This document shows positions 1 to 64,000 of a DNA stretch of 64,000 nt, in pieces (the stretch's first letter is position 1; each line of letters opens with the position of its first letter). The stretch lies in the NCBI RefSeq assembly GCF_030915505.1, contig NZ_CP133265.1, positions 1 through 64,000 on the forward strand. The letters are read 5' to 3'. Both the position numbers and the translations under genes were made by a program. The notes under the pieces were generated by a model that had not been told where the DNA came from, did not search any database, and saw only the letters and a program-made list of their open reading frames with translations. This stretch comes from Neobacillus sp. OS1-2. Lineage in GTDB: Bacteria; Bacillota; Bacilli; Bacillales; Cytobacillaceae.

Positions 1-1
1 A

Positions 2-2177
2 ATAAAGTAGGGAAACCTCTTTCGAGGCTTCCCCCTTATCAAACCGTACGTGCCCTATTAAGGCATACGGCTTACCAATGTGTTACAAATGGTCAATACG
101 TTGCCAATCTTTGAGCATATTTCATTTTGCGGACACGGTCAGGAGTATAATACTCTTGACCCTTTTCTTTTGCCTTTAGGATTCGTCTTTCCTGTTCTTT
201 CTTTTGCTTTTCTTTCATTCGAAGAATGTAACTTTCTAGAGAAAAGCCATATATCTTGTGGTAGTAATACCAGTATGAAGGGATAAGTCCAATAATAGCA
301 AAGAACTCATTATTCCATTTTGTTTTCATCGCATGACCTTTTCTTTGGCTAGGGTGTTTGTGAATCATGGCTACTCTTAACCTTTGTCGAATATAGCCAT
401 CTATCGCAAGTAGTTCTTTCCCAAATGCTTTAAAGAAGCATGAACTGTTAAATCCGTGTTCTTCATTTGCCTTAATTGCTTTATAAATATTGAGAAAATA
501 GTTTACTTTTCCTCGAATCACTGGGTTAACATACTCAATCCACTTTTCCTTACTCAGAGTGAGTGTTTTCTTCGTCTTGACTTTGATTTTCTGGCGAAAA
601 TCATTCCAAGTTGATTCTTTCGGTTTAGCTATATAGTATGGCTTACCATCCTTCTTGCGTTTTCTCCAGTGTTCGAAAGTGAATCCCATAAAGTCAAAGT
701 CATCATCATCGAAGTTTACAAATTTTGTTTTCTCCGTTGCAAGTTCCAACCCAAGTTCGGCTAATTTCCTTTTCGTAATATCTGCCGCTCTCTTTATGTC
801 TTCTTTGGTTTTTGCGAATAACAAAAAGTCATCGGCGAATCTTACAAAACGAATATTGTTTTCAGCCCAGATCCAATCAAGTTCATTTAAATATACGTTC
901 GCTAGTAACGGAGAAATAACCCCTCCTTGCGGAGTGCCGGTATCTGTTGAGTGAAATTTACCTTCTTCCATATAACCAGCTTTTAGCCACAACCAAATCA
1001 TATCTAACACTGTACCATCTGCGATGTATTTATTTAATACTCTCATCAGCTTCTTATGTGGGATATTATCGAAAAAGCCTTTAATATCTGCATCGAAGAT
1101 GTAATTATATCCTTGTTCGATATTCGCCATGATTATTTGCAGGACACGTTCTGCACCAACATTTGGTCTGTATCCACATGACCATTTGTGAAAGATATCC
1201 CTTTCGAATTTCGGCTGAAGTACATTTACTATTGCCTGTTGGACAATTCTATCTTCAATATTCGGAATGCCTAAGGGTCGCTTTTTGCCATTTTTCTTAG
1301 GAATATAATGTCTTCTTACTGGTGACGGCTTATACTCTTTATTTCTCAGTCTCTGTAGAAGCGAGTCCAGATTTTCATCTAAGTGATATCTATAGCTGTC
1401 AATTGTTTCGCCATCAATACCACCTGACCCGTTGTTGGCTTCTACCTTTTCCCAAGCAGCTTTTAGCCTTCTGTCGAAAAGTATTTGTCCATAAATACTA
1501 TGCCATTTGAATTTTAACGTATGATTCATTACATATTCCGCACCCTTCATTGTGTACATTCAGTTCGTTTATACCGAGGTATCGTTTTCTGTTAACATTA
1601 CACATCTTTACAGATGTGGAGCCACAAGGTCGTTCCCCTTCCGTTCATGCATGGTTTAGTCCATACACTACTTCCGTACTATGAGAACGTCTGACTTCTC
1701 CATTCACATCTAGCATTTCGGATTACCCTTATAGGTAGATGTCCCTTTGGGTTGGAATGGAGACCTCACGGGGTCATCGCACCTTCCTTCTAAACATACC
1801 CAGCACCATCACTTGATAAATTGCCTCTATCCGGCTGATTCATTGGTATAGAGACCACTAATGTTATAGTGGGCTTCCCATTATATTCGCATAGTCGCCA
1901 ACTTACCCTGCCGCCGTGCTTCACACTTATTGCATTTGGGTCTGCTTATCCGACTGCGGGTCTCTCGATTGTCCGCATCTCCTTCAGACATCACCTCACG
2001 GTGATGCCCTAGATTAGTCTTCACTAGTTGTATCAGCACTCTAGTGGAAGGATTTTCACCTTCGGGAAAACGAGTCTTCTAGGATTCGGGAGCCGTGTTT
2101 ATCGCAATAACGTACTCCAACCTTTAACAACTCATTCAGTGCAGTTCTACTGCACAAGGTACGACTGCCTGTCGCAC
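2..2177 (-). mobile_element. Group II intron, copy 1 (full length)
   Basis: A self-splicing retroelement of about 2.18 kb read on the minus strand. The 5' end is the canonical GTGCGAC at 2177-2171 and the 3' end is the ...TTTAT at 6-2. Domain V can be folded at 73-41 (33-34 nt, AGC triad near its 5' strand, closing ACGG arm) and domain VI at 36-8. The maturase lies in domain IV; 1560-2177 holds the ribozyme domains I-III. It is inserted directly downstream of the rho-independent terminator at 2185-2210, the target preference of class C introns, but the AGC rather than CGC triad leaves the class open. As far as I can read it is identical to 47221-49396. The 3' exon is outside the window apart from one base, so that boundary rests on the second copy. 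Confidence 0.93.
93..1559 (-). CDS. ltrA: Group II intron reverse transcriptase/maturase
   Basis: This 488-aa intron-encoded protein makes cDNA during retrohoming and assists RNA splicing. Visible reverse-transcriptase blocks are the KKNGKKRPLGIP segment (residues 88-99), the TGTPQGGVISPLLAN block (207-221) and the catalytic FADD box (241-244). The maturase/X region follows after about residue 320. The C-terminus is lysine-rich and has no HNH endonuclease motif, which fits introns that use terminator hairpins or replication forks rather than second-strand cleavage. In-frame starts exist at M1, M4 and M11 and none has a textbook ribosome-binding site, so the exact start is uncertain. The frame is intact, so the element may be active. 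Confidence 0.95.
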   Translation of the reverse strand: MYTMKGAEYVMNHTLKFKWHSIYGQILFDRRLKAAWEKVEANNGSGGIDGETIDSYRYHLDENLDSLLQRLRNKEYKPSPVRRHYIPKKNGKKRPLGIPNIEDRIVQQAIVNVLQPKFERDIFHKWSCGYRPNVGAERVLQIIMANIEQGYNYIFDADIKGFFDNIPHKKLMRVLNKYIADGTVLDMIWLWLKAGYMEEGKFHSTDTGTPQGGVISPLLANVYLNELDWIWAENNIRFVRFADDFLLFAKTKEDIKRAADITKRKLAELGLELATEKTKFVNFDDDDFDFMGFTFEHWRKRKKDGKPYYIAKPKESTWNDFRQKIKVKTKKTLTLSKEKWIEYVNPVIRGKVNYFLNIYKAIKANEEHGFNSSCFFKAFGKELLAIDGYIRQRLRVAMIHKHPSQRKGHAMKTKWNNEFFAIIGLIPSYWYYYHKIYGFSLESYILRMKEKQKKEQERRILKAKEKGQEYYTPDRVRKMKYAQRLATY

Positions 2178-2179
2178 AA

Positions 2180-2212
2180 ATAAAAGGCTATCGAAAGTTT
2201 TCGACAGCCTGA
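2180..2212 (-). terminator. Rho-independent terminator, intron insertion target
   Basis: On the minus strand AGGCTGTCGAA pairs with TTCGATAGCCT and is followed by TTTTATTT. The intron begins immediately after this T-rich tract. The hairpin terminates the 115-aa gene that ends at 2260. Confidence 0.85.
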
Positions 2213-2259
2213 AGCCCATTGATAAAATGATTGGTTTTTTTGCCTAATGAATAAGGTTC

Positions 2260-2607
2260 TTAGTAAGTGGTAATCCTGGCAGTTTCCTTTTTAGTTACTT
2301 CATCAATTTTTTGAATAAACATTTGAAAAACTCTTCTTTTTTCCTCAAGGTCCTTTATGTATTCCTTCAGCTGGTTATAGCTTTCTTCAAACGGCTTATG
2401 GTACATTTCACGGATTTTTTCAATGATTTCCTCGTTTACTGTCGATTGAATCACCTGTTTTGTGATTCCATATTTATAGGAGTACACTTTCAATTCCTGT
2501 GCCACTTCATCATATTCGTTCGCAATTTCAGTCAAGACTAATGAAATATCGTCCTTCCACTCATCAAGTGATTTTTGTAAATACGATTTTGCTAATGTTT
2601 CTTCCAT
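2260..2607 (-). CDS. Hypothetical coiled-coil protein, 115 aa
   Basis: I do not recognise a named family. The 115-aa product is highly charged and predicted alpha-helical, with long heptad-like stretches (for example the ESYNQLKEYIKDLEEKRR region near residues 74-91), no signal peptide and no membrane segment, so a soluble coiled-coil protein is likely. It is a single gene. Its terminator at 2185-2210 is the site used by the group II intron, so the intron sits behind the gene without breaking it. Codon use is like that of the neighbours. Confidence 0.7.
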   Translation of the reverse strand: MEETLAKSYLQKSLDEWKDDISLVLTEIANEYDEVAQELKVYSYKYGITKQVIQSTVNEEIIEKIREMYHKPFEESYNQLKEYIKDLEEKRRVFQMFIQKIDEVTKKETARITTY

Positions 2608-2708
2608 GTAAACACCCGCCCTATTAGTCTAGATAATATTAACACTATTATAACGGTGTTTGATTACATAGAGATTTCGGACAGTTTACAGAATATTATC
2701 AAACATAA

Positions 2709-2753
2709 TAGAACTGTGACAATCCTTTCGAAATGGCGGCACAGTTCTATTTT
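2709..2753. terminator. Hairpin terminator between DUF2935 gene and 115-aa gene
   Basis: TAGAACTGTG pairs with CACAGTTCTA around a 20-nt loop. The plus-strand side carries the better T-run and the minus side a weaker one. It probably ends the DUF2935 transcript. Confidence 0.55.
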
Positions 2754-2754
2754 T

Positions 2755-3579
2755 TTAACTAAAAGAGGGTTTCCTTAATGAACAATTTGTACTCTCTGCA
2801 TGAAGCTCTGGCGCAAATTCGGCTAATTTCTTGATGAAATAGCAGGTTTCCGGAAAGTGATGTTCTAAAAATCTTAAGGTGGTCTTATTAAGTATTCGTT
2901 CTCCATTGTACTTTTCAACGACAGACCGGATATACAAATTCATTTCAATGACGGTCCTGCCGACTTCTAATGCCAGTTCTTTTTGCCGCGGGAATCCCTG
3001 CTCGGTAAATCGTAAAAATCCCTTTATGTGATGATTCTGAAGGATAAACATCTGGAATTTTTGCGCATAGGCATTTGTTTGCCTGTCAACCGCTAATTCT
3101 ATTGGGTCTATTAAATTCCTTAATAAAATAATATGCCCTAATTGATCCTCAAGCCATAAATCCAACAGTTCATCGAGTTTAAGCGGCACAGGTTGTTGTC
3201 CATTAGCCTGGTAAGACAAAAGCCGCAAATACTCTTGATTTTCATTTAATGTACCATTCAAGTAAGTTGGTGATAAATTTAGGTTAATCTGATTTTTAAT
3301 CCGTAAATTTTGCAAATGCCCTTCAAAAAGGAAATACTCATAGGCAACTGAATATGCCCGTTTCGCAAATGCAGTCATTTGAGTTGACGAGAAACCTAAT
3401 GCGGGATTCATTTGCCGAAGTTGATTGAGCACGGTTCCAAATGATTGAATGAACCTTTTAGCCGCCGTGATTTCCTTTTCTTCTTCCACCGACAAATGAT
3501 CACGAACGAAGATAGCATGATCCTGCAAGATTTCCAACCAAAATAAATGCTCCTCCCACACACTAATAGTCGTTGCCAT
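2755..3579 (-). CDS. DUF2935 domain protein (ferritin-like helical bundle)
   Basis: A 274-aa protein matching the Bacillus DUF2935 family: two repeated all-helical halves with conserved histidines and glutamates of ferritin-like type (WEEHLFWLEILQDHA near the N-terminus; LEDQLGHIILLRNLIDP mid-protein). Members are thought to bind metal, but the function is not established. I start it at 3579 because AAGGAGG lies 7 nt upstream of that ATG; a longer frame from 3612 would place this ribosome-binding site inside the gene. It is monocistronic. The next gene upstream is divergent. Confidence 0.8.
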   Translation of the reverse strand: MATTISVWEEHLFWLEILQDHAIFVRDHLSVEEEKEITAAKRFIQSFGTVLNQLRQMNPALGFSSTQMTAFAKRAYSVAYEYFLFEGHLQNLRIKNQINLNLSPTYLNGTLNENQEYLRLLSYQANGQQPVPLKLDELLDLWLEDQLGHIILLRNLIDPIELAVDRQTNAYAQKFQMFILQNHHIKGFLRFTEQGFPRQKELALEVGRTVIEMNLYIRSVVEKYNGERILNKTTLRFLEHHFPETCYFIKKLAEFAPELHAESTNCSLRKPSFS

Positions 3580-3828
3580 CCCATCCCTCCTTATAAGAGC
3601 ATATTCATTCAAACAGAAATCTTGTTATGACAAACAGAAAATAACAGAAAAAAATGATTACCCTAATCCAAAGTAACTGCGCATATTGCAAGAATATGTT
3701 GTTATTTCGTGATTTCAGTCTTGTTTTGAGAGCTTTTGTCATGGAGCAGGAAAAACAACTACTAGATGGTGAATAATTATGAAAAGAAGATTTATTTCCT
3801 AGAGATTAGTAGAGAGGAATGATGAAGT

Positions 3829-4704
3829 TTGAAGACTTATACATTAAAAGAAGTTTCTAAAAAAATAAATGTTCCACCGGGAATGATTCGCCAATGGGAA
3901 AAAGATTATGTTGATTTCCTTGATATTTCACGTTCCAAACAGGGAGCGCGAATTTATACAGACATGGAAATTGAACAATTGTTAGAAATTAAACAAATGG
4001 CCGACAAAAAGGTCAGCAAGGAAATGATCCGGCAATGGCTACATAAAAGGCAGGAGCCCGTTGACGAGGAACTCTCCCCTGTGCCTGAAGTCTCCTTAGA
4101 AATCGTTTCTGAAGAAATGATTACCCCTGTGTCAATTGAAGAAAGCACCCTTAAAAATACCGAGCTCTTTTTCGAAGCAATGGAATCCTATAAAAAAACG
4201 TTCTTAAGTGAAGTAAAGGATGAAATCCGCAGTGTCGTCCGGAAAGAGGTTTTAGAAGAAGTAAAAAAGGAAATCACAAAAGGCACTTATTATACAGTGA
4301 AATCCATTTCCGACTCGATTTATAAATCCACTGAAAACACAAAAGCAGAAATTCATCTGTTAGCGGAGAATCTTGAAAGGTCTTCAGAGGTCACAGCTGA
4401 TTCTTTGCAGTACCTTGCCAATAATATAGCAAATGTTTCTCATGAAACCACTGAAGAGATCTTTTCACTGTCCAAACAGCTATCGGAGACCACTGAAGAA
4501 ATATCTCAATATGTGGATGTAACCAATAATGAAATCTCCAATCTTTCGGAAGTGATTTCACAAGACCGTGAATTCTTTATTGAAGAGCGTAATCAATACC
4601 GACATGAAGTGACACAAAGAGAAGCAGCCTTTCAGCAAATGTTGACCAGTTTTCGTGATGTCGCAGCTGCAAAAGAGAAGAAATGGTGGAAATTTTGGTC
4701 TTAA
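3829..4704 (+). CDS. MerR-type HTH / coiled-coil protein, RacA-like paralog
   Basis: A 291-aa protein with an N-terminal MerR-type winged HTH (residues 1-70, KTYTLKEVSKKINVPPGMIRQWE), an acidic linker, and about 150 residues of coiled coil (roughly 130-275). It ends in KKWWKFWS, an aromatic/basic tail of the kind that inserts into membranes. The layout HTH - coiled coil - amphipathic tail is that of RacA, encoded next door, so I infer a DNA-to-membrane tether rather than a classical regulator. The start is TTG with an AGAGG upstream; an ATG at 3822 is in another frame. Confidence 0.75.
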   Translation: MKTYTLKEVSKKINVPPGMIRQWEKDYVDFLDISRSKQGARIYTDMEIEQLLEIKQMADKKVSKEMIRQWLHKRQEPVDEELSPVPEVSLEIVSEEMITPVSIEESTLKNTELFFEAMESYKKTFLSEVKDEIRSVVRKEVLEEVKKEITKGTYYTVKSISDSIYKSTENTKAEIHLLAENLERSSEVTADSLQYLANNIANVSHETTEEIFSLSKQLSETTEEISQYVDVTNNEISNLSEVISQDREFFIEERNQYRHEVTQREAAFQQMLTSFRDVAAAKEKKWWKFWS

Positions 4705-4809
4705 CCAGAAAGGTTACTATTATATAAAGCTCCTTTAATTTCTTGTGCGTTTTACTTTGCATATCGTCACTCGTGGATTACGGTTATTTAATCATTAGGG
4801 GGATTCGAC

Positions 4810-5331
4810 ATGAATACAAGTGAAGTAGCAAAATTATTAGGGGTATCTGCTAGTACAGTTCAGCGCTGGGTAAAACAGCTTGAGCTGCCAATGGAAAAAA
4901 ATGAGCGGGGACATTATCACTTTAGCCGCGAGGATATTCATCTATTAAAAGAAATTCATGATCAACTTCAAAAGGGAACCTTATTGCATGAAATAACCCC
5001 AGTCAATGAGAAAAAAAGTGTCAGAAGAGGTACTGTGAAATCAGTCGAAAATGATCAAGCATTTGAAAAATTAACCGCAAAAGTGAGCGAAATGGAAATA
5101 AAACTGAATGACAAGGCAGATTCAGTTGCTTCCTATCAACTCCTTCAGCATCGCCGTGAAATTGAGGAATTGCAGGATCAAATAAAATTATTAACCCAAC
5201 AACTTGACCTACTTCAAAACCAGGTCAAAGAGCTAAACGATCCTATACAAACTGAAAAACCTTTCCTGTTGGATTCAAGCAAAGTCAAAAGAAAAAGGAA
5301 AAATTTCGTCAGTTCCATTTTTGGCTTTTGA
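4810..5331 (+). CDS. racA: Chromosome-anchoring protein RacA
   Basis: RacA ties the origin-proximal chromosome to the cell pole during sporulation, through DNA and DivIVA at the membrane. The 173-aa product (B. subtilis: 184) has the diagnostic N-terminus MNTSEVAKLLGVSASTVQRW, a MerR-like HTH to about residue 60, a central coiled coil at about 85-150, and a basic/hydrophobic C-terminus KRKRKNFVSSIFGF suited to membrane contact. AGGGGG precedes the ATG. It follows a longer protein of the same architecture by 105 bp, in the same orientation, and is ended by the hairpin at 5355-5387. Expression is expected early in sporulation (Spo0A/sigma-H in B. subtilis); I did not find a decisive promoter. 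Confidence 0.9.
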   Translation: MNTSEVAKLLGVSASTVQRWVKQLELPMEKNERGHYHFSREDIHLLKEIHDQLQKGTLLHEITPVNEKKSVRRGTVKSVENDQAFEKLTAKVSEMEIKLNDKADSVASYQLLQHRREIEELQDQIKLLTQQLDLLQNQVKELNDPIQTEKPFLLDSSKVKRKRKNFVSSIFGF

Positions 5332-5354
5332 AAGACTCCTACAAAAGGCAAAAT

Positions 5355-5387
5355 AAAGACCGACCGTATTGGATACAGTCGGTCTTT
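5355..5387. terminator. Bidirectional terminator
   Basis: AAAGACCGAC pairs with GTCGGTCTTT between the convergent racA and Gre-like genes. Confidence 0.85.
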
Positions 5388-5420
5388 ACGAATGATTTCA
5401 ATGAATATGGTTACAAGCAC

Positions 5421-5885
5421 TTACGCTTCTTTATACTGCCCTTCCATTTCAAATAAATCCCCAACAAAGGAAATATTCCTAATTGTTACTTGGAGATCTC
5501 CGGTAGGTATTTTAAGTGAAAGCTGCTCACCGTGTTTCCTTAGAAGTAGTTGTCTGCCAACCGGAGATAAAAAGGAAATAAAGCCGCTATCCGGGTTTGA
5601 TTGTTCTGGCAGGCAGATGATAAAGTCTTCTGTTTCTTGATCCTCCTCAAAGAGTACCGTCACCTTTGTACCGATAAAAACTTTAGGAAACGCTGAAGGT
5701 GGACCCTTTTTGCTCGCTTTTGATAGTAATTCTTCCACCTCTAAAACGTACAGGTTAAAAAAGTGTTTAATCCGTTCTTGGATTGGTGTTGAAGATAAAT
5801 AAAGATTGGTTAAATCCTTGATATTTTCATCCAAGTACACCAATTGCTGAGCATAAAATTCACGTGTCTGGTTTCTATGGTTCAT
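5421..5885 (-). CDS. GreA/GreB C-terminal-domain protein
   Basis: The C-terminal half (residues about 70-154) has the FKBP-like fold signature of the Gre-factor C-terminal domain: SFLSPVGRQLLLRKHGEQ followed by LQVTIRNISF. The N-terminal 60 residues are helical but lack the clear acidic tip of true GreA, so it probably binds RNA polymerase, or is a Gre-like regulator, without classical transcript-cleavage activity. I start it at 5885 (154 aa), where GGAGG stands 9 nt upstream; the longer frame from 5912 has no ribosome-binding site. Confidence 0.7.
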   Translation of the reverse strand: MNHRNQTREFYAQQLVYLDENIKDLTNLYLSSTPIQERIKHFFNLYVLEVEELLSKASKKGPPSAFPKVFIGTKVTVLFEEDQETEDFIICLPEQSNPDSGFISFLSPVGRQLLLRKHGEQLSLKIPTGDLQVTIRNISFVGDLFEMEGQYKEA

Positions 5886-5969
5886 AATACGTAACCTCCA
5901 AGCTAGGGTCAAACACCCGGCAAACCTCCATGAATTGATTCATCCTTAACTCCTCCTAAATAAAAAAAT

Positions 5970-6014
5970 GAGACCTCCCATTTCTCCTGGCAGATGAATG
6001 GAAGATCTTAGTAT
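5970..6014 (-). terminator. Terminator of the acyltransferase gene
   Basis: On the minus strand GATCTTCCATT pairs imperfectly with AATGGGAGGTC and is followed by TTTTTTTATTT. Confidence 0.55.
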
Positions 6015-6055
6015 AATATTACCATATCTAAACAAAAAAGTCGCTAATAGGCCAG

Positions 6056-7039
6056 TTAAGACGTAAGCTCAACAAGTGGCCGAGTATATTTTTTAATAAA
6101 GTAACTGCCTAGGATTAGACAAATGATAAAGGACAGGATGACAAGTAAGAGATAGTTCCCTGAAATGGACGGTAAACTATCAGCCGGTACCAAAGCTTGA
6201 AGTGATTTAATAATAAAACCATGGAACAAATAGACATATAGGGTTCTTTCGCCAATTTTGGTTATTTTATATTGGGTGGATGGGATTAACGCCAAAAATC
6301 CAAACACAACGAGTAATGTGACACCATATTGGAGTGCGCGAATGAGCCCATCTGACCACTCCATCCCTCCCATATGTTCATAAGAACTGTCAGCTAACAG
6401 CCATGGCACAGAATCTTTTGGAAAAGCCATTCCAAAGAATAATAATATAGTAATAATGATTCCCATTCCAAGGGGAAGTGAATATTTTGCCCTGATTATT
6501 TTTCTAAGTTGATTTCCATTTAATAGAAACCCCAATAAAAAATAGGGAAAGAATACAATCGTTCTTGATAAACTTAAATAACTGCCCACATTATCTACAT
6601 ATCCAACCAAAATCCCCAATACAATAGCAACTGCAAACCCTATCCATCTTAACCTTGCAAATCCATATAACAGCAAATTCCAAAAAAACAAACTTAATAA
6701 AAACCAAAGTGTCCAATGAGGATGTAATAAATCAAAGGTTAAACGATCCTCGTTCCCAATCACATAATAAAAAATCGAATAGATGATTTGAAAGATCAAA
6801 TAAGGGATTAAAACCTTCTTTACAGACTTTTTCAAATATCCCTTCTTTTTATATCCTTTTGCAAAATATCCGGAGATTAAGATAAACGCTGGCATATGGA
6901 ATAAAAAAATTACACTATATAGTGTGAAAAGAATACCATCCTGTTCCTTTAAAGGACTGATAAGATGTCCAAAAACAACAAGAAAAATCAAAATAAATTT
7001 AGCATTATCGAAAAACTTACTCCTTTTGGTTGAAGCCAT
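6056..7039 (-). CDS. Acyltransferase 3 family membrane protein
   Basis: A 327-aa integral membrane protein with about ten hydrophobic segments. It belongs to the acyltransferase-3 family, which transfers acetyl or other acyl groups to cell-surface sugars. The hallmark histidine lies in the first membrane helix (FLVVFGHLISP, residues 18-28), followed by the FHMPAFILISGYF motif. There is no C-terminal SGNH domain, so it is the short WecH/polysaccharide-acetylase type, not OatA. The substrate cannot be told from sequence, and no cell-wall or capsule genes are adjacent. Confidence 0.85.
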   Translation of the reverse strand: MASTKRSKFFDNAKFILIFLVVFGHLISPLKEQDGILFTLYSVIFLFHMPAFILISGYFAKGYKKKGYLKKSVKKVLIPYLIFQIIYSIFYYVIGNEDRLTFDLLHPHWTLWFLLSLFFWNLLLYGFARLRWIGFAVAIVLGILVGYVDNVGSYLSLSRTIVFFPYFLLGFLLNGNQLRKIIRAKYSLPLGMGIIITILLFFGMAFPKDSVPWLLADSSYEHMGGMEWSDGLIRALQYGVTLLVVFGFLALIPSTQYKITKIGERTLYVYLFHGFIIKSLQALVPADSLPSISGNYLLLVILSFIICLILGSYFIKKYTRPLVELTS

Positions 7040-7260
7040 TTCATCACCCCGCTGTTTTTTTATTCAAAACACTACTTGAATAAATATAAGGAGTGCACAA
7101 TAGTGATACATATATCTTTAAGATAATGATAACCCATTAATATTACAGAAAGATGTAATTGAATTTACTTTCTGTTGCATAGAAATTACAATTTTGAAAT
7201 AGCAATACCTTATACCCGCGATAAATTTACCACTTTATCCTTAAGGAAACCTTAAATAAG

Positions 7261-7411
7261 AAAAGCGCAAGCGCCCTGGTCAGCGGCGTATGGCCTGGAG
7301 CACTCCAACTGAGATAAAGGAAACACGAAGAGCCGGAGGCGATTCGATGTTGACTTATCGTAGGGCGGAGAGCGAAGGAAACCAGCCGCTAGGGCGCTGG
7401 AGCTGGACAAT
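7261..7411. repeat. Dispersed intergenic repeat, long copy
   Basis: A GC-rich island in AT-rich intergenic DNA. Its ends form an imperfect inverted repeat (GCGCCCTGGTCAGCGGC at 7271-7287 against the complement of the CAGCCGCTAGGGCGC region at 7383-7397). It opens with AAAAGCGCAAGCGCC and closes with GGAGCTGGACAA. Shorter relatives lie at 36553-36604, 55033-55070 and 59509-59551. The rest of 7040-7480 contains no gene that I can see. Confidence 0.7.
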
Positions 7412-7446
7412 CTCAAAGTCGAAATTTATACTTTCTTAACTCTATA

Positions 7447-7476
7447 TAAAAAAGAAGCTTGGGGCATCCCAAGCTC
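7447..7476 (-). terminator. Terminator of nrnB
   Basis: AGCTTGGG pairs with CCCCAAGCT just after the stop codon and is followed on the minus strand by TTCTTTTTT. Confidence 0.8.
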
Positions 7477-7480
7477 TCGT

Positions 7481-8743
7481 TTACATATGCATAATATCGA
7501 CCATATGATTACTGATGATCTCATCGTAATTTTCCCTTAATTCATCAAGTGAGATCTTTAATGTCCCAGAAAGCTTATATAAGAATTCTTGATCTTGTCT
7601 AAGCCAAGAAGAATGATTTCTTTTAAGAAAACGTTCCGCCTCGGAGAAGGCAGAAAACGTTTGCCCAATCTTCCCCCCATTATGGACAAGTTCATATTTT
7701 CCATCCCCTGCCGGTAAAATATACGAACTTTCCCCCAAATGGTTTTGATAGCTTGTTCCAAAGGCTGATTCTTTCACATTATATTCATTCCGATCGGCAT
7801 CCGGTTTAAGCGGGTTCTGTTCGAAAACGTTGACAATAAAGGTTTCAAATCCTTCTTTTGTTAACTCAGATCCGGAAGCTTTCGGATGCCCCCCACCACC
7901 ATATCTCTGAGCAAATTCAGCCACATTCACTTCATCATGGATCGTTCGGAAGCCCATTTTCTTTCCACTTACATTCAAAAGAACAATCATGTCCATATGA
8001 GGATAAATATTATTTAACGCATTGCCTAGCTCGGACAAATACTGCTCTGCATGGACAACACCGACACAATAATCGCCCACAAAGGTTTGCACAATCTGTC
8101 TGCTTTTCGAGTGGATATAACGATTAATTTTTTGCTCTTCAATATCAAGAATCATATTTTCTGTTTCCGTTAACTGAAACGAATCGGTATTTTCCTTTAA
8201 CCGCTTTAACATCTCTTCTTCAAACTGTTCTCTGTTCATTATGTAAAATAAATCGTTTAACCGCTTGGCCGTCACATTATTATTTTCATCCCATTCCCAG
8301 GTATCATATTGACGGACTAAATCAATGAATTCTTCAAGTGCATGATTTCGCTCGATCTTCCCATGCTCAATCAAATAATCATAAAACAATGAGGTCGCAC
8401 ATGTTTTTTTGCCATTATCATACTCTGGCATTACCCAGCCCCAGTCGTACTCATTAAAATGCATCGCCGTCACATGATGATCAATCATCTGAATATGATG
8501 GCCCCGCTGAAACCGTTCCTGCAGTTTTTTCTCAACCAACTCATTAACGGCTAAATCGGTAATATAAGTTTCTTCCTGGTTATTGGCCGGATGTTTAATA
8601 AACGACTCGACCCTCTGGTTTAAATTTCGATAGGAACAATAAAATACATTTGCTTTATCCCCAAAGGCTAGTTTAGCAATTAGCCCGCAGCCAAGGCCAT
8701 CTAAATCCATATCTGTAAAAAGTTTTACCATACCTGACACCAT
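7481..8743 (-). CDS. nrnB: NanoRNase / DHH-DHHA1 phosphodiesterase NrnB
   Basis: This enzyme degrades 2-5 nt RNAs to mononucleotides in the cytoplasm. At 420 aa it matches Bacillus NrnB (YngD, about 400 aa). The N-terminus carries the DxDxDG metal motif (DMDLDGLGCG, residues 11-20), the DHH triad is at 88-90 (MIDHHVTA), and the DHHA1 domain has the GGGGHPKASG substrate loop near 280-290. The likely start is either the ATG at 8743 or the in-frame ATG at 8731 giving MVKLFTDMD; family length favours the latter slightly. It stands alone with its own terminator. Confidence 0.85.
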   Translation of the reverse strand: MVSGMVKLFTDMDLDGLGCGLIAKLAFGDKANVFYCSYRNLNQRVESFIKHPANNQEETYITDLAVNELVEKKLQERFQRGHHIQMIDHHVTAMHFNEYDWGWVMPEYDNGKKTCATSLFYDYLIEHGKIERNHALEEFIDLVRQYDTWEWDENNNVTAKRLNDLFYIMNREQFEEEMLKRLKENTDSFQLTETENMILDIEEQKINRYIHSKSRQIVQTFVGDYCVGVVHAEQYLSELGNALNNIYPHMDMIVLLNVSGKKMGFRTIHDEVNVAEFAQRYGGGGHPKASGSELTKEGFETFIVNVFEQNPLKPDADRNEYNVKESAFGTSYQNHLGESSYILPAGDGKYELVHNGGKIGQTFSAFSEAERFLKRNHSSWLRQDQEFLYKLSGTLKISLDELRENYDEIISNHMVDIMHM

Positions 8744-9014
8744 CCAATCTTCTTTCCATAACGTATAGTTTGGTTTTGAAAAATATTCTTATACAGAGTA
8801 AGCATAGCAGACCTAGTATAAATCAGTTCATTTGCTTTCTATTCGCTAAATATATACTAAATGAAAGATTAAATCGACCTTTTCGACTTAAGTTTATACA
8901 TGTTAATAAAGCCAACCTTTAAGACCTGGTGATAACGATCACATACAACATATGTATTAAATGGTAAGATTCATTGGAAGTTCCTATTACTAACAAGTGA
9001 AAAGGGGTAATAAA

Positions 9015-9983
9015 TTGAATTTTCCACAACTTAAAATTGGTCATATGATACCAAAGGTTCCGATTATGCAAGGCGGGATGGGTGTAGGTATTTCACTTAG
9101 TAAACTAGCGTCAGCAGTCGCTAATGCCGGGGGGATCGGGATTATTTCCGGTACAGGCATTTCAGTTGACGATATGCGCTCACATATAAGGCGGGCTAAA
9201 GAATGTGTTAAAAAAAATGCAGGCTACATTGGCGTAAATGTACTATTTGCCATGAATGATTTTGCTGAAAAAATGAAAGCTGCCCTTGAGGAAAAGGTTG
9301 ATTTTATCATCTCCGGTGCCGGAATATCAAGGGACATGTATGCATGGGGAAAACAAGCAGGAATTCCTGTTATCTCAATCGTATCCTCTGCAAAGCTAGC
9401 CAGGATATCAGAACGGCTTGGTGCTGCCGCTGTTGTGGTTGAAGGCTTTGAAGCAGGCGGACATCTTGGGACAGACCGACCCATGTTCGATATCCTACCC
9501 GAAGTTGTTGAAGCAGTTTCCATCCCTGTCATCGCAGCCGGAGGAATTATGACTGGCAGCGATATTGCCAAAGCACTTACGTTGGGAGCCTCAGGCGTGC
9601 AAATGGGGACACGGTTTGTTGCAAGCGCAGAATGTGATGCGCCACTAGCCTTTAAACAAAAATATGTAAATGCCGGTAAAGATGATCTGGTATTGGTTAA
9701 AACCACCGTCGGCTTACAAGGAAGAGCCATCAAGAATAACTTTACCAATTTGATTACCGGTCCAGACAAATTGAAAATAGCCAAATGTCATGATTGTTTA
9801 AAAAATTGTTCCTACCGTTTTTGTACACTTGACTCACTGCTTACATCGGTTAATGGCGATGTTGAAAATGGACTCGTTTTCGCAGGAGCCAGAGTAGCTG
9901 AAATTAAGGAAATACTCCCGGTCCAAACCATAATCGATAATCTAACAAAAGAGTATCGCGATTCTTCATTAACAATAAATTAA
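9015..9983 (+). CDS. Nitronate monooxygenase / FabK-like FMN oxidoreductase
   Basis: A TIM-barrel FMN enzyme of the nitronate monooxygenase (2-nitropropane dioxygenase) family, which also includes enoyl-ACP reductase FabK. The sequence shows PIMQGGMGVGIS near the N-terminus, GFEAGGHLG, the phosphate-binding AAGGIMTG and GVQMGTRF. Before the C-terminus it has a cysteine cluster (CHDCLKNC...FC) that could bind metal and is typical of one Bacillus/Clostridium subgroup. I prefer the TTG start at 9015 (AAGGGG 8 nt upstream, 322 aa) to the GTG at 8997. The physiological substrate is unknown; FabK function is less likely without fab genes nearby. Confidence 0.8.
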   Translation: MNFPQLKIGHMIPKVPIMQGGMGVGISLSKLASAVANAGGIGIISGTGISVDDMRSHIRRAKECVKKNAGYIGVNVLFAMNDFAEKMKAALEEKVDFIISGAGISRDMYAWGKQAGIPVISIVSSAKLARISERLGAAAVVVEGFEAGGHLGTDRPMFDILPEVVEAVSIPVIAAGGIMTGSDIAKALTLGASGVQMGTRFVASAECDAPLAFKQKYVNAGKDDLVLVKTTVGLQGRAIKNNFTNLITGPDKLKIAKCHDCLKNCSYRFCTLDSLLTSVNGDVENGLVFAGARVAEIKEILPVQTIIDNLTKEYRDSSLTIN

Positions 9984-9990
9984 CAATAAT

Positions 9991-10026
9991 AAAAGCCAAC
10001 CGTCGTCGATAATACGGTTGGCTTTT
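9991..10026. terminator. Bidirectional terminator
   Basis: AAAAGCCAACCGT pairs with ACGGTTGGCTTTT between convergent genes. Confidence 0.9.
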
Positions 10027-10032
10027 GCTCAT

Positions 10033-10716
10033 TTATTTCGCTAATCGATAATATCCTCTTTTCAACCCAAAATAACAGAACCACAGTGCTTGCATAAAGA
10101 AGAATAATCCCCAGATAAATGCGGGAAGAATTGTTAATTGGGCAAGATTGGACGCATCCCCTGCCGCTTGTGGCTGACCAACGCTTATTAAAAGGATTTC
10201 ATATGCACTTTGAACCGAATCCACTAATAGAATCGAAGCAATCAAGAGTAATAGGTTGTCTCTCACCTTTTGACTTCCCTTGATCAATAAAAAGAGGAAA
10301 GCAGCCGCAAATGAACAGAGCCAAAAAACCCCATATGGATTTCTCACCCAAAAGATTAGATTTAAAAAAATAAATGCTAACAAAATATCAATTAAAAGCG
10401 TTCCCTTTTTTCTCCCAATTAGTAAAAAAGAAAGAAACGCCATAAAAGAAGCAAAAGTATAGCCAGCAAGGCTGGTAAAGAAGCTGCCTATCCATGTTGA
10501 CTGACTGCTGACAGTTGCCCCTTCAGAATTCATAAATAAAGAAATGGTTTCTACCTTCCCGCCGAGAAGAGCAATCAGGGCATGCCCAGATTCATGTATT
10601 AGTGTATTGACAACTTTTACATAATTCCCGAGGATAGGAACATGAATCAACAAAAATGCTATCACGAGGAAAAGGAAAAACTTCGCACTGAATTTGTCCC
10701 GAACAAAGCTCAACAT
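10033..10716 (-). CDS. M50-type membrane metalloprotease
   Basis: A 227-aa multi-spanning protein with the zinc-protease motif HESGH at residues 41-45 (LIHESGHALIALLGG), placed next to the first membrane helix as in site-2-type M50B proteases of Bacillus. Five to six further hydrophobic segments follow. A second zinc ligand of NPDG type is not obvious, so it belongs to the shorter M50B-like group whose substrates are unknown. It is monocistronic, and GGGGGA precedes the ATG. It is divergent from the OpuF importer. Confidence 0.75.
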   Translation of the reverse strand: MLSFVRDKFSAKFFLFLVIAFLLIHVPILGNYVKVVNTLIHESGHALIALLGGKVETISLFMNSEGATVSSQSTWIGSFFTSLAGYTFASFMAFLSFLLIGRKKGTLLIDILLAFIFLNLIFWVRNPYGVFWLCSFAAAFLFLLIKGSQKVRDNLLLLIASILLVDSVQSAYEILLISVGQPQAAGDASNLAQLTILPAFIWGLFFFMQALWFCYFGLKRGYYRLAK

Positions 10717-10820
10717 TCATTCCCCCTCATTATTTAGACTTTATTTATACATTCATTGTACATAATTGACATGCATTTGGAAAGAATTGTTCGCCGGCTA
10801 TTTACTCAGTCATTCGACAA

Positions 10821-10855
10821 AGTAACAACTTGTGTGTTACTATTGAGTTGTTACT
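10821..10855. promoter_or_regulatory. Candidate BusR-type operator (perfect 9-bp inverted repeat)
   Basis: AGTAACAAC (10821-10829) and GTTGTTACT (10847-10855) are perfect inverted arms 17 bp apart, with an additional GTTAC half-site between them (10836-10840). The element lies 35-70 bp upstream of the OpuF ATPase start and just downstream of a plausible promoter (TTGGAA at 10777, TATTTA at 10799). BusR regulators are known to bind spaced inverted repeats upstream of glycine-betaine importer genes. Confidence 0.55.
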
Positions 10856-10889
10856 AATCAAACAAAAGTTATTACAAGGGGGAATGAAC

Positions 10890-12014
10890 TTGATAGAATT
10901 TAAAGATATTGTCAAAAAATATCGAACAAAATCCATTATTAATCCTTTTTCATTAAAAATCGATCCCGGCCAATTAGTTGTCTTTATTGGACCAAGTGGT
11001 TGTGGAAAAACAACATTGCTTAAAATGATCAATAAACTAATACAGCCGACATCGGGTAAAATTTTTGTGGATGGGACAGATATCTCCACAATGAATCCCA
11101 TTGAACTCCGCAGAAATATTGGTTACGTCATTCAAAATACTGGATTGTTTCCACATATGTCGATTAAAGAAAACTTGGAATTAATCCCCAAACTTAAGGG
11201 TGAAGATCCTGCCCTAATTGAGAAGAAAACAAATGATTTACTTGAAATGGTCGGCTTAGACCCTAAGGAATACTTACACAGATTTCCTAAAGAATTAAGC
11301 GGCGGACAGCAGCAAAGAGTAGGTGTAGCAAGAGCCTTCTCCACAGACTCCGATATTATCTTAATGGATGAACCCTTCAGTGCACTTGACCCTGTAACAA
11401 GAAGTTCACTTCAAGATGAATTATTTCAAATGCAAAAGGAATTAAATAAGACGATTATCTTTGTCACCCATGACATGGACGAAGCTATTAAAATAGCTGA
11501 TAAGATTTGTATATTAAAAGATGGCGATATTCTCCAATACGACACGCCAGAAAATATCCTCAAAAATCCTGCGAATGATTTTGTTGAAGGCTTTATTGGA
11601 AAAAGAAGGGTTTGGAATAATCCAGAACTGATGTTGGCGGAGGATATTATGATTCAACAGCCTATAAAAATAACCGCCATGCGTACTGTTTTACAAGCCA
11701 TTGAAATTATGAAAGACAATAAGGTTGATAGTTTAATGGTTACAGACAAACAGAATGTCCTAAAAGGACTTGTCACTTTAAAAAGTATCCAATTGCTCAA
11801 TCGAAACACTTCAATAGAAATGGTGATGGAGCACAATGTATTCTCTGTTTCACAGGATGCTAATTTAATTTCTGTGTTAGCAGCTATGAATGAGCACAAA
11901 ATTGGCTATCTTCCTGTTGTAAATAGTGCAAAGCAGTTAACAGGACTCATAACAAGGAGCAGCATTTTATCGGCTTTAAGTAGCCAATTAATTGACCTGG
12001 AGGTGGCGTTTTAA
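10890..12014 (+). CDS. opuFA: Compatible-solute ABC importer ATPase with CBS domains (OpuFA/OpuCA type)
   Basis: The ATP-hydrolysing subunit of an osmoprotectant (glycine betaine/choline-type) importer. It has Walker A GPSGCGKTT, signature LSGGQQQR, Walker B IILMDEP and H-loop THD in the first about 240 residues, then two tandem CBS domains to the C-terminus. In the OpuCA homologue the CBS pair binds c-di-AMP, which shuts import. I choose the TTG at 10890 because AAGGGGG is 7 nt upstream; the ATG at 10884 is too close to it. The stop codon overlaps the next gene's ATG (TAATG), so the two are translationally coupled. Confidence 0.88.
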   Translation: MIEFKDIVKKYRTKSIINPFSLKIDPGQLVVFIGPSGCGKTTLLKMINKLIQPTSGKIFVDGTDISTMNPIELRRNIGYVIQNTGLFPHMSIKENLELIPKLKGEDPALIEKKTNDLLEMVGLDPKEYLHRFPKELSGGQQQRVGVARAFSTDSDIILMDEPFSALDPVTRSSLQDELFQMQKELNKTIIFVTHDMDEAIKIADKICILKDGDILQYDTPENILKNPANDFVEGFIGKRRVWNNPELMLAEDIMIQQPIKITAMRTVLQAIEIMKDNKVDSLMVTDKQNVLKGLVTLKSIQLLNRNTSIEMVMEHNVFSVSQDANLISVLAAMNEHKIGYLPVVNSAKQLTGLITRSSILSALSSQLIDLEVAF

Positions 12015-13570
12015 TGAGTGGATTTTGGAACTATCTAACAGCAAATTATCAGCAAATCGTCAATTTACTGGGTGAACATTTATATTTAAGTATCGTTTCA
12101 GTATTAATTGCCATTATTATTGGAATCCCGTTAGGAATCTTAATTTCGAACGAGAAAAAGCTAGCCAAACCAATTATTGGGACGACAAACGTTATTCAAG
12201 CTGTACCAAGTCTGGCTTTACTTGGATTTCTAATTCCGTTTATTGGAATCGGCAGTGCACCGGCCATTGTAATGGTCGTTCTTTATTCTCTTCTCCCTAT
12301 TGTCAAGAACACCTATACCGGGTTGACGAATATTGACGGGGACATTCTGGAAGCCGCCAAAGGCATCGGTCTGACTAAGAGTCAAACCATGAGAAAGGTT
12401 CAGCTGCCGCTAGCCTTCCCGATGATTATGGCGGGTATCAGAATTTCAGCGGTAACAGCAGTTGGGTTGATGACAATTGCTGCATTCGTTGGAGCAGGTG
12501 GACTAGGTTACCTTGTTTTCTCAGGTGTACAAACCGTTGATAACCATATGATTTTAGCTGGAGCCATTCCGGCCTGTATCTTAGCACTCCTCATTGACTT
12601 TGTAGTCGGAAAACTTGAAGCCTCACTTTCTTATACAAGTAAACGAAGAACAGCCAAAAAGTCAGGAAAGAAAACAAAACGATGGATGATTGCTCTCGCC
12701 TCAATCATTATCGTTATCGCAGGTGGTTTCAAGGTATATTCCATCGCCAGCGCCGAAGAAAAAATTGTCATTGGCTCTAAAAACTTTAGTGAATCGATGA
12801 TATTAGGAAACATGCTGGCCGATTTAATTGAAAACAAAACAGATCTACCTGTAGAAAGAAAACTAAATCTTGGTGGTTCCCAGGTTGCTTTTGGCGCCCT
12901 TAAGAATGGCGACGTTGATATGTATGTAGAATATACCGGTACAGGCTTGGTTAATATTTTAAACCAACCGCCGGAAAGTAACCCTGATAAGGTATATGAT
13001 TATGTGCAAAAGGAATTTAAACAAAAATATGGGATTGAGTTATTAAAACCACTTGGATTTAATAATACCTATGCCCTGGCCGTTCGCCAGGACACAGCAG
13101 AAGAATATAGGTTAAATACGATCTCAGATTTGGCTAAAGTAAGTGGTAATTTAATTATGGGGCCGACGATTGAATTTCCCAACCGGGAAGATGGATTAAT
13201 CGGGCTTGAAAAAACCTATAATTTGGCTTTTAAAGATGTCAAAGCCGTCGATGGCGGCTTACGTTATACTGCATTGAAAAATCATAAAAGTGATGTCATC
13301 GATGCTTTCTCGACTGACGGGCTACTTGAAGAATTTCAATTGAAGGTCTTAAAGGATGATCAAAACTTTTTTCCTCCATATTATGCAGTGCCAGTCATAA
13401 AGGAAGAAACATTGAAAGAACATCCGGAACTGAAGAAGGCAATTAATTCCTTAGCTGGTAAGCTATCAGATGATAAAATGCGCCAGCTCAACTATAAAGT
13501 TGACAGTCTCAAAGAGTCACCAGCAAAGGTTGCAAAAGAATTTTTAGAAAAAGAAGGATTGCTGGATTAA
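12014..13570 (+). CDS. opuFB: Compatible-solute importer: permease fused to substrate-binding protein (OpuFB type)
   Basis: A 518-aa fusion. Residues 1 to about 215 are an OpuC/ProW-type permease with the EAA loop (EAAKGIGLTKSQTMRKVQLPLAFPMI). A short basic linker and a further membrane helix (about 228-247) follow, then an extracytoplasmic substrate-binding domain starting IVIGSKNFSESMILGNML and running to the end. This domain order is that of OpuF from Bacillus infantis and of BusAB/OpuABC. The fusion fixes the number of receptor domains at two per transporter. Coupled to the ATPase gene and followed by a strong terminator, it forms a two-gene operon. The ligand (glycine betaine versus other betaines) cannot be read by eye. 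Confidence 0.88.
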   Translation: MSGFWNYLTANYQQIVNLLGEHLYLSIVSVLIAIIIGIPLGILISNEKKLAKPIIGTTNVIQAVPSLALLGFLIPFIGIGSAPAIVMVVLYSLLPIVKNTYTGLTNIDGDILEAAKGIGLTKSQTMRKVQLPLAFPMIMAGIRISAVTAVGLMTIAAFVGAGGLGYLVFSGVQTVDNHMILAGAIPACILALLIDFVVGKLEASLSYTSKRRTAKKSGKKTKRWMIALASIIIVIAGGFKVYSIASAEEKIVIGSKNFSESMILGNMLADLIENKTDLPVERKLNLGGSQVAFGALKNGDVDMYVEYTGTGLVNILNQPPESNPDKVYDYVQKEFKQKYGIELLKPLGFNNTYALAVRQDTAEEYRLNTISDLAKVSGNLIMGPTIEFPNREDGLIGLEKTYNLAFKDVKAVDGGLRYTALKNHKSDVIDAFSTDGLLEEFQLKVLKDDQNFFPPYYAVPVIKEETLKEHPELKKAINSLAGKLSDDKMRQLNYKVDSLKESPAKVAKEFLEKEGLLD

Positions 13571-13590
13571 ATTAATAGTAATAGTGAAGA

Positions 13591-13619
13591 AAGCCGGTGT
13601 GATAAACCGGCTTTTTTCT
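13591..13619 (+). terminator. Terminator of the opuF operon
   Basis: AAGCCGGT pairs with ACCGGCTT and is followed by TTTTCTTTT. Confidence 0.9.
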
Positions 13620-13627
13620 TTTGCATC

Positions 13628-14245
13628 CTAATCCTCTAAAAAATGAAGGACTCTATCATATGTTTTATCATCCCCAATAACTAACAATACATCGCCTTCT
13701 AGGATTAATGCATAGGGCCCCGGTGAGATAATTAACTCACCTTTCCGCTTCATGCCAATTACAGTTCCACCAGTATTTTGCCAGAATTTCATTTCTGAAA
13801 TGGTTTTTCCAATATGAATACAGCCAGGAAATATTTCCACCTCAATCGGAGCTAACGGATTGGTATGGCGAAGCTTGCCAGAGTAGTCCATGATCTTTCT
13901 TAACGTGTCAAAAAGCTGATCATCGAGATTGGCTCTTTCAGAAATGAGTGTGGCCATCTGTTTCTCCAGATCCTTTATACTCGCCAGGTTGGAAAAACGG
14001 TGAATATACTTATACGCATTTTCCCGCGAAGAAATCACAATCCCGCTGCCCTTTGTGGAATGCACAATCTCCACATCTTCCAAAATCTTTATCGCTCTTC
14101 TGACAGTTTCGGGGGAAACCTTGTATTCACTTGCCAAGGTTGATCTGCCATGAATTTTTTCCCCCACTTTAAACTTACCATCGTATATTCTATTCGCCAA
14201 ATCGATGGCAATTCGCTCATATGTTGGTATTTGCGCCTTTTGCAT
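13628..14245 (-). CDS. GntR-type HTH + RCK_C regulator (BusR-like)
   Basis: A 205-aa regulator. The N-terminal GntR winged HTH (residues 1-75, with GRSTLASEYKVSPETVRRAIKIL and TKGSGIVI) is followed by a helical linker (90-125) and a C-terminal TrkA_C/RCK_C domain (about 128-205, PLAPIEVEIFPGCIHIGKTI... GDVLLVIGD). This is the architecture of lactococcal and streptococcal BusR, which represses the betaine importer BusAB when RCK_C binds c-di-AMP. It lies convergently right behind opuFAB, and GGTGGAGG precedes the ATG. By family and position I infer osmotic control of opuF. A GntR/RCK_C regulator of a K+ or Na+ transporter is the alternative. Confidence 0.8.
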   Translation of the reverse strand: MQKAQIPTYERIAIDLANRIYDGKFKVGEKIHGRSTLASEYKVSPETVRRAIKILEDVEIVHSTKGSGIVISSRENAYKYIHRFSNLASIKDLEKQMATLISERANLDDQLFDTLRKIMDYSGKLRHTNPLAPIEVEIFPGCIHIGKTISEMKFWQNTGGTVIGMKRKGELIISPGPYALILEGDVLLVIGDDKTYDRVLHFLED

Positions 14246-14402
14246 TGAAATCCTCCACCAATATACTTATAAATATGGATGCCAACTATCATTTCACTAT
14301 ACCTTTTTTGATGCCAGTTTGCGAGCACAATGGCTAAATACATTTATATTTGTGCTGGTTTGGGCATAATTATTAATAGTCCTTCGATATGAGGTGAGCA
14401 CT

Positions 14403-14969
14403 GTGAAACGGAAAGTTATTATCATTTTAAGTATTTTGTTTATCATTTTCATGACTGCCTTATTTATTTATTATTTAGTCAAAGGTGATGCCTCTAGATG
14501 GCAGGTTGCGCTCGGCGGTATCTTAGTTAGCGCATTACCGCTTTGCTTATTAAGGATGAAACAAAATCCATTTAACATTCCCATCATCGTCGGTTATTAT
14601 CTTTTTTTATTTGGATCGTTATATCTAGGTTCAATCGCAAGCTTTTACCTGCATTACACATGGTGGGATTCTTCCGTTCACTTTTACAAAGGAATGCTCA
14701 TTGGTTTTGTTGGTATATCCCTTTACAAACGATTGATCCCTGAAAAAGTCCGCCAAGATGTCTCATCAGGAATCCTCTTTCTTTTCGTGTTCTCACTTGC
14801 CGTTTTAGCCGGTGTACTATGGGAAATTTATGAGTTTGTTGGCGATTTGACCTTTACACACACGATGCAGCGTGGTGGAAATACCGATACCATGTATGAT
14901 CTACTTTGCGGTGTAGCCGGCGGCCTCATCGTAGCTTTTTACTCATTAGTAAGAAAAAAGACAGTGTAA
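14403..14969 (+). CDS. Membrane protein, first of two tandem paralogs (DUF2238/YjdF-like)
   Basis: A 188-aa integral membrane protein with five hydrophobic segments. Conserved polar residues are shared with the next gene: WWDSSVHFYKGMLIGFVGISLY and WEIYEFVGD...GGNTDTMYDL, a D-x3-H / E-x2-E / N-x-D-T pattern resembling DUF2238 membrane proteins. These could form an intramembrane metal or active site, but no function is established. The start at GTG 14403 has GAGGTGAG upstream; the longer frame from 14394 lacks one. Only a 7-nt gap plus leader separates it from the paralog, so they form an operon. Confidence 0.7.
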   Translation: MKRKVIIILSILFIIFMTALFIYYLVKGDASRWQVALGGILVSALPLCLLRMKQNPFNIPIIVGYYLFLFGSLYLGSIASFYLHYTWWDSSVHFYKGMLIGFVGISLYKRLIPEKVRQDVSSGILFLFVFSLAVLAGVLWEIYEFVGDLTFTHTMQRGGNTDTMYDLLCGVAGGLIVAFYSLVRKKTV

Positions 14970-14985
14970 AGTTGAGGTGGCATCA

Positions 14986-15564
14986 ATGAATCGGAAACTC
15001 GTTATTATTTTTAGTGCCTTATATGTTATTTTCATGGCCATTTTAGCAGTCTATTACTTTAAAAATGGGGTAACCTTTAAATCAACTGTAGCCATTGGAG
15101 GAATTATCTGTGGCGCCATCCCCCTGCTTTTAGCCCTTTTTACAAAACTTCAGTTCAATTTACCGATTGTCATTTCCTATTTAATCTTCTTAATTGGCTC
15201 ACAGTATTTCGGGTCGATCCGAGGATGGTATGGACTCGGTTGGTGGGACACATTTATGCATTTAGTCAGCGGTGCCATTCTTGCTTTTTCGGGCATTGCT
15301 TTATATGAAAGATTGATCCACCGAAATGCTGGTGATGAAATTTCTCCATGGTTTGTTTTCTTATTTACTCTCTCCTTCGCAGCACTTGGCGGTGTGATTT
15401 GGGAGATTTATGAATTTAGCTGCGACCAATTTTTAGGGATGACTTTACAAGGCGGAGGTAATAAGGACACAATGACTGATTTAGTGGCCGATACCGTGGG
15501 CGGACTCGTGATTGCCGTATGGGCAGGAATTCGAACAAAGATAAAATTGAATAAATCAAACTAA
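14986..15564 (+). CDS. Membrane protein, second of two tandem paralogs (DUF2238/YjdF-like)
   Basis: A 192-aa paralog of the preceding protein, with the same hydrophobic profile and the same motifs (WWDTFMHLVSGAILAFSGIALYERLI; WEIYEFSCDQ...GGNKDTMTDL). The tandem arrangement points to local duplication followed by divergence. The ATG at 14986 has GAGGTGG 7 nt upstream. The gene ends in a strong terminator shared with the convergent aspartokinase gene. No function is assigned. One possibility is heterodimer formation between the two. Confidence 0.7.
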   Translation: MNRKLVIIFSALYVIFMAILAVYYFKNGVTFKSTVAIGGIICGAIPLLLALFTKLQFNLPIVISYLIFLIGSQYFGSIRGWYGLGWWDTFMHLVSGAILAFSGIALYERLIHRNAGDEISPWFVFLFTLSFAALGGVIWEIYEFSCDQFLGMTLQGGGNKDTMTDLVADTVGGLVIAVWAGIRTKIKLNKSN

Positions 15565-15594
15565 AAGGTACGCCATCCTCAGCGTACCTTTTTT
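15565..15594. terminator. Bidirectional terminator
   Basis: AAAGGTACGC pairs with GCGTACCTTT between convergent genes. Confidence 0.88.
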
Positions 15595-15603
15595 CAATAA
15601 CCA

Positions 15604-16965
15604 TTAAACTGTTACAGCTGCAAAAAACTCCTCGTAGATGGCCTGAACGGCTCTCTTTTCGTCCACCTCTTTAACACCAAACATCATACTGACCTCTGAC
15701 GATCCTTGGTTAATCATCTCAATATTGACGCTTGCCCTTGCCAATGCCTTTGAGGCTTTTGCCATCGTACCGACATTATGACGCATGCCTTCCCCAACCA
15801 CCATGATGAGTGCAAGGCTATGTTCGATTTTCACTTCATCCGCATGTAGTTCTGTCTTAATCCGATTGATGATATCTGCCTCTATTTTCTCATTAAGCTG
15901 GTTTTCTCTTAAAATAACAGACACATCGTCAATTCCCGATGGAGTATGTTCATAGGAAAGACCACTATCTTCCAATATAGCTAACAGCTTGCGTCCAAAG
16001 CCAACTTCCCTATTCATTAAGTATTTGCTTACATAGATGCTGCAAAACCCTTTGTCACTGGCAATCCCGATAACAGGACCATTCGTATTATCCCGTTCAT
16101 TAACAATCCTTGTTCCCGGTGCGGCAGGGTTGTTAGTATTCTTAATGTGGACAGGAATTCCTGCTCTAAATGCCGGGACAAGTGCTTCATCATGTAGGAC
16201 AGTAAATCCAGCATAGGAAAGCTCTCGCATTTCACGATAAGTCAATTCTTTAATTTCCTTCGGCCTTTTCACGATAGTTGGATTGACGGAATAGACAGCA
16301 TCCACATCCGTGAAATTTTCATAAAGTTCTGCCTTTAGCGCATTAGCCAGGATAGAGCCGGTAATATCGGAACCGCTGCGTGAAAATGTGAATACCTCCC
16401 CCTCCTCGCTATAGCCAAAGAATCCAGGAAAAATTAATATTCCTGGGTGCTTATGCAATGAATATAAGCGTTCATATGCTTCCGGTAATGCTTGAGCATT
16501 TCCCGGTTCAGCACTAACCAGAAGGCCTGCCTCTTTTGGGTTGACATAGGTCGCGTCGACACCCCACTCACGAAAATAAGCTGCCACTAATTTTGCATTA
16601 TTATCCTCACCACTCGCTTTAAGCAAATCGATAAACCGATCTGGTTTATGTTTGTTGCTGTTAAGCCTGGTCACTAAATCATCGTAAATTTCCTGAATCA
16701 CCTCTTCGGAAAGATTACATTCTTCTGCTATCGCTGTATATCTTTCCATAACAGCTTCAAGCATTTCCTTAGGATATTGATTTTCTAAACATTGCTCTGC
16801 ACATTCAATCAATAAATCGGTAACCTTTGTATCTTCTGCAAATCTCTTCCCCGGAGCTGAAACGACGACAACTTTTCTTTCAGGATCAGATATAACAATC
16901 TGAAATACCTTTTCAAGCTGTTTTCCGGATGCTAAAGAGGAACCGCCAAATTTTGTGACCTTCAT
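15604..16965 (-). CDS. yclM: Aspartokinase III
   Basis: It catalyses ATP-dependent phosphorylation of L-aspartate, the first step to lysine, threonine and methionine. The 453-aa protein is almost the length of B. subtilis YclM (454). It opens with MKVTKFGGSSLA (nucleotide loop), contains the KASGEDNNAKLVAAYF and FSRSGSDITGSILA active-site segments, and ends in two ACT regulatory domains (about 300-453, including GMRHNVGTMAKASKALA), the site of lysine/threonine feedback in this class. It is monocistronic. There is no lysine riboswitch in the 170-bp gap upstream. Confidence 0.93.
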   Translation of the reverse strand: MKVTKFGGSSLASGKQLEKVFQIVISDPERKVVVVSAPGKRFAEDTKVTDLLIECAEQCLENQYPKEMLEAVMERYTAIAEECNLSEEVIQEIYDDLVTRLNSNKHKPDRFIDLLKASGEDNNAKLVAAYFREWGVDATYVNPKEAGLLVSAEPGNAQALPEAYERLYSLHKHPGILIFPGFFGYSEEGEVFTFSRSGSDITGSILANALKAELYENFTDVDAVYSVNPTIVKRPKEIKELTYREMRELSYAGFTVLHDEALVPAFRAGIPVHIKNTNNPAAPGTRIVNERDNTNGPVIGIASDKGFCSIYVSKYLMNREVGFGRKLLAILEDSGLSYEHTPSGIDDVSVILRENQLNEKIEADIINRIKTELHADEVKIEHSLALIMVVGEGMRHNVGTMAKASKALARASVNIEMINQGSSEVSMMFGVKEVDEKRAVQAIYEEFFAAVTV

Positions 16966-17098
16966 CGTGTGACATCCCCTACTCTTTTAAAAAATATAAT
17001 CCTTATTTTATTACAATTTTGAAAATATTCAAGAGTTTTTTCCGCCTTATATGTACATTTGTCTCCTCAAGATAGACAATCGTGAGCGATTATATAAA

Positions 17099-17131
17099 AA
17101 TAGTGAGACCCCATAAGGAAATCTCACTATT
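17099..17131 (-). terminator. Terminator of the FMN reductase gene
   Basis: AATAGTGAGA pairs with TCTCACTATT and is followed on the minus strand by TTTTATA. Confidence 0.8.
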
Positions 17132-17136
17132 ACTTT

Positions 17137-17679
17137 TTATAGATATTTTGTTTTTTCAACCCAATCCATAAAGTTATCCATTACAGTATCAAGAAATGCG
17201 AGGGTCGGTTCGTGTGTCATGTTGCCCTCTGTATCTATTTTTTCTAATGCGGCATTGATTAGGACTTCGTTACCTGGCAAAGTTAGGGCTCCCAATGCAT
17301 GCAATATTTGTCGTAGATGAAGCTGCGCTCTAATAGTTCCCATCACACCTGGCGTCGCACCTACCACCATGACTGGTTTCTTGATCATGACTTTGTCTAC
17401 TCGTGAAAACCAGTCAAGCGCATTTTTTAAAAAAGCAGGAATGGAATGATTGTATTCTGGAGTGGCGATGAGGACACCATCACTTTCTGCAACCCTTTTT
17501 TTGATTTCCGTAACGACTTCCGACGGAGTTAATTCATCATCTTGGTTGTACATTGGTAAATTTCCAATCGGTAAAATTTCAATATCAACTTTATCACGAT
17601 AACGTTCCTTCATAAACGCAACAAGTTTTTTATTAATCGATTGTTTCCGATTACTTCCCACGATAGCAACTATTTTCAT
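17137..17679 (-). CDS. NADPH-dependent FMN reductase (azoreductase/quinone reductase type)
   Basis: A 180-aa flavodoxin-fold enzyme. The FMN phosphate loop is GSNRKQSINKK (residues 8-18). The family motif ATPEYNHSIPAFLKNALDW (about 77-95) and the second flavin loop GATPGVMGTIRAQLHLR are intact. Such enzymes reduce FMN, quinones, azo dyes or chromate with NADPH. It is a single gene with its own terminator, and the physiological substrate is unknown. An AAAGGAGT-type site lies upstream of the ATG. Confidence 0.88.
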   Translation of the reverse strand: MKIVAIVGSNRKQSINKKLVAFMKERYRDKVDIEILPIGNLPMYNQDDELTPSEVVTEIKKRVAESDGVLIATPEYNHSIPAFLKNALDWFSRVDKVMIKKPVMVVGATPGVMGTIRAQLHLRQILHALGALTLPGNEVLINAALEKIDTEGNMTHEPTLAFLDTVMDNFMDWVEKTKYL

Positions 17680-17792
17680 AAATCAATACTCCTTTATCCT
17701 AGGTGAATTTTTATTAATATAGTTACTATAGTAAAAAGCGGTCTAAAAACCAAGAAACCTGCTCAAATTAATTAATCGGGGAACTAAAATGA

Positions 17793-18407
17793 TTAGCGAA
17801 TGATTTCAATAAAATGAGCAAGGATCCTTGCGGTTAGCCCCCAAATCGCCCGATTATTATAGCGGTAAAAATATTCCTCAATCCCTCTGGTGCGCCATTT
17901 GTAATTTTCACCGCCGGGTATTAAATCATACGGAAAACTTTTCTCCGGTTCTGCTTTTAATTGAACATGATGGATTTCAGGATCATTTTCAATTAAAAAA
18001 GAGAGTGGGACCGTAAATATCTCGCCAACCTCCGCAGGATTGGGCTGAATGTCCTCAGGCCTATTAATGTATCCCGCGAAAGGATAGAGCATCATTCCAA
18101 AAGGTGAAATCATATAATCCAGGGGATACACGCCCGAAATCTGCTCTTTATCAATGCCTAATTCCTCAACCGTCTCACGAATGGCTGTGCTTGCTTCATC
18201 GAGATCGTCAGCATCCATTCTTCCCCCTGGAAAACAAATTTCTCCGGGCTGCCTTCTTAATTCAAGGGAACGGACCTCAAATAACACATGAATCCCATCC
18301 TCCTTTTGCAGCAATGGCACCATGACAGCATATTTTGAAAATGTTTCACTTCCAAGGATTTTAGGTGAATGACCATTTAATTTGCCTAAAACCTTTTCCA
18401 ACTCCAT
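17793..18407 (-). CDS. Nudix hydrolase, CoA pyrophosphatase type
   Basis: A 204-aa Nudix protein. The Nudix box is complete (GGRMDADDLDEASTAIRETVEELGID, positions about 65-90, with the REx2EE core). A PLDYMISPFGMMLYPFAGYI segment after it and the overall length match CoA diphosphatases such as B. subtilis YeaB, which split coenzyme A to 3',5'-ADP and 4'-phosphopantetheine. I start it at the ATG at 18407, which has GGGGGTG 6 nt upstream; the longer frame from 18488 has none. It is monocistronic. Confidence 0.82.
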   Translation of the reverse strand: MELEKVLGKLNGHSPKILGSETFSKYAVMVPLLQKEDGIHVLFEVRSLELRRQPGEICFPGGRMDADDLDEASTAIRETVEELGIDKEQISGVYPLDYMISPFGMMLYPFAGYINRPEDIQPNPAEVGEIFTVPLSFLIENDPEIHHVQLKAEPEKSFPYDLIPGGENYKWRTRGIEEYFYRYNNRAIWGLTARILAHFIEIIR

Positions 18408-18469
18408 GATTTCACCCCCATTCCTGTATTTTCTCTTACTACTACAATACCACTTTTTATGTACTCTTT

Positions 18470-18504
18470 GAAAAAAACAATCCAACAAATAAAGTTGGAT
18501 TGTT
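18470..18504 (-). terminator. Terminator of the homogentisate operon
   Basis: AACAATCCAAC pairs with GTTGGATTGTT, with a seven-T tail on the minus strand, directly after hmgA. Confidence 0.9.
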
Positions 18505-18511
18505 TTTTAAG

Positions 18512-19678
18512 TTACTCCTTCTTTTCATGCCAAGAATACATATATGCAGTGTCTTCAATGTTTTGTGCCGACTTTACAATTTTCAGAGGATGGAAGGTGT
18601 CAATCATTACGGCCAGCTCCAATGTTTCCTTTTTGCCAATACTCGCTTCCGTTTTCCCGGGATGTGGACCATGCGGGATCCCACTTGGATGTAATGTGAT
18701 CGAACCCTCTTTCACCCCTTTACGGCTCATGAAGTTACCCTCGACGTAATAGAGGAGTTCGTCACTGTTGACATTGCTGTGATAATACGGAGCTGGGATA
18801 GCTTGCGGGTGGTAATCATACAAACGTGGCACAAAGGAACAGACAACAAAATTATTCCCTTCGAATGTTTGATGGACTGGTGGTGGCTGATGAACTCGGC
18901 CAGTAATTGGTTCAAAATCCTCGATATTAAAAGCCCACGGATATAAATAGCCGTCCCAGCCAACCACATCGAAAGGATGGTGTCCGAGTATATGCGATGA
19001 AATCATCCCTCTTGATTTTGTAACTACCTCAAACTCTCCTTTTTCAGCAAACGTCGCCAACATTTCTGGGCCGCGGATATCACGCTCACAGAATGGGCTG
19101 TGTTCTAAGAGCTGACCATATTCGTTCCGGTAGCGCCTTGGAGTCGTAATTTGACTAAAGGATTCTACAAAAAGCATTTTTGTCCTTTCATTTTCATCCG
19201 GGATTATCCGAAAAATGGTCCCAATTGGAATCACTAGGTAATCACCCGGCCGGTAGGAAATCGTCCCGAACATTGTCTCGAGCTTCCCTCTGCCATGATG
19301 AATGAAAAGCATTTCATCTCCGTCGCCATTGCGGTAAAAATGTTTCATTTCTGCCGTCACGTTCGCTGTTCCAATCAGTAAATCCTGATTACCTAATAAA
19401 TAGGTCCTTGCTTTTAGTGCATCACCCTGCACCCCTATTTGACTAGTAAAAAAATGCCGGTGCCTTAACGACTGCTGCTCTTCATATTCCGGTAAATAGC
19501 TGCCAATCATTTCTGCCTTTACCACTTCCGTTGGCATAAAATGGTGGTACAAAATCGATTGTGTTCCTGAAAACCCCCTTGTTCCCATCACCTGCTCTCT
19601 ATACAAGCTGCCATCGTCTTTTTTCAACATGGTGTGTCGTTTATGGGGAACCTTTCCCATTTGACGGTAATACATCAC
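18512..19678 (-). CDS. hmgA: Homogentisate 1,2-dioxygenase
   Basis: It opens the aromatic ring of homogentisate to give maleylacetoacetate, in a non-haem Fe(II) cupin site. At 388 aa it has the Gram-positive length (human enzyme: 445). Iron and substrate residues appear in GRVHQPPPVHQTFEG, PYYHSNVNSDELLYYVEG and LHPSGIPHGPHPG (His, His-Glu, His). It is the last gene of a minus-strand operon; its ATG overlaps the stop of the FAH gene by 4 nt (ATGA). A strong terminator follows. Confidence 0.93.
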   Translation of the reverse strand: MMYYRQMGKVPHKRHTMLKKDDGSLYREQVMGTRGFSGTQSILYHHFMPTEVVKAEMIGSYLPEYEEQQSLRHRHFFTSQIGVQGDALKARTYLLGNQDLLIGTANVTAEMKHFYRNGDGDEMLFIHHGRGKLETMFGTISYRPGDYLVIPIGTIFRIIPDENERTKMLFVESFSQITTPRRYRNEYGQLLEHSPFCERDIRGPEMLATFAEKGEFEVVTKSRGMISSHILGHHPFDVVGWDGYLYPWAFNIEDFEPITGRVHQPPPVHQTFEGNNFVVCSFVPRLYDYHPQAIPAPYYHSNVNSDELLYYVEGNFMSRKGVKEGSITLHPSGIPHGPHPGKTEASIGKKETLELAVMIDTFHPLKIVKSAQNIEDTAYMYSWHEKKE

Positions 19679-20616
19679 CTCACCTCCTCGTTTCCAGTGA
19701 TAATCGTATTCTTCAACACACCTATTTGTTCTATCTCCAATTCTACTTCATCACCAGGTTCGAGCCAGCGATGAATTTCCTCACCTAATTCAAGGATACA
19801 TCCTGTGCCAACCGTTCCAGATCCGATCATTTCACCTGGATAAAGCGTAACGTCCTGTGATGCTCTAGCAATCATCTCAGCAAAGGAATAATATAAGTCC
19901 TTCATATTTCCTTCCGATAGCAGGATACCATTCACACGGGCATGCATGGAGAGATTAAAACCATTTCCAGCTTTAAATGGTTTCAGTTCGTCCTTGGTGA
20001 CAATCCACGGACCGATAGAGGTGGAAAAATCCTTTCCCTTCGCAGGACCAAGTCCGACCTTCATCTCCTTTCTTTGCAGGTCTCTAGCACTCCAATCATT
20101 TAAAATACAATAACCGAATATATATTCATCTGCCCTATCCCGAGGGATATCTCTGCCCTCTTTCCCAATAATGCAAGCAATTTCAAGCTCATAATCAAGC
20201 CACTCGCACTCTTTTGGTTTTACAATGCCTTCTTCCGGCCCTTTAATCGCTAAGTGATTGGAAAAATAAAAAACAGGAATCTCATACCACTCCGGTATCA
20301 TTTCTTGACCTCGGTTCTCTCTAGCCGTTTTTACATGTTGCTCAAAGGCATAAAAGTCCCGAAAACTTCTAGGGACGGGGAGTGGTGCTTTTAATTGAAT
20401 ATCACTCATCCGGTAGATCCCTGTTTGCCCACTTGGATTAAAATGATTCACTATTTTCATAAATTCTTCAGAATGATCGAGAAAATTCACTAGATTATCA
20501 GGGAGTGTCCCACCGGATGCTTCCTTCATATCTACTACATGATCTTCATCGGCTAACCATCCCGCACGGATTGAGCCATCTTTTTTTGCAAAGGTAACAA
20601 ATTTCACAGAGCTCAC
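19675..20616 (-). CDS. Fumarylacetoacetate hydrolase family protein
   Basis: This should cleave fumarylacetoacetate to fumarate and acetoacetate, the last step of tyrosine degradation. The 313-aa protein has the FAH-domain metal site (LDYELEIACIIGKEGRDI with the E-x-E pair; GYCILNDWSARDLQ) and the catalytic region GLGPAKGKDFSTSIGPW, followed by GSGTVGTGCILELG. It overlaps by 4 nt both the flavin-reductase gene upstream and hmgA downstream, so translation is coupled. Some members act directly on maleylacetoacetate, which would explain the absence of an isomerase gene here (inference). Confidence 0.88.
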   Translation of the reverse strand: MSSVKFVTFAKKDGSIRAGWLADEDHVVDMKEASGGTLPDNLVNFLDHSEEFMKIVNHFNPSGQTGIYRMSDIQLKAPLPVPRSFRDFYAFEQHVKTARENRGQEMIPEWYEIPVFYFSNHLAIKGPEEGIVKPKECEWLDYELEIACIIGKEGRDIPRDRADEYIFGYCILNDWSARDLQRKEMKVGLGPAKGKDFSTSIGPWIVTKDELKPFKAGNGFNLSMHARVNGILLSEGNMKDLYYSFAEMIARASQDVTLYPGEMIGSGTVGTGCILELGEEIHRWLEPGDEVELEIEQIGVLKNTIITGNEEVR

Positions 20617-21254
20617 CTTTTTTCCGTTTTTCGAATCATTTCAAACGTTTTAGCCAATGGGTCAGTAAAGATAGTACCGGCCATTCTGCCAATCGGCTGT
20701 AATTTTTCTGTATCTATTCTCCCCTTGTCAAAAAGGTCATCGTTCACGTGTACATGAACTACTTTGCCGATGACAAGGCTGCCGGCACCGGGAGTATCGC
20801 CAAAATGGAGCACCTGATAGAGTTCACACTCGAAATGGACGAGAGATTCCTTGATACGTAGTCCTCGTACCTTTACGCTTGGTTCTTTCGATAGACCCGA
20901 TTCTTCCAGTTCATCGATTTCAGGAGCAAATTCAATCGCACATTCATTCATTTGTTCCGCCATTGCATTACTGACAATATTGATAACAAATTGACCCGTT
21001 TTTTCTATATTGACCAACGTATCTTTTTTTGCACCATCCTTACCCCTTCGCAGGGGTGAAAAGCAAATAAGCATGGGGTCAGCACAAATAGCTGTAAAGA
21101 AACTGAACGGTGCCGCATTGGCTGTACCATTCTCATCTTTGGTTGACACAAGAGCGATCGGACGAGGTAAAATAGACCCCACTAATAGTTTATATGCCTC
21201 TCTCCATTCAAGAGTTTCAGGAGTAATCTCCAAATTGGTTACACCTCGATTCAT
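20613..21254 (-). CDS. Flavin reductase-like domain protein
   Basis: A 213-aa split-barrel FMN-binding protein of the flavin reductase/DIM6-NTAB family. The family signature AYKLLVGSILPRPIALVSTKDENG is at about residues 15-38, followed by NAAPFSFFTAICADPMLICFSPLRR. It is co-transcribed with HPPD, FAH and HGO, but no flavin-dependent step is known in that route. A side reaction on aromatic intermediates or simple hitch-hiking are both possible. The stop overlaps the FAH start by 4 nt. Confidence 0.8.
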   Translation of the reverse strand: MNRGVTNLEITPETLEWREAYKLLVGSILPRPIALVSTKDENGTANAAPFSFFTAICADPMLICFSPLRRGKDGAKKDTLVNIEKTGQFVINIVSNAMAEQMNECAIEFAPEIDELEESGLSKEPSVKVRGLRIKESLVHFECELYQVLHFGDTPGAGSLVIGKVVHVHVNDDLFDKGRIDTEKLQPIGRMAGTIFTDPLAKTFEMIRKTEKR

Positions 21255-21330
21255 TGCTATTGATTATGATTTTTTCTAAATAGATTGTTGATCTTTTAAG
21301 ATTCGCCGATAACCTAATAAAACCAAAATT

Positions 21331-22449
21331 TTATAGATTTCCACGTCTTTCCTGTTCGCGTTCAATTGATTCAAATAGCGCTTTAAAGTTTCCTTCTCCA
21401 AAACCACGGGCACCCTTACGCTGAATGATCTCGATAAATAACGTAGGGCGGTCTACAATTGGTTTTGTGAAAATCTGCAATAAGTACCCTTCATCATCAC
21501 GGTCAACCAAAATATCTAGTTCCCGCAGCTTTTCAATTTCCTCATCAATTTTTCCAATCCGCTCTCCTAATGAGTCATAATAGGTGCTCGGCGTCTTCAG
21601 AAATTCTACTCCGTTCTTTTTTAACTCAGTTACGGTTGAAACAATGTCTTCAGTCAAAATCGCCAAATGCTGCACACCAGGGCCATTGTAGAACTCTAAA
21701 AATTCCTGGATTTGTGATTTACGCTTGCCTTCGGCTGGTTCATTGATTGGGAACTTAATCCTGCCGCCGTTATGCATTACCTTTGACATCAAGGCAGAAT
21801 ACTCAGTCGTAATGTCCTTGTCAGAGAAATGTTTCATTTCTTTAAAGCCCATTACCTTTGAATAATATTCCACCCATTCCTCCATCCTCTCGACATTACC
21901 CACAACATGGTCAATTCCAATTAGCCCAGTATCCACTATCGGTAATGATGCGGTATATGGTTCAAAGCCTGGCAAAAATGCTCCCTGATAATTTTTCCGT
22001 TCAATCAACGTATGGATGGTATCGCCATATGTACCTAGAACGGCTTTCTTGACAACTCCATGGGCGTCCGCCATTTCATATGGAGCAGCATGGACAATCG
22101 CACCTCTACTGACAGCTTCTTCGAACGCTTTCTCCACATCGTCAACCAAGAGGGCCACGTCCTTGACGCCATCACCATGTTTTTTAACAAACTGGGCCAC
22201 CCTGCTCTCCTCTGCATATGATCCAGTTATCACGAGACGAATATTGCGCTGCTTCACACAATAGGAAGTGGTTTCACGATTTCCGGTTTCAAGACCTGAA
22301 TAGGCAACAGGCTTAAACCCATATGCTGTACAAAAGAAATGACAGGCTTGCTTGGCATTGCCGGTGTAAATCTCAATATAATCAACATCCCGTACAGGAA
22401 AAAAGTCATCAACTAGCTGGTTAGCTCTAATTCGCTTTTCTTTCATCAT
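21331..22449 (-). CDS. hppD: 4-hydroxyphenylpyruvate dioxygenase
   Basis: It converts 4-hydroxyphenylpyruvate, O2 and a non-haem iron centre to homogentisate and CO2. The 372-aa protein has two vicinal-oxygen-chelate halves. The iron ligands of the second half are visible as GIDHVVGNV (His), GPGVQHLAILT (His) and LFIEIIQRKG (Glu), and the C-terminal helix sequence GARGFGEGNFKALFESIE is diagnostic. It is the first gene of the cluster, 76 bp before the flavin-reductase gene. ATTGGAGGTAAT precedes the ATG. No T-box or obvious operator is seen upstream. Confidence 0.94.
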   Translation of the reverse strand: MMKEKRIRANQLVDDFFPVRDVDYIEIYTGNAKQACHFFCTAYGFKPVAYSGLETGNRETTSYCVKQRNIRLVITGSYAEESRVAQFVKKHGDGVKDVALLVDDVEKAFEEAVSRGAIVHAAPYEMADAHGVVKKAVLGTYGDTIHTLIERKNYQGAFLPGFEPYTASLPIVDTGLIGIDHVVGNVERMEEWVEYYSKVMGFKEMKHFSDKDITTEYSALMSKVMHNGGRIKFPINEPAEGKRKSQIQEFLEFYNGPGVQHLAILTEDIVSTVTELKKNGVEFLKTPSTYYDSLGERIGKIDEEIEKLRELDILVDRDDEGYLLQIFTKPIVDRPTLFIEIIQRKGARGFGEGNFKALFESIEREQERRGNL

Positions 22450-22587
22450 ATTACCTCCAATAACAGTTATAATATTCAGAATTAATTTTAAATGGAATGT
22501 TGTTGTCCACTCAAGAGTTGGGTGTAAAGCAATACCGCTGTTGGGTGCTAAAGGCCCAACCTTTTAATCCGCATTATTTCCCGTTGA

Positions 22588-22622
22588 AAAAAGAAAAAAC
22601 ATACCTAAACAGGGTATGTTTT
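22588..22622 (-). terminator. Terminator of the TrpXYZ-type ABC operon
   Basis: AAAACATACC pairs with GGTATGTTTT and is followed by TTCTTTTTTC on the minus strand. Confidence 0.85.
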
Positions 22623-22693
22623 CATCATCTTCGTATTGGAAATATAGTTGAACCATAAAATGGCTGTCTAAAATTGTTGAAAAATTTTTTAGC

Positions 22694-23488
22694 CTATGAA
22701 AGAACTGCACGGTCACTCGCCATTTGCACACCGCGAATTCTTTTGAATTCACTCAATAAACCTTCAATCGTAAGATGTTTCTTATCTTCCTCATTCACCT
22801 CTAAAATAATTTGTCCCTTATCCATCATGATTAATCGGTTTCCTAGGTCAATTGCCTGCTGCATATTATGGGTTACCATTAAGGTTGTAAGATTGTATTT
22901 ATCCACAATTTCTTTTGTTAGGTTCGTGATCACTTCTGCCCGCGATGGATCAAGTGCTGCCGTATGTTCATCTAAAAGAAGGATGGACGGTTCTGTGAAG
23001 GTAGCCATTAATAAGGATAGGGCCTGCCGTTCTCCTCCAGAGAGCAAACCAACCTTAGCATTTAGACGGTTCTCCAGTCCGAGGTGAAGTGATTCCAATA
23101 CTTCACGGAAATAATCCCGTCTTTTTTTCGTAACGCCACTTCGCAGTGTTCTTATTTTGTTCCGGGAATAGGCCATTGCGAGATTCTCTTCTATTGTCAT
23201 ACTTGGAGCTGTGCCGGCCATCGGATCTTGAAAGACACGCCCTATCATCTTTGAACGATTAAATTCCGACATATTGGTGACATTCTTTTCACCAATTTGA
23301 ACCGCCCCTACATCAGGTGTTAACACGCCTGAAATGATATTCATTAACGTTGATTTCCCGGCACCGTTACTGCCAATGACCGTCACGAAATCTCCTGGAT
23401 TAAGGGAAAGTGTCACATGATCGATGGCAATTTTCTCATCAGGTGTGCCCTCATTAAAAATCTTATGAATCTGATTTAATTGCAGCAT
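22694..23488 (-). CDS. ABC importer ATPase (TrpZ-like)
   Basis: A 264-aa nucleotide-binding subunit. Walker A is GSNGAGKST, the signature LSGGERQ, and Walker B ILLLDEHTAALD, the last being the variant typical of the PF04392-associated (TrpXYZ-type) importers. The start overlaps the permease gene by 26 nt, so the proteins are made from one message. It powers uptake of the ligand bound by the lipoprotein at 24614-25612. It is followed by a clear terminator. Confidence 0.85.
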   Translation of the reverse strand: MLQLNQIHKIFNEGTPDEKIAIDHVTLSLNPGDFVTVIGSNGAGKSTLMNIISGVLTPDVGAVQIGEKNVTNMSEFNRSKMIGRVFQDPMAGTAPSMTIEENLAMAYSRNKIRTLRSGVTKKRRDYFREVLESLHLGLENRLNAKVGLLSGGERQALSLLMATFTEPSILLLDEHTAALDPSRAEVITNLTKEIVDKYNLTTLMVTHNMQQAIDLGNRLIMMDKGQIILEVNEEDKKHLTIEGLLSEFKRIRGVQMASDRAVLS

Positions 23489-24503
23489 GATGTTCCCCCT
23501 TCGCCTCTGCCGAAGTTTGGATAATATTCATTAATTCCACTTTTCTTCGAGCTTTCCGCTTTTTTTCTTTGGTACTGCCAATAATCTTCGGAGCAGTTAG
23601 GGCAATTATGACAATCAAAGCCGTAATAAGTTTCATATCACCCGTTTCCAAGAAATCTACCCGTAGCGCTAAGGTAATCACAATTCGATAAATAATGGCA
23701 CCGCCAATAACGGCAAGGGTGGTTCTTGCAATCGTCCGTGTCCCAAATAACGCTTCACCAATGATGACAGAAGCTAAACCAATGACAATCATCCCAATTC
23801 CCATCCCAACATCAGCGAATCCGCTCTGTTGAGCAATCAAGGCGCCTGAGAATGCAACCAACGCATTTGATAAGCCAAGACCAAGAATGACCAGTAGGTT
23901 GGTATTAGCGGAAAGGCTGCGAATCATCCGTTTATTGTCCCCTGTAGCTCGAATCGCAAGGCCAATCTCCGTTTTTAAAAACCAGTCCGTTAAAAATTTA
24001 ATTAGGAAGGTTACAAAGATCATGAAAATAAGAATTCCCCATGTTTCCGGCAGATCGTCACCAAGACCAACCGCAGTGAGAATACTATTGAAGAACGAAT
24101 CAATTCCTGTTTTTTCAAAAAAGCCACTGATTTTTGTAAAAGCAGTATCTGTATTCAATAAAGGAATATTTGAACGTCCCATAATTCTAAGATTAATAGA
24201 GTAAAGGGCAATCATCATTAGGATTCCGGAGAGCAAGTTATTAATCTTCCCGAATGTATGCAATAGTCCCGTTATACATCCGGCAGCAAAACCGGCAAAA
24301 AGGGCAGCAATTGTAGCGATAAATGGGTCTACTCCATTCGCGATTAATACCGCAGATAGTGCTGCACCCGTTACAAAACTCCCATCAACCGTTAAATCCG
24401 GGAAATCCAGAATACGAAAGGAAAGATAGACGCCCAGCGCCATAATCGCATAGATGATACCTGCTTCAAATGATCCAAATATGGCTGTAAACATTGAGAT
24501 CAT
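23463..24503 (-). CDS. ABC importer permease (TrpY-like)
   Basis: A 346-aa membrane subunit with about nine hydrophobic helices. The N-terminal FGSFEAGIIYAIMALGVYLSFRIL and DLTVDGSFVTGAALSAVLI motifs mark the branched-chain/TrpY-type permease family. The C-terminal 40 residues are charged and cytoplasmic (KEKKRKARRKVELMN). It lies between the binding-protein and ATPase genes; a 110-bp gap containing GC-rich hairpins separates it from the binding-protein gene, which is common where the receptor is made in excess. Confidence 0.85.
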   Translation of the reverse strand: MISMFTAIFGSFEAGIIYAIMALGVYLSFRILDFPDLTVDGSFVTGAALSAVLIANGVDPFIATIAALFAGFAAGCITGLLHTFGKINNLLSGILMMIALYSINLRIMGRSNIPLLNTDTAFTKISGFFEKTGIDSFFNSILTAVGLGDDLPETWGILIFMIFVTFLIKFLTDWFLKTEIGLAIRATGDNKRMIRSLSANTNLLVILGLGLSNALVAFSGALIAQQSGFADVGMGIGMIVIGLASVIIGEALFGTRTIARTTLAVIGGAIIYRIVITLALRVDFLETGDMKLITALIVIIALTAPKIIGSTKEKKRKARRKVELMNIIQTSAEAKGEHHAAIKSDS

Positions 24504-24613
24504 CCTTTCATTGAGTCATTAGAACTAAAATTATCATTAGCCCTTCGTTACTTATGTACCAATCAAGGAGGTACCCCCTCTTAAAGGCATCCCCCTTGAA
24601 AAGGGTTTATTTC
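24504..24613 (-). promoter_or_regulatory. Intercistronic hairpins between binding-protein and permease genes
   Basis: On the minus strand two short GC-rich stems (CCCTT...AAGGG and AGGGGG...CCTCCTT) occur without a long T-run. I read them as mRNA-stabilising or partial-termination structures that favour receptor synthesis; this is inference. Confidence 0.4.
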
Positions 24614-25612
24614 TTATTTGCCATCGTAGAATTCTCCAAGCTTGCTCCATTCCTCTTTTACATCTAATCCTTGTGCTTTGGCAGCTTCTTTATTAATAAC
24701 TAGTTTTAAGCTACTAGGAAGTTCAACAGGAATTTCAGACGGCTTTTTCTTTCCAGTTAAAATATCAACCGCCATTAAGCCGGATTGATAGCCAAGGTCG
24801 AAATAACTAAAGCCGCTTGCCGCAACCGCGCCTTTTTTCATAGAATCAAGTTCACCAACGAAAAGCGGAATTTTTTTGCTGTTGGCAACGGCAATAACAG
24901 AATCAAGAGCGGTAACAACCGTATTATCTGTAGGAACGTAAATCGCATCCACACGGCCAACCAATGACTCAGTAGCTTGTTTCACTTCTGATGTAGTGGC
25001 AACTGAAACTTCAACAAGCTTAGCTCCTTTTTCCTCCACTAACTTTTTCACTTCTTTTACCTGTACTTCTGAATTTACTTCACCTGAATTATAGATGACA
25101 CCAATATTTTTTGCCTTTACTTCGTCAGTAATAAAATGAATCGTTGTTTTCGTTGCATCAGGATGGTTGTCAGTTGTTCCGGTTATATTTTTTCCCGGTT
25201 TATCAAGTGCTTCCACCAATTCAGATACTACCGGATCTGTTACGGATGTAAAGACGATAGGGATTTCCTTTGTCGCATTTAATGCCGCTGTTGCACTAGG
25301 AGTAGCATTGGCAAATATTAAGTCTACCTTGTCGCCAACGAAATTCTTGGCAATCGTTTGAACATTATTTTGATCCGCCTGGGCATTTTGATCATCATAC
25401 TTTACCTTAAGTCCTTTGTCCTTTAAAGCCTTTTTAAATCCTTCTGTCGCAGCATCTAAAGACGGATGCGGAGCAAATTGGCTAATACCGACCTTAAACT
25501 CCTTATCTGCACCATCCTTTTCCGAACCACCTGCAGATTCTTTACTGCCACAGCCGGCCAGCAGCAGCATTCCCGCCAACGCAATCGAAAGTCCTTTTAC
25601 TTTTTTCTTCAT
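24614..25612 (-). CDS. ABC importer substrate-binding lipoprotein (TrpX-like, PF04392 type)
   Basis: A secreted, lipid-anchored receptor of 332 aa. The signal peptide MKKKVKGLSIALAGMLLLAGC ends in a lipobox (LLAGC). The mature part follows the PF04392 fold, with KVGISQFAPHPSLDAATEGF, IFANATPSATAALNATKEIPIVFTSVTDP and TGTTDNHPD. Streptococcal members (TrpX) carry tryptophan. Its position next to a tyrosine-degradation operon suggests an aromatic amino acid, but PF04392 proteins bind varied ligands. I start it at the ATG at 25612, 10 nt after GGGGG. No T-box lies upstream. Confidence 0.82.
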   Translation of the reverse strand: MKKKVKGLSIALAGMLLLAGCGSKESAGGSEKDGADKEFKVGISQFAPHPSLDAATEGFKKALKDKGLKVKYDDQNAQADQNNVQTIAKNFVGDKVDLIFANATPSATAALNATKEIPIVFTSVTDPVVSELVEALDKPGKNITGTTDNHPDATKTTIHFITDEVKAKNIGVIYNSGEVNSEVQVKEVKKLVEEKGAKLVEVSVATTSEVKQATESLVGRVDAIYVPTDNTVVTALDSVIAVANSKKIPLFVGELDSMKKGAVAASGFSYFDLGYQSGLMAVDILTGKKKPSEIPVELPSSLKLVINKEAAKAQGLDVKEEWSKLGEFYDGK

Positions 25613-25639
25613 TAGTTTACATCCCCCTAAATTAAACAT

Positions 25640-25944
25640 CTAATTTTCTAAAAATTTCATATATTAAAAATTATTCTAGTATTTTTTTGGGCTAAAAGCA
25701 ATAGAAAATGCAAAAATATTTTTTTGCTTTAAAGCAATAGAATAAATGATAGAAAAAATACCTTCTATTTTAGTAGAAGGCACCAAGGCTTTTAAATAAC
25801 TATCGATCGCTATTTATTTTATTCTCTTTCTTTTTTAGTAATTGCAATAATATCCTATAAATAATATTAATTATTGGATTGCATGTTCAGGTACATTTAT
25901 CTCAATAGCCGACAATAAATATGGTAAATCCCATATTGGCTCGA
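25640..25944. other. AT-rich gap with a terminator and a possible decayed small gene
   Basis: A minus-strand terminator lies at 25755-25784 (see its own entry). Upstream of it, 25800-25850 contains a degenerate match (with an indel) to the 3' part of the 42-aa gene at 28596-28724, including GCAATTACTAAAAAAG against TCAATTACTAGAAAAG. No intact gene is present. Confidence 0.4.
25755..25784 (-). terminator. Terminator, one of two near-identical copies
   Basis: On the minus strand GGTGCCTTCTACTAAAATAG folds with TAGAAGG and is followed by TATTTTTTC. The same GGTGCCTTCTAC...TAGAAGG hairpin recurs at 28537-28562. It can end the DrrAB transcript. Confidence 0.65.
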
Positions 25945-26694
25945 TTACCTTAACTGGCATTTAAATACTTGGCTGGCAATGGAGTATGCGATGACCATAA
26001 TGCCAACGCACCAGGCAAGCGCGATCCATATACCGTTGCCGGCAGCCCCTTCATACAAGAGGGCACGAATGGAATTCACAATTGAAGTCACGGGCTGGTT
26101 CTCAGCAAACAAACGAACAATTTTAGGCATGGTTTCGGTAGGTACAAAAGCGGAACTAATAAATGGCAGGAAAATCAGCGGGTACGAGTATGCTGTTGCC
26201 CCTTCCATTGACCCTGCTGTCAATCCGGGAATGACAGCCAGCCATGTCAACGCCAGTGTAAACAGTCCAAGGATCCCAACTACCGCAAGCCAATCCAAAA
26301 TATCAGCGTAAGGATGAAAACCCATCAAAAGAGCGATGAGGATAACCGCCACGACAGTAAGCGCATTGGAAACAAGCGAGGTCAACACGTGAGCCCACAA
26401 TATCGACGAGCGCTTAATGGGCATGGTAATGAAACGCACCATCAACCCACTCTTTACGTCATTAAATAACCGCAAGGAAGTATAAGCAACACCGGAAGCG
26501 ATAGTCATCAGCAAGATTCCCGGCAATAAATAATTGACGTAGTTATCCGTGCCAGTCTCTATGGCGCCGCCAAATACGTAGACAAACAGCATCATCATCA
26601 TAATCGGTGTAATCGCCACCGTGATAATCGTATCAGGACTACGCATGATATTGGTCATTAACCGCCCAAGTAATACACCTGTTGTGCTTTTCAT
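25945..26694 (-). CDS. ABC-2 type drug-efflux permease (DrrB-like)
   Basis: A 249-aa membrane subunit with six hydrophobic segments and the ABC-2 family signature (RPLIxLPF-like region SYPLIFLPFISSAFVPTETMP near residues 168-188, then FAENQPVTSIVNSIRALL). Together with the abutting ATPase (TAAATG junction, no gap) it forms a DrrAB-type exporter. Such pairs under a PadR/DUF1048 module typically extrude hydrophobic toxins or peptides; the substrate is not predictable. GC content in this locus is a little higher than in the surroundings, compatible with lateral transfer. Confidence 0.87.
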   Translation of the reverse strand: MKSTTGVLLGRLMTNIMRSPDTIITVAITPIMMMMLFVYVFGGAIETGTDNYVNYLLPGILLMTIASGVAYTSLRLFNDVKSGLMVRFITMPIKRSSILWAHVLTSLVSNALTVVAVILIALLMGFHPYADILDWLAVVGILGLFTLALTWLAVIPGLTAGSMEGATAYSYPLIFLPFISSAFVPTETMPKIVRLFAENQPVTSIVNSIRALLYEGAAGNGIWIALAWCVGIMVIAYSIASQVFKCQLR

Positions 26695-27456
26695 TTACAT
26701 CTCCTCCTTTTTTCCGATGACCGCAAGGAAAATTTCCTCTAATGTTGGCTGCTTCTCGATGTATTCCACTTTCGCGGGCGGGAACATCTCCTTAAGTTCG
26801 GTAAGGGTACCAGTTGTGATGATTTTTCCATCATGTAGGATAGCGATACGGTCGGCTAGTAGTTCGGCTTCCTCCAGATACTGGGTCGTCAGTAAGATGG
26901 TCGTACCACTGCCGGCAAGTTCCTTGACGCTTTTCCAGACTTCCATCCGCGCTTCGGGGTCAAGCCCTGTCGTCGGTTCGTCGAGAAATATGACTGCTGG
27001 CGTCCCGATCAGGCTCATGGCGATATCAAGCCGGCGCTTCATCCCCCCGGAATATTTGTCCGCCCGGCGGTTGGATGCATCGGTCAGGCTGAATTTTGCA
27101 AGTAGCTGGTCGACGACTTTAGCGGGATTGGGAACTCCTCGTAACTTGGCGATCAGCATTAGATTTTCCCGGCCGGTGAGCAAACCATCTAAAGCTGAGA
27201 ACTGCCCTGTCAGGCTAATACTCTGACGAACATGATCCGGTTGACGCTGGACGTCAAAGCCACAAATACCTACTTCACCGTCATCGGGTTTCAACAGCGT
27301 TGAGAGGATGCTGACCGTTGTCGTCTTGCCTGCACCATTTGAGCCCAGCAGTGCAAAAATTTCACCACGCCGCACCTCAAAATCCACCCCCTTTAAGACT
27401 TCCTTGTCTTTAAAGGATTTTGTTATTCCTTTTACAGAAATCGCTGTATCACTCAT
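26695..27456 (-). CDS. ABC drug-efflux ATPase (DrrA-like)
   Basis: A 253-aa cytoplasmic ATPase. Walker A GSNGAGKTT, signature YSGGMKRR, Walker B VIFLDEPTTGLDPEAR and the H-loop LLTTQYLEEAELLADR are all intact. The C-terminal segment VEYIEKQPTLEEIFLAVIG is the DrrA-type tail that contacts the permease. It starts a two-gene unit after a terminator hairpin and has its own candidate PadR operator 75 bp upstream. Confidence 0.9.
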   Translation of the reverse strand: MSDTAISVKGITKSFKDKEVLKGVDFEVRRGEIFALLGSNGAGKTTTVSILSTLLKPDDGEVGICGFDVQRQPDHVRQSISLTGQFSALDGLLTGRENLMLIAKLRGVPNPAKVVDQLLAKFSLTDASNRRADKYSGGMKRRLDIAMSLIGTPAVIFLDEPTTGLDPEARMEVWKSVKELAGSGTTILLTTQYLEEAELLADRIAILHDGKIITTGTLTELKEMFPPAKVEYIEKQPTLEEIFLAVIGKKEEM

Positions 27457-27530
27457 CTTTTTTTCCTCCCAATTAAAAGCACAACAATGCGCTAGATTCC
27501 TACACTCCCCTACCTAGTACGACTAATAGT

Positions 27531-27551
27531 CTGTATTACTTACTACTAGGG
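27531..27551 (-). promoter_or_regulatory. Candidate PadR operator before drrAB
   Basis: CTGTATTACTTACTACTAGGG agrees at 16 of 21 positions, and 14 of 15 in the core GTATTACTnACTACT, with 28429-28449 before the padR gene. Both begin exactly 75 bp upstream of the start codon they precede. PadR regulators are usually autoregulatory and control the adjacent exporter. Confidence 0.5.
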
Positions 27552-27610
27552 TAAAAATTTGACTGAATAGTAATGGTGGCAATTCTCATTTGTTGCCAGC
27601 TATTCAGTCA
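27552..27610 (-). terminator. Long-stem terminator between DUF1048 gene and drrA
   Basis: TGACTGAATAG (27560-27570) pairs perfectly with CTATTCAGTCA (27600-27610), with an inner TGGCAA/TTGCCA stem. On the minus strand AAATTTTTA follows. It separates padR-DUF1048 from drrAB. Confidence 0.8.
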
Positions 27611-27671
27611 GCATTATTTATTGATCTATTTCTTTGTAGGTAATAGGCGAAAAGCCACTAGGGCCTTGCCG

Positions 27672-28013
27672 TTAGCCACGGCCAATCGTATCGTTCAGCT
27701 TTTTGCGATACTTATCCTTCCAAGTTTGCTCATCCTTCACTAGATCGTCACAGAAGGAAGCAACATCCTCGCCCGTTAGGGCAGTGACTTTCTTGCCTTC
27801 CGCTGCTCCTTCCTCAAAGAGATCGAGAATTCCGCCGAAGATACGGCTGCTGTCCTTCCAGTCAGTTGGGCCACCACCAGAAGTCCACAAATATTTTTGA
27901 ATAGCTTTGTATGCGTTGCGGTACTCACTTGGAAGTGCCTTTGCACGCGACTCCAGCTCCTTCCATTCCCGCTTGTCATCCAAACTCCCGATAATTTTTT
28001 CAAAAATATTCAT
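27672..28013 (-). CDS. DUF1048 family protein
   Basis: A 113-aa helical cytoplasmic protein of the DUF1048 family ([20 protein letters not shown] at the N-terminus; [29 protein letters not shown]), which is almost always encoded beside a PadR regulator and a DrrAB exporter. Its role is unknown; a structural or signalling partner of the regulator has been supposed. Its start overlaps the padR stop by 4 nt, so it is translationally coupled to the regulator rather than to the exporter. Confidence 0.88.
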
Positions 28014-28354
28014 TTTCCTTCTCTCCTTTTGATGTTTTTAGTTTTGAGTTCGTTAATTTTACTTGAGATGAATTCCCACTTTTTCCAAAAAAGTTCAAGT
28101 TGCTCATGCCCTGCAGCGTTGAGTGTGTAAAATTTTCTCGGTGGCCCCATAGTGGATGGCTTTTTCTCGATATCCACCAGATTGTTTTTCTCAAGCCTTA
28201 ATGTAATCGTATAAACGGTGCCTTCAACTACATCTGCGAATCCAAGTTCTCGCAACTGTTGTGTGATTTCATAGCCATAGGTTTCGCCGCGGCTGATGAT
28301 TTCAAGTACACAACCCTCAAGTACTCCTTTCAGCATTTCTGTAATATTTTCCAA
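28010..28354 (-). CDS. PadR-family transcriptional regulator
   Basis: A 114-aa PadR winged-helix repressor. The family motif [23 protein letters not shown] (residues 12-34), the wing [17 protein letters not shown] and [15 protein letters not shown] are all clear, with a short C-terminal dimerisation helix. It is first in a padR-DUF1048 unit and presumably senses the drug exported by DrrAB. A candidate operator lies 75 bp upstream and is repeated before drrA. Confidence 0.9.
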
Positions 28355-28428
28355 AATACCACCCCATTAGTATTTCACTATAGTTTATCCAGTGCTCGGT
28401 AACATAGGTACTATGTTTTACTTATATT

Positions 28429-28449
28429 CAGTATTACTGACTACTGGTA
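28429..28449 (-). promoter_or_regulatory. Candidate PadR operator before padR
   Basis: CAGTATTACTGACTACTGGTA contains a near-palindrome (CAGTATTACTG) and matches 27531-27551 in 14 of 15 core positions. A further AGTAATACTGA/TATAGTAAC pattern around it suggests an extended dimer site. Confidence 0.5.
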
Positions 28450-28536
28450 TATAGTAACGCATAATAGCATTTCTTGTCAAGAATAAATCTCTTTATCAAA
28501 AAAATGCACCCATAGTATCCAGGTGATCCATGTAAA

Positions 28537-28562
28537 AAGCCTTCTACTAAGTAGAAGGCACC
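28537..28562 (-). terminator. Terminator of the 42-aa gene
   Basis: GCCTTCTACT pairs with AGTAGAAGGC and is followed by TTTTTAC on the minus strand; a near copy is at 25755-25784. Confidence 0.8.
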
Positions 28563-28595
28563 CTATTCATATTATATATTGAACAATTTATGATT

Positions 28596-28724
28596 TTACC
28601 AATCACGAGTCTTTTCTAGTAATTGATCAATTTCAACCTTCTTTACCATTTGACTATTCTTCTCAGATGTTAGATCCGATGTAGTTTCAAGTAATTTGTC
28701 AATATCAATAAACACGATTCCCAT
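28596..28724 (-). CDS. Small hypothetical protein, 42 aa
   Basis: A short gene with a textbook ribosome-binding site (GGAGG, 7 nt before the ATG at 28724) and its own terminator. The product begins MGIVFIDIDKLLETTSD and ends KKVEIDQLLEKTRDW, so it contains an internal repeat of the pattern I-D-x-L-L-E-x-T. It is acidic and has no membrane segment. I recognise no family. A decayed relative may exist at 25800-25850, next to the copy of the same terminator. Confidence 0.65.
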   Translation of the reverse strand: MGIVFIDIDKLLETTSDLTSEKNSQMVKKVEIDQLLEKTRDW

Positions 28725-28934
28725 TATCTAACCTCCATAGCGTTCTTGTTCATGTACCAGATAATTCGACCGTCCTTATCAAATCATGGGGGTATTTTTC
28801 TTTTTTAACAGATTACTAGTAAAAGTATGATATAGTTCACTATTTTTTCACAAAAAGCAGTTTACAATGGGAAATGAATCAGGTGGCGGTTGGGGGACTG
28901 CTCACTCTGAGATTCAGATAATGGGAGGGATAGT

Positions 28935-29471
28935 ATGTACCAATCTATCGCGTGGTACGCTACATTGTTTTTCGTTTTCCTCATAGCACTTGCTTTTTCG
29001 TTCGTGTATGGAGAATCGAGAAAATTAAGAGAGTATGGACCGATTCAAGAAAAAGGCTACAAAATTCGCAAGTTTTATTTCCTTGGCTTGCTTGCCATCA
29101 TGGGATTTGCTTCAGCCATATCATTGAGCAAGCTTCCTTATCACAACCAGCATGTCCTTGCTAAAGAGGATGGCAAAGTTGTGGAGGTAACGGGGATGCA
29201 ATTTGCCTGGCAATTAAGTGATGAAAACTTTACGGTTGGGGAGCCAGTACAGTTTCGCGTCACGAGTAAGGATGTTACCCATGGTTTTGGTCTTTATGAC
29301 ACAAAAATGGAGCTGATAGCTCAGACACAGGCAATGCCTGGGTACAAAAATACGGTCAGCATCACATTTGATAAACCAGGAACCTATAAGATCCTTTGTT
29401 TGGAATATTGCAGCGCAGGCCATCATGTGATGATTAAAGACATCGTTGTGAAACCTAAGGGGGGAAAATAA
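28935..29471 (+). CDS. Cytochrome c oxidase subunit II (ba3-like, CuA domain)
   Basis: A 178-aa subunit that takes electrons from cytochrome c through a binuclear CuA centre. Two membrane helices (about 6-25 and 47-66) anchor it; the outer cupredoxin domain carries the CuA ligands His (VTHGFGLY), Cys-x3-Cys-x3-His (CLEYCSAGHH) and Met (VMIKD). It is short, with an extra N-terminal helix, like subunit II of B-type (ba3) haem-copper oxidases. The subunit I gene starts 2 bp after its stop codon. GGGAGGGATAGT precedes the ATG. Confidence 0.9.
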   Translation: MYQSIAWYATLFFVFLIALAFSFVYGESRKLREYGPIQEKGYKIRKFYFLGLLAIMGFASAISLSKLPYHNQHVLAKEDGKVVEVTGMQFAWQLSDENFTVGEPVQFRVTSKDVTHGFGLYDTKMELIAQTQAMPGYKNTVSITFDKPGTYKILCLEYCSAGHHVMIKDIVVKPKGGK

Positions 29472-29472
29472 G

Positions 29473-30939
29473 ATGGAAAGTAATGCACGGAACTCGATTA
29501 AAAAAGGCGTTGCTTTATCATTAATGGTTACCTCTGTGGTTCTGGTTTTAATGATGATCTTCGGTGTAATCATGTTATTGAACCAAGGCAATCTGATTAA
29601 AATTCCTGCACAGATGTTTTATAAGGTTATGACCATTCATGGAACGGGTATGATTGGTATTGCTGCTCTGGGTGGAAGCGCCATCATGTGGTATTACCTT
29701 TCAAAATATATTCTTTTAAATCATAAAGTATTTTTTGCTAATTTAATTTTGTCTTTAATTGGTGTCGTGATGATTTTGACTGCCATTTTTGGGTTTAATT
29801 TTTCTGATGGCTGGACATTCTTGTACCCACTTCCATCATTCTCAGCCAAAATATACGGTACTACAGGAGCATTATTGTTTTTATTCGGTCTCCTCCTATT
29901 AGGTGTAGGTTACCTAGTTATGTATTTTTACTTAGCTGCCCGCCTTATTAAGGAATATGGCGGATTAGGAAAATCCTTAGGCTGGGACTATATTTTTAGA
30001 GGTAAAAAAGGATATGGACCACCTCCAGCAGTGGTTGCCACTACAATGGTCATCATAGCGAATTCAACGGGAATTCTTGCCGGTGCAACAGCCTTAGTTG
30101 AATCCATCATTAACATACTTAATCCTAATTTTACCTTTGATCCAATGCTTGCAAAGCATTTAACGTATGCTTTTGGCCATATTTTTGCTAATTGTACAAT
30201 TTATATGGCGGTAATTGCAGTTTATGAAGTGTTATCCGAGTATACGGGACGCCCTTGGAAATCAAATAAAGCCTTTTTAATTGCCTGGAATTTTTCAACC
30301 TTATTTACCCTAATGATTTATACACACCACTTATTAATGGATTTTGCTGTACCACGATGGATGTTAATCATCGGTCAAATTTTTTCTTACGCAAACGGAC
30401 TTCCCGTTATGGTCGTTACCGCTTATGGTGCGTTAATGATTGTCTTCCGTTCTGCTGTTAAATGGGACTTTGCTTCTAGTATGATGTTCTTAGCAATGTT
30501 CGGCTGGGTTGCCGGTGCCGTGCCTGCCATTATTGATGCTACTATTGTCGTAAACCATGTGATGCACAATACGAAATGGGTACCAGGACATTTTCATACG
30601 TACATGGGGATGGGTGTTGTTGCCATGATTTTCGGTTTTATGTATTATTTCAATAAAATCGAAGGAACACAAAAGCAAACAGGACTTGATAAATTTGCTA
30701 TTTCCATCTATTTCTTATTCTTTTCCGGGATTGCAGGCTCGTTCCTTTATGCCGGAAAAATAAGTGCCCCAAGACGCTGGGCTGAACATCTTCCAGAATG
30801 GACAGGGTCTGACCAGGTTGGTGCCATCTGCGGGATCTTTGTTATTGTAGCAGCCATTATTTTCACAACGAGGTTTTTTATCGGTTTAAAAAATGTTGGC
30901 AAGCAAACCGACCAAAAACAACTTAAATCTGCTTCTTAA
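29473..30939 (+). CDS. Haem-copper oxidase subunit I (b(o/a)3/cbb3-like)
   Basis: The catalytic 12-helix subunit, 488 aa. Haem and copper ligands are recognisable: the low-spin haem His in MTIHGTGMIG, the CuB histidines in FGHIFANCTIYMAVIAVYEVL and MIYTHHLLMDF, and the high-spin haem and second low-spin ligands in VPGHFHTYMGMGVV. It is shorter than aa3 or typical ba3 subunit I (about 560). The usual K-channel Tyr-His pair of A-type enzymes is missing, so it belongs with B/C-type oxidases of high oxygen affinity. It forms a two-gene operon with subunit II. Confidence 0.88.
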   Translation: MESNARNSIKKGVALSLMVTSVVLVLMMIFGVIMLLNQGNLIKIPAQMFYKVMTIHGTGMIGIAALGGSAIMWYYLSKYILLNHKVFFANLILSLIGVVMILTAIFGFNFSDGWTFLYPLPSFSAKIYGTTGALLFLFGLLLLGVGYLVMYFYLAARLIKEYGGLGKSLGWDYIFRGKKGYGPPPAVVATTMVIIANSTGILAGATALVESIINILNPNFTFDPMLAKHLTYAFGHIFANCTIYMAVIAVYEVLSEYTGRPWKSNKAFLIAWNFSTLFTLMIYTHHLLMDFAVPRWMLIIGQIFSYANGLPVMVVTAYGALMIVFRSAVKWDFASSMMFLAMFGWVAGAVPAIIDATIVVNHVMHNTKWVPGHFHTYMGMGVVAMIFGFMYYFNKIEGTQKQTGLDKFAISIYFLFFSGIAGSFLYAGKISAPRRWAEHLPEWTGSDQVGAICGIFVIVAAIIFTTRFFIGLKNVGKQTDQKQLKSAS

Positions 30940-30949
30940 TGTGAAAATC

Positions 30950-30988
30950 GCATGCACCCTACTCAGCATTAGCTGCTAGGGTGCATGC
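30950..30988 (+). terminator. Hairpin after the oxidase operon
   Basis: GCATGCACCCTA pairs with TAGGGTGCATGC in a perfect long stem, but only a weak T-tract follows; a second hairpin at 31036-31072 completes termination. Confidence 0.65.
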
Positions 30989-31035
30989 GCTGGACGTTTC
31001 TTAAAGCAGAAATGAATTAAATCCTATCTTATTTG

Positions 31036-31072
31036 AAAACAATCCAGCCCAATCGGAGGGCTGGATTGTTTT
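31036..31072. terminator. Bidirectional terminator
   Basis: AAACAATCCAGCCC pairs with GGGCTGGATTGTTT between the convergent oxidase and antiporter genes. Confidence 0.92.
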
Positions 31073-31079
31073 CTCTTTA

Positions 31080-32240
31080 TTAGGCAGTAATCTTCACCGC
31101 TTTTTGTCTTTCGTTTTGTTTAAAAAAGAATTTCATCATTGGTGGTGTTACAATGGTGGTAACTAGAACAACAATGACTAGTATGGAAAACAGTTCTTGA
31201 TTAATTAACTTCGTTTCTAAGCCAATGGAAGCAATTATTAAGGCTACCTCTCCCCGTGAAACCATGGCCGCTCCAATTCCCATCGAGCTTTTCCATGAAA
31301 ACTTCGCTAATTTGGCACCCGCTGCGGCACCAATTAATTTTGTTAAGATGGCTAGAATACTTAAACCAATAATCACACCAAAATGCTGTGAAAGTCCATC
31401 AAAACTTGCTTTCACACCAATGGAAGTGAAAAAAACAGGGACAAAAATCGAATAGCCAACAGTTTCTACTTTTTCAAATATTTCATGTTTAAATTTCGTT
31501 TGACTGATTGCAACACCTGCTATATAGGCGCCAATGATGGCGGCAACACCCGTTAATTCCGCTACATAAGCAAACAGAAAGCAGATGATTAATGCCGCGG
31601 AAAGCAATGATTCTGTCACGTTTAATGGGGCAAACTTCTTTAATACCCATGGGACTACCTTCCATGCCGCTAAGATAGCACCTGCGAAAAAGAGAACCTT
31701 TTTCACTATTACCATACTTAGATTGACATCCCCGCCTGCCATACTCATTAAAAAGGCTAGGGCAATAATAACCACGACGTCATCGATGACTGCTGCACCT
31801 AAAATGGTGGTTCCTTCTCTTGACTGCATTTTATTCAACTCTTTAAGTGCTTGAACAGAAATACTGACACTTGTTGCCGAAAGCAATAGACCTAAAAAAA
31901 TCGCTTCAAACGTGGTCATATTCATGAAAATTCCAGCAAGGTAGCCAACAAATAACGGAACGATAATTCCGCTTAATCCTACAAGTGTTGACGCCTTCCC
32001 TGACCGTTTAAATTCATCTAAATCCGTTTCCATACCAGCGATAAACATTAACAAAATAACGCCAATTTGGCTTATTTCCTCTAATGTTTTCGTCTCTGTA
32101 ACAAGTCCTAATACAGCAGGGCCTAAAAGAATTCCCACAAGCAGCTTTCCGAGTACTGAGGGCTGCCCTAATTTTACACTTATTTCACCTGCAATTTTCG
32201 AAGCCAGTAAAATAATCGCTAATTCAAAAAGTAATTGCAT
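31080..32240 (-). CDS. CPA2 Na+/H+ antiporter (GerN/NapA type)
   Basis: A 386-aa antiporter exchanging Na+ (or K+) for protons across the membrane. It has about 12-13 helices, the CPA2 electrogenic Asp-Asp pair (AAVIDDVVVIIALAFL, near residue 155) and the discontinuous-helix segment (ATSVSISVQAL). Length matches GerN of B. cereus (387 aa). I start it at ATG 32240 with AGGTG upstream; the TTG at 32243 is possible. It has no RCK domain of its own. A sigma-A promoter and a leader with two terminator-like hairpins precede it, so expression is probably controlled by attenuation. Confidence 0.88.
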   Translation of the reverse strand: MQLLFELAIILLASKIAGEISVKLGQPSVLGKLLVGILLGPAVLGLVTETKTLEEISQIGVILLMFIAGMETDLDEFKRSGKASTLVGLSGIIVPLFVGYLAGIFMNMTTFEAIFLGLLLSATSVSISVQALKELNKMQSREGTTILGAAVIDDVVVIIALAFLMSMAGGDVNLSMVIVKKVLFFAGAILAAWKVVPWVLKKFAPLNVTESLLSAALIICFLFAYVAELTGVAAIIGAYIAGVAISQTKFKHEIFEKVETVGYSIFVPVFFTSIGVKASFDGLSQHFGVIIGLSILAILTKLIGAAAGAKLAKFSWKSSMGIGAAMVSRGEVALIIASIGLETKLINQELFSILVIVVLVTTIVTPPMMKFFFKQNERQKAVKITA

Positions 32241-32269
32241 CAAATCACCTTTCCTTTTTCATAAAATTA

Positions 32270-32390
32270 AAAAAAGTCTGTTTTTTTATAAACAGACTCC
32301 TTTTGTGAGAAAATAAAAAGAGCCCGTCTACCAAAGGACATACTACTCCCTTGGTGACAGGCTCCTCCATTTACTACAGTTATTTGATTA
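32270..32390 (-). ncRNA. Structured leader RNA upstream of the Na+/H+ antiporter (candidate riboswitch/attenuator)
   Basis: The promoter at 32424-32396 would start transcription near 32389. The leader contains a strong hairpin at 32364-32320 (GAGCC...GGCTC with an inner ACCAA...TTGGT stem, followed by TTTTTATTTT). About 20 nt later comes a second intrinsic-terminator hairpin at 32298-32275 (AGTCTGTTT/AAACAGACT plus seven T), just ahead of the ribosome-binding site. Terminators between a promoter and its gene imply conditional read-through. I cannot assign the class; Na+ or Li+ riboswitches are candidates by gene context only. Confidence 0.6.
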
Positions 32391-32395
32391 ATTCT

Positions 32396-32424
32396 ATTAT
32401 AACAGACTTTATATTATTTTTCAA
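32396..32424 (-). promoter_or_regulatory. Sigma-A promoter of the antiporter gene
   Basis: TTGAAA (32424-32419), 17-bp spacer, TATAAT (32401-32396) on the minus strand. Confidence 0.8.
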
Positions 32425-32468
32425 TAAAAGATGAATCATCTGGGAACGACGGGATAGTTCAACATGAT

Positions 32469-35400
32469 TTAATCCCATTTTCTCATTTTATCAATAACTT
32501 TTTCTTTCACTATGGCTATAAAGGTTGTTTCACCCTTTTGTACTTTTTGCTTATGCCATTCATTAAAGCTGGCAACAGCGATCAGGATTAACCCCGCAAT
32601 TAATAAATAAACCCACCACGGCATATTCCCCCAATATGGCCTGGTTTGTAAGAAAACGTTTAACAGTAAAACTCCAGAACCGACGAAAAAATATGATTTA
32701 ACTTGCAGAAACATCCCCGTCAACATTGAAATCAAGGAGAGAGATCCTACTATTATCGCATCATATATCGTGTTGCTTGCCATTCCATCTTGGACTAAGA
32801 GCAGTGCTACGATAATGAGTACTCCCCATTGGATCAACTTTGTAACATCCGCAAATCGGCCTTTTAAACTTCGGCGAATGAAAATCATTAGAATGATAAT
32901 GGGCAGGACACAGACCTCCCGCTCCCATAATGGCGGGACATTTACCTGTCGGATGATGGCATAGTATGGCTGTAGTAAATAGGCTCCTCCTAAAATCGGC
33001 ATAAAGACTGAGACACTTGCCGGTACTCTTTTTCTTTGTTGCCAAAGAACGGCAGCAATCAGAATTCCCGGCAGTGCTTGGCTCCACAAATGCTGGCTTG
33101 TAAAAAAGTACATGAACCAAAAGGATAGAAAGGATACGACTGTATATCCATCTATCTTGATTTCCTGGAGCCTTGCAGCACTTTCAAATAATTTCTTATA
33201 CAGCAGTTGTCCGATGATCGTCATCAGAATTCCCAAACCACCTGCTAGCAGTAATTTTTCGAGCTCTCTCATACCGCTAAAAAATGAAAATTCAACTGTT
33301 GCTGTGAAAAATAGGAATAATGGAGCAATTCCAATAACATCCCATTTGGTCTTATGCAAATAAAATAAAATTCCAAAAGTATAAAGGCCAGTTATGACGT
33401 AGGGCAACAAGCCAAACGGATAAGTAATAAGCATGCAGCATATTCCCATAATCGAAAATGGCACGAAATAATAAGCTATACGTTGTTTATACTCTTCAGT
33501 GACAAGAAGTGAAAAAATTAGAATCAGCCCACTGGTGATTGGAAATTCATACTGCCCATTGGTTTGGGTTATGACTCGATCTAAACTTGTTGAAACAATA
33601 AAAAACGATGCTGTAAAGCTTCCATAAAGAAAGACTTTGATTTTCCATTCCCTCTTCGCTAATTTTGTACTTATTGCATATCCGCATAATGCAAGTATGA
33701 AACTGTAGGCTGAGTCTGTATGAAAGGCAAACCAAGTAAATGCGAGTGCTACTGGAAGAATAATGTGACCTGTCCAAGCATAGGCATTCGATAAGTCCTG
33801 ACCTTTTTTTCGAAATAGATAGGCAATCAGCAACATGATTAATGCACTTGCGGAAGCAATTAACGAATTCAAGATGGGGCTAAACGTTACAATTGAACGG
33901 ATGGCATGAATAATCGAAAAATAAGAAAGAAGCGTTGTGATACTGATAGCAAATGCAACCCATTTTTCACCAATCACTTTATAGAAATAGTAATACATGA
34001 CAATTCCAATCAGCATGACAAGTGGCTGCACCCAAAATTGATAGCTTGGGGAGAGCAGTGCATGAATCATGGCAGCGGTATAAAATGCTTGCGAGACAAA
34101 TAGTGAAATTTGGCTGAGCTTTTTTTCGGTGGCTTTCAACCAGCCAATACTGGTCAATAACACCAATAAAGCTGCAATGGTAAAATTAATCGCGTATCCA
34201 AATTCTTGTCGATAAACAGGAAATCGACCATTTATCTCTTCACCAAAAGCCATAATAGAAAAACCAATTGAAAGTGGTAGTAAGAAAAGGGCTATTTTTT
34301 TAAAAAGGATCCTTTCCTCCAACTTGTGTAGATACAAGGCGACAATAACGAATAGGAAAAGTATTACAGCCAGTTCCCACCAATAAAGAAATGTTATAGC
34401 GGTCAACCCGGCTAGTGCCATTAACGTAATTCCGACATCCCTAGATGCTATTCGAATGATTGTTATATAGGTGGATAGGTGGACAAAACCAAAGACGGTA
34501 AATAGGATAAAACCGCCAATGGATAATGTAAGTGAAAAATGGATCCCATCGAAGGGTTGAACTAGTAATGCAATAAGTTCGTAAATGCCTGATGCTACAA
34601 ACAAGGAACTTAAATACGGAAATAACCTTCTTGAGTTTTGATGGGATATATAAATAAAGTTGGCCGCAATAACAAAATAGGCAATCATGAGAACAAGGGA
34701 TGGATTCCCTGCACGAAGGAAAATACCTTCTAAACTAATGTAAACAAAGGCGAACCCGGAAATAACTGCGCTCGTATAGTGAAAGGCTTTATGTAAGGAA
34801 AATTGATCGTTTATTACTTTAGGGACAAATACGATTCCAAAACCAATAAATGAGTAAACAATTGCCCCAAAATGATCAAGGAAACTATGCTCAATTAGTT
34901 GGTAGGCACCATAAACAATCATCAAACTGAAAACAAAATGATATTCCTTTTTCCCACTGACATACATCATCGATAAATAAATAATCGCGGTTAATAATAG
35001 GTTAAAACTATAGACTGCTTCATTCTGGTAGAAAAACAGCATAAACAATGTAGACAGAACGAGATTAACCTGTATATATGGGACAAATTCTTTGGTAAAC
35101 AATTTGAGTGGGTCGATCATTTTAATCTTATGATAGACAAAAATAAGAATTGCATTAAAGGTCATTATCCCAAGGTAAAAGAAATCAACTGTAAGATTGG
35201 TTCCTGCCATTATAAAGGCTACCCCGGCAGATAACGAAATAAAGCTAAACCAAACAAATAATCTTGAACGTAAGCTCATCGCAAATAACAGATATACCAT
35301 CAACGGGAAAAAGCTTCCCAGCATCCCGAGGAAATATCGTCCCTCCCCATTTATAGATAAATAGGAGCCTAAAAGACCAAACCACCCCAACGAAAGGATA

Positions 35401-35876
35401 AAGATCGGCAAAAATAGACTGCCTAAGACAGTAAAGGCAAAAGCCGTCTTCTTGATGTGCAGAATTTTATTTGTTAGCCAAGCAATTCCATAAAATAGGA
35501 GCGATACAATCGCTATCGAACCACTTTTCATGAAACTAGTCATCGATTCCCAATTACTCGTCGCCACAAACAAACCGCCAATTAATAAAAAAATGACCCC
35601 AATATTTAATAACCATGTGATGTTCTTCTCACGAACCTGCTCAGGAGTAAGTGTCTTTTTCACCTTTTGCGGTTTTGCAGGTGCAGGTTTAGGCTTTTGG
35701 GCAACCGTTTCCATTGGGACCGGTATTGCCTCAATTTCTACTAAATCCAAGTAATATTGGTGATATGCCCTAGCCACGTGCTCAACGACCTTTTCGGACA
35801 AATACCCTTCTTCTTTTAATGTGAATAGTTCTTTCCTGAAAATTCTTTTTCTCTCTTCATTACTGGTTGGCCCCAT
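32469..35876 (-). CDS. Giant multi-spanning membrane protein, 1135 aa
   Basis: The first about 105 residues are cytoplasmic: a charged helical head (RKELFTLKEEGYLSEKVVEHVARAYHQYY) and a proline/lysine linker (KPKPAPAKPQKVKK). The rest is an almost uninterrupted series of some 35 hydrophobic helices to a short basic C-terminus. It resembles the very large SCO7613/DUF2157-like Bacillus membrane proteins, whose function is unknown, and contains no transporter or enzyme motif that I recognise. It is monocistronic. A Fur/PerR-like box overlaps its promoter region. No terminator is evident before the antiporter promoter. Confidence 0.75.
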   Translation of the reverse strand: MGPTSNEERKRIFRKELFTLKEEGYLSEKVVEHVARAYHQYYLDLVEIEAIPVPMETVAQKPKPAPAKPQKVKKTLTPEQVREKNITWLLNIGVIFLLIGGLFVATSNWESMTSFMKSGSIAIVSLLFYGIAWLTNKILHIKKTAFAFTVLGSLFLPIFILSLGWFGLLGSYLSINGEGRYFLGMLGSFFPLMVYLLFAMSLRSRLFVWFSFISLSAGVAFIMAGTNLTVDFFYLGIMTFNAILIFVYHKIKMIDPLKLFTKEFVPYIQVNLVLSTLFMLFFYQNEAVYSFNLLLTAIIYLSMMYVSGKKEYHFVFSLMIVYGAYQLIEHSFLDHFGAIVYSFIGFGIVFVPKVINDQFSLHKAFHYTSAVISGFAFVYISLEGIFLRAGNPSLVLMIAYFVIAANFIYISHQNSRRLFPYLSSLFVASGIYELIALLVQPFDGIHFSLTLSIGGFILFTVFGFVHLSTYITIIRIASRDVGITLMALAGLTAITFLYWWELAVILFLFVIVALYLHKLEERILFKKIALFLLPLSIGFSIMAFGEEINGRFPVYRQEFGYAINFTIAALLVLLTSIGWLKATEKKLSQISLFVSQAFYTAAMIHALLSPSYQFWVQPLVMLIGIVMYYYFYKVIGEKWVAFAISITTLLSYFSIIHAIRSIVTFSPILNSLIASASALIMLLIAYLFRKKGQDLSNAYAWTGHIILPVALAFTWFAFHTDSAYSFILALCGYAISTKLAKREWKIKVFLYGSFTASFFIVSTSLDRVITQTNGQYEFPITSGLILIFSLLVTEEYKQRIAYYFVPFSIMGICCMLITYPFGLLPYVITGLYTFGILFYLHKTKWDVIGIAPLFLFFTATVEFSFFSGMRELEKLLLAGGLGILMTIIGQLLYKKLFESAARLQEIKIDGYTVVSFLSFWFMYFFTSQHLWSQALPGILIAAVLWQQRKRVPASVSVFMPILGGAYLLQPYYAIIRQVNVPPLWEREVCVLPIIILMIFIRRSLKGRFADVTKLIQWGVLIIVALLLVQDGMASNTIYDAIIVGSLSLISMLTGMFLQVKSYFFVGSGVLLLNVFLQTRPYWGNMPWWVYLLIAGLILIAVASFNEWHKQKVQKGETTFIAIVKEKVIDKMRKWD

Positions 35877-35903
35877 TGAATTTCCCCTCTATTCATCGCC
35901 TTA

Positions 35904-35918
35904 TGATAATGATTATAG
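35904..35918. promoter_or_regulatory. Candidate Fur/PerR box
   Basis: TGATAATGATTATAG matches 13 of 15 positions of both the Bacillus Fur 7-1-7 motif (TGATAATnATTATCA) and the PerR box (TTATAATnATTATAA). It lies 28-42 bp upstream of the giant membrane protein gene. Confidence 0.4.
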
Positions 35919-36072
35919 AAATAATCGGAAAAATTTCCTCATTTTTTCACCTTTAGTGTAATTTTACACCACTTTGCTACTTGTTTTCAATCCCCGAAAT
36001 AAATAAATTTTACCTTTAGGCAAAAAGTCTGTATGATAAGAAATTATGAAGAGTAAACAATTGGAGGAAACT

Positions 36073-36549
36073 ATGCTTACGTATGATGAAAAACTAGCGA
36101 TTATTGAATCTTTTAGTGAATTAGAAAGGAAAAATGTTTCACTTGGGCGTGTGAACTTCCAGTTTTCGAACAGTATTACCGATAAAAAAAATATTGTTTA
36201 TCATCTGCATCCGAAAGGAAATGGTTTCGTTTATGCCGGGCACTTGACGAACTATGAAACAGATGACAAAGGCATGGTTAATATCCGCGATTTTTCTGCT
36301 GAACAGCTGCAACGTTTGCTAAAAGAATCAATCCAAGCACTATCACCTCAAGAAAAAACAGTTGCTGAGGAAGCCATTGTCGGAGAATCAAATGAAGAGC
36401 GATGGATAGATGAGGAAAACAATCTCCTCATTCTGGTGAATGAAAACGAATCATGGAATATTTACTTCGGGTTAAACCTTGATGCAAGCTTCGATACATA
36501 CGGCGAGGCTGAGGAATTTTTGAAAGAAGAAGGTTTTAGGCGGAAATAG
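36073..36549 (+). CDS. Hypothetical protein, 158 aa
   Basis: I do not recognise a family. The soluble, acidic 158-aa product starts at ATG 36073, chosen because TTGGAGG stands 5 nt upstream; the longer frame from 36046 has no site. The N-terminal part (HLHPKGNGFVYAGHLTNYETDDKGMVNIRDFS) looks like a small beta-domain, and the C-terminal part (NENESWNIYFGLNLDASFDTYGEAEEFLKEEGF) like a second one. It is transcribed alone, divergent from the giant membrane protein. Confidence 0.65.
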   Translation: MLTYDEKLAIIESFSELERKNVSLGRVNFQFSNSITDKKNIVYHLHPKGNGFVYAGHLTNYETDDKGMVNIRDFSAEQLQRLLKESIQALSPQEKTVAEEAIVGESNEERWIDEENNLLILVNENESWNIYFGLNLDASFDTYGEAEEFLKEEGFRRK

Positions 36550-36552
36550 ATA

Positions 36553-36604
36553 AGAGAAGCGCAAGCGCCGTGCCCAGCGGCGAATGACCTGGAGCAAGCT
36601 AGAC
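36553..36604. repeat. Dispersed intergenic repeat, short copy
   Basis: Begins AGAAGCGCAAGCGCCG, contains CCAGCGGCG, and ends GGAGCAAGCTAGACC; related to 7261-7411, 55033-55070 and 59509-59551. Confidence 0.7.
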
Positions 36605-36630
36605 CATTCTCGTAGTCGATATTTATATTA

Positions 36631-36668
36631 CAAAAAAGACTGTGACACCATTGGTCACAGTCTTTTTT
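36631..36668. terminator. Bidirectional terminator
   Basis: AAAAAAGACTGTGAC pairs with GTCACAGTCTTTTTT ahead of the ltaS stop codon. Confidence 0.93.
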
Positions 36669-36671
36669 CGA

Positions 36672-38627
36672 TTAATTACTTTCCGATGTTTTTGATCCTT
36701 TACCCTTTGGTCCCAAATATTCATAGTCATTCGGGTTAATTGGGGTGTATCCATCTGGTTTATAGAAACGTAATAGATCTTTATAGACAATTTCATCAGA
36801 CATTTGTAGTTCTGTATTCACTTTATCAGAGGTTTCCTTACATGCATTTGCATCTTCCATTAATTCACCGGTAGCATCAGAATAGCATTTGTCCTTAATT
36901 TGGAGGACATCGGATGCTACAAAATCGCCATTTCTAAATAAAGCCCAATTACGATGCTGTGGTGATAATAAATCTGAGCCAAACTCCATATAATCCTTAG
37001 TATCTACTCCTAATAAGTGAAGTACTGTTGGACGAACGTCTACTTCTCCGCCGACTTGATGTTGGATTCCGCCTTTTACACCAGGAACGTGGATAAACAA
37101 TGGCACACGCTGCAGTTTAGCGTTAATAGCCGGAGTGATCTCGTCTACGCCTAAAACCTTAGCCATTGCTTCGTTATGGTTTTCGGAAATTCCGTAGTGG
37201 TCACCATACATGACAATCACAGTATTATCATACATACCATTTGCTTTTAGATCATTAAAAAATTGTTCGAAAGCCTGATCCATATAGTGTGCAGATTGGA
37301 AATATTGATTCACAACTGTATCACCATAATCACCTGCAGGGAAATCGGTATCGTCAGGATCCATTTCAAATGGGAAATGGTTTGATAAGGAAATAAACTT
37401 TGTATAGAACGGCTGCTTTAAACTTTCAAGCAACGGTATCGATTCTTTAAAGAATGGTTTGTCCTTCATCCCATAATTCTTCGTATTTTCATCTGTCATG
37501 TTGTAGTATTCTGCATCAAAAAATTGATCGTACCCGAATGCTTTATAGATCACATTTCGATTCCAGAATGTTTTAAAGTTACCATGTAAGACGGCTGAGC
37601 TGTATCCTTGACCTTTAAGAATAGATGGCATTGCTTGATACGTATTTTGTGCTTTATTTACAAATACAGCACCCTGAGCCATTGGGTATAAAGAGTTTTC
37701 CATTAAAAATTCAGCATCCGAAGTTTTACCCTGCCCTGTTTGATGGTAGAAGTTATCAAAATAAAACGTGCTTCCATCGTGTACCAACGAATTTAAAAAT
37801 GGTGTTACCTCTTGTCCGTCAGGCATTTTATAATCAATCATAAAGCTTTGAAATGATTCCATAGAAATATAAAGAACATTCATTCCTTTTGCTTTTGCAA
37901 AGAGTTCAGGATTTGGTGCAGCATAGTTTGCTTTCCGGTAGTTTTCTACATCCGTAATATCACTGCTATCCGCTAAAGCACGTTGACTAGATGATTTAAC
38001 ATTTTGAATGACATCATATATGGTAAAGTTGTACGCGCCTAAGTATTTCACCAAGTAATTCCTGTCAAATGAACGCGACAATAATTGCGGACGATCCTTT
38101 TCGGCCAATCCAAGGTTAAATAAAAAGGTCGTAATGGCAAACAAAAGGACAATTTTAAATGACTTTCTGTTCGTTACCTTTACATGTTTGAAAACAGTTA
38201 ATGCTAGAGCAATTAAAATAAAAAAGTCTGTAAAGTAAAGAATGTCGAATGGGGACATTAACGAAAGTGCACTATCTCCCAATTGTCCTGCATTTGTCTT
38301 TGTCTGCATTAGAACAGGGACGGTAATAAAGTCATTAAAAAACCGATAATACGCTATATTGGCGTATAATAAGAAAGATAATAGAAAATTGGTAATAATC
38401 ATAACCAACTTTGTATGCTTTTTAAAGAGCAGTGCTAATCCAAAAAAGAAAAGCGCTGAGCTTAACGGGTTTATTAGTAACAAAAATTTCTGCAGGTTAT
38501 TATCAATTCCAAGGTTAAATTCAATTTGATATGCCGCATAGGTTTTGATCCAAAATAATACAACGGCAACTACGAAGAATGTAATATGACTATTGTTTAA
38601 TTTTTTAGATAGTCTAAATTTATTCAT
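36672..38627 (-). CDS. ltaS: Lipoteichoic acid synthase family (LtaS/YfnI/YqgS)
   Basis: It polymerises glycerol phosphate from phosphatidylglycerol onto the glycolipid anchor of lipoteichoic acid on the outer membrane face. The 651-aa protein has five N-terminal membrane helices (to about residue 190) and an extracellular sulfatase-fold domain. The catalytic threonine is in GQGKTSDAEF (about residue 295-305), with metal ligands in ISMESFQSF and MYGDHYGISENHNEAMAK. Bacilli carry several paralogs, so LtaS proper versus YfnI/YqgS cannot be decided by eye. It is monocistronic. Confidence 0.9.
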   Translation of the reverse strand: MNKFRLSKKLNNSHITFFVVAVVLFWIKTYAAYQIEFNLGIDNNLQKFLLLINPLSSALFFFGLALLFKKHTKLVMIITNFLLSFLLYANIAYYRFFNDFITVPVLMQTKTNAGQLGDSALSLMSPFDILYFTDFFILIALALTVFKHVKVTNRKSFKIVLLFAITTFLFNLGLAEKDRPQLLSRSFDRNYLVKYLGAYNFTIYDVIQNVKSSSQRALADSSDITDVENYRKANYAAPNPELFAKAKGMNVLYISMESFQSFMIDYKMPDGQEVTPFLNSLVHDGSTFYFDNFYHQTGQGKTSDAEFLMENSLYPMAQGAVFVNKAQNTYQAMPSILKGQGYSSAVLHGNFKTFWNRNVIYKAFGYDQFFDAEYYNMTDENTKNYGMKDKPFFKESIPLLESLKQPFYTKFISLSNHFPFEMDPDDTDFPAGDYGDTVVNQYFQSAHYMDQAFEQFFNDLKANGMYDNTVIVMYGDHYGISENHNEAMAKVLGVDEITPAINAKLQRVPLFIHVPGVKGGIQHQVGGEVDVRPTVLHLLGVDTKDYMEFGSDLLSPQHRNWALFRNGDFVASDVLQIKDKCYSDATGELMEDANACKETSDKVNTELQMSDEIVYKDLLRFYKPDGYTPINPNDYEYLGPKGKGSKTSESN

Positions 38628-39116
38628 GTCTAACTTCTCCTCTCACTTACCAATTTAAGCTCCGGTAAACGAACCTCAATTACTATATCATATTTTCTAT
38701 AAAAATAAAAACATAAATCCTGCCATTTAAGGGTGATAAAGAACAATAATTTATGTCATTATTTTTATTGATTCGACAAAATTTGTGGAATCTATTGACT
38801 ACCTTGCTTGTTTCATTTGATCGAAACATTCCCTTTATTTGTATGATTATTATTTATGGGACATGACTGTTTTCATTCCTCATTTATATAAGACGGATTA
38901 GAAAATAAATAGTTTCATATTTTTTATTTTCCACTTCTAGGTAATTTCCAGCTACATCCAAATCAAAATTACATTTCTACCTATCATATACTTCAAACAA
39001 GGATGGTGCAATGTGAATTTTGACTTATCTTTTCGAAGTCTCTGTGAATAATTTTATCATGAATGGAAATCCTAACCCCAAAAGACATAACAATGAAATG
39101 AAAAGAGGAATCCTTT
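38628..39116. other. AT-rich intergenic region without a recognisable gene
   Basis: This 489-bp divergent gap must hold the ltaS promoter (a TATAGT-type -10 is visible near 38670-38690 on the minus strand) and that of the 62-aa gene. I see no structured RNA, repeat or coding potential. Confidence 0.6.
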
Positions 39117-39305
39117 ATGCCTAGAATTAGGCCTGCTTTTACCAATAGTCCTTATTTTGTGGATGAACCCGGCAATTGGCATTTAAAACCTGATGCTCCT
39201 AAAGAACTGCAAATGGAGTTGGCAAATTATTTGGCTGACCTTGAAAGTATTGACGAACCTGGAACCGTAAATGGTGTCCGGATTCAATTTCATGATGATT
39301 GGTAA
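39117..39305 (+). CDS. Small hypothetical protein, 62 aa
   Basis: A 62-aa acidic protein (MPRIRPAFTNSPYFVDEPGN at the N-terminus, ending VRIQFHDDW) with an AGAGGAAT site 6 nt upstream of its ATG. I know no family. It lies just upstream of an H-type SASP gene in the same direction, so sporulation expression is a reasonable guess. It has no membrane segment and no cysteines. Confidence 0.6.
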   Translation: MPRIRPAFTNSPYFVDEPGNWHLKPDAPKELQMELANYLADLESIDEPGTVNGVRIQFHDDW

Positions 39306-39418
39306 CACACATATATAATAGAAGAAAGCGGTTACAAAAGATAAAAAATCAACCCATTTGTATGAAAAAACCATTCAATACAAAGAATAAACTGACTATC
39401 TTCTTAGGAGTGAAAACA

Positions 39419-39598
39419 ATGAATGTTAACCGCGTAAAACAAATTTTATCCTCGACAGCAGATATTGAAGTAAAATACAATGGGACCTCTGTATGGATTG
39501 ACCAATTAAATGAAGATGGGAAAACAGCAACCGTTCATTTGCGGGGTCCACTTGAAGAAAGAACGACTGTTGAAATCGGTGAACTACTAGAAGATTAA
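39419..39598 (+). CDS. sspH: Small acid-soluble spore protein, H type
   Basis: A minor SASP packed in the spore core, 59 aa like the B. subtilis protein. It has the family pattern MNVNRVKQILSSTADIEVKYNG followed by VWIDQLNEDGKTATVHL. The ATG at 39419 has TAGGAGTG 7 nt upstream; a longer frame from 39299 exists but would add an unrelated N-terminus. Expression in the forespore (sigma-G) is known for the family; I did not find a convincing sigma-G promoter. A strong terminator shared with narK follows. Confidence 0.9.
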   Translation: MNVNRVKQILSSTADIEVKYNGTSVWIDQLNEDGKTATVHLRGPLEERTTVEIGELLED

Positions 39599-39620
39599 TT
39601 GTTCCATTTCTTCATAAATA

Positions 39621-39649
39621 AAAGGCAGGATAAATTCCTGCCTTTTTTT
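39621..39649. terminator. Terminator shared by sspH and narK
   Basis: AAAGGCAGGA pairs with TCCTGCCTTT and seven T follow on the plus strand. Confidence 0.85.
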
Positions 39650-39670
39650 CAATATCTAAGTGGGAAGAAA

Positions 39671-40972
39671 TCATCCAACCTGTTTTGCCAATTGTTTTGC
39701 ACCTGTTGCTTTCTTTTGATAGAAGAACCAGTTAAGTCCAAATGCGATAACGTAAAATCCAATAAAGAAATAGAAAGCAGTGACTGGTGTTCCAGTAGCA
39801 TTTACTGACCATCCGAAAAGCTTCGGAATGAAGAATGAGCCATATGCAGCAAATGCTGCTGAAAATCCGATTACTGGTGCTGCTTCTTTTGGAATAAAAA
39901 TAGTTGGAATCATTTGGAATGTTGATCCAGAACCAATACCTGATGCTAAGAATAAAACTAAGAAAGCGATTAAGAATCCCGCAAATTGTTTCCCATTCAA
40001 GAAGTAAATAACTCCTGTTGCTCCTACTCCCATGATCACTAATACATATGCCGTTACTCTAGCACCACCCAGTTTGTCAGCCATCCATCCACCTACAGGT
40101 CTTGCCGCTGCTGCTACCAATGCACCAAGGAAGGCAAGGGAGATATGCTCCGGAAATTGAGATTTTAGTAACAGCGGGAATGCCGCAGAATATCCAATAA
40201 ATGAACCAAATGTCGCTACATAAAGTGCCGTCATAATCCACGTATGTTTCCTTTTTACAATCACAAATTGGTCTGCAACGGTTTGTTTTGCTCCTGGAAC
40301 GTTATCCATTTTAAAGAACGCAAGTAATGTCATAATCACAATTGGAATCACCCAAATGAAAGCTGCGTTTTGTAACCAAACTTCCTGTCCGTTTGCTAAA
40401 ACTTGTTTGCCGCCAACTAATGCGAAAGTTCCTGAAGTTACAATTAATGGTGTAACGAATTGTACAACAGAGACACCCATGTTTCCTAAGCCGCCGTTAA
40501 TTCCAAGTGCTGTTCCTTTTTCCTTTTTAGGAAAGAAGAAGCTGATATTGGCTGATGAAGATGAAAAGTTTCCGCCGCCTAAACCGCAAAGGGCTGCAAG
40601 TAATAGCATGATAGAAAATGGTGTTTCGGGATTTTGAACAGCAAAACCAATACCAATTGCCGGTATCGCAAGCACGGCTGTTGAAATGACTGTAAAAGTC
40701 TTTCCACCCATTGACCCGGCAGCGAACGTATAGACAAAACGAAGGGTTGCACCCACTAGACCAGGGATAGCAGCAAGTGTAAATAATTGTTCTTCGGTAA
40801 AGTGGAACCCAATATCGTTAAGTCTAACTGCAACAACGGACCAAATTTGCCAAACGATAAATGCTAGCATCAAAGATGGTACGGAGATCCAAAGATTTCG
40901 TCTTGCATGTTTTTTTCCTTCAGCTTTCCAGAACTTTTCATCTTCTGGATTCCAATAATTAATACGTGCCAT
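39671..40972 (-). CDS. narK: Nitrate/nitrite transporter NarK
   Basis: A 12-helix major-facilitator protein of the nitrate-nitrite porter family (433 aa). Both nitrate signatures are present: the glycine-rich ALGINGGLGNMGVSVVQ and GIGSGSTFQMIP, plus GLGGGNFSSSSANISFFFP. It imports nitrate or exports nitrite during anaerobic growth. I start it at ATG 40972 with GGGGGAG 6 nt upstream (MARINYWNPED); the longer frame from 40987 has no site. A near-perfect FNR-type palindrome lies about 90-110 bp upstream, with a -10 at the right distance. Confidence 0.9.
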   Translation of the reverse strand: MARINYWNPEDEKFWKAEGKKHARRNLWISVPSLMLAFIVWQIWSVVAVRLNDIGFHFTEEQLFTLAAIPGLVGATLRFVYTFAAGSMGGKTFTVISTAVLAIPAIGIGFAVQNPETPFSIMLLLAALCGLGGGNFSSSSANISFFFPKKEKGTALGINGGLGNMGVSVVQFVTPLIVTSGTFALVGGKQVLANGQEVWLQNAAFIWVIPIVIMTLLAFFKMDNVPGAKQTVADQFVIVKRKHTWIMTALYVATFGSFIGYSAAFPLLLKSQFPEHISLAFLGALVAAAARPVGGWMADKLGGARVTAYVLVIMGVGATGVIYFLNGKQFAGFLIAFLVLFLASGIGSGSTFQMIPTIFIPKEAAPVIGFSAAFAAYGSFFIPKLFGWSVNATGTPVTAFYFFIGFYVIAFGLNWFFYQKKATGAKQLAKQVG

Positions 40973-41037
40973 AAATTTCTCCCCCAATATGGTTGTGTAA
41001 ATGATGTTTTGATTTAATAGTTGTTGTTGATGATGTT

Positions 41038-41043
41038 AATATA
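41038..41043 (-). promoter_or_regulatory. Probable -10 of the narK promoter
   Basis: TATATT on the minus strand (complement of AATATA). A start point near 41031 would place the FNR-type box centre at about -42. Confidence 0.5.
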
Positions 41044-41061
41044 AACCACATGGTAACATGA

Positions 41062-41085
41062 TTTTTGTGACGTTCGTCACAAAAA
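41062..41085. promoter_or_regulatory. FNR-type operator of narK
   Basis: TTTTTGTGACG and CGTCACAAAAA form a perfect palindrome around TT, containing TGTGA-N6-TCACA (41066-41081), the consensus recognised by Bacillus FNR. It is centred about 42 bp before the inferred start point, the classical activator position. Confidence 0.8.
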
Positions 41086-41145
41086 TAGTGAAGGAACTGT
41101 GAACACAAAGGGATTGTCAAAAAGTCGACAAATTCTTTTTTTGAC

Positions 41146-41175
41146 ATAAAAAAGAGACCTTCGATTTTGAAGGTC
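41146..41175 (-). terminator. Terminator of the NarK-PAS gene
   Basis: GACCTTC pairs with GAAGGTC and is followed by TCTTTTTTA on the minus strand. Confidence 0.8.
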
Positions 41176-41186
41176 CCACATGTCAT

Positions 41187-42689
41187 TTATTCCTTAGAAC
41201 GGTCATTCTCTTCGTAAAACATTCCTACATAATTTTTTATTTCCCCTGCATCATCCTTGATGGCTGTAATGGTTAACCATTCTTTATAAATCTCATTATT
41301 TTTTCGTTTGTTCCAAATATACCCTTCCCAAATTCCGTTTGATTTAAGACTCGCCCACATGTTTTTATAAAAGTCATTATCATGTTCACCGGATTGCAGG
41401 ACACTCGGTGTTTTACCAATTACCTCTTCCTTACTATAACCTGTGATCTTTGTAAACGCCGGGTTGATGCTCTGGATGATTCCGTTTATATCGGTCACAC
41501 AGATACCATCCACTGCGTGGTTCACAATTTTAGCGGAAATATCAAGCTTTTCTTGATAATAAAGCCAAACAACGATTACTAAACTTGCCAACGAGAATTC
41601 GGATAGCGACATAAAACCAATCGCGTAATGTCCAGTCCAATTAAACAGAATTGTTAAGATGATTGGCGGGAAAAACCCCCCCAGACCTCCCATTGCTGCA
41701 ACAATACCATTGACAATCCCTGCTTGCTTTGAAAAATAAAATGGAACTAGCTTAAAAATGGCTCCATTACCAATCCCTGCGAAGAAAGCAACCAATAAAC
41801 ATCCAAATGAATAGATCGGCAAAGATGGTGTGAATGAAAGTAGGAACCCTGCAAAGGTTAAACTAAAAAAGACAGCCATAAGGATAAGAAAAGGGTTGAT
41901 TTTATCGCCAAGCCACCCCCCTACAGGTCTAAAAAAAGTAGCCAAGGCAATAAAACCAGCAGTACGTAAGCCTGCATCTACCTTATCTAATTCAAAGTGA
42001 TTGACTAAAAAAGAAGGTAAATAAATCGTAAAGGCAACAAAGGAACCAAATGTGATGAAGTAAAATAAACTTAAAAACCAAAGTTTCGGATTTTTGTATA
42101 CTTCTTTTATTACCTCTTTTGCTGAGTTATTTACTTTGTGTTCTTTTTTATCTCCTAAAAGGAAATTAATAATAGCGAATATCAGGACAATAATTAAAAA
42201 TATTTGAATCGTCGTCCTCCAACCAAAGGAATTAGCTAACACAGGTGTTGCAAATGATGTGATGGCCGTTCCGATATTACCTGCCCCATATATTCCATTT
42301 ATAAAGCCATGCTTTTCTTTAGGATAGTATTTCGGTAATGAGGTGACCCCAATCGAAAAGACTGCTCCGCCAATTCCAAGCAGAAATCCTCCTAAAATCA
42401 ACATAAGGATTGAATTTGCAAAGCTTAAAAGTGCGATTGGTACCAACAAAATAATAAAACTAATCGTAAATAAAATTCTAGCGCCAAACCGATTGGCCCA
42501 AAAACCAATTGGTACCCGTAGCAATGACCCTAAAATGACGGGTACAGCCGTTGCCCATGCAATTTGAGTTGACGATAAGGGGATATCCTCCTTAATAAAA
42601 GGCATTAATGAAGAAATAAGCACCCAAACCATAAAGCCAGCAACAAGACTTCCCGTTTGAATAATGAGCTGTTTTGTTCCTTGTTTCAT
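41187..42689 (-). CDS. NarK-family transporter fused to a C-terminal PAS domain
   Basis: A 500-aa fusion. Residues 1 to about 380 are a nitrate/nitrite-porter-like MFS protein (GFINGIYGAGNIGTAITSF and GIGNGAIFKLVP correspond to the nitrate signatures). After the last helix comes a complete PAS/PAC module (about 385-500: AVDGICVTDINGIIQSINPAFTKITGYSKEEVIGK ending in a PAC motif). The PAS form is closest to the PAS domains of the kinase at 49425. The start at 42689 has AAGGAGG 6 nt upstream. A transporter carrying its own sensory domain suggests substrate- or redox-gated transport or transceptor signalling (inference). Confidence 0.88.
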   Translation of the reverse strand: MKQGTKQLIIQTGSLVAGFMVWVLISSLMPFIKEDIPLSSTQIAWATAVPVILGSLLRVPIGFWANRFGARILFTISFIILLVPIALLSFANSILMLILGGFLLGIGGAVFSIGVTSLPKYYPKEKHGFINGIYGAGNIGTAITSFATPVLANSFGWRTTIQIFLIIVLIFAIINFLLGDKKEHKVNNSAKEVIKEVYKNPKLWFLSLFYFITFGSFVAFTIYLPSFLVNHFELDKVDAGLRTAGFIALATFFRPVGGWLGDKINPFLILMAVFFSLTFAGFLLSFTPSLPIYSFGCLLVAFFAGIGNGAIFKLVPFYFSKQAGIVNGIVAAMGGLGGFFPPIILTILFNWTGHYAIGFMSLSEFSLASLVIVVWLYYQEKLDISAKIVNHAVDGICVTDINGIIQSINPAFTKITGYSKEEVIGKTPSVLQSGEHDNDFYKNMWASLKSNGIWEGYIWNKRKNNEIYKEWLTITAIKDDAGEIKNYVGMFYEENDRSKE

Positions 42690-42847
42690 ATTCATCCTCC
42701 TTGTTCCCATTCCTTTTACTATACCCTCAGATGAACCGTTATATATTTACAGAATAAAACCATTACATGGGAAATTTTTCTTAATGTATTATAGAACACA
42801 ATTCATTTTAAAACTGTGAGGTATGGTACAAAAATAAAAATAATTTA

Positions 42848-42876
42848 TTTACATAATTTAAATGCAGTAGTATATT
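42848..42876 (+). promoter_or_regulatory. Sigma-A promoter of the ktrBA operon
   Basis: TTTACA (42848-42853), 17-bp spacer, TATATT (42871-42876). Confidence 0.65.
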
Positions 42877-42967
42877 TTTCCTGTAATAAGTATTCTAACA
42901 TGTTGGCATTGTAACTATACAGTGGATTTTTTTGTTAAAAGTCAAAAATAGAATAGGGAGAAAAAAG

Positions 42968-44305
42968 ATGCATCAGAAAAAGACCTTTCTTGATCCCCCC
43001 AAGATTCTTGTACTTGGATTTGCCGCCATTATTTTAATAGGATCAATTCTATTAACTCTCCCTGTTTCAACAACCAATGGTCAAGGCCTTACATTAGTAA
43101 ACGCCATTTTCACAGCCACATCCGCCACATGTGTCACTGGACTAGTGGTCGTGGATACCGGTACTACATTTACGTTATTTGGCCAATTAGTTATTTTGTT
43201 TATGATTCAAATTGGCGGGCTCGGGTTTATGACGTTTGCCACATTATTTGCCTTTTTATTAGGCAAAAGAATTTCCTTAAAGGAAAGAATTTTACTTCAG
43301 GAATCTTTAAATAATATATCGATGGAAGGGATCGTCAAGTTAGCAAGACGAATATTAATTTTTACTGGTGTCATTGAATTGATCGGTGCAACCCTATTAT
43401 CCATCCGTTTTTCCTTTGATATGCCACTAGGAAAAGCGATTTATTTTGGTATTTTTCACGCAATTTCTAACTTTAACAATGCAGGCTTTGATTTAATGGG
43501 TGAATATCACAGTCTCACTAGCTATGTAGACGATCCGACAGTCACATTAACGGTTAGTTCGTTAATCATAATCGGAGGGATTGGCTTTATTGTCATGAAT
43601 GAGCTATTTGAATATCGAAGCTCAAAGCGATTATCTTTGCATACCAAGATGGTTCTGGCAACAAGTTTAATTTTACTAGCAGTAGGTACAGTAGGTATTT
43701 TCCTTCTGGAATATTCAAATAGATTGACACTAAAACCATTAACCTTTTCAGGGAAAATTCTAGGGGCATTATTTCAATCCGTTACCGCGAGAACTGCAGG
43801 GGCAAATACATTAAATATTGGAGATTTAACGCAGTCCTCACTATTATTAATCATTCTTTTGATGTTTGTCGGTGCTTCTCCAGGATCCACCGGAGGCGGG
43901 ATTAAGACTACTACTTTTACTACATTGATGGGTGCAGTCTGGTCGCAAATTCGTGGGAAAGACGACGTCATTTTTTATCGGCAGCGGATTGCATATGAAA
44001 CGATCTATAAGGCATTGACGGTGACCTTTAGCGGCATGTTTCTAGTCATGCTCATAACACTTATTTTAACAGTATCAGAACATGGGAAAGATTTTTTAGC
44101 CATTATCTTTGAGGTCACATCGGCATTTGCAACCGTCGGGCTTTCGATGGGATTGACACCTGAATTGTCACCAATTGGGAAGGCGATGATTATTCTTACC
44201 ATGTTTGCTGGAAGGGTTGGGCCATTAACGATTGCCTATGCAGTGACAATGCGCAGAAACCCTGATGCTTTCCGTTATCCTAAAGGAAAAATCATGATCG
44301 GTTAG
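42968..44305 (+). CDS. ktrB: Potassium uptake channel subunit KtrB/KtrD
   Basis: The membrane subunit of a Ktr K+ uptake system, 445 aa, the same length as B. subtilis KtrB. Four M1-P-M2 repeats are visible with pore loops such as TATSATCVTGLVVVDTG, SNFNNAGFDLMG and TARTAGANTL, plus the gating intramembrane loop region SPGSTGGGIKTTTF. The ATG at 42968 has GGGAG upstream; the longer frame from 42932 has no site. The partner ktrA starts 30 bp downstream. The order ktrB-ktrA is the reverse of B. subtilis ktrAB. There is no ydaO-type riboswitch upstream. Confidence 0.9.
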   Translation: MHQKKTFLDPPKILVLGFAAIILIGSILLTLPVSTTNGQGLTLVNAIFTATSATCVTGLVVVDTGTTFTLFGQLVILFMIQIGGLGFMTFATLFAFLLGKRISLKERILLQESLNNISMEGIVKLARRILIFTGVIELIGATLLSIRFSFDMPLGKAIYFGIFHAISNFNNAGFDLMGEYHSLTSYVDDPTVTLTVSSLIIIGGIGFIVMNELFEYRSSKRLSLHTKMVLATSLILLAVGTVGIFLLEYSNRLTLKPLTFSGKILGALFQSVTARTAGANTLNIGDLTQSSLLLIILLMFVGASPGSTGGGIKTTTFTTLMGAVWSQIRGKDDVIFYRQRIAYETIYKALTVTFSGMFLVMLITLILTVSEHGKDFLAIIFEVTSAFATVGLSMGLTPELSPIGKAMIILTMFAGRVGPLTIAYAVTMRRNPDAFRYPKGKIMIG

Positions 44306-44334
44306 TTTTTTTCATCAAGGAGGATTTAGGAACT

Positions 44335-44988
44335 ATGGCTAATCAATACGCGGTTATTGGTTTAGGAAGATTTGGGCTTAGCATTGCCAATAAGTTATAT
44401 GAATCCGGACAGGAGGTTCTAGGCTTGGATGTGAATGAGGAACGAGTTGAAGAGTCACATCCATTTGCCACACATTCCGTTATTGCTGATTCCACCGATG
44501 CAGAAGCACTAAAATCGATCGGGATACGTAATTTTGATACTGTGATTGTAGCAATTGGGAATGATATACAAGCTAGCATCCTAACTGTATTACTACTTAA
44601 AGAACTCGGGGTAAAGAATGTGATCGCAAAAGCAATCAACAAACTCCATGGTCAAGTATTAAAAAAGGTTGGTGCAGATTGGGTTGTGTTTCCTGAGCGG
44701 GATATGGGAATCCGCGTTGCCCATCAGCTATTATCACCACATGTCTTGAACTTCATTGAGATTTCAAAAAATTATAGTGTGGAGGAAGTGAAAATTCCGG
44801 ATCGGATGAGGGAAAAAACTTTACGAGAACTAGACTTACGGGCTAGGTTTAATCTTAGTGTCATCGCGATACGTCATAACGACGACATCAATATCTCCCC
44901 TTCACCAGATGAGAAAATAAATTATGGTGATGTATTGGTAGTCATAGGCGAAAATCGAGACCTTGCGAAATTTGCAAATCTCCATTAG
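44335..44988 (+). CDS. ktrA: Potassium uptake regulatory subunit KtrA/KtrC
   Basis: The cytoplasmic octameric-ring protein that gates KtrB. The N-terminal RCK Rossmann domain has GLGRFGLSIANKL (residues 7-19) and the acidic end of strand 2 (LDVNEE) for ATP/ADP or NAD(H); the C-terminal RCK_C domain (about 135-217) is the known c-di-AMP site in this family. The 217-aa length fits (KtrA 222). AAGGAGGATTTAGGAACT precedes the ATG. Terminated by the hairpin at 44995-45032. Confidence 0.92.
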   Translation: MANQYAVIGLGRFGLSIANKLYESGQEVLGLDVNEERVEESHPFATHSVIADSTDAEALKSIGIRNFDTVIVAIGNDIQASILTVLLLKELGVKNVIAKAINKLHGQVLKKVGADWVVFPERDMGIRVAHQLLSPHVLNFIEISKNYSVEEVKIPDRMREKTLRELDLRARFNLSVIAIRHNDDINISPSPDEKINYGDVLVVIGENRDLAKFANLH

Positions 44989-44994
44989 TTTCGA

Positions 44995-45032
44995 AAAAAA
45001 CACACTTCTTTATAAAACTAGAAGTGTGTTTT
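44995..45032. terminator. Bidirectional terminator of ktrBA and fdhA
   Basis: AAAACACACTTC pairs with GAAGTGTGTTTT between convergent genes. Confidence 0.88.
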
Positions 45033-45046
45033 GAATCTTATCACTA

Positions 45047-47110
45047 CTAATTAGTAACCTTTGAAATAGCAACCGCACATGCTTTATATTCTGCTGTCCC
45101 GGAAATAGGGTCATATTCATTTAATGTTAACACGTTTGTAGGTGTTTCACTCCAATGGAAACTCATAAAGACAAGGCCTGGGACCACTTGTTCAGTAACC
45201 TTTGCCTTCACCTCAAGCTCCCCTCTACGGGAACGAACCTGTACTACTTCCCCATCCGTTATCCCAAGTGCCGATGCATCATCTGGATGGATATCAACCG
45301 TTTCTTCTGTTTGTTTCACTTTAACCCCTGAAGCATAGTGGCGTGTCTGTGTATGAGTATTATAGGACTCATAGCGCCGTCCCGTAGTTAACGTAAATGG
45401 GTATTCAACATCAGGCAATTCTAATGGCTCCGTATAATCTACTGGGACAAATGGAGACTTTTTCACGATCGGAAGTTGGTTATGAAAACGTTCATGCATG
45501 ATGAATGTTCCCGGATGGTTTACATCCGGACATGGATAATGGATGCTATATTCTTTTTCAAGCCGCTCATATGAGATACCGCCATACATCTCCCAGGCAA
45601 GCTTTCTCACTTCATTCCAGATTTCTTCACTATTATTATAGTGCATCGGGTAGCCCATTAATGTAGATAGCTCACTCAGAATGACCCAATCTTCTTTCGT
45701 ATTTGGATGGGCATCAACAGCCTTACGGACAAGTTGAATTCTTCGGTCCGTATTCGTATACGTACCATCGACCTCTCCCCATGAACGGGCAGGCAGGACA
45801 ACATCAGCCATTTTTGCGGTTTCAGTCATAAAAATATCCTGGACGATTAACAAATCAAGCATGTCGAAAAGCTTTTTTGTATGATTCATATTTACGTCTG
45901 CAAGGAGCGGGTTTTCTCCAATTATATAGAGAGCCTTAAGCTCGCCCATTTCCAACCGATCGAAGGTACGGGTTTGGGTATCACCCGCTTGCGGATTGAG
46001 TTCTACTCTCCATTCCTTTTCATAACGGGCACGGAATTCCTCATTCGCTAAGCTCATCGCTCCTGTTAATTGGTTAGGAAGACAACCCATATCGCCTGCT
46101 CCTTGGACATTATTTTGACCTCTGAGTGGCATGATTCCTGTCCCTTCCTTTCCAATATTCCCGGTTAATAAGGCAAGATTGGCAATATCAAACACATTGT
46201 TTACTCCGCAATGATGCTCTGTAATCCCAAGTGTATATGCAATCATCGAGCCGCTAGATGTGGCGTACTCTCGCGCTGTAGCAACAATATCTTCGGCACT
46301 TACACCAGTAATCGAGGCTGCATATTCTGGTGAATACAATTCTACTTGTTTTTCTAACCGATCAAAATCAATCGTAAACTGCTCGATAAAGGCAGGATCG
46401 TATAAATTCTCCTTCAGAATAACATGGATAAAAGCATTAATTAAGGCAATATCTGAACCGACATTAATCTGTAAATGGCGATGGGCCACCTTCACCATAT
46501 CTATTTTTCTAGGATCAATGACAATTATTTTGAGTCCTGATTTTACTGCCTTTTTCATACGGTTCGCAATAATCGGATGGGATTCAGTCGTATTTGAACC
46601 CATTAACAGCAATACTTCGGCCTTATCAAAATCTTCAAGAGTATTTGTAGGGAAACCGCTTCCAAAAACAGTTGCCAGACCGGCAACGCTAGGTGCATGT
46701 CACGTTCGGTTACAGCCATCAATATTATTACTGTGGATAACCGTCCTCATAAATTTTTGGGTAATAAAATTGGATTCATTCGTACTTCGTGCGCAAGCAA
46801 ACATGCTAATCGCATTAGAACCCCATTTCGTTTTAATCCCCGATAATTTTTCAGCAATAAATTCATAGGCTTCTTTCCAAGTCGTTTCGACCAGCTGACC
46901 GGCTTTACGAATAAGCGGTGATGTTAATCTATTATTAGCATGGACATACTCATAGGCAAATGCACCTTTTACACATGTCTGCCCTTTGTTCACTGTTGCT
47001 TCTTTATCGCCGCGGATTTTTATAATTTTGTTGTCTTTCACTTCTACGATTAAGCCGCAGCCAGTACCACAGTATCCACAGATTGTTTTTATCAAACTTA
47101 CTTCACCCAC
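45047..47110 (-). CDS. fdhA: Formate dehydrogenase alpha subunit, selenocysteine-containing (in-frame TGA)
   Basis: A 687-aa Mo/W-bis-MGD enzyme that oxidises formate to CO2. The N-terminus binds one 4Fe-4S cluster (CGYCGTGC...GQTCVKG). The frame is interrupted once, by TGA at 46702-46700 (codon 137), in DGCNRT-U-HAPSVAG, exactly the catalytic Sec/Cys of FdhF (Sec140 in E. coli), with the conserved His after it. A SECIS-like hairpin follows and the frame continues perfectly to the molybdopterin-dinucleotide domain (about 570-687). The start is GTG with AGGGAGGG 7 nt upstream. It lacks the ferredoxin-like N-terminal extension of B. subtilis YrhE/YjgC. Without tRNA-Sec and SelB the product would stop at 136 aa. 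Confidence 0.9.
46665..46702 (-). promoter_or_regulatory. UGA codon and SECIS-like hairpin of fdhA
   Basis: On the minus strand UGA is followed by 17 nt and then CGGUCUG. GUUGCC (46687-46682) pairs with GGCAAC (46676-46671) to present GGUCU in the loop. In E. coli fdhF the SelB-binding loop AGGUCU also begins 17 nt after UGA. Confidence 0.85.
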
Positions 47111-47220
47111 TATTTTCCCTCCCTAAAATAACCTTATTTACTATCTATATAATAATATTAATCTATTTATTGCGTTTAAAGGCTCCTTTTGTTCAAAAAA
47201 TTATGTCTTTTTTTCAAAAA

Positions 47221-49396
47221 ATAAAGTAGGGAAACCTCTTTCGAGGCTTCCCCCTTATCAAACCGTACGTGCCCTATTAAGGCATACGGCTTACCAATGT
47301 GTTACAAATGGTCAATACGTTGCCAATCTTTGAGCATATTTCATTTTGCGGACACGGTCAGGAGTATAATACTCTTGACCCTTTTCTTTTGCCTTTAGGA
47401 TTCGTCTTTCCTGTTCTTTCTTTTGCTTTTCTTTCATTCGAAGAATGTAACTTTCTAGAGAAAAGCCATATATCTTGTGGTAGTAATACCAGTATGAAGG
47501 GATAAGTCCAATAATAGCAAAGAACTCATTATTCCATTTTGTTTTCATCGCATGACCTTTTCTTTGGCTAGGGTGTTTGTGAATCATGGCTACTCTTAAC
47601 CTTTGTCGAATATAGCCATCTATCGCAAGTAGTTCTTTCCCAAATGCTTTAAAGAAGCATGAACTGTTAAATCCGTGTTCTTCATTTGCCTTAATTGCTT
47701 TATAAATATTGAGAAAATAGTTTACTTTTCCTCGAATCACTGGGTTAACATACTCAATCCACTTTTCCTTACTCAGAGTGAGTGTTTTCTTCGTCTTGAC
47801 TTTGATTTTCTGGCGAAAATCATTCCAAGTTGATTCTTTCGGTTTAGCTATATAGTATGGCTTACCATCCTTCTTGCGTTTTCTCCAGTGTTCGAAAGTG
47901 AATCCCATAAAGTCAAAGTCATCATCATCGAAGTTTACAAATTTTGTTTTCTCCGTTGCAAGTTCCAACCCAAGTTCGGCTAATTTCCTTTTCGTAATAT
48001 CTGCCGCTCTCTTTATGTCTTCTTTGGTTTTTGCGAATAACAAAAAGTCATCGGCGAATCTTACAAAACGAATATTGTTTTCAGCCCAGATCCAATCAAG
48101 TTCATTTAAATATACGTTCGCTAGTAACGGAGAAATAACCCCTCCTTGCGGAGTGCCGGTATCTGTTGAGTGAAATTTACCTTCTTCCATATAACCAGCT
48201 TTTAGCCACAACCAAATCATATCTAACACTGTACCATCTGCGATGTATTTATTTAATACTCTCATCAGCTTCTTATGTGGGATATTATCGAAAAAGCCTT
48301 TAATATCTGCATCGAAGATGTAATTATATCCTTGTTCGATATTCGCCATGATTATTTGCAGGACACGTTCTGCACCAACATTTGGTCTGTATCCACATGA
48401 CCATTTGTGAAAGATATCCCTTTCGAATTTCGGCTGAAGTACATTTACTATTGCCTGTTGGACAATTCTATCTTCAATATTCGGAATGCCTAAGGGTCGC
48501 TTTTTGCCATTTTTCTTAGGAATATAATGTCTTCTTACTGGTGACGGCTTATACTCTTTATTTCTCAGTCTCTGTAGAAGCGAGTCCAGATTTTCATCTA
48601 AGTGATATCTATAGCTGTCAATTGTTTCGCCATCAATACCACCTGACCCGTTGTTGGCTTCTACCTTTTCCCAAGCAGCTTTTAGCCTTCTGTCGAAAAG
48701 TATTTGTCCATAAATACTATGCCATTTGAATTTTAACGTATGATTCATTACATATTCCGCACCCTTCATTGTGTACATTCAGTTCGTTTATACCGAGGTA
48801 TCGTTTTCTGTTAACATTACACATCTTTACAGATGTGGAGCCACAAGGTCGTTCCCCTTCCGTTCATGCATGGTTTAGTCCATACACTACTTCCGTACTA
48901 TGAGAACGTCTGACTTCTCCATTCACATCTAGCATTTCGGATTACCCTTATAGGTAGATGTCCCTTTGGGTTGGAATGGAGACCTCACGGGGTCATCGCA
49001 CCTTCCTTCTAAACATACCCAGCACCATCACTTGATAAATTGCCTCTATCCGGCTGATTCATTGGTATAGAGACCACTAATGTTATAGTGGGCTTCCCAT
49101 TATATTCGCATAGTCGCCAACTTACCCTGCCGCCGTGCTTCACACTTATTGCATTTGGGTCTGCTTATCCGACTGCGGGTCTCTCGATTGTCCGCATCTC
49201 CTTCAGACATCACCTCACGGTGATGCCCTAGATTAGTCTTCACTAGTTGTATCAGCACTCTAGTGGAAGGATTTTCACCTTCGGGAAAACGAGTCTTCTA
49301 GGATTCGGGAGCCGTGTTTATCGCAATAACGTACTCCAACCTTTAACAACTCATTCAGTGCAGTTCTACTGCACAAGGTACGACTGCCTGTCGCAC
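47221..49396 (-). mobile_element. Group II intron, copy 2 (full length)
   Basis: A second copy, identical as far as I can read to 2-2177 and in the same orientation (constant offset 47219). The 5' end GTGCGAC is at 49396-49390 and the 3' end TTTAT at 47225-47221, followed by the exon TTTTTGAAAAA. It is inserted immediately behind the terminator of the PAS-kinase gene (49402-49426); the last eight bases before the intron (TTTTATTT) are the same as at copy 1. Its 3' end is only 110 bp from the fdhA start codon, so it lies between a terminator and a gene without breaking either. Absence of divergence implies recent movement or gene conversion. Confidence 0.93.
47312..48778 (-). CDS. ltrA: Group II intron reverse transcriptase/maturase, copy 2
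   Basis: The same 488-aa protein as the copy at 93-1559, with no amino-acid difference. Intact RT blocks (TGTPQGGVISPLLAN, FADD) and no HNH domain. Either copy could splice and mobilise both introns in trans. Transcription is expected to come through leaky read-through of the kinase terminator or from a promoter inside the ribozyme; none is evident. Confidence 0.95.
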   Translation of the reverse strand: MYTMKGAEYVMNHTLKFKWHSIYGQILFDRRLKAAWEKVEANNGSGGIDGETIDSYRYHLDENLDSLLQRLRNKEYKPSPVRRHYIPKKNGKKRPLGIPNIEDRIVQQAIVNVLQPKFERDIFHKWSCGYRPNVGAERVLQIIMANIEQGYNYIFDADIKGFFDNIPHKKLMRVLNKYIADGTVLDMIWLWLKAGYMEEGKFHSTDTGTPQGGVISPLLANVYLNELDWIWAENNIRFVRFADDFLLFAKTKEDIKRAADITKRKLAELGLELATEKTKFVNFDDDDFDFMGFTFEHWRKRKKDGKPYYIAKPKESTWNDFRQKIKVKTKKTLTLSKEKWIEYVNPVIRGKVNYFLNIYKAIKANEEHGFNSSCFFKAFGKELLAIDGYIRQRLRVAMIHKHPSQRKGHAMKTKWNNEFFAIIGLIPSYWYYYHKIYGFSLESYILRMKEKQKKEQERRILKAKEKGQEYYTPDRVRKMKYAQRLATY

Positions 49397-49427
49397 AAAT
49401 AAAAACGAGGGAAAATCCCTCGTTTTA
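49397..49427 (-). terminator. Terminator of the PAS kinase gene, intron insertion target
   Basis: AAAACGAGGG pairs with CCCTCGTTTT on the minus strand, followed by TTTATTT and then directly by the intron. Confidence 0.88.
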
Positions 49428-51575
49428 AGCAATCTTTGTGGGTAATAATATATTGAAGGTTGTTCCTTTATTTGGCTCACTTTCAACAAATACTTTCCCA
49501 TTATGACTTTCAATAATTTTAAAACTAACCATTAATCCCAGACCATTTCCATTACGCTTCGTAGTGTAAAACGGTTCACCTAGCTTCTGCAATTTATCTT
49601 TCGGGATCCCGACACCTGAGTCCTGAATTGAAATCTGCACATTGTTATCCTGTATCGCCGTTTTCACAAGTAAGTCTCCGCCATTTGGCATCGCTTCGAT
49701 TCCGTTTTTAATAAAGTTTAGGAAAACTTGCTTTAATCTGTTCTCATCACATTCAATTTGAATAATTTCGTGATTACAATTAAAGGATAAGCGGACATTC
49801 TTCTTTCTTGCTTCAAATTCAAGCAGTGACACCACGTTTCTTATCACCGGAACAACATTCTTTTCCTCTAATTCAACTGCCTTTGGTTTCGCTAACACCA
49901 TAAAATCCTCAACAATCGTATTAACCCGGTCAATTTCATCAAGAATGATATTTAAAAACTCCATCCGTTCTGGATCTTTTTCATCTAACTGTAAAAATTC
50001 GGTATACCCTTTCATCGATGTAAGCGGATTGCGTATTTCATGAGCGACCCCCGCAGCCAATTGACCCACGGCAGCAAGCTTATCTTGGCGATGGAGTACC
50101 TCTTCAGTTTTCTTCCGTTCTGTAATATCATTTCGAATGGCAAGATACTGGTATGGTTTGGCCTGATCATTTAAAAATGGAACGATCGTCGTATCTACCC
50201 AATAATAGGTTCCATCTTTGGCCTTATTCCTAATTTCCCCTTTCCAAACATTCCCCTCACCGATTGTTTTCCAAAGGTTCTTGAAAAAGTCCTTCGGGTG
50301 ATAGCCTGAATTTAGGATTCTATGGTCCATACCAATGATTTCTTCGCGGCTGTATTTTGAAATTTCACAGAATTTTTCATTTACGCTGGTAATTTTCCCT
50401 CTGGCATCCGTAAATGCAACAATCGACGATTGATCAAGAGCAAATTTGATATCAACATTTTCTTTGATGGTTTCTCTTAGATTTTCTTCAGCTTTTTTTC
50501 GCTTAGAGATATCCGAGCGAATAGCAATATATTGGACGGGTTTACCTTTTTTATTTAAAAAAGGGACAATCGTAGTATCCACCCAATAAAAGGAACCGTC
50601 CTTCGCTTTATTACGGATTTCCCCGCGCCAAATCTGACCAGCCTGGATCGTTTTCCATAACTGTTGAAAGAATTCCTTTGGATGATACCCTGAGTTTAAT
50701 ATCCTGTGGTTTTTGCCAATAATCTCTTCTTTTTGATACTTGGATATCTCCTCAAATTTATCATTTACAAAGGAAATGTTCCCATACCGGTCAGTAATTG
50801 CTACAATAGTCGATGCATCCAGTGCAGCCTTTATATCCTTTAGATTGGTATCGGTTGCAGCTAATTGTTTACTAATCAACATACTCGAAATAATGAGGCC
50901 GCCAGTGATTAAGACTGAAACAAATAACACCAAAAAGATAAAGAAGGGGCTATCTGTGTTTGAGCTCTGTACCACCTCACTTGTGGTAGTTGCTGCCCGT
51001 TTTAATAGGAAATGGCCTTCAGTAATAGCCCCAGATATAATCAGCGCACTGACCGGTTTTAACCAAGACTGATGACCTTGTGAATAACTTGACGAAAAAA
51101 GGATCCATAAAGAAAATAAAAATGAGCCAAAAATGACAAATCCCGAAAAAAGCAGCAGCAATACGTTATACTTAATGCTTACGTCCATAGCATATAAACC
51201 GATTACTTGAATCGCTATGACGGCTAAGGTTAAAAATGAACTGCCAATAAGTAAATGCGGCAATCTAATCGTTTTTCCAAAAAGGGCCAAAAACGCCATA
51301 CCGGTAAACGCAATACCGATAAAAATTGATAGAATCGTCAGTGGAATATGATAGCTGGCAAGCCGATTTGTATCTGCAGAAATGAGTGCCATAAAATTCA
51401 TGACCCAAATTCCAATTCCCATGGATAATGAACCGCCAAGGAACAGAAGTCGTTTATTTTGGTTGGAAGACCTTATTAAAGTAAACATATCTAATGATGT
51501 ATATGACGCCATAATGGTTAAACCAATAGCAATAACAATAAAGTACGGGTGAAACGTTCCTAGTAGTGCATTCAT
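49425..51575 (-). CDS. Membrane sensor histidine kinase: degenerate MHYT, two PAS, HisKA, HATPase
   Basis: A 716-aa sensor kinase. The N-terminus (to about 240) has seven hydrophobic segments with the MHYT-domain layout (ASYTSLDMF; GGSLSMGIGIWVMNF; VIQVIGLYAMD), but the MHY/MHF histidines are replaced (MNF, QV). Two near-identical PAS/PAC repeats follow (about 255-370 and 378-490, each with GKNHRILNSGYHPKEFF-like loops). Then come HisKA (AAGVAHEIRNPLTSMKGYTEF, phosphorylated His) and HATPase (NFIKNGIEAMPNGG; DSGVGIPKDKL; GLGLMV). It resembles Bacillus phosphorelay kinases that feed Spo0F (inference). No response regulator is adjacent. The start at 51575 follows AGGAGGG. Confidence 0.87.
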   Translation of the reverse strand: MNALLGTFHPYFIVIAIGLTIMASYTSLDMFTLIRSSNQNKRLLFLGGSLSMGIGIWVMNFMALISADTNRLASYHIPLTILSIFIGIAFTGMAFLALFGKTIRLPHLLIGSSFLTLAVIAIQVIGLYAMDVSIKYNVLLLLFSGFVIFGSFLFSLWILFSSSYSQGHQSWLKPVSALIISGAITEGHFLLKRAATTTSEVVQSSNTDSPFFIFLVLFVSVLITGGLIISSMLISKQLAATDTNLKDIKAALDASTIVAITDRYGNISFVNDKFEEISKYQKEEIIGKNHRILNSGYHPKEFFQQLWKTIQAGQIWRGEIRNKAKDGSFYWVDTTIVPFLNKKGKPVQYIAIRSDISKRKKAEENLRETIKENVDIKFALDQSSIVAFTDARGKITSVNEKFCEISKYSREEIIGMDHRILNSGYHPKDFFKNLWKTIGEGNVWKGEIRNKAKDGTYYWVDTTIVPFLNDQAKPYQYLAIRNDITERKKTEEVLHRQDKLAAVGQLAAGVAHEIRNPLTSMKGYTEFLQLDEKDPERMEFLNIILDEIDRVNTIVEDFMVLAKPKAVELEEKNVVPVIRNVVSLLEFEARKKNVRLSFNCNHEIIQIECDENRLKQVFLNFIKNGIEAMPNGGDLLVKTAIQDNNVQISIQDSGVGIPKDKLQKLGEPFYTTKRNGNGLGLMVSFKIIESHNGKVFVESEPNKGTTFNILLPTKIA

Positions 51576-51599
51576 TAACCAGCATCCCTCCTGGTACAC

Positions 51600-51834
51600 A
51601 ATGATTCTACTATGATTGTAATGTAAAGTTTACGTGTATGGAAGAACTATTTGCTAAGCGCAATCATTTATTTTTAATAAGAACATTCATAGAGGTTTCG
51701 TGATAAAAGACTTATTTTTTAAAAAACTTCAGTTTTTTTTTAAAAAAGTCTACACATTTTTGTTTTTTTTGTTTATACTGTACTATAACAAGATGGAATA
51801 AAATAAACTGTATTACTAAAGGAGGAGTTATAAA
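51600..51834. promoter_or_regulatory. Divergent promoter region of the kinase and yhfH
   Basis: AT-rich, with long T-runs at 51715-51775. A plus-strand -10-like TACTATAACA at about 51779-51788 precedes the yhfH-like gene. There is no other feature. Confidence 0.4.
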
Positions 51835-51969
51835 ATGTTAATGAGTCCAGTAGAATTTTTCCGTAACCTACCAAAAAAGGAATGTCCAGAATGTGGTCAG
51901 CATATGGAGGAACAAGCCGAAAGTTACTTAATGGAATGTGATCGCTGCTTATCGAAAAGAGAAGAATAA
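51835..51969 (+). CDS. YhfH family small zinc-finger protein, 44 aa
   Basis: A 44-aa protein with two CxxC pairs (CPECGQ and CDRCLS), probably binding one Zn2+. The pattern SPVEFFRNLPKKECPECG...EEQAESY matches the short YhfH family of Bacillus, whose function is unknown. An excellent ribosome-binding site (AAAGGAGGAG, 8 nt before the ATG) and a terminator at 51978-52004 make it an independent gene. Confidence 0.85.
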   Translation: MLMSPVEFFRNLPKKECPECGQHMEEQAESYLMECDRCLSKREE

Positions 51970-51977
51970 CGATGAAG

Positions 51978-52004
51978 GCTCTCCGGATTGCGGAGAGCTT
52001 TTCT
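51978..52004 (+). terminator. Terminator of the yhfH-like gene
   Basis: GCTCTCCG pairs with CGGAGAGC, then TTTTCTTC. Confidence 0.88.
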
Positions 52005-52097
52005 TCTGCTTTCAATATATTTCCGTTTTGGAGATAAATCGCCAAGTATAAACCTTTTTCACTAAGCAAATCCTTATATCTAAGGAGATGAAGTTGC

Positions 52098-52283
52098 ATG
52101 GCTAAAAAGAATGATTATTTAACACCGGCGGCTAAGGAACCACAAGTGACGATAGAGAATGGGTCGATTTATCCAAATAAAAGGAATATTGCCGGGGATT
52201 CTGTTGATGAGCATAAGCTTCTCGAAGAAGCAAACAGCATTATTGCCGGGGATGAGATTCACCAGCAAAACGAAAATCTTTAA
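52098..52283 (+). CDS. Small hypothetical protein, 61 aa
   Basis: A 61-aa acidic, hydrophilic protein (MAKKNDYLTPAAKEPQVTIE... ending SIIAGDEIHQQNENL) with AAGGAGATG before the start and a terminator at 52297-52326. I recognise no family. The repeated IAGD motif (residues 31-34 and 49-52) is its only visible peculiarity. It may be a spore or stationary-phase protein, but nothing proves this. Confidence 0.65.
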   Translation: MAKKNDYLTPAAKEPQVTIENGSIYPNKRNIAGDSVDEHKLLEEANSIIAGDEIHQQNENL

Positions 52284-52296
52284 AAACAAAAAATAA

Positions 52297-52326
52297 AAAG
52301 ACTGTCCCATTATGATGACAGTCTTT
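52297..52326. terminator. Bidirectional terminator
   Basis: AAAGACTGTC pairs with GACAGTCTTT between convergent small genes. Confidence 0.85.
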
Positions 52327-52342
52327 GATAACAGGATTCTTT

Positions 52343-52528
52343 TTAAATTTTAGGAAGCTCTCGTACTTCCTGCATCATTTCATTGCCACACATCGGGCAC
52401 ATTAAGTCATCTGCAACGAAATCCTTTCTCATCCAGCCTATACAGGAATTATCCATACAAGAATAGACTTCTGTTTCAACGAGTATGGTTTCAATTTCTT
52501 CATCTTTTGCTCTTCTGCCGTAAAAAAT
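52343..52528 (-). CDS. YdjO-like cold-inducible zinc-ribbon protein, possible ATT start
   Basis: A small zinc-ribbon protein with Cys residues in YSCMDNSCIGWMRKDF and LMCPMCGNEM, matching the cold-inducible YdjO family of Bacillus, which begin MxFYNKR- or MFY-like. Here the equivalent residues IFYGRR are encoded by ATT TTT TAC. A perfect AAAGGAGG lies 8 nt upstream of that ATT (52528), whereas the only ATG in frame (52561) is upstream of that site and would put it inside the gene. I therefore propose an ATT start (61 aa). If the ATG is used the product is 72 aa. Confidence 0.65.
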   Translation of the reverse strand: MFYGRRAKDEEIETILVETEVYSCMDNSCIGWMRKDFVADDLMCPMCGNEMMQEVRELPKI

Positions 52529-52616
52529 GGGAACCGCCTCCTTTATTTCTAGTATGTACAAAAAAAGGCATTTTCATTTCCACATATTTTTTTAACTTAG
52601 GGGGGTTGAGAAAACA

Positions 52617-52748
52617 ATGGCATTGAATCACAACCGATATACTAAAGCCGGTACAGATATCGAAGAAGTAAAGCGGCTAAACAGCCAATCTGGATTAAGC
52701 TATAATGAAGTAAAAAAATTGCTTGCAAAAAAACTTTCTACAAAATAA
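52617..52748 (+). CDS. Small hypothetical protein, 43 aa
   Basis: A 43-aa basic protein (MALNHNRYTKAGTDIEEVKR... SGLSYNEVKKLLAKK) with GGGGGG upstream of the ATG and a strong terminator directly after it. The AGTDIxEVKRLNxxSG pattern recalls gamma-type spore proteins, but there are no Gln/Asn-rich repeats, so I leave it unnamed. It lies between ydjO-like and mutS2-like genes. Confidence 0.7.
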   Translation: MALNHNRYTKAGTDIEEVKRLNSQSGLSYNEVKKLLAKKLSTK

Positions 52749-52753
52749 ACAGT

Positions 52754-52782
52754 AAAAACGGAGCCCAAGAGGCTCCGTTTTT
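52754..52782. terminator. Bidirectional terminator
   Basis: AAAAACGGAGCC pairs with GGCTCCGTTTTT. Confidence 0.92.
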
Positions 52783-52795
52783 ACTGTAATTAAGC

Positions 52796-54721
52796 TTATT
52801 GATTGTAATCAATCGTAATCGTTTCATCGTGTCTTTTTGAAAGAAGTTTACTCTTTTTTCTATTTTCTTTTGATTGAAAAATAATATCGAAATCATAATC
52901 ATCAGGATACAGCTCGCAAGCGGCTATATAGAGTGTAATCCTTTTATGATTAATTACGACCTTTTCTCCTTTTATTTGGACCATATAATTTCCATGCTGA
53001 TCGGGCCCTGAATAAATAATTCCAAACTCATTTGCCGGCGATATTTTCACGTTGTCACCTTGGTGAAAAAGTGTAACTTTCATTTCTACTTTTGTCGTTT
53101 TATTTCGATGTTGATATTTATTAATTATTACCTGTTTCTCTTGTTCCCTTAGTTTCCAACCATCGGTGCTATCGCGTGTATATTGCTTCTCTTCCTTGTA
53201 AGTAATTCGGTGTGCTCTTTCGATGATTTTAGGATGGACACCGAGCTTTAAGGCTATCGCAAATGCTTGGCTTTCTCCCCCTCTGCCAATGTGTAAGCGG
53301 TAGGTCGGGCTCAGTGTGGTTATATCAAATTCCATTGACCCATTAATAAAGCCCGGATGTGCTTCCGCAAACTCCTTAATCTCGCTATAATGTGTTGTTG
53401 CCAGAATGGTTGCTCCTTTTTCATAAAGTGTTTCTAAGATAGCTGTTGCAAGCCCCATTCCTTCTCCAGGATCTGTCCCTGATCCAAGTTCGTCTAATAA
53501 TGCTAATGTTCGATCATTCGTTTCTTTTAAAATTTCAATGATATTAACAATTCGAGAGCTAAAGGTACTTAAATTTTCGGTAATACTTTGTCCATCGCCT
53601 ATATCCACTAAAATTCGTTCAAAAATGCCAAGGCTACTTTCTGCTGATGCTGGGATATGCAATCCGCATTGTACCATAAGGGTTAAGAGGCCAATGGTTT
53701 TGATGGTGACTGTTTTTCCGCCGGTATTTGGTCCTGTTATCACTAAGGCACGCTGTTCCTTTTCCAGCTTTACAGACAAAGGTACTGCTTTTTCACCAAG
53801 AAGGGGATGCCTCGCTTCCATTAAATCGAATTCACCGGATTCATTGATCTTTACCCTATTGCCACTAATTGACCTACTATACTTGGCTTTGGCAAATAAG
53901 AAATCATAATGAACCATGGTTTCAATCGCAAACCGAATATGTTGTTCCTTTTCTTCGACAAGCCCTGTTAAATAGGTAAGCACCTTTTGCACCTCGACCT
54001 CCTCGTCTGCAAACAGCCATGATAGTTGGTCCTGATATACTGAAATTTCTTCGGGCTCGATAAAAAGAGTTGAACCTGAGGCAGAAGTATCTAACACTGT
54101 TCCTTTTATTTTGTTTCGATATTCCTTTTTAATCGGAATGACATATCTTCCATTTCTTTGACTTACAACCTGCTCCTGTAAATAGGATTTATACTTATTC
54201 GATTTCGTCAACTGCAGTGTTTTTTCTTTTAGCCGTTCCTCTTGAATCGCGATTTGTTTCCTTATTTTTATTAATTCCTTGCTTGCATAATCATCGACAC
54301 GACCATTGCGGATACAACGAATGATTTCATTTGCAAGTTCGGGTAATTCATCAATGCCCTTGACATACGAAGACACACGTGGTGCATAAAATTCCTTATC
54401 CTTCATATATCTTCGCATTTTTCCGCAGCAATCCAAGAAATCCGATAGTTTTGCCAATTGATCAGCCCTAAGCGCTACTCCTTTATTCATGTTATTTAGC
54501 AGGTGTTCCATCCCGTCTAACCCATGAACAGGGACGCTGGCACTCTTTTTCAAAATCCCAACTGCTTCAGACACCTCTTCAAGCCATGCTTCAATCTGCT
54601 TCATATTCGTTGATGGGGTAATCGAGCTGATTTTCTCTTTCCCTTCTTTTGTTAATGCAAAAGTAGCCATTATTTCAGAAATTTTATTAAAGTCCAATGT
54701 TTTAATAGTATGTTGATTCAT
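52796..54721 (-). CDS. MutS2-like ATPase lacking the Smr nuclease domain
   Basis: A 641-aa MutS2-family protein. It has the N-terminal lever region (TLDFNKISEIM...), the ABC-type ATPase with Walker A TGPNTGGKTV (about residue 333), Walker B and signature TLALLDELGSGTDPGEG and STFSSRIVNI, and the H-loop ATTHYSEIKEFA, then a coiled helix and a KOW-like barrel (GDNVKISPANEFGIIYSG). The C-terminal Smr endonuclease of canonical MutS2 (785 aa) is absent; the tail is just basic. It is likely a paralog acting in ribosome rescue or recombination control without nuclease activity. The gene follows leader hairpins. Confidence 0.85.
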   Translation of the reverse strand: MNQHTIKTLDFNKISEIMATFALTKEGKEKISSITPSTNMKQIEAWLEEVSEAVGILKKSASVPVHGLDGMEHLLNNMNKGVALRADQLAKLSDFLDCCGKMRRYMKDKEFYAPRVSSYVKGIDELPELANEIIRCIRNGRVDDYASKELIKIRKQIAIQEERLKEKTLQLTKSNKYKSYLQEQVVSQRNGRYVIPIKKEYRNKIKGTVLDTSASGSTLFIEPEEISVYQDQLSWLFADEEVEVQKVLTYLTGLVEEKEQHIRFAIETMVHYDFLFAKAKYSRSISGNRVKINESGEFDLMEARHPLLGEKAVPLSVKLEKEQRALVITGPNTGGKTVTIKTIGLLTLMVQCGLHIPASAESSLGIFERILVDIGDGQSITENLSTFSSRIVNIIEILKETNDRTLALLDELGSGTDPGEGMGLATAILETLYEKGATILATTHYSEIKEFAEAHPGFINGSMEFDITTLSPTYRLHIGRGGESQAFAIALKLGVHPKIIERAHRITYKEEKQYTRDSTDGWKLREQEKQVIINKYQHRNKTTKVEMKVTLFHQGDNVKISPANEFGIIYSGPDQHGNYMVQIKGEKVVINHKRITLYIAACELYPDDYDFDIIFQSKENRKKSKLLSKRHDETITIDYNQ

Positions 54722-54741
54722 TTTTTAGCCTCCTAAATAAT

Positions 54742-54779
54742 ATAAAAATAGCCGCAATGAACAATGTCATTGCGGCTAA
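54742..54779 (-). terminator. Terminator-like hairpin in the mutS2-like leader
   Basis: TAGCCGCAATGA pairs with TCATTGCGGCTA and is followed on the minus strand by TTTTTATATT, only 20-30 nt before the start codon. Its position inside the leader suggests attenuation or a terminator for an upstream transcript. Confidence 0.65.
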
Positions 54780-54825
54780 AAATGATGAGCAGGGATTTCC
54801 ACTCATTCTCATACAAATATTTATC

Positions 54826-54858
54826 CAAAATAAAAACTGTCTACACGAGTGTACACAG
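54826..54858 (-). terminator. Second terminator-like hairpin upstream of mutS2-like gene
   Basis: CTGTGTACAC pairs with GTGTAGACAG (9 of 10), followed by TTTTTATTTT on the minus strand. Confidence 0.55.
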
Positions 54859-54879
54859 CTACATTGGAGAAAGATGTAT

Positions 54880-55015
54880 GCTTATGCGTGCCACATTGTT
54901 CTTAACTTTCATTCCATAGCTAAATAAACCCTGCATTCCGTTAAAATGAAATGGGGGATGCCAAGAATGAAACGATCCAATTGTTTGGATTAGTTAAGAA
55001 CGACACCTAACATAA
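54880..55015. repeat. Inverted-repeat element of unknown nature
   Basis: GTTCTTAACT (54898-54907) and AGTTAAGAAC (54992-55001) are perfect 10-bp inverted arms about 84 bp apart, with flanking partial complementarity (GTGCCAC against GTGTC-type sequence) that extends the stem outward. It contains no open frame of note. It could be a structured RNA or the ends of a deleted mobile element. Confidence 0.45.
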
Positions 55016-55032
55016 AACATACTCCCTTAGTA

Positions 55033-55070
55033 GAAAAGCGTAAGCGCCCCTAGGCGCTGAAGCTAGACAC
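55033..55070. repeat. Dispersed intergenic repeat, shortest copy
   Basis: AGAAAAGCGTAAGCGCC, then CTAGGCGCTGAAGCTAGACAC; same family as 7261-7411. Confidence 0.65.
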
Positions 55071-55141
55071 ATATAATAAATTTAGATTCATATTTAGAAT
55101 ATGGCAATTAGAAACATTTGTCAACTGGCCATCAAACTATT

Positions 55142-55819
55142 TTATACAATAAAACCAATAATAATCGGAATGATAAACGAGGTTAACACAGCTGCAATTC
55201 CCATCGCTGCACCTGCTACAGCACCTTGGACCTCCCCTTCTTTAACCGCCTCGGCAGTACCGATACCATGTGCAATCGTTCCAATCGAAAGCCCCCTTGC
55301 AAATGGATGATTGATCTTACACACGCTCAAAAGTTTGGCCCCAAACATTGCGCCGATCATTCCCGTAATGATGACATATGCAGCAATTAGTGAGATATTT
55401 CCATGAATGATTTTTCCTATTTCCGTAGCAACCGGTACCGTAACTGATTTAACCGTGAAGGCACGGATGAACATCTCAGAAAGGTTCATCCACTTGGCTA
55501 ATATTATGGCAGATGTAATGGTGGTAACAATTCCAATTGACAACCCTACCAAAGCTGCCCAGAAGTATTTTTTGAACATGTTACGATTTTTATAGATGGG
55601 AACCGCGAGAGCAACGGTTGCCGGGCCCAGTAAATAGGTCATGATCATTTTTGCCGGCCTATATTCATCAAAAGAAATATTTGAAACCACTAATAAAAAA
55701 ATAATGATCAATGTACTTAAAAATACGGGACTAGTTAATGGCGAAGAATATTTTTTTCCTAAGAAACGAGTAAATAAATACGCAGAAACGGTTAGGAGAA
55801 TACTATAGAGCGTGATCAT
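55142..55819 (-). CDS. lrgB: LrgB/CidB family protein
   Basis: A polytopic membrane protein of about 225 aa from the LrgB/CidB/YohK family (antiholin/export partner, linked to murein hydrolase control and pyruvate or glycolate transport). The family motif is intact: SVTVPVATEIGKIIHG and GLSIGTIAHGIGTAEAV. I start it at ATG 55819 (MITLYSILL), which overlaps the end of lrgA by 17 nt; an in-frame start at 55843 is possible. It is the second gene of an lrgAB-type operon. Confidence 0.88.
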   Translation of the reverse strand: MITLYSILLTVSAYLFTRFLGKKYSSPLTSPVFLSTLIIIFLLVVSNISFDEYRPAKMIMTYLLGPATVALAVPIYKNRNMFKKYFWAALVGLSIGIVTTITSAIILAKWMNLSEMFIRAFTVKSVTVPVATEIGKIIHGNISLIAAYVIITGMIGAMFGAKLLSVCKINHPFARGLSIGTIAHGIGTAEAVKEGEVQGAVAGAAMGIAAVLTSFIIPIIIGFIV

Positions 55820-56207
55820 GATAGGTGACTTTTTCCTTCTCATTTTTCACAATAACGGTTTGGGTTACTTTCCCGGCAGATAACAAACCGATAAAAGCGC
55901 TAAAAATTAGAATAACCAAAAGCAACAAACCTTTCGCAGCAAAAATATCTCCTAGTGTCATGAGTCCAACTGAAATCGGTATAAAAAAGAAACCTAGATG
56001 TTTTAACAGCCAAGCGGATACCCATTCAATTTGTTCTAACTTAATGACACCAAGCCAAAGTAAAACGAATAAAAAAACAATGCCAATAACATTTCCGGGA
56101 ATCGGCAAATGGAAGAACCGGACTACCCAATTCCCAAGCTGATAGATTACGACCAAAATAACCAATTGCATCGTAAATTTCCAAACCCTTTTCATCTTCC
56201 CTAACAC
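55803..56207 (-). CDS. lrgA: LrgA/CidA holin-like protein
   Basis: A 134-aa membrane protein with four helices and the CidA/LrgA core HLPIPGNVIGIVFLFVLLW and LGFFFIPISVGLMTLGD. It is the holin-like partner of LrgB, which overlaps its 3' end. The start is either GTG 56207 (after GAGGAAG) or ATG 56195. In B. subtilis such pairs (ysbAB, ywbHG) respond to pyruvate or acetate through LytST-type regulators; none is encoded nearby. Confidence 0.87.
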   Translation of the reverse strand: MLGKMKRVWKFTMQLVILVVIYQLGNWVVRFFHLPIPGNVIGIVFLFVLLWLGVIKLEQIEWVSAWLLKHLGFFFIPISVGLMTLGDIFAAKGLLLLVILIFSAFIGLLSAGKVTQTVIVKNEKEKVTYHDHAL

Positions 56208-56357
56208 CTATCTTCCTCAAAAAATCTGATTTTTCAAAAATCACTAATAATAATCCAGTATAAATGAATAATCATCTTGGCGCATCCACTTTTGTTCACA
56301 AAATATCCATTTCTTTTTGCGGAAAACTTCTTTATCTTAATTGTAGGAGGGTTTGTG

Positions 56358-56960
56358 ATGAAAAAAATCTATCTAATTTGCAGTCTTGCTGTATTCCTGG
56401 GCATTGCAGGAGGAATCTCTTTTTTTCTTATTCGGGATGCAAATGCGGCAATTCCGGCAGATGTCTCATTGATTAACCAAAATGGGGATCCCTATCAATT
56501 TGGCAAAGATAAGACAAAATTAAAGCTAATTGAATTTATCTATACTCATTGTCCTGATGTTTGTCCTACCACCACCCAAAAAATGGTTAAATTAAAAAAC
56601 GATTTAGTTGAAAAAGGGGTTTATGGTAAGACTATCGAATTTGTCACCATCACCATTGATCCCTATCGCGACACCCCTGAAACCTTACAAGGATATAAAG
56701 AAGGGTTTGGCATAAAAGATGATAAAAATTGGGTATTCTTAACCGGGGAAAAGCAAAACATGAAAAAGGCACAAAAGGAAGTAAGGAAAGTGACGGATGC
56801 CCTGCAATTTCAATACAAGGATCCAGGGAACGGGCAATTTATCCACTCAACCTTCACCTATTTGGTAGATGAAAACAACAAATTTATTGCAAAGTTTCCA
56901 ATGGGGGAAGAATTTAAAGAAAAAGCGGTGTACGATAAGATTATTGATAATATAAAGTAA
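56358..56960 (+). CDS. SCO1/SenC family copper chaperone
   Basis: A thioredoxin-fold protein that delivers copper to the CuA site of cytochrome oxidase. The 200-aa product has an N-terminal membrane anchor (residues 4-24) and an outward domain with the copper ligands CPDVCP (CxxxC, about 73-77) and the downstream His in FIHSTFTYLV (about 163). I start it at ATG 56358, 7 nt after GGAGG; the longer frame from 56277 has no site. It is unlinked to the CuA oxidase at 28935-30939, but a functional partnership is plausible. Confidence 0.9.
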   Translation: MKKIYLICSLAVFLGIAGGISFFLIRDANAAIPADVSLINQNGDPYQFGKDKTKLKLIEFIYTHCPDVCPTTTQKMVKLKNDLVEKGVYGKTIEFVTITIDPYRDTPETLQGYKEGFGIKDDKNWVFLTGEKQNMKKAQKEVRKVTDALQFQYKDPGNGQFIHSTFTYLVDENNKFIAKFPMGEEFKEKAVYDKIIDNIK

Positions 56961-56974
56961 ATGCTGAAGCATAA

Positions 56975-57010
56975 AAAAAGCGGTTAGCCCTCTTGGATTA
57001 ATCGCTTTTT
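56975..57010. terminator. Bidirectional terminator after the sco gene
   Basis: AAAAAGCGGTTA pairs with TAATCGCTTTTT (one G-U). Confidence 0.8.
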
Positions 57011-57027
57011 ATCACCTATTTTTCTCA

Positions 57028-57162
57028 TTAGTTCACGGATGAAGGATATTTTTTCAGTTGCTGCATTGATAAAAGGTAATTGGACTTTGGTTTGGTTAGA
57101 CTCGCTTTTATACCAGCTTTTTTTAACTTGTTTACGAGTTCAGTAAGCTGTTTTTTTGCCAT
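57028..57162 (-). CDS. Small basic hypothetical protein, 44 aa
   Basis: A 44-aa lysine-rich protein (MAKKQLTELVNKLKKAGIKA... QQLKKYPSSVN) starting at 57162 with AGAGGGTG upstream. It ends next to the terminator at 56975-57010, which serves both strands. I do not know a family. Its amphipathic helix and charge suggest nucleic-acid or membrane binding, but that is only a guess. Confidence 0.65.
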   Translation of the reverse strand: MAKKQLTELVNKLKKAGIKASLTKPKSNYLLSMQQLKKYPSSVN

Positions 57163-57311
57163 ACTTTTCACCCTCTTTAAAACATCTTAGGTCAATTCTA
57201 CAACAAATATATGAATAAAGTGTGAATATGGGAAAATATTTTTAGAAAAATTTTCTTGAGCCTTCCACACTACTTGAAAAAATTCGCTCTTCTCCTATTT
57301 TAATGGTATAA

Positions 57312-58967
<1,656 letters not shown>

Positions 58968-58974
58968 TCATATT

Positions 58975-59019
58975 AAGGATGTCTCAGGTGCGATTAAGTC
59001 ACCCCGGACATCCTTTTCC
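58975..59019 (+). terminator. Terminator of ykpA
   Basis: AAGGATGTC pairs with GGACATCCTT around a loop of about 24 nt, with TTTCC after it. Confidence 0.75.
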
Positions 59020-59026
59020 TTTTCTA

Positions 59027-59164
59027 CTATCTCTTTTGTTTTTTTCTTGAAGATGGTTCTTCTCGTGATCCTGTTTCAGTCATGGTTGTTCCTTGACCCT
59101 CTACTTGCGGCGAACTAAGCCCAATTGTGGATGGATCAGCTTTTCGTTTACTACGTTTTCCCAT
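59027..59164 (-). CDS. YuzL-like small basic protein, 45 aa
   Basis: A 45-aa hydrophilic, basic protein starting MGKRSKRKADPSTIGLSSPQVEG and ending RKKQKR, similar in pattern to the short YuzL family of Bacillus (conserved DPSxxGxSxxxVxG). GGGGAGGTG lies 7 nt before the ATG. Low complexity and spore-SASP-like composition suggest sporulation, without proof. Confidence 0.7.
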   Translation of the reverse strand: MGKRSKRKADPSTIGLSSPQVEGQGTTMTETGSREEPSSRKKQKR

Positions 59165-59264
59165 TTGATACACCTCCCCTACTATCTTTCGGAAAATTAA
59201 TGGTTGCTATACCGAATATTTACCGTAATCTTTGGCATGATAATTTATTGAGGAGGTGTTTTGT

Positions 59265-59507
59265 ATGGCAAAAGTTGGAGTAGAACAATCGCTTACAAAT
59301 ATTCAACAAGCACTTAGGGAAAAAGGTCATGATGTGATTGAGCTGAAGCAGGAGTCAGATGCACAAAATTGTGACTGTTGTGTTGTTACTGGCCTTGATT
59401 CAAACGTAATGGGTATGCAGGATACCTATACAAAAGGCTCTGTCATCGATGCAAATGGAATGTCAGCTGATGAAGTATGCCAGCAGGTCGAAAGCAGGCT
59501 GCAATAA
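59265..59507 (+). CDS. ykuS: YkuS family protein (UPF0180)
   Basis: An 80-aa protein of the YkuS family: [37 protein letters not shown] and [14 protein letters not shown] are family-diagnostic, including the Cys-x-Cys-Cys motif. Its function is unknown; it is conserved in sporeformers. I start it at ATG 59265 with GAGGAGGTG upstream. A dispersed repeat begins right after the stop. Confidence 0.92.
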
Positions 59508-59508
59508 T

Positions 59509-59551
59509 AAAAGCGTAAGGCGCCTGGTTATCGGCGTATGAAGCTAGACAA
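59509..59551. repeat. Dispersed intergenic repeat copy
   Basis: AAAAGCGTAAGGCGCCTGG, then TATCGGCGTATGAAGCTAGACAA; related to 7261-7411, 36553-36604 and 55033-55070. Confidence 0.68.
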
Positions 59552-59572
59552 TATTCAAAGCAATTTAACATT

Positions 59573-59603
59573 TAAAGGACTAAAGGATTCCACTTTAGTC
59601 TTT
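59573..59603. terminator. Terminator of the gerPC-like gene
   Basis: AAAGGACTAAAG pairs with CTTTAGTCTTT. Confidence 0.75.
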
Positions 59604-60013
59604 TATTGATTCTCCTTTTTCGCATGAATATTGACCTTAGGACCCCTTTCTTTAGAGGTTGATTTCATTTTTTCATTCCGCACCTCTTCTATTTTATCTT
59701 CTTCATCAAGCTTGGGGGTAAATTCACTCCCATATGTCGCCCCTATATTTAATTTCCCTTTTAATTCTTTAATTCCAAGCTGACCAAAATTGTTATTTAG
59801 TTCATACTTATCTAAAATGATTTTTTCTATATTTATTTTTTCAATGATGATTGGCGGTTCTGGTGGCTTGTAATCCTTAACCTTTTGTTCCTGGAAGTCG
59901 TGCAGCGTTTTTTTTAACTCTTCGATATTACTTTCTAAGGAAAGTAACTTTTTCTTTAATTCCTTTTCTCCATCATTTTTACTGAATAATAGGAATACAT
60001 CTCTAAGTGACAT
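59603..60013 (-). CDS. GerPC-like spore germination protein
   Basis: A 136-aa protein with an N-terminal coiled coil (residues about 15-45, LKKKLLSLESNIEELKKTL) and the GerPC core ELNNNFGQLGIKELKGKLNIGATYG. GerP proteins sit in the inner coat and let germinants through. It is shorter than classical GerPC (about 200 aa) and lies outside any gerPA-F operon, so it is a GerPC paralog. The ATG at 60013 follows AAGGGAG; a GTG at 60019 is also in frame. Confidence 0.8.
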   Translation of the reverse strand: MSLRDVFLLFSKNDGEKELKKKLLSLESNIEELKKTLHDFQEQKVKDYKPPEPPIIIEKINIEKIILDKYELNNNFGQLGIKELKGKLNIGATYGSEFTPKLDEEDKIEEVRNEKMKSTSKERGPKVNIHAKKENQ

Positions 60014-60137
60014 GCTCACAAACTCCCTTATTTTATACCTTACTTACATTTATATAGAGAAAACAGCTAAACATGTCCAATCATGAAATAATCGAACATA
60101 AATGTTCGATCGTCAAAGATCTCAGGGCAAAATCAGT

Positions 60138-60626
60138 TTAGTCGATAGGAATAATTTCTCCTTTTTCAACTGTTCGTTGATAACTAACGAAAAGGATACC
60201 GTTCCAAAACTTTGCATTTAATTGATTGGGACTAACAGAATCCGGTAAGGTGATTTGTCTTTGGAATTCTCCATAAAATCTTTCTGAATAGGTTAAATTT
60301 AATTGCGGATGGATTGGTAATGCCTTTCCTTTGACGGTGAGGATTGTGCCGTTTAGCCCTAATTCCAGGTTTTCCTTCATAACTCCGGGAACTTCAATCA
60401 TAACCACCACCTCATTCTCATTCTCTAATACATCAATGACCGGGAATGTACGCGTGGTTTTCTCCTCACGACCAGATGGTCCGTTCGTATTGGCAGACGG
60501 CTGGGTGAATTGTTGTTCGTTCATAAATTGCTTTGCGAAATCTTGGTCAAATATATTATTCCAGAAGTCTCCCCCATGCATATTCTTGGCAATGTCCATC
60601 CATTGTTTTAATTTATCCATCTCCAT
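60138..60626 (-). CDS. Hsp20/alpha-crystallin family protein
   Basis: A 162-aa small heat-shock-type protein. The alpha-crystallin domain spans about 60-160 (FPVIDVLENENEVVVMIEVPGV; FQRQITLPDSVSPNQLNAKFWNGILFV), with the usual ALPxSVxxxxxxAxxxNGxL strand. The N-terminal 55 residues are Gln/Asn-rich, like the spore-coat Hsp20 proteins CotM/CotP, and with germination genes on both sides a spore role is likely. The start at ATG 60626 has AAAGGGGTG upstream. Confidence 0.83.
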   Translation of the reverse strand: MEMDKLKQWMDIAKNMHGGDFWNNIFDQDFAKQFMNEQQFTQPSANTNGPSGREEKTTRTFPVIDVLENENEVVVMIEVPGVMKENLELGLNGTILTVKGKALPIHPQLNLTYSERFYGEFQRQITLPDSVSPNQLNAKFWNGILFVSYQRTVEKGEIIPID

Positions 60627-60804
60627 CAATCCACACCCCTTTCTTTCCTCTTAAATATGTGTGGAGTAAAAAAGGAAATTAATATTTATCGCTCCTACTT
60701 CCATCTTACTAATCTTATTCGAAATTTAATCCAACTATTATGCCTGTTTCATAAACATTAAAAAATCGCATATAGTTATTAGCAAGGAAAAAGGAGGAGA
60801 TTTG

Positions 60805-61065
60805 ATGCCAGTACCGATTCCATATATAAATATAAATATATTTATGATTAAAATTAATTCCTTTGAAAATGCATCTGCCGTAAATATTGGGCAGAATCTA
60901 TTAGCTGAATGGCATAATTCAGATAAAAAAAATCAGGGCTACGGGCAAAACTTTGGTGACAAAAGTGACTTTATAGGTACGAGAAGCTTTGTCGATGATA
61001 AAGACCAAATCGACTCTCCCTCCTCCTTCGACTCCCGACCAATGACAGTCGATAGGCAAACCTAA
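60805..61065 (+). CDS. GerPA/GerPF-like spore germination protein
   Basis: An 86-aa protein with the GerPA/PF pattern IKINSFENASAVNIGQNLL followed by a polar GQNFGD region, preceded by a run of isoleucine/asparagine (INININI-like). These small proteins form part of the coat permeability apparatus. GGAGGAG precedes ATG 60805; TTG at 60802 is less likely. It carries its own strong terminator and is a stand-alone homologue, not in a gerP operon. Confidence 0.75.
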   Translation: MPVPIPYININIFMIKINSFENASAVNIGQNLLAEWHNSDKKNQGYGQNFGDKSDFIGTRSFVDDKDQIDSPSSFDSRPMTVDRQT

Positions 61066-61067
61066 AA

Positions 61068-61108
61068 AAATAGGCCATGGAAAGGAGTTTCTTTCCATGG
61101 CCTATTTC
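61068..61108. terminator. Bidirectional terminator
   Basis: AAATAGGCCATGGAAA pairs with TTTCCATGGCCTATTT. Confidence 0.92.
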
Positions 61109-61117
61109 ATATAAGAA

Positions 61118-62292
61118 TCAGTATTTACTCGCCCCTTTCTTGCGAAAACCAATGACTGCCGCTACTAATGCAAGAATTGTTAACCCAAAGAATACATTAC
61201 TATTTAAAATTTGTATATTTTTTTCTTTTGTTTTACTTTCTTTCGTATTACCTTCTTTTATGGGAGCTATTTTCACTTTAGGCTCCTCTTTATCCTTTAA
61301 TTGAATTGACTGGATGGACTGTCCTTCATGATTTTCTATCGAAAGTACTCCGTCAGGATTGATTTTTTTCGTACAACCTGCAACATCTTCGGTAATAAGA
61401 GTATCGTGTTCCGGAAAAAATTCTTTATTTTCGGTTGTATAAATTTCTCCCTGTTTAATGGTTGAGTGCTGATATGCCTTAAAACCGTAATCCAATAATA
61501 AAGCGGTATCCTTATACTTATCATTTTTTAAATTAGACTTTAACACAATCGCTGTCAGCCTAATTTTTCCGTTATCAGCAGTAGTGGCTAATGTTTGTTT
61601 TGTTTCATCTGTATAACCCGTCTTCCCCCTGTTACCTCTGGATAAGGGAGCTCCCCTTTTAGCATTCGGTGATGGGTATATAGTGTAGACGCCCAAGACT
61701 GACCCTGCCATTCCAGTACCTTCGTCCCAAATATTTCTGCAAAAACGGGATTCTTGATTGCATAATTGGTAATTATGGCTAAATCCATCGCCGTGGTGTA
61801 ATGGTTTTCATCAAACAATCCATTAGGATTGGTGAAATGCGTATTGTTTACACCAATATTATTCTTCAAATAATTATTTAGATTTTCAGCAAAATGATCC
61901 ACTGTGCCATCGAGATGTTCTGCAATTGCCATTGCAGCATCATTCCCTGAATTAATAAGCATGCCTTGAATTAACTTCTGTAACGGAGCCTGTTCCCCTT
62001 CATTTAAATATACTCGCGTACCGTCTTGGCTTGCGGCATTCTTGCTGACAGTCACGATTCCACCTAAATTCCCCTTTTCAATGGCATAGATGGCAGTGGC
62101 AATTTTCGTAAGGCTTGCCGGGTACATTTTTTCATTGGCATTTTTAGCATAAAGAACAGCACCCGTGTCAGAATCTAACAGAACAGCCCCTTCACTTTTT
62201 AAATCCAATTGGACTGGTTCAGCAGCACAGGTTTTTATTTGTGTGGTAAATAGGAAGAGCAAAATGATGGTACAGCTAACAAATTTTTTCAA
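61118..62292 (-). pseudogene. D-alanyl-D-alanine carboxypeptidase (DacA/DacF type), frameshifted at KTG
   Basis: A penicillin-binding-protein-5-type carboxypeptidase that trims pentapeptides in peptidoglycan. Frame 1 (62292 to about 61623) has a signal peptide (MKKFVSCTIILLFLFTTQIKTC), the SxxK motif (ASLTK) and SxN motif (SGN). The coding then shifts frame exactly at the third motif: the sequence reads GGGGGAAGACGGG where GGGGGAAAGACGGG would encode VTGGKTGYTDET. Frame 2 continues to a C-terminal membrane anchor (FFGLTILALVAAVIGF) at 61118. One missing A explains everything. Either it is a recent pseudogene or a base-calling error in the A/G run; programmed frameshifting is less likely. Confidence 0.8.
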
Positions 62293-62359
62293 TAAATAAA
62301 CACCCTTACATTACAATTTATCCCTATTCGATTTTAACAGATTCTTCAAAAAAATAAAG

Positions 62360-62390
62360 AGAAAAAACCGATAGGAATATCCTACCGGTT
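62360..62390 (-). terminator. Terminator of mprF
   Basis: AACCGGTAGG pairs with CCTATCGGTT and is followed by TTTTCTCTTT on the minus strand. Confidence 0.82.
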
Positions 62391-62395
62391 AACTT

Positions 62396-64000
62396 TCATG
62401 TCCTTTTTTTAGAAATTAATAATGTAATTTGGGCCATTATAAAGGGAAGAGACGATTTTCTTCTGTACGCTAAATATTTCGGCTCCCAACTATTTGTATA
62501 TTTTTGCTTAAACTTTCTCAGGCCTTGGAAATGATAAATAAAATGGCCATGTAAGAAAATTTGCGCTGCTATTTTCTCACTTAAAAAGGAAAACCTTGAA
62601 AGGCCCACATTCGAAAGTGGGGCCATCCCCATATTAAAGCGCTCATACCCTTGTCCCTTTGCCCAGTCAATTAACGAAAGAAACAGAAAATCGATGGTAC
62701 CTGATGGTGCATCAGGTATCACTCTCATTAAATCAACAGATATCGTTTGATAATCATCATAAACATGCATGATGCTCATGAAACCAAGAATCCGCTTATT
62801 CTCATCAGTGACAATAGCAATAGGTGCCTTATTTAAATAATGTTCGTCAAAGAATCCGAGCGAAAACGCCTTTTCTTTTCTACCTTGCAGCCATTCATTT
62901 GAAACTCCCCTTAATTCTCCTAACAGTTCTGACGAAAAAGGAGGTTTTACTAATTCAAAGTGGAACTGATCACGACTGAATTTATTCTTTAGGGCTCTTA
63001 ATCCCTTCATTTTATTTCCAGAAAGTGTGAAGGTCTTCAAATCCACAAAGGCCTCTTCACCCAATTTAAAAAAGGCAAAGCCATGACCGTGTAAATATGG
63101 AAGCATCTCATCACTCACTTGATAAAAGACGGGGGTATAACCGTATAGGTCGGCAATTTCTTGAAATTCTTCGATTGCATTTGATAATTCCTTTTTCTCC
63201 CCAACCGGGTCGCCTAGGATAACTAATTTATCCGCGTATTTTTGGAACGGGATTAAAACATTTTTCCCGCTATTCCAGAAAATATATTTATCATGCAAAA
63301 AGATTAAATGGGATAACACTTTTCCTTTATATTTGGTAAAATGGCTCATTATTTCTTTTTCATGACCGATCGATCTTTCGAATTTCCACTTTTTTGGCAG
63401 GCTGATCAAATAGCCGGCAAACAAGATCAAAACTGCAATTACGAGGCCAATGCCTGCACTCTTGAACAAGTCTCGATAATCGACAATGACATATGGTATG
63501 AATTTTGTTGGGATCGTTAATTTTGCTATCGGCAAGTTTAAATATCCGATCAAAATATACATGGAAGTAAGGACCAAAATCACCGTCACATCGAAAATGG
63601 TTTTTCCCCATGTGAGGACATAGCTTTCTCGATAAAATTGCCCTTTTGATATTCTCAACAGCAACGCAACGATGATTAAAAAGATGGCCTCTTCATAGTC
63701 AATCCCTTTAAAAATGGAGAATAAAGCAGCCAGAATTAGCGCAAGCATGGTCAAATCATAGGTTCTTTTCACACTGTATTCAATGCCGCGTGATAAACCT
63801 AACAGTAAAAAACCAGCCGCTACCGAAAGTTGATGTGACACATTAATAATTGGAAAGGACAACAATTCCTGAGCAATTTTAAGCCTCGACATAATTCCCG
63901 GAACACTCGCCGATAACAGTAAAATCAACCCCGATAGAAATACGAGCATGGTTAAAATGACATGACTTAATCCTTGAACAATTGCTTTAGGAAGGTAATT
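62396..64000 (-). CDS. mprF: Phosphatidylglycerol lysyltransferase MprF, C-terminal part (runs off window)
   Basis: It transfers lysine from Lys-tRNA to phosphatidylglycerol and flips the product, lowering negative surface charge against cationic peptides. The visible part has six to seven membrane helices, followed by the DUF2156/GNAT-like synthase domain (about the last 300 residues: ILGDPVGEKKEL, VDLKTFTLSGNKMKGLRALKNKF, NMGMAPLSNVG). The reading frame stays open to the window edge (the codons before the ATG at 63949 encode YLPKAIVQGLSHVILT, a normal MprF segment), so the N-terminal flippase half lies outside and 63949 is not the true start. Confidence 0.9.
   Translation of the reverse strand, partial: NYLPKAIVQGLSHVILTMLVFLSGLILLLSASVPGIMSRLKIAQELLSFPIINVSHQLSVAAGFLLLGLSRGIEYSVKRTYDLTMLALILAALFSIFKGIDYEEAIFLIIVALLLRISKGQFYRESYVLTWGKTIFDVTVILVLTSMYILIGYLNLPIAKLTIPTKFIPYVIVDYRDLFKSAGIGLVIAVLILFAGYLISLPKKWKFERSIGHEKEIMSHFTKYKGKVLSHLIFLHDKYIFWNSGKNVLIPFQKYADKLVILGDPVGEKKELSNAIEEFQEIADLYGYTPVFYQVSDEMLPYLHGHGFAFFKLGEEAFVDLKTFTLSGNKMKGLRALKNKFSRDQFHFELVKPPFSSELLGELRGVSNEWLQGRKEKAFSLGFFDEHYLNKAPIAIVTDENKRILGFMSIMHVYDDYQTISVDLMRVIPDAPSGTIDFLFLSLIDWAKGQGYERFNMGMAPLSNVGLSRFSFLSEKIAAQIFLHGHFIYHFQGLRKFKQKYTNSWEPKYLAYRRKSSLPFIMAQITLLISKKRT

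Follow-up and report, generated by a model that had tools for sequence, protein, structure and literature searches.

Organisation of the opuF–busR locus

The window analysed here, a 64,000-nucleotide stretch from a Neobacillus-like soil bacterium with a genome of 4.73 Mb, carries the importer genes opuFA–opuFBC and, convergent with them, a busR-like gene (Table 1). The ATPase OpuFA scores above the cut-off for proV (TIGR01186); its TTG start codon is our own reading of the sequence, and its reading frame overlaps the opuFBC start codon. Permease and receptor domains lie within one 518-aa protein, which together with the ATPase gives the architecture of OpuF. The regulator has that of BusR, with a winged helix–turn–helix (wHTH) and an RCK_C domain in about 205 aa and a putative coiled-coil linker. 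The first-pass annotation of this DNA had read the locus as a CBS-domain ATPase and a permease–receptor fusion with a BusR-like GntR + RCK_C protein convergent behind them, and the domain assignments agree on each, with two CBS stretches in the ATPase. Rfam, at gathering thresholds, found group II introns but no c-di-AMP riboswitch in the window, and riboswitch control of opuF was therefore dropped.

Table 1. Genes and sequence elements of the opuF–busR locus (window positions)
Feature	Position	Strand	Basis
-35-like element TCGACA, opuF promoter	10814..10819	+	most frequent form among 53 aligned promoters: T(C/T)GACA
Left operator arm AGTAACAAC	10821..10829	+	core AACAAC kept in relatives
Extended -10, TG-T-TACTAT, between operator arms	10835..10843	+	TGTTAnnAT nearly invariant in 53 promoters
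Right operator arm GTTGTTACT	10847..10855	+	core GTTGTT kept in relatives
Ribosome-binding site AAGGGGG, 7 nt 5′ of TTG start	10876..10882	+	sequence
opuFA, OpuCA-type ABC ATPase carrying two CBS domains	10890..12014	+	PF00005, PF00571
opuFBC, permease fused to quaternary-amine receptor domain (OpuAC)	12014..13570	+	PF00528, PF04069
Hairpin and T tract between convergent genes, probable terminator	13590..13619		read by eye
busR-like GntR + RCK_C (TrkA_C) regulator	13628..14245	-	PF00392, PF02080

Operator and promoter

The inverted repeat AGTAACAAC-N17-GTTGTTACT, which the first-pass annotation had seen in the 5′ region of the importer, is exact at 10821–10855, 34 nt upstream of opuFA. The window contains three matches with at most 3 mismatches, where shuffled sequence would give 0.01; this is the sole exact match in the 4.73-Mb genome, and the other two (2 and 3 mismatches) also lie within the window. 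The operator overlaps an extended -10 promoter, likewise in BusA-linked loci, and the spacer to the -35-like element is 18 nt long. An alignment of 53 promoters (the window plus 52 named loci) shows a conserved core, CAACAACTT-N13-AAGTTGTTG, whose centre reads TGTTAnnAT; the outer AGT/ACT of the window repeat is not generally conserved. The stretch GTTACT at 10836–10841 had been considered as a third arm; it corresponds to TGTTAnnAT in relatives and is best read as part of the extended -10.

Distribution among relatives

Used by itself, the 16-base palindrome with 1 mismatch allowed matches 102 of 193 family genomes, and a reversed control also matches often; being a poor discriminator, it was replaced in the survey by a 23-base pattern. 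A BusR-like gene is present in 77 of the 193 genomes, a close OpuF in 73, and both in 73, so that no genome with a close OpuF (0/73) lacks BusR. G067, in which BusR-like sequence is confined to two overlapping frames containing a stop, was counted as lacking it. The operator lies just 5′ of opuFA in 73 of the 73 genomes with both genes, at 1145–1277 nt from opuFBC—counts that are not independent events, as the genomes are related and much could be one inherited locus. Four of the remaining 120 genomes match the operator, each at the 3-mismatch limit. Fisher values calculated on the survey counts take no account of common ancestry and are given no weight. The N17-spaced site, and with it the AAC-N23-GTT spacing, is found in each of the 54 named loci in which the 5′ end of opuFA can be read. 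Both the gene pairing and the conservation of the motif in related opuF promoters, as anticipated from the window alone, are thus borne out.

The 54 loci are the 59 named ones minus L035 (opuFA partial), L066 (stops at a contig end), L078 and L080 (no opuF), and L081 (opuFA remnant), none of which, in the DNA retrieved, yielded opuFA from its first residue at 68% identity; L079, also without such a match, was checked separately, has the site, and is counted. The operator-position count took 75 sites, leaving out four in genomes with neither gene, opposite-strand readings (G027, G191), second tandem sites observed at opuF (G121, G131), and, from other places in BusR genomes, five matches with 3 mismatches (two in G103; G105, G123, G144). 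In two genomes, a second site precedes an amino-acid-type ABC operon, which hints at how such a regulon grows.

The site is kept although opuF lies 1.8 kb from busR (L084), is divergent from it (L089, 2 core mismatches), or lies about 6 kb away (G101, 2 mismatches). The reading of L086 as a site-less locus was dropped: a 160-nt limit had missed its site at -181, which has one core mismatch. Also dropped was the reading of G191 as a case of unlinked genes on different contigs; both 3′ ends lie about 360 nt or less from contig ends, and the separation is probably a contig break, as in G102, so G191 is not used as evidence. Among 17 listed OpuF paralogues (43–46% identity, 15 BusR genomes), none stands beside a listed site, and G024 has an additional close copy of opuF that lacks the operator. 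Five busR upstream stretches contain no copy of it, so autoregulation is not visible there. Four genomes (G015, G092, G096, G133) keep BusR with neither a close OpuF nor a promoter-type operator; their 0–2 single-mismatch matches to a looser palindrome have no TGTTA centre and are chance-like, and BusR there would do something else or nothing.

At BusA-linked BusR loci, related arms occupy the corresponding promoter position. They are of the AAGTGAC-N22-GTCACTT type, in agreement with the published GAC-N22-GTC, and in BusA-linked family f18 the repeat reads AGTAACAAC-N16-GTTGTTACT. The N17 spacing is kept in f1 and in three loci of f19. It was dropped as a clean clade marker, since L155 (f26; a long branch in the BusR tree), L163 (f37; absent from the tree), and L165 (f29) have N16.

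The regulator and its ligand pocket

In phmmer searches, the regulator matches 7wjg (2.1e-45) and 7b5t (2.7e-37) over nearly its whole length; the latter was taken to be the BusR that PMC8517857 describes from Streptococcus agalactiae, since its residue numbers agree with those in the available part of that paper. The window protein belongs to a separate BusR clade (100/99 support), and its linker shows no indel against S. agalactiae BusR. Across 60 rows (the window and the 59 named loci), the autoinhibition residues Tyr13, Trp159, and Pro181 are present in 60, as are T165 and G180, and at position 182, 59 rows have Y and one has F.

At I153, G154, N157, V158, H160, A164, T165, I166, G180, and P181, the window reads I, S, K, F, Q, G, T, V, G, and P. 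The first-pass annotation had made its case depend on c-di-AMP contacts in RCK_C, and this stands in part: the hydrophobic, small-residue, and backbone positions of the pocket are conservative relative to S. agalactiae BusR, whereas the polar rim is changed. In the S. agalactiae protein, position 157 and His160 contact the ribose 2′-OH and phosphate; here, position 157 (N) is K in 54 of 60 rows, N in 3, and M in 3, and position 160 (H) is Q in all 60. A164 is replaced by G in 59 of 60.

The importer: CBS domains and substrate

The best PDB match of the OpuFA CBS region is 5ks7, OpuCA, which the accessible text of PMC7288161 describes as a c-di-AMP complex of a Listeria protein. The Listeria OpuCA contacts V260, V280, T282, Y342, I355, R358, and A359 correspond here to I, V, S, Y, L, R, and S; a further position in the review's contact list, I357, reads Thr in the 5ks7 chain by our count and is Thr here too. 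These conservative contacts make double control by c-di-AMP, of transcription and, through the CBS domains, of activity, plausible; BusA and OpuC are known precedents for control of this kind.

The receptor domain finds its best PDB matches in acetylcholine/nicotine sensor proteins (1.5e-91) and also matches EgtUC significantly (1.8e-63). The EgtU (ergothioneine) markers Gly244, Phe293, and Tyr337, placed by motif rather than by direct alignment to EgtUC, are absent, with Phe (GSKNF), Tyr (YTGT), and Phe (FNNTY) instead. A quaternary amine is therefore the likelier substrate. The B. methanolicus OpuF genes, which may or may not belong near the window clade, showed neither salt induction nor osmoprotection in the part of PMC8060640 available, and this was counted against the model set out below.

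A model for control of opuF and its alternatives

It is likely that the BusR-family repressor encoded on the minus strand controls opuFA–opuFBC via 10821–10855, with c-di-AMP as the signal; the comparative tests turn BusR control of opuF from a guess into a well-supported inference. A BusR tetramer would bind both operator arms, which flank the extended -10, and so exclude RNA polymerase. Most likely, c-di-AMP bound between two RCK_C domains would free the DNA-binding domains, as in Streptococcus BusR, so that high turgor and high c-di-AMP would stop uptake and an osmotic upshift would restore it. A second brake, at the level of activity and driven by the same messenger, would probably come from the CBS domains of OpuFA. 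The gene content, the operator, its place on the promoter, its constant spacing, and its complete association with the gene pair are read directly from sequence; binding, repression, the c-di-AMP ligand, the CBS effect, and the substrate are inferred.

The same repressor and operator might answer to something other than c-di-AMP, which could be ionic strength by itself or a different ligand fitting the Lys157/Gln160 rim. The mostly altered residues at two S. agalactiae contact positions speak for this, as does the in vitro response of L. lactis BusR DNA binding to ionic strength (cited from part of the review PMC10243994), but Gln160 also occurs in BusA-linked BusRs beside GAC-N22-GTC sites (L143, L145–L149), position 157 varies within the clade, the hydrophobic pocket and the W159/Y13 pair are kept, and the Neobacillus genome itself has two above-cut-off diadenylate cyclase matches; we regard such an effector as unlikely. 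A somewhat less doubtful, still tentative, proposal is that the Bacillaceae and f19 proteins form a second BusR subfamily, in which 1-bp-longer operators, an indel-free linker, and an altered rim would go with another ligand or a shifted c-di-AMP affinity; ruler length would then not be set by coil length alone.

That the importer is an ergothioneine transporter, and the circuit one for antioxidant rather than osmolyte uptake, appears improbable: the B. infantis OpuF of the same architecture was reclassified as EgtU (PMC9732360, in the text available) and the EgtUC match is strong enough to be significant, but the sensor proteins match better and the markers are missing. Least probable is that busR is a passive neighbour and the repeat is bound by some other regulator, such as a MarR repressor of the GbsR/OpuAR type. 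The accessible part of PMC6207618 describes a repressor of the GbsR family, OpuAR, for the B. infantis opuA cluster, and four genomes have BusR without the operator; against this, every operator-bearing close-OpuF genome has BusR, and the arms match repeats beside distant BusR genes, including an experimentally defined type.

If c-di-AMP-responsive BusR control of opuF is correct, c-di-AMP-type transcriptional control of osmolyte import extends to many soil Bacillaceae, and to OpuF. The natural operator series GAC-N22, AAC-N22, and AAC-N23, with indel-free linkers, would also be test material for the published molecular-ruler model.

Comparison with known systems

The CBS-domain ATPase resembles OpuCA of Listeria OpuC, whose receptor is a separate protein, unlike the fused OpuFBC. 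An ATPase with a receptor-fused permease is also found in the OpuF of Bacillus infantis and B. panaciterrae (PMC8060640); the B. infantis protein is classed as EgtU, and the window protein lacks its three markers. The available portions of PMC8060640 and PMC9732360 mention no regulator of these OpuF systems. The literature drawn on comprised parts of PMC8517857, PMC9732360, PMC10243994, PMC8060640, PMC6207618, PMC5919688, and PMC7288161; no open-access paper naming BusR together with OpuF was found, which does not prove absence in print. Three findings go beyond the first-pass annotation: the 23 bp between the arms, the placement of the regulator in a BusR clade of its own, and the absence of the EgtU markers.

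The closest parallel is BusR–BusA of S. agalactiae and L. lactis, in which a GntR, coiled-coil, and RCK_C regulator governs a fused-receptor betaine importer through a bipartite inverted repeat over the promoter, and whose Y13/W159 pair is kept here. The differences are a partner that is OpuF and not BusA, the separate clade with N157K and H160Q at the rim, and a convergent busR; in the BusA-linked loci examined, busR lies ahead of the ATPase gene and shares its strand. The arms also differ: the published S. agalactiae operator, experimentally defined according to the available text of PMC8517857, is GAC-N22-GTC, whereas AAC-N23-GTT is found here, 23 bp in place of 22 without a linker indel. 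This lessens the identity with the S. agalactiae type and leaves the claim of a BusR-like mode of working unaffected.

Locus and regulator

The regulator resembles BusR in sequence: among PDB entries it matches 7wjg best (2.1e-45), followed by 7b5t, the S. agalactiae BusR (2.7e-37), and both matches span nearly its whole length. The first-pass annotation had described a GntR and RCK_C protein convergent behind an OpuF operon, a permease–receptor fusion, CBS domains on the ATPase, and a perfect inverted repeat in the importer's 5′ region, and all of these were recovered. The repeat, AGTAACAAC-N17-GTTGTTACT, is the sole exact match in the 4.73-Mb genome; two inexact matches (2 and 3 mismatches) both lie inside the window, one of them being a terminator-like hairpin. 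The genome is Neobacillus-like, with the regulator 100% identical in Bacillus sp. MM2020_4 (locus L034) and 98% identical in Neobacillus bataviensis (L035).

Coordinates of features in the window and in other loci
Feature	Location	Strand	Remark
opuFA	10890-12014	+	ABC ATPase, two CBS stretches; TTG start is our reading
opuFBC	12014-13570	+	permease and OpuAC receptor in one fusion
BusR-like regulator gene	13628-14245	-	GntR and TrkA_C; convergent to opuF genes
Operator repeat	10821-10855		exact
Membrane-like pair	14394-15564		191 and 195 aa, adjacent
DHH-type phosphoesterase-like protein	7481-8743	-	near opuF locus
Group II intron copy	2-75 with 1778-2005	-
Group II intron copy	47221-47294 with 48997-49224	-
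Sites before SBP_bac_3 operon, genus g8	L170 2812-2840; L171 2577-2605
AACTAACAAC-N16-GTTGTTAGTT-type repeats, BusR/DapB-like intergenic	L163 about 2165-2210; L165 about 2160-2205

At the pocket positions published for S. agalactiae BusR (PMC8517857), the window protein has I153, S154, K157, F158, W159, Q160, G164, T165, V166, G180, and P181 (S. agalactiae numbering); Y13 and W159 are invariant in all 60 rows (the window and 59 named loci). A 47-protein tree divides BusRs into two clades (split support 100/99): one BusA-linked, including S. agalactiae BusR, and a second including the window protein, whose details are unsure because of two long branches (L155 and L168). Second-clade neighbours in families f1, f19, and f26 are OpuCA-type ATPases (their CBS domains were verified in the window, L161, and L155), and other genes adjoin the remaining members. 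Across an even sample of the order, BusR is scarce outside the family (5/299 genomes at 1e-25, two of the five from the window's family).

The adjacent membrane-like proteins look paralogous and matched neither Pfam nor NCBIfam at 0.001; L177 has similar proteins adjoining busR, and L176 has one. The DHH-type protein has sub-threshold DHHA1 and RecJ matches, and L178 has a protein upstream of opuF that resembles it on visual inspection; degradation of c-di-AMP is described for some DHH proteins (PMC8517857). The two group II intron copies, ~47 kb apart, have identical Rfam scores.

Conservation of the gene pair and operator

BusR occurs in 77 of 193 family genomes (threshold E below 1e-79) and close OpuFBC in 73 (threshold E below 1e-197), all 73 having both; none has close OpuF without BusR, and shared ancestry inflates any significance value for this co-occurrence. 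The 77 genomes matched by a 23-base operator/promoter pattern, allowing up to 3 mismatches, comprise every one of the 73 that have the gene pair plus four that have neither gene (G031, G081, G145, and G182, each at exactly 3 mismatches). The reversed control pattern matched 16, seven of them among the 73. The search of relatives proposed in the first-pass annotation thus bore out the pairing, with one site 1145–1277 nt upstream of opuFBC in 73/73 both-gene genomes. Five further 3-mismatch matches at other places in BusR genomes (two in G103; one each in G105, G123, and G144) look like chance. Counting against the association, four genomes (G015, G092, G096, and G133) have BusR with neither close OpuF nor such a site, and the site is missing from the second of two close opuF copies in G024. 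L174 and L175 keep BusR but have no close OpuF; the genes upstream of busR there encode an AbgT-family transporter and a calcium/sodium antiporter (the family scan covered only L174), and neither locus yielded an operator.

Motif conservation also held in the named loci, where the N17 site was present in all 54 of 59 with a readable opuFA 5′ end. In 52 it lies within 160 nt upstream with 0–2 mismatches over 12 core bases; L086 (site at −181) and L079 complete the set. Gene order is altered in L084 and L089, yet the site is kept. Aligned promoters share the core CAACAACTT-N13-AAGTTGTTG with centre TGTTAnnAT, and T(C/T)GACA 18 nt upstream of TAnnAT; an extended −10 box thus sits between the arms, so that polymerase would be blocked by a repressor bound there. 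Core-to-start distances are 22–91 nt in 53 aligned rows (52 named loci and the window).

Beyond OpuF, two g8 genomes carry a site upstream of an ABC operon of amino-acid type (SBP_bac_3), as a perfect AGTAACAAC-N17-GTTGTTACT in G022 and with 2 core mismatches in G024; none of the other 10 matched places examined had a convincing site, and L198 has one weak 2-mismatch match at −332. In families f37 and f29, BusR precedes a gene of DapB-like type (a domain scan of L165 bears this out), and a related N16 repeat occupies the stretch between the two.

Importer substrate and comparison with BusA systems

A quaternary amine is a likelier substrate than ergothioneine, because three EgtU markers are absent from the receptor domain (positions placed by motif) and the PDB entries that match this domain best are engineered acetylcholine/nicotine sensors. 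The opuFA CBS pair best matches OpuCA 5ks7, most of whose c-di-AMP contacts are retained or conservatively replaced, and a search of the genome for diadenylate cyclase gave two matches above cut-off. Double c-di-AMP control is not new in kind, since both expression and activity of BusA are described as under c-di-AMP in lactic acid bacteria (PMC8517857, PMC10243994).

BusA-linked operators are of the AAGTGAC-N22-GTCACTT type in seven loci and of the AGTAACAAC-N16-GTTGTTACT type in family f18; all, f18 included, have 22 bp between outer arms, the spacing published for four BusR sites (PMC8517857). Window-family sites have 23 bp, one base pair longer; N17 also occurs in three f19 loci, and N16 in L155, L163, and L165. 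The linker aligns with that of S. agalactiae BusR without indels, and the protein may either accommodate the additional base pair or recognise bases at shifted positions. The locus is best explained as one in which a BusR-type repressor, its binding and ligand predicted, controls an OpuF importer in Bacillaceae through an operator one base pair longer: a known principle, familiar from BusA, in a new setting.
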